From an uncultured Lachnospiraceae bacterium (lineage in GTDB: Bacteria; Bacillota; Clostridia; Lachnospirales; Lachnospiraceae): a stretch of 6,779 bases of DNA. The notes below the pieces were generated by a model that worked only from the letters and a program-made list of their open reading frames with translations, made no database searches and was not told the DNA's origin. Positions 1 through 6,779 of this stretch are shown piece by piece. Within the stretch, counting starts at the first letter, position 1. Each line of letters starts with the position of its first letter. A program made the position numbers and the translations under genes. Location: positions 1 to 6,779 of the forward strand of contig CAKRNI010000138.1 of assembly GCA_934370915.1 (NCBI GenBank), written 5' to 3'.

Positions 1-633
1 GATAAGTCCATCGGCGGCAAGTTAAAGGTCGTATTTATCGAGGACTACCGTGTATCCAACGCAGAGCTGATCTTCTCTGCTGCGGATGTCAGTGAGCAGA
101 TCTCCACAGCCAGCAAGGAGGCATCCGGTACCGGAAACATGAAGTTCATGTTAAACGGCGCTCTGACCATCGGAACCATGGACGGCGCAAATGTGGAAAT
201 GGCAGAGGAAGTCGGCAAGGAGAATATGTTCATCTTCGGTGCGTCCGCAGATGAGATCATCAATCTTGAAAACAACGGCGGCTACAACCCGATGGATATC
301 TTTAACAATGATCAGGATATCCGCCGTGTGCTGATGCAGCTCATCAACGGCTACTATTCTCCGCAGGATCCGGAACTGTTCCGCGATATCTACAACTCCC
401 TGCTCAACACCCAGAGCAGCGACCGCGCAGATACCTACTTTATCTTAAAGGATTTCCGCTCCTACGCAGAAGCCCACAGAAAGATCGATCAGGCATACCG
501 CGATGAGAAGTGGTGGGCGAGAACTGCGATGCTCAATACGGCATCTGCAGGAAAGTTCTCCTCCGACCGCACGATCGAGGAATATGTAAGAGATATCTGG
601 CATCTGAAGAAGATCAAGGTAGAACTGAAATAA
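1..633 (+). CDS. glgP: Glycogen/starch/maltodextrin phosphorylase, C-terminal part (5' end outside window)
   Basis: Cytoplasmic enzyme that releases glucose-1-phosphate from alpha-1,4-glucan ends using phosphate and pyridoxal phosphate. The reading frame is open from base 1 and ends at TAA 631-633, giving the last 210 residues of a family usually about 750-850 long. The decisive signature is the phosphorylase PLP site, E-A-S-G-T-G-N-M-K, followed by F-M-L-N-G-A-L-T-I-G-T-M-D-G-A-N-V-E; the lysine codon at 142-144 should form the Schiff base with PLP. The preceding stretch (NAELIFSAADVSEQIS) and the C-terminal helices (W-W-A-R-T-A-M-L-N, then R-T-I-E-E-Y-V-R-D-I-W) are also typical. No frameshift is visible. 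It is followed by a long-armed terminator and the divergently regulated spoIID. Glycogen breakdown near sporulation genes may be chance; no functional link is shown. The gene symbol is by family, since glucan preference cannot be read from this part. Confidence 0.96.
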   Translation, partial: DKSIGGKLKVVFIEDYRVSNAELIFSAADVSEQISTASKEASGTGNMKFMLNGALTIGTMDGANVEMAEEVGKENMFIFGASADEIINLENNGGYNPMDIFNNDQDIRRVLMQLINGYYSPQDPELFRDIYNSLLNTQSSDRADTYFILKDFRSYAEAHRKIDQAYRDEKWWARTAMLNTASAGKFSSDRTIEEYVRDIWHLKKIKVELK

Positions 634-640
634 TGTAAAA

Positions 641-669
641 ACATAAAAAACAGACCCGTCTCATACAAT
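641..669 (+). promoter_or_regulatory. Candidate sigma-E promoter for spoIID
   Basis: CATACAAT at 662-669 is an exact match to the known sigma-E -10 consensus CATACAnT. ACATAAA at 641-647 is a fair match to the -35 consensus kmATATT, and the gap is exactly 14 nt, the usual spacing. Transcription would start near 676. spoIID is a classic sigma-E (mother cell) gene in Bacillus subtilis, so motif and gene agree. The -10 box lies within the 5' arm of the terminator that follows glgP. Confidence 0.72.
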
Positions 670-771
670 AGTGATATCAGAAAATTCGGCAGGGAGTTTT
701 TCGGGCAATCCGCCCGGAAGACTTCCGGATCTGAAATCCGGTATCACAGGTGTATGAGGCGGGTATTTTTT
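645..771 (+). terminator. Long-armed terminator after glgP, folding only in readthrough RNA
   Basis: The arm at 654-667 pairs with 751-764 (13 Watson-Crick pairs plus one G-U). The stem resumes at 671-678 with 740-747. It is preceded by six A (645-650) and followed by six T (766-771), so it could stop transcription in both directions. The roughly 70-nt interior holds its own hairpins: 702-706/712-716, and 725-730/736-741, which competes with the second stem. The large loop makes efficiency uncertain. The structure overlaps the spoIID promoter and start codon. Confidence 0.6.
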
Positions 772-1641
772 ATGAAACGGTTTTTAATGGTCTTATGGAT
801 GACGGTCATGATTCCCTATGTGACAACGCTGGCGTGGACAGGCCGGATCCGGACGGATACGGGGGAGGAAGTCCCGGCGGAAGAGTTTCTTACCGGAGTC
901 GTGGCGGCGGAGATCCCGGCAGAGTACGGGATCGAGACATTAAAAGCACAGGCGGTGCTTGCGAGGACATATATCTACCGGCTTGTGGATCCGGGGATGG
1001 AACGTATCCGGGAAGAGGAACTGGATATAGACTGTCTCAGCATGAGGGAGATGGAGAAGAAATGGGGGAAGGAACATTTTAAAGAGTATTACGGAAAGAT
1101 CCGTACCGCAGTGCAGGAGACAGAGGGACTCGTTGCGGAGTACGATGGGGAGCTGATCGAACCGTTCTACTGTGAGGCGTCGGCAGGAAAGACGAGGGAA
1201 CTTGCCGCATATCCGTATATCCGTTCGGTGGAGAGTCCGGGAGATCTGGGGGCCGGAGAATTTTTATGCGTCCGGACCTTTACGGAGGCGGAGTTTGCAG
1301 ATAAGATCGGAAGGATTGGCGGGCCGCGTCCGGGATCGGACGGCATTGCGGGAAAAATTCAGATCATCGAGCGGGATGATGCCGGGTATGTGAAGCGGGT
1401 GCAGATCGGGGATATGGATTACAGCGGGGATGAGGTCCGGGATTCTCTGGGATTATTGTCGTCCTGCTTTCATTTTTCATCTGCGGACGGGAAGATCCGC
1501 GTGTCATCAAAGGGGATCGGAAGCGGATATGGATTTTCCCAGACAGGGGCGGACGCGATGGAGAGAGAGCAGGGGAGAGAGTTCCGGGAACTGCTGAAAT
1601 ATTATTTTCAGGGGATTGAGATCGTGAAAATTGCGGAGTGA
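754..1641 (+). CDS. spoIID: Stage II sporulation protein D (SpoIID/LytB-domain lytic transglycosylase)
   Basis: Membrane-anchored peptidoglycan hydrolase of the mother cell; in the family it cleaves glycan strands stripped by SpoIIP and drives engulfment with SpoIIM and SpoIIP. An N-terminal hydrophobic segment (residues about 9-26) serves as signal or anchor. The core motif E-F-L-T-G-V-V-A-A-E-I-P is at 44-55, with Glu53 aligning with the catalytic glutamate, followed by L-K-A-Q-A-V-L-A-R-T-Y (63-73). The second motif, Y-C-E-A-S-A-G-K-T at 139-147, and the third, G-S-G-Y-G-F-S-Q-T-G-A at 256-266, both lack the usual histidine. At 295 residues it is a little short of the B. subtilis protein (343). 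Start is uncertain: ATG 754 has AGGTG almost touching it. ATG 772 gives MKRFLMVL, a cleaner signal start, with GAGG 12 nt upstream. spoIIQ follows after 91 nt. Confidence 0.9.
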   Translation: MRRVFFMKRFLMVLWMTVMIPYVTTLAWTGRIRTDTGEEVPAEEFLTGVVAAEIPAEYGIETLKAQAVLARTYIYRLVDPGMERIREEELDIDCLSMREMEKKWGKEHFKEYYGKIRTAVQETEGLVAEYDGELIEPFYCEASAGKTRELAAYPYIRSVESPGDLGAGEFLCVRTFTEAEFADKIGRIGGPRPGSDGIAGKIQIIERDDAGYVKRVQIGDMDYSGDEVRDSLGLLSSCFHFSSADGKIRVSSKGIGSGYGFSQTGADAMEREQGREFRELLKYYFQGIEIVKIAE

Positions 1642-1686
1642 AAGAAGCTAAAAGGTGGATACTTCCAGAAAAAAGTATGATTTCGT

Positions 1687-1715
1687 GTATAACTTCATCG
1701 CCGCGGGTAAGAATA
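1687..1715 (+). promoter_or_regulatory. Candidate sigma-F promoter for spoIIQ
   Basis: GTATA at 1687-1691 and GGTAAGAATA at 1706-1715 fit the known forespore sigma-F consensus (GywTA, about 15 nt, GgnrAnAnTw) at every specified base, with a 14-nt spacer. The predicted start of transcription is near 1721, just at the ribosome site of the GTG 1733 start, so the leader would be very short. spoIIQ is sigma-F-dependent in B. subtilis. The promoter would free spoIIQ from the mother-cell control of spoIID. Confidence 0.68.
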
Positions 1716-1732
1716 TTACCGAGGTGATAAAC

Positions 1733-2584
1733 GTGAAAGAAAGAGGAAATCAGCTTTTCAAGGACAAATTTGTCCTTGTCATGCTCGTACTTGGCCTGTT
1801 GACTATTGTTGCGGCAGCAGGCGCTGTGAGAATCCAGAAGGGGAGAGAAAATATCGGAGAGAGCCCCTATCTGGAGATCGAAGACCCGGACCATGTGATC
1901 GCAGGGGATTCCAACGCAGGAGCGGAGTCCGGCGGCGATACACTGGCGGGGGAACTGGCGGCATCGGGAGATGAAGCCGGGAATGAGGAACCTGCCGGAG
2001 ACGGCACGGCGGTCGGTCTGGCAGACAATGGGAATGGCGCTGCCTCCGGCTCTATTTCCGATGGAATTTCGGTGGATACCGGACTGGCTGACGCATCGGA
2101 TGGCGCATTGACAGGCGCAAATTCCATGGCGGAAGCCGGAGCTGCTGTCAGCGAATCTCTGGTTCTCGATTTCGCAGACACGGACAAACTCTCCTGGCCT
2201 GTGTCTGGGAATATCGTTCTCGGCTACAGCATGGACACCACGACCTATTTCCCTACTCTGGACCAGTACAAAGTCAACCCCGCCAATGTGATCCAGAGCG
2301 AGGTCAGCACCCCGGTATCCGCTCCGGCGGACGCCAGAGTGGTCTCTGTTGGGACAAACGAGGAGATCGGTAATTATGTTGATCTCGATTTGGGAAACGG
2401 CTATACTGCCGTCTGCGGACAGTTAAAAGAGATCCCTGTTGTAGAAAATGAGTATGTCCGACAGGGGGATCTTCTGGGCTATGTCGCAGAGCCGACAAAA
2501 TACTACGCGGTGGAAGGCACGAATGTGTTCTTCGAGTTCCTGAAGGACGGCGTGCCGGTGAATGCGCTGGATTTTCTGGAGTGA
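1733..2584 (+). CDS. spoIIQ: SpoIIQ-like stage II sporulation protein, degenerate M23/LytM domain
   Basis: Forespore membrane protein that in the family pairs with mother-cell SpoIIIAH to form the intercellular channel and hold the engulfing membranes. The protein has 283 residues from GTG 1733, which sits 6 nt behind GAGGTG (1721-1726). An in-frame GTG at 1655 would run through the sigma-F promoter and has no good ribosome site, so I reject it. Layout: short cytoplasmic tail, one membrane helix (about 12-33), then a linker of about 100 residues rich in Ala, Gly, Ser, Asp and Glu (50-145). A LytM/M23 fold follows from about 154 (S-W-P-V-S-G-N-I-V-L-G-Y). The zinc ligands of active M23 enzymes are absent: the HxxxD position reads N182...V186, the middle histidine is Q230, and HxH is N264-V-F266. 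It is therefore expected to be structural, not a peptidase. Assignment rests on fold remnants, topology and the spoIID neighbour, an order known from Clostridioides difficile. Confidence 0.85.
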   Translation: MKERGNQLFKDKFVLVMLVLGLLTIVAAAGAVRIQKGRENIGESPYLEIEDPDHVIAGDSNAGAESGGDTLAGELAASGDEAGNEEPAGDGTAVGLADNGNGAASGSISDGISVDTGLADASDGALTGANSMAEAGAAVSESLVLDFADTDKLSWPVSGNIVLGYSMDTTTYFPTLDQYKVNPANVIQSEVSTPVSAPADARVVSVGTNEEIGNYVDLDLGNGYTAVCGQLKEIPVVENEYVRQGDLLGYVAEPTKYYAVEGTNVFFEFLKDGVPVNALDFLE

Positions 2585-2619
2585 GAGATCGCGGTTACAC
2601 GTAATTTAAAAAGTTAAGC

Positions 2620-2655
2620 AAAAAGCCTTCAGGGAAGCTCTCTGGAGGTTTTTTT
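2620..2655 (+). terminator. Rho-independent terminator of spoIIQ
   Basis: A 9-bp stem pairs 2626-2634 with 2640-2648 (two G-U pairs) around a 5-nt loop, AAGCT. It is followed by seven T at 2649-2655 and preceded by five A. It lies 36 nt after the spoIIQ stop and separates it from the cotJ operon. Confidence 0.88.
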
Positions 2656-2671
2656 GTATAACAGAAAATTC

Positions 2672-2685
2672 CAGGGAATTCCCTG
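2672..2685. repeat. Perfect 14-bp palindrome in the spoIIQ-cotJ gap
   Basis: CAGGGAATTCCCTG reads the same on both strands. No T-run follows, so it is not a terminator. It lies about 35 nt upstream of the candidate cotJ -10 and could be an operator for a dimeric regulator; that role is inference only. Confidence 0.4.
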
Positions 2686-2698
2686 TTGCATAAAAAGG

Positions 2699-2726
2699 CA
2701 CTAACGTGCCAATGATGCATATTCTA
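2699..2726 (+). promoter_or_regulatory. Candidate mother-cell (sigma-K or sigma-E) promoter of cotJABC
   Basis: CATATTCTA at 2718-2726 matches the sigma-K -10 consensus CATAnnnTA exactly. The first eight bases keep five of the seven fixed bases of the sigma-E -10. CACT at 2699-2702 can serve as the loose sigma-K -35 (mACm) with a 15-nt spacer. The start of transcription would be near 2733, giving a leader of about 25 nt with the AAAGGAG site at 2741-2747. A GGCAC/GTGCC hairpin (2697-2710, 4-nt loop) lies over the -35 and may be a regulator site. In B. subtilis cotJ is sigma-E dependent. Confidence 0.5.
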
Positions 2727-2757
2727 ATATCAGAACAAATAAAGGAGACATTCGCAT

Positions 2758-3030
2758 ATGAATTGCAGAAATTCCGATCTGCCGGATACCGCTATGACTC
2801 CGTCCTGCGGCTGCGGCAGAAGTCTGTCTGATATTTCCGGTCCGGGACCTGTTGTGCGTCCGGTGTCCAGCTTCTGTTTTGACGATAATGATCCAAGATT
2901 TCCGATAGGAATGGGATATGTTCCGATGCAGATGTGGGGGACCGTATATCCGTTAGCCAGAGGTTTTGTCCGGGGAACGATCTTCCCGTCCCTGGATCTT
3001 CCGTTTGCCGTTGGGAGGTGCAGAAGATGA
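2758..3030 (+). CDS. cotJA: Spore coat-associated protein CotJA
   Basis: Small spore-coat protein encoded with CotJB and CotJC; made in the mother cell and built into the coat, where in the family CotJA and CotJC interact. The 90-residue protein holds the CotJA core: P-I-G-M-G-Y-V-P-M-Q-M-W (49-60) and G-T-I-F-P-S-L-D-L-P-F (73-83), resembling the A-x-x-Y-V-P-x-Q ... G-T-L-F-P-E-L pattern of the family. The first 45 residues are a variable extension containing Cys3 and a C-G-C-G motif at 17-20, with a further Cys40. Start ATG 2758 follows AAAGGAG (2741-2747) by 10 nt. Its stop overlaps the cotJB start in an ATGA arrangement at 3027-3030, which points to translational coupling. Confidence 0.88.
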   Translation: MNCRNSDLPDTAMTPSCGCGRSLSDISGPGPVVRPVSSFCFDDNDPRFPIGMGYVPMQMWGTVYPLARGFVRGTIFPSLDLPFAVGRCRR

Positions 3031-3401
3031 GAGAACTATATCGATGCAGCATGATGCCGGGAATGCCGGCAGAACCCATGTGTGACTCCCACCTGTCAGC
3101 GCAGAGTGCGATGCCCGCATGCAGTACGTGTCAGAGTGCCGGGGACATGACTACTCGGGACCAGGAGCTGCTGATGCGCCAGATCATGGAAGCCGGTTTT
3201 GCGATGGATGACGTTGCCCTGTTCTTAGACACTCATCCGGAAAATCAGGATGCGCTTCGCTATTACAAAGCGGTCCGTGACATGCGTGACCAGTCCATGG
3301 CTGCCTATGAGAGGCGGTTTGGGCCGCTGAGATACACCGATGTCACGTCCATGTCCTGGAACTGGGTAACTGAAAAATGGCCATGGGAAGGAGGATGCTA
3401 A
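3027..3401 (+). CDS. cotJB: Spore coat protein CotJB with Met/Cys-rich N-terminal extension
   Basis: Spore-coat protein of the cotJ operon; biochemical role unknown. I place the start at ATG 3027, which overlaps the cotJA stop and has GGGAGGTG (3013-3020) 6 nt before it. An in-frame ATG at 2934 lies deep inside cotJA and has no such site. The 124-residue product is longer than the roughly 87-residue B. subtilis CotJB. The family core begins near residue 45, with the conserved A-L-F-L-D-T-H-P-E-N-Q (64-74), a K-A-V-R-D repeat-helix region, and the tryptophan-rich tail S-W-N-W ... K-W-P-W-E. The extra first 40 residues are rich in Met (7 including the start) and Cys (7, 19, 32, 35), ending in a C-S-T-C pair. 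Such a segment could crosslink or bind metal in the coat; this is inference. Confidence 0.9.
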   Translation: MRELYRCSMMPGMPAEPMCDSHLSAQSAMPACSTCQSAGDMTTRDQELLMRQIMEAGFAMDDVALFLDTHPENQDALRYYKAVRDMRDQSMAAYERRFGPLRYTDVTSMSWNWVTEKWPWEGGC

Positions 3402-3402
3402 G

Positions 3403-4026
3403 ATGTGGGTCTACGAAAAAAGATTGCAGTTTCCGGTAAATATAAAGGAACCGAACGCGAAGATGGCACAGTTTATTATGAGTCAGTATGGTGGACCCGA
3501 CGGCGAAATGGGTGCGTCCATGCGCTATCTCTCCCAGCGCTATTCCATGCCCTACAGTGAGCAGAAAGCGGTGTTGACAGACATTGGTACAGAGGAACTG
3601 GCACACCTTGAGATCGTCGCGGCGATCGTCCACCAGCTCACGAGAAATCTCACCGCCGAGGAACTGGAAGAACAGGGATTTGGTCCGTACTATATCGACC
3701 ATGCCACAGGGATCTGGCCTCAGGCGGCTGGCGGTGTGCCCTTTAACGCCTGCGAGTTCCAGTCGAAGGGAGATCCGGTGACGGATCTCTTCGAGGACCT
3801 TGCTGCAGAGCAGAAAGCCAGAAGCACCTACGATAACATTCTCCGTGTCGTGACAGATCCCGATGTCTGCGAACCGATCCGCTTCTTAAGGAAGCGCGAG
3901 ATCGTCCACTTCCAGCGCTTCGGAGAAGCTCTCCGCGGTCTTCAGGAGAAGCTGGACTCCAGAAACTTCTACGCCTTCAACCCGAGCTTCGATCCGCAGC
4001 CAGCTGCGGCGGGAAATTCACGGTAG
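3403..4026 (+). CDS. cotJC: Spore coat protein CotJC, manganese-catalase-like
   Basis: Ferritin-like four-helix protein of the manganese catalase family, placed in the spore coat, where members can break down hydrogen peroxide. All five ligands of the dimanganese site appear present: Glu35 (G-P-D-G-E-M-G), Glu65 and His68 (E-E-L-A-H-L-E), Glu136 (A-A-E-Q-K-A-R) and His169 (E-I-V-H-F-Q-R-F-G-E). These align with Glu35, Glu66, His69, Glu148 and His181 of the Lactobacillus plantarum enzyme. At 207 residues it has the normal CotJC length and is shorter than true Mn catalases (about 270). ATG 3403 follows the cotJB stop by one base, with AAGGAGG at 3388-3394 inside the end of cotJB. A strong terminator follows at 4035. 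The intact metal site suggests real activity, but that is not proven here. Confidence 0.95.
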   Translation: MWVYEKRLQFPVNIKEPNAKMAQFIMSQYGGPDGEMGASMRYLSQRYSMPYSEQKAVLTDIGTEELAHLEIVAAIVHQLTRNLTAEELEEQGFGPYYIDHATGIWPQAAGGVPFNACEFQSKGDPVTDLFEDLAAEQKARSTYDNILRVVTDPDVCEPIRFLRKREIVHFQRFGEALRGLQEKLDSRNFYAFNPSFDPQPAAAGNSR

Positions 4027-4034
4027 AAGAATAG

Positions 4035-4090
4035 AAAAAGAGATCCCGTTCCTTTTCCATAAAATTTATGGGAGGAAGGGATCTCTTTTC
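4035..4090. terminator. Bidirectional terminator between cotJC and the DUF1540 gene
   Basis: The long hairpin has three stacked stems: 4036-4047 with 4078-4089 (12 bp), 4049-4053 with 4073-4077 (5 bp), and 4057-4060 with 4068-4071 or longer at the tip. Runs of A on the left and T on the right let it end both the plus-strand cotJ operon and the minus-strand small gene that converges on it. Confidence 0.92.
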
Positions 4091-4110
4091 TCGTCAAACG
4101 TCAGACCGGA

Positions 4111-4281
4111 CTACATCTTGCACTGGAAGGAATCACAGTCGGTACATTCCTTCTTTGTAGGATTGAGCTCATGCGTTCCCACATGGATACGGTCTAAGGT
4201 GCAGTAATCCACATTTTCCGCATGATGCACGCAGTTATGGATCGAGCACTGGATGCTGTCGTTCTTTTCCTGATTCATCAT
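4111..4281 (-). CDS. DUF1540 domain protein, 56 residues, six cysteines
   Basis: Small soluble protein of the DUF1540 family, common in Clostridia and of unknown function. The frame runs from ATG 4281 (a second ATG follows at once) to TAG 4113-4111. Cysteines are at 12, 17, 27, 46, 49 and 54: I-Q-C-S-I-H-N-C (10-17), then Y-C-T-L-D-R-I-H-V-G (26-35), then C-T-D-C-D-S-F-Q-C (46-54). This C-x4-C ... C-x4-I-x-V ... C-x-x-C-x-S-F layout is the family signature and suggests a small metal-binding or disulfide fold. AAGGTGGTGAG (about 4294-4284) just upstream is a good ribosome site. It converges on cotJC and shares its terminator. A forespore-like promoter at 4311-4338 and the spore-gene setting hint at a spore role; no function is claimed. 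Confidence 0.9.
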   Translation of the reverse strand: MMNQEKNDSIQCSIHNCVHHAENVDYCTLDRIHVGTHELNPTKKECTDCDSFQCKM

Positions 4282-4310
4282 TTCTCACCACCTTTTTCTG
4301 GGATGGTATC

Positions 4311-4338
4311 AGTATAACCGGACGGCAGAAAATGATGC
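4311..4338 (-). promoter_or_regulatory. Candidate sigma-F/sigma-G-type promoter of the DUF1540 gene
   Basis: On the minus strand GCATC (4338-4334) and GGTTATACT (4319-4311) are 14 nt apart, the same spacing as in the spoIIQ candidate, and fit the core GGnnAnAnT. The bases after the -10 fit less well. TATACT alone could also be a sigma-A -10, but no good -35 accompanies it. Predicted start near 4304 gives a leader of about 23 nt with the ribosome site. Confidence 0.38.
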
Positions 4339-4374
4339 TGGAAGAAAATGACAGGAACTTATGCGACGGTCTGG

Positions 4375-4404
4375 AAAAAGCCATTTGAATCGGAATCCAA
4401 TAGC
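4375..4404 (-). terminator. Probable terminator of the LUD-CBS operon
   Basis: Right after the CBS gene stop, minus-strand bases 4404-4399 (GCTATT) pair with 4385-4380 (AATGGC) in six pairs. One is a U-G pair that forms only in minus-strand RNA, which supports this direction. Five T follow at 4379-4375. The stem is short, so efficiency may be moderate. Confidence 0.55.
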
Positions 4405-4821
4405 TTAAGCATTTCCTGTTTTCTTATAGGAACCGGAAAAATATTTCATGATATCACGTCTCGTGATAATTCCGATAAAGGATTTATTGTCATCGAGTAC
4501 CGGGACAAAGTTCTGCTGCATCGCCTTATCCAGCAGATCTTCCATTTTTGCTCCGGCGTTTACCGGGCTGTTGTCCTGACGGCGCTTTACTTCCATGACA
4601 GAGATCAGCTCCATATCTTTTAAACTCTGGTTTAGATGGCTCTTCATGTACCAGAGCAGATCACCCTCCGTCAGCGTTCCTGCATACCGTCCCTGCTTTG
4701 TGAGGATCGGCAGGGCGGAATAGCCGTGCGCTTCCATCAGGTCGATGGCTTCTCTGAGGTTCGCGTCGGAATAAATAAATGCCACATCATTCTTTGGTGT
4801 CAGAAAAAACAGAATATTCAT
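4405..4821 (-). CDS. Tandem CBS-domain protein (Bateman module)
   Basis: A 138-residue cytoplasmic protein made of one CBS pair and nothing else. CBS1 spans about 12-62 (A-H-G-Y-S-A-L-P-I-L, then G-T-L-T-E-G-D-L-L at 48-56). CBS2 spans about 78-128 (N-F-V-P-V-L-D-D, then G-I-I-T-R-R-D-I-M at 117-125). Both carry the T-x-x-D motif that in CBS pairs contacts the ribose of an adenine nucleotide. Stand-alone CBS pairs of this size include the c-di-AMP sensor CbpB/DarB of other Firmicutes, so a nucleotide-sensing role is plausible, but ligand and partner cannot be told from sequence. The start ATG 4821 has AAAGGAG just upstream, overlapping the stop of the LUD gene 11 nt away, so the two are almost surely co-transcribed. 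Confidence 0.9.
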   Translation of the reverse strand: MNILFFLTPKNDVAFIYSDANLREAIDLMEAHGYSALPILTKQGRYAGTLTEGDLLWYMKSHLNQSLKDMELISVMEVKRRQDNSPVNAGAKMEDLLDKAMQQNFVPVLDDNKSFIGIITRRDIMKYFSGSYKKTGNA

Positions 4822-4832
4822 GTGTCTCTCCT

Positions 4833-5429
4833 TTAATATCCAAGATCTTCATTGATAAATACCATTTCAACTTCCATTCCGGTACAGGGGCGTTCTAAGA
4901 TCAGAATCGCATTACAGATCCTCTCCGGACTGTTGCAGTCATAGCACTTTTTGTCATCGGACACGACGCATGGAGTCTTCTTATTAAAACGCGCCGCGTT
5001 CTTTGGACAGGCGATATTTCTCGCGCGGTCCATTGCGGAGGACAGATCCGGCGCGATCTTATTTTTCCCGATCACATAATATACTCGTTTCGGTCCAAAT
5101 AAGCTCTCGGAAAGACGGTTTCCGCTTCCGTCAATATTGATGATCTGACCGGTCTCTGCAGCGGCATTTGCGCTCAGTATGTATACGGTAGATTCTTTTT
5201 TTGCACGGATCCTTGCTTCCGGTCCCTGTTCCCAGTGCCAGATCACTTCGTTGTTTTTTCCGAGGATCTCGAAGAGATCCATCTCTTTCGCGGTCATACA
5301 GCCGCCGAAGCCAACGGTCTCACCCTTGATCTGCTCATCAAGATAAGCCGCCGCTTCCTCTTTTGTCTCAAAATATGATGTATGGAAACGATGATTTTCA
5401 AAGTTCTTTTTTAATACAGTGTAATCCAT
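4833..5429 (-). CDS. Single-domain LUD (LutC/YkgG-like, DUF162) protein
   Basis: A 198-residue soluble protein of the LUD family, named for lactate-utilisation proteins LutB and LutC. This stand-alone form is not part of a lut operon here, so a lactate role is not shown. Typical signatures are T-V-G-F-G-G-C-M-T (38-46), S-A-N-A-A-A-E-T-G-Q-I-I-N-I-D-G-S-G-N-R (86-105) and F-G-P-K-R-V-Y-Y-V-I-G (111-121). The C-terminus adds a cysteine cluster: Cys141, 154, 162, 165, 172 and 182, including C-Y-D-C-N-S-P-E-R-I-C (162-172). A similar C-x-x-C-x-S-P-x-R-I-C block occurs in related clostridial proteins and might hold a metal or Fe-S cluster; this is inference. ATG 5429 follows AAAGGAGG by 5 nt. It is first in an operon with the CBS gene. 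Confidence 0.88.
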   Translation of the reverse strand: MDYTVLKKNFENHRFHTSYFETKEEAAAYLDEQIKGETVGFGGCMTAKEMDLFEILGKNNEVIWHWEQGPEARIRAKKESTVYILSANAAAETGQIINIDGSGNRLSESLFGPKRVYYVIGKNKIAPDLSSAMDRARNIACPKNAARFNKKTPCVVSDDKKCYDCNSPERICNAILILERPCTGMEVEMVFINEDLGY

Positions 5430-5577
5430 AGGTCCTCCTTTAGATATGGGCGATAGCAGCCGCAGGATAAATGCCTGGGAGAGAAGGCGGGCAGATCATA
5501 AAATTACCCGGCTGTGTCCCTTTGCATAAATAGAGCCATGATAACTTCACCATGACTCATCTATTGCTATTATAGCA
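5430..5577 (-). promoter_or_regulatory. Extended -10 promoter and structured leader of the LUD-CBS operon
   Basis: On the minus strand TGCTATAAT (5577-5569) is a perfect extended sigma-A -10; no clear -35 is seen at the right distance. Transcription would start near 5562, giving a leader of about 130 nt. Its first bases form an 8-bp dyad: 5533-5540 with 5551-5558, one G-U, 10-nt loop. Farther down, 5457-5462 can pair with 5509-5514, enclosing a small hairpin 5473-5476/5485-5488. No terminator or known riboswitch class was recognised. The dyad next to the start site could instead be an operator. Confidence 0.55.
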
Positions 5578-5664
5578 CATATTGCAACAAAAAGAGGGAA
5601 GAAACAGTGAATTATTTGTGAAAATTTTCTTATATAGGAAACAGAATATAAAATTGGAGCTAAT

Positions 5665-5686
5665 AGCATGGGGAAAGCATGGGGGA
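5665..5686. repeat. Two tandem copies of an 11-nt repeat (AGCATGGGGAA type)
   Basis: AGCATGGGGAA (5665-5675) is followed directly by AGCATGGGGGA (5676-5686), differing at one base. The period equals that of the repeat cluster 50 nt downstream. Confidence 0.6.
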
Positions 5687-5732
5687 GAACAAAAAGCGAC
5701 GAACGAAATTGGAAAGTAAACAGGGAGGTTCA

Positions 5733-5765
5733 GGGACAAAGCGGGGACAAAGTGGGGACAAAATA
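5733..5765. repeat. Three tandem copies of an 11-nt repeat (GGGACAAAGYG type)
   Basis: GGGACAAAGCG (5733-5743), GGGACAAAGTG (5744-5754) and GGGACAAAATA (5755-5765) follow one another without gaps. The first eight bases are the same in all three. The block lies just beyond the tRNA terminator. Function unknown; too short and gapless for CRISPR. Confidence 0.75.
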
Positions 5766-5788
5766 GTAGAGTAAATGAAGTGCAGAAC

Positions 5789-5824
5789 AAAAAAAGAAGC
5801 TGTATGGAAGTTCCATACAGCTTC
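5789..5824 (-). terminator. Terminator of the tRNA operon
   Basis: A perfect 14-bp inverted repeat (5796-5809 with 5811-5824) around a single central base, so in RNA the innermost pairs open into the loop. On the minus strand it is followed by seven T (5795-5789). It begins one base past the discriminator of tRNA-Glu. Confidence 0.93.
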
Positions 5825-5825
5825 A

Positions 5826-5897
5826 TGACCTGTCCGGGAATCGAACCCGGGTTTACGCCGTGAGAGGGCGTCGTCTTGACCGCTTGACCAACAGGCC
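5826..5897 (-). tRNA. tRNA-Glu, anticodon CTC
   Basis: A 72-nt cloverleaf. The acceptor stem GGCCTGT pairs with ACAGGTC (one G-U), with discriminator A at 5826. The anticodon arm is ACGCC, loop CTCTCAC, GGCGT, so the anticodon is CTC, reading GAG. The T arm has CCGGG and the TTCGATT loop. No CCA is encoded. It is the second gene of the pair, ending two bases before the terminator stem. Confidence 0.95.
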
Positions 5898-5901
5898 GGA
5901 A

Positions 5902-5975
5902 TCGAGGCGACAAGATTCGAACTTGCGACCTCTGCGTCCCGAACGCAGCGCTCTACCAAACTGAGCCACGCCTCG
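5902..5975 (-). tRNA. tRNA-Pro, anticodon CGG
   Basis: A 74-nt cloverleaf. The acceptor stem CGAGGCG pairs with CGCCTCG, discriminator A at 5902. The D arm is GCTC/GAGC, and the anticodon stem CTGCG/CGCAG has loop TTCGGGA, giving anticodon CGG for codon CCG. The T arm has GCAAG, TTCGAAT, CTTGT (one G-U). No CCA is encoded. Only four bases part it from tRNA-Glu, so both come from one transcript. Confidence 0.95.
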
Positions 5976-6020
5976 ATGTTCTTGAGCGTTTGTTTTGTGC
6001 TGTTTACCAGCGACTCGTAT

Positions 6021-6049
6021 ATATTATCATGACTCAGAAAAAAATGCAA
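6021..6049 (-). promoter_or_regulatory. Sigma-A promoter of the tRNA-Pro/tRNA-Glu operon
   Basis: On the minus strand TTGCAT (6049-6044) and TAATAT (6026-6021) are 17 nt apart, a good match to the housekeeping consensus. The start would be near 6014, giving a leader of about 38 nt before tRNA-Pro. An A/T-rich tract upstream (6050-6088) may act as an UP element. Confidence 0.7.
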
Positions 6050-6090
6050 GCGTTTTTTTGAAAAAAATGTAAATTTTTAAAATAAGTTTT

Positions 6091-6162
6091 TCCGGTATGT
6101 GGGGAGAAGCCCGGAAATGCCTTATTTTATGTGGGGAAATGGCATTTCCGGTTAAGTGGGGA
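6091..6162. repeat. Repeat-like element with inverted repeats and TGTGGGGA motifs
   Basis: A perfect 11-bp inverted repeat, CCGGAAATGCC (6111-6121) and GGCATTTCCGG (6141-6151), encloses a 19-nt loop. TATGTGGGGA occurs at 6096-6105 and again at 6128-6137 within that loop; a third, diverged copy, TTAAGTGGGGA, is at 6152-6162. TCCGG precedes the first and third copies. The modular form suggests a dispersed intergenic repeat or MITE remnant, which one window cannot prove. Confidence 0.55.
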
Positions 6163-6191
6163 TCTATTTCATAGATGTTTTCAGAGGGAGG

Positions 6192-6215
6192 GACCGGCAG
6201 AAGCTTCCGCCGGTC
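6192..6215. repeat. Near-palindromic hairpin GACCGGC...GCCGGTC
   Basis: Seven-base arms 6192-6198 and 6209-6215 pair perfectly. The interior GAAGCTTC (6200-6207) is itself a palindrome, so only the A6199/C6208 pair is mismatched. There is no T-run on either side, so it is not an intrinsic terminator. Role unknown. Confidence 0.55.
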
Positions 6216-6387
6216 AAGTATGAAAAAGTATATTTTGTTCCAGGCTTGCTGTCCTGTTACGATTTATAGGATAGTGGAAAAATGTGTCGAAATATTGTGT
6301 TGTGTGTGAAAAAAGTGTGAAATTATATAGGATCGCTGCGCTGTACACAGGAATGATAAATTAATAACGATTTCTTCTTTGAAATGG

Positions 6388-6416
6388 TTGCAGGAATGAT
6401 GTGATTGGTATAAAAT
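6388..6416 (+). promoter_or_regulatory. Probable sigma-A promoter for gpmI
   Basis: TTGCAG (6388-6393) and TAAAAT (6411-6416) are separated by 17 nt. Transcription would start near 6423, leaving a leader of about 148 nt. The leader contains only weak hairpins (6459-6464/6468-6473, and 6512-6516/6540-6544), with no terminator and no recognised riboswitch. Confidence 0.55.
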
Positions 6417-6570
6417 ATAGGTGTTTCTGCGATGATAGTATAAACATAAAAGTCATGGGCGGGAAAATTCCGCTTCAGGCGCAGAAATATGATTGCATTT
6501 ATTAAAAGAACGCAGGCAATGATTCAGAAGTGAAATAATCCTGCAGTCGCGCAATAAAGGAGAAATAATC

Positions 6571-6779
6571 ATGAGTAAGAAGCCAGTAGTGTTAATGATC
6601 CTCGATGGTTACGGACTGAATAAAACACATGAAGGAAATGCGGTATACGAGGCGAAGAAGCCGGTGATGGACCGCTTAATGAAGGAGTGCCCGTTTGTGG
6701 AAGGTCAGGCCAGCGGACTTGCTGTCGGACTTCCGGAGGGACAGATGGGAAACTCTGAGGTCGGACACCTGAACATGGG
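6571..6779 (+). CDS. gpmI: 2,3-bisphosphoglycerate-independent phosphoglycerate mutase, N-terminal part (3' end outside window)
   Basis: Cytoplasmic glycolytic enzyme that interconverts 3- and 2-phosphoglycerate through a phosphoserine intermediate and two manganese ions; it belongs to the alkaline phosphatase superfamily. The first 69 codons are present of a protein usually about 510 residues long. Asp12 in V-L-M-I-L-D-G-Y-G matches the first metal ligand. Ser62 in [10 protein letters not shown] matches the catalytic serine, both at the same numbers as in the well-studied Geobacillus enzyme. ATG 6571 follows AAAGGAGA (6556-6563) by 7 nt. In B. subtilis this enzyme must be kept inactive in the forespore so that 3-phosphoglycerate can be stored, so its place near sporulation genes is of mild interest, but it has its own promoter and a long gap separates them. 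Confidence 0.97.

Follow-up and report, generated by a model that had tools for sequence, protein, structure and literature searches.

It is known from Bacillus subtilis sigG and from phage T4 gene e that the point at which an RNA begins can decide whether the start of a gene further downstream is masked. In B. subtilis, a hairpin of 20+ bp is located in the gap between spoIIGA-sigE and sigG (Masuda 1988 and Sun 1991, as cited in Mearls 2018, PMC5942855), and the available text of this article proposes that it blocks translation on spoIIG read-through RNA. Gene e of phage T4 possesses late promoters in the region of the 5' strand of an RNA structure, which cuts lysozyme synthesis about 100-fold; there, long early RNAs mask the RBS, and the gene guarded in this way encodes a cell-wall hydrolase (available text of PMC3014915). 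The locus described below resembles gene e in the predicted masking on long RNAs and in the kind of product that would be guarded. It resembles sigG in that a hairpin precedes a sporulation gene and, by prediction, cannot form in RNA from that gene's own sporulation promoter. By its anatomy, the hairpin between glgP and spoIID thus appears to join the sigG and T4 gene e kind. A related arrangement reportedly shields Tn10/IS10 from outside promoters (described by Davis in 1985); the read-through RNA is said to fold back and mask the start and RNA from the internal promoter to escape. It differs in serving a transposon and not a developmental gene.

The DNA analyzed here (the window, 6,779 nucleotides) originates from an uncultured Lachnospiraceae bacterium. 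It begins with the truncated 3' end of glgP encoding a glycogen/alpha-glucan phosphorylase (1-633, plus strand; NCBIfam TIGR02093, E 8.8e-83), which is located upstream of spoIID and read in the same direction. The spoIID gene (772-1641, plus strand, 289 amino acids, start assigned from homologues) was identified by TIGR02870, TIGR02669, and Pfam SpoIID. With the translation from 754, TIGR02669 scored over its model cut-off and TIGR02870 reached 217.7 bits (E 2.3e-64), below its cut-off of 234.75. Sporulation genes are located downstream of the promoter predicted below: the next gene after spoIID encodes a SpoIIQ-like M23 peptidase (about 1733-2584), and cotJA, cotJB, and a cotJC/manganese-catalase-like gene (2758-4026) are found near spoIID/spoIIQ. 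In a scan of the window, the sigma-E patterns applied gave no hit in front of the cotJA-cotJB-cotJC-like genes. Behind them, a small ORF on the minus strand (4111-4281) encodes 56 amino acids, among them six Cys. A sigma-F-like promoter pattern, GTATA-N14-GGTAAGAATA, is matched once in the window, at 1687-1715 (0.03 expected per window). This match is located directly upstream of the likely GTG start at 1733 of the SpoIIQ-like gene, and the SD-like GAGGTG (1721-1726) would form the extreme 5' end of an RNA starting from it.

Most of the glgP-spoIID gap is occupied by a 53-bp hairpin, an imperfect palindrome of 133 bases (642-774, plus strand), which extends to the spoIID start codon. This structure is real and far beyond chance. 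The fold of 640-775 has a minimum free energy of -72.0 kcal/mol as compared to a mean of -30.5 (sd 3.7) for shuffled sequences (z -11.1), and none of 200 shuffles folded as well. When 666 segments of 136 nt from both strands (20-nt steps) were compared, none of the others folded as stably, the runner-up reaching -59.5. The longest gapless arm is 15 as compared to 6-14 in 500 mononucleotide shuffles. A preliminary description of this DNA had reported a 14-bp stem formed by a 5' arm at 654-667 and a 3' arm at 751-764; the stem exists and contains one G-U pair (659/759), with A765 and then six T (766-771) behind it, but its extent had been underestimated, as it constitutes just the base of the 53-bp hairpin. 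Outside this base stem, CAUAAAAAA (642-650) and UUUUUUAUG (766-774) form an A/U-rich outer stem, in which the A-tract (645-650) pairs with the T-tract (766-771). Toward the loop follow inner stems (671-681/737-747 and 685-689/731-735) and a 15-bp stem with a 5-nt loop (692-706/712-726), which is predicted in either of the two RNAs considered below.

The hairpin shares with ordinary intrinsic terminators an A-tract and a GC-rich base stem (CCCG/CGGG near the base) followed by a U-tract (TATTTTTT). In contrast to these, it has no short loop: 83 nt with further stems lie between the arms of the base stem, which itself contains a promoter motif and the start region of the next gene. A simple terminator scan allowing loops of 3-8 nt did not list the base stem, and the efficiency with which the base stem would terminate transcription is uncertain. 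A search against Rfam revealed no family at the cut-off; the best model was the MIR847 microRNA with 22.6 bits as compared to a gathering score of 184.

The start of spoIID was deduced from homologous proteins. An M-K/R-R/Q-F-type motif encoded from ATG 772 forms the start in 103 of 120 listed homologues (of 305 found). Among the remaining 17, P0026 and P0035 are predicted to be N-terminally extended by what corresponds to the 3' arm read in frame, and the other 15 start later, off frame, or 1-6 residues earlier. ATG 754 is indeed the first ATG of the frame, as had been described before, but these homologues argue against it as the start codon, and spoIID likely starts at ATG 772. An SD-like run GAGGCGGG (756-763, plus strand) is located inside the 3' arm, and ATG 772 pairs with CAU 642-644; since both lie in the 3' side of the hairpin, the translational half of the lock proposed below is strengthened. 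The distance from the SD-like GAGG to ATG 772 is 12 nt and thus longer than usual, so GAGGCGGG is regarded as a putative SD sequence. Because of the conserved start at 772, the gap was taken as non-coding and its interpretation as a coding extension of SpoIID was set aside. A protein search with the gap part returned P0026 alone, and a search with the P0035 equivalent returned P0035 itself and P0026; as just two candidates were scored in each search, little weight is given to absence elsewhere. The gap (634-771) lacks a stop codon in the frame common to glgP and spoIID, and read-through of the glgP stop codon would yield a GlgP-SpoIID fusion.

A candidate sigma-E promoter is embedded in the hairpin. 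Its -10 box CATACAAT is found exactly at 662-669 (plus strand) and overlaps the 5' arm, as had been reported before, with 662-667 lying within the arm. This type of -10 sequence corresponds to the sigma-E consensus. A -35-like ATA (643-645, within cATAAA at 642-647) gives the arrangement ATA-N16-CATACAAT, and transcription would start at 675-678, i.e., 6-9 nt past the -10 box. In C. difficile, sigma-E controls spoIID, and sigma-E promoters carry ATA at -35 (available text of PMC3789822). The pattern ATA-N15-18-CATACANT has its sole match in the window at 643-669, with 0.023 matches expected per shuffled window (300 shuffles), and it is absent from all 2000 shuffles of the gap. A looser pattern (CATA...T), for which 0.62 matches are expected per window, was found at this site alone. 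CATACAAT by itself, with at most one mismatch, is neither rarer nor commoner than expected by chance (five in the window as compared to 5.1). On the minus strand, the 3' arm (749-775) resembles this promoter, with CATAAA, 12 nt, and CATACACC, as if the promoter had been copied in inverted orientation; the CATAAA-N12-CATACACC arrangement does not fit the sigma-E patterns applied.

The setting of this promoter was compared with that of distant spoIID genes. The SpoIID relatives P0052, P0057, P0063, and P0064 are assigned to Lachnospiraceae bacterium. A scan of genome contigs yielded two distant loci. Starting from these, the searches covered the phylum of either locus and one class in one of the phyla; among the matches listed (199 genomes, 156 with a match) the best identity was 38% to the Lachnospiraceae SpoIID P0057. 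With P0064 at E 1e-45, no match was obtained in 26 genomes, and a 16S probe pattern was present in none of 149 genomes. A plasmid search returned SpoIID of ≤35% identity only (12 records), and a search of viral contigs for DNA of the relatives returned none. Upstream regions were taken from the first 42 ranked genomes minus two (a match near the contig end and an in-frame stop); starts were picked automatically in these 40 regions and some are probably wrong. A sigma-E-like match, defined as at least 6/8 in the -10 box, was found in 13 of them, and 11 of these 13 share the 16-nt spacing from ATA to the -10 box. The distance from promoter to start is 27-57 nt in the 13 regions as compared to 102 nt in the window, which leaves room for the hairpin. 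Pairing of the -10 box with the SD/start region has a probability of 0.76 here and of ≤0.18 in the 13 distant matches. Hence, what looks out of the ordinary is not the promoter itself, with its usual spacing, but that it is embedded in a hairpin. In one of the 13 regions (L035), the SD is also bound by sequence upstream of it (0.03 unpaired) and becomes accessible in the sigma-E RNA (0.95); this region is rich in T and A and follows a tRNA-like end. It was given no weight either way, since its -10 box does not pair with the start region and the start picked there is questionable.

Folding of RNAs with different 5' ends bore out the earlier suggestion that RNA from glgP would contain both arms and RNA from the sigma-E site would lack the 5' arm. 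The comparison proposed with it, 640-775 against 676-775, gave -72 and -35.8 kcal/mol, respectively, and the outer stem is gone from the shorter RNA. In read-through RNA (from 560 or 600), 757-763 and ATG 772 are unpaired with a probability of 0.00-0.06. For RNA from 674-677, the corresponding values are 0.02-0.68 at the SD positions and 0.27-0.56 at the ATG, depending on the ends used; the SD-like GAGG is still partly paired in the sigma-E RNA (mean unpaired 0.29). Opening of 755-776 requires 25.8 (RNA from 560) or 23.4 kcal/mol (from 630) as compared to 7.2-7.3 in RNA from 675-678. Judged by folding, RBS and start are thus paired in RNA from upstream; judged solely by motif position and folding, spoIID's own promoter would begin its RNA inside or after the 5' strand.

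In RNA ending at 765, the base stem contributes -25.7 kcal/mol in read-through RNA and -5.7 kcal/mol in sigma-E RNA; a strong stem at the U-tract is therefore predicted for read-through RNA alone. Growing RNA was folded step by step from 600, which describes equilibrium and not kinetics; the inner stems appeared first and the base stem last, by 765. In RNA from 560 or 600 that has grown to 750, the 5' arm is base-paired with the end of glgP, which is not the case in RNA from 633. The base stem must therefore displace this pairing as it forms, and by 765 it outcompetes it in folds from 560 or 600.

We consider it probable that the glgP-spoIID gap acts as a start-site-dependent lock, which would terminate and mask read-through RNA and would be unable to form in RNA from the sigma-E promoter. 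When RNA polymerase arrives from glgP, the hairpin would form and transcription would terminate at 766-771; any RNA escaping termination would have its start masked and be poorly translated, perhaps also cleaved by RNase III. Transcription by sigma-E would begin near 675-678, beyond the 5' arm, so the outer stem could not form, the residual structure at the start would be weak, and spoIID would be translated. The inner 15-bp stem would remain close to the 5' terminus of the sigma-E RNA and may stabilize it. The purpose would be to exclude SpoIID, a peptidoglycan-cutting engulfment hydrolase, from vegetative cells during glgP expression. We regard the hairpin as probably functional. For the stronger proposal that one 133-bp palindrome is a complete developmental insulator, in which promoter, terminator, and start mask occupy the same bases and the RNA start decides, we see the chances as evenly balanced.

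Conservation of the hairpin was examined in two relatives, P0026 and P0035, with SpoIID proteins of 88% and 76% identity, respectively. Both predicted proteins begin upstream, in or beside the loop, and the 3' arms of these relatives can therefore be read in translation. Read in frame, 19 of 23 residues of the 3' arm are kept in P0026 and 17 of 23 in P0035, which is about as conserved as the SpoIID protein although the arm is apparently non-coding. Eight substitution sites are visible between 706 and 771: five are unpaired (three of them in the loop), two keep a G-U pair, and one breaks a pair. Pairing is thus spared by seven of eight visible changes, with a binomial P of 0.002-0.019 by the transition bias assumed; this and the following P-values assume that the changes are independent. 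Without the loop, four of five changes spare pairing (P 0.02-0.10). The first codon of the relatives' proteins had been omitted from the count because it is selected as a start codon; with this codon included, seven of nine changes spare pairing (P 0.006-0.040).

The first codon of the P0026 and P0035 proteins implies a change at 704, which would break a pair of the inner stem. In P0035, a change at 751 or 752 would disrupt pairing near the top of the base stem, barring a compensatory change. Position 739 is T in both relatives and would pair with A679, closing an A-C mismatch, if A679 is kept. Taken from 3' arms seen through the proteins of two relatives, these data give moderate support for selection on the hairpin structure, short of proof by covariation. 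Within the proteins, P0035, P0049, and P0050 carry variable inserts after the YRIVDP segment, which SpoIID of the window lacks.

Among the alternatives to such a lock, a strong glgP terminator, possibly with an RNase III site, which merely adjoins spoIID and masks its start as a by-product of the short gap, survives best and is nevertheless unlikely. Its U-tract, A-tract, and GC-rich base would be typical of ordinary bidirectional terminators, and the terminator scan revealed 14 other terminator-like hairpins in the window as compared to 6.0 in shuffles. However, 53 bp over 133 nt far exceed the mean 3'-terminator stem of 7.6 bp (available text of PMC2965389). In addition, the SD-like run, ATG 772, and the full sigma-E-like promoter are all located inside the hairpin, and the promoter-start distance is 102 nt, as compared to 27-57 nt in the distant regions.

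Opening of the start region is 16-19 kcal/mol costlier in read-through RNA, and sigG provides a proposed precedent; both observations would also fit a translational block alone, i.e., a sigG-like fold-back without real termination at the U-tract, which would leave untranslated glgP-spoIID RNA in growing cells. We regard this as rather improbable, since a GC-rich stem base followed by a T-run is the classical end of a terminator and the hairpin ends in just this way. It is very unlikely that the promoter match arose by chance and that spoIID is transcribed from elsewhere, the hairpin being a constitutive attenuator or an RNA-sensing leader of unknown type: the lack of an Rfam family at the cut-off leaves room for an undescribed leader, but just 0.023 strict matches are expected per window, none occurred in the 2000 gap shuffles, and the next gene has its own sigma-F-like match. 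Least probable of all is a mobile, MITE-like palindromic element inserted at the start codon and carrying the promoter by chance, which the long inverted repeat might suggest, but 600-800 is unmatched in 72,556 plasmid and 50,697 phage records, one exact 3'-arm pattern is unmatched in viral contigs, and relatives whose SpoIID is only 76-88% identical retain the 3' arm.

The start-site-dependent lock favored here differs from the described systems in several respects. The genes upstream of sigG are sporulation genes, whereas glgP is metabolic, and the sigG promoter belongs to sigma-F/G, whereas the one found here is sigma-E-like. For sigG, the available text of PMC5942855 describes a translational block alone and contains the word 'terminator' 0 times, whereas a U-tract is present here; moreover, most of the -10 box belongs to the 5' arm in the glgP-spoIID gap. 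Gene e of T4 serves phage lysis, is read from a late phage promoter, and is not a host sporulation gene, and no terminator is mentioned in the available text of PMC3014915, in contrast to the U-tract after the stem of this locus. Within the available text of the literature searched, no description was found of a structural sporulation gene preceded by such a hairpin that combines a terminator-like U-tract with a sporulation -10 box in its 5' arm. As compared to sigG and T4 gene e as described in these texts, the U-tract and the location of the promoter -10 box inside the 5' arm are new.

When a sporulation gene is located behind a housekeeping gene, as in this window, accidental read-through might lead to untimely synthesis of a cell-wall hydrolase. 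If the lock works, it would represent the trick of sigG and T4 lysozyme applied to an engulfment gene, termination and masking being combined in a single structure around the promoter. The arrangement provides a signature that can be searched for, namely a stem with a sporulation -10 box in its 5' arm and the start of the next gene in its 3' arm. If the arm proves to be conserved in more diverged relatives, the hairpin would be a standing regulatory module of a Lachnospiraceae-like lineage and not an accident.
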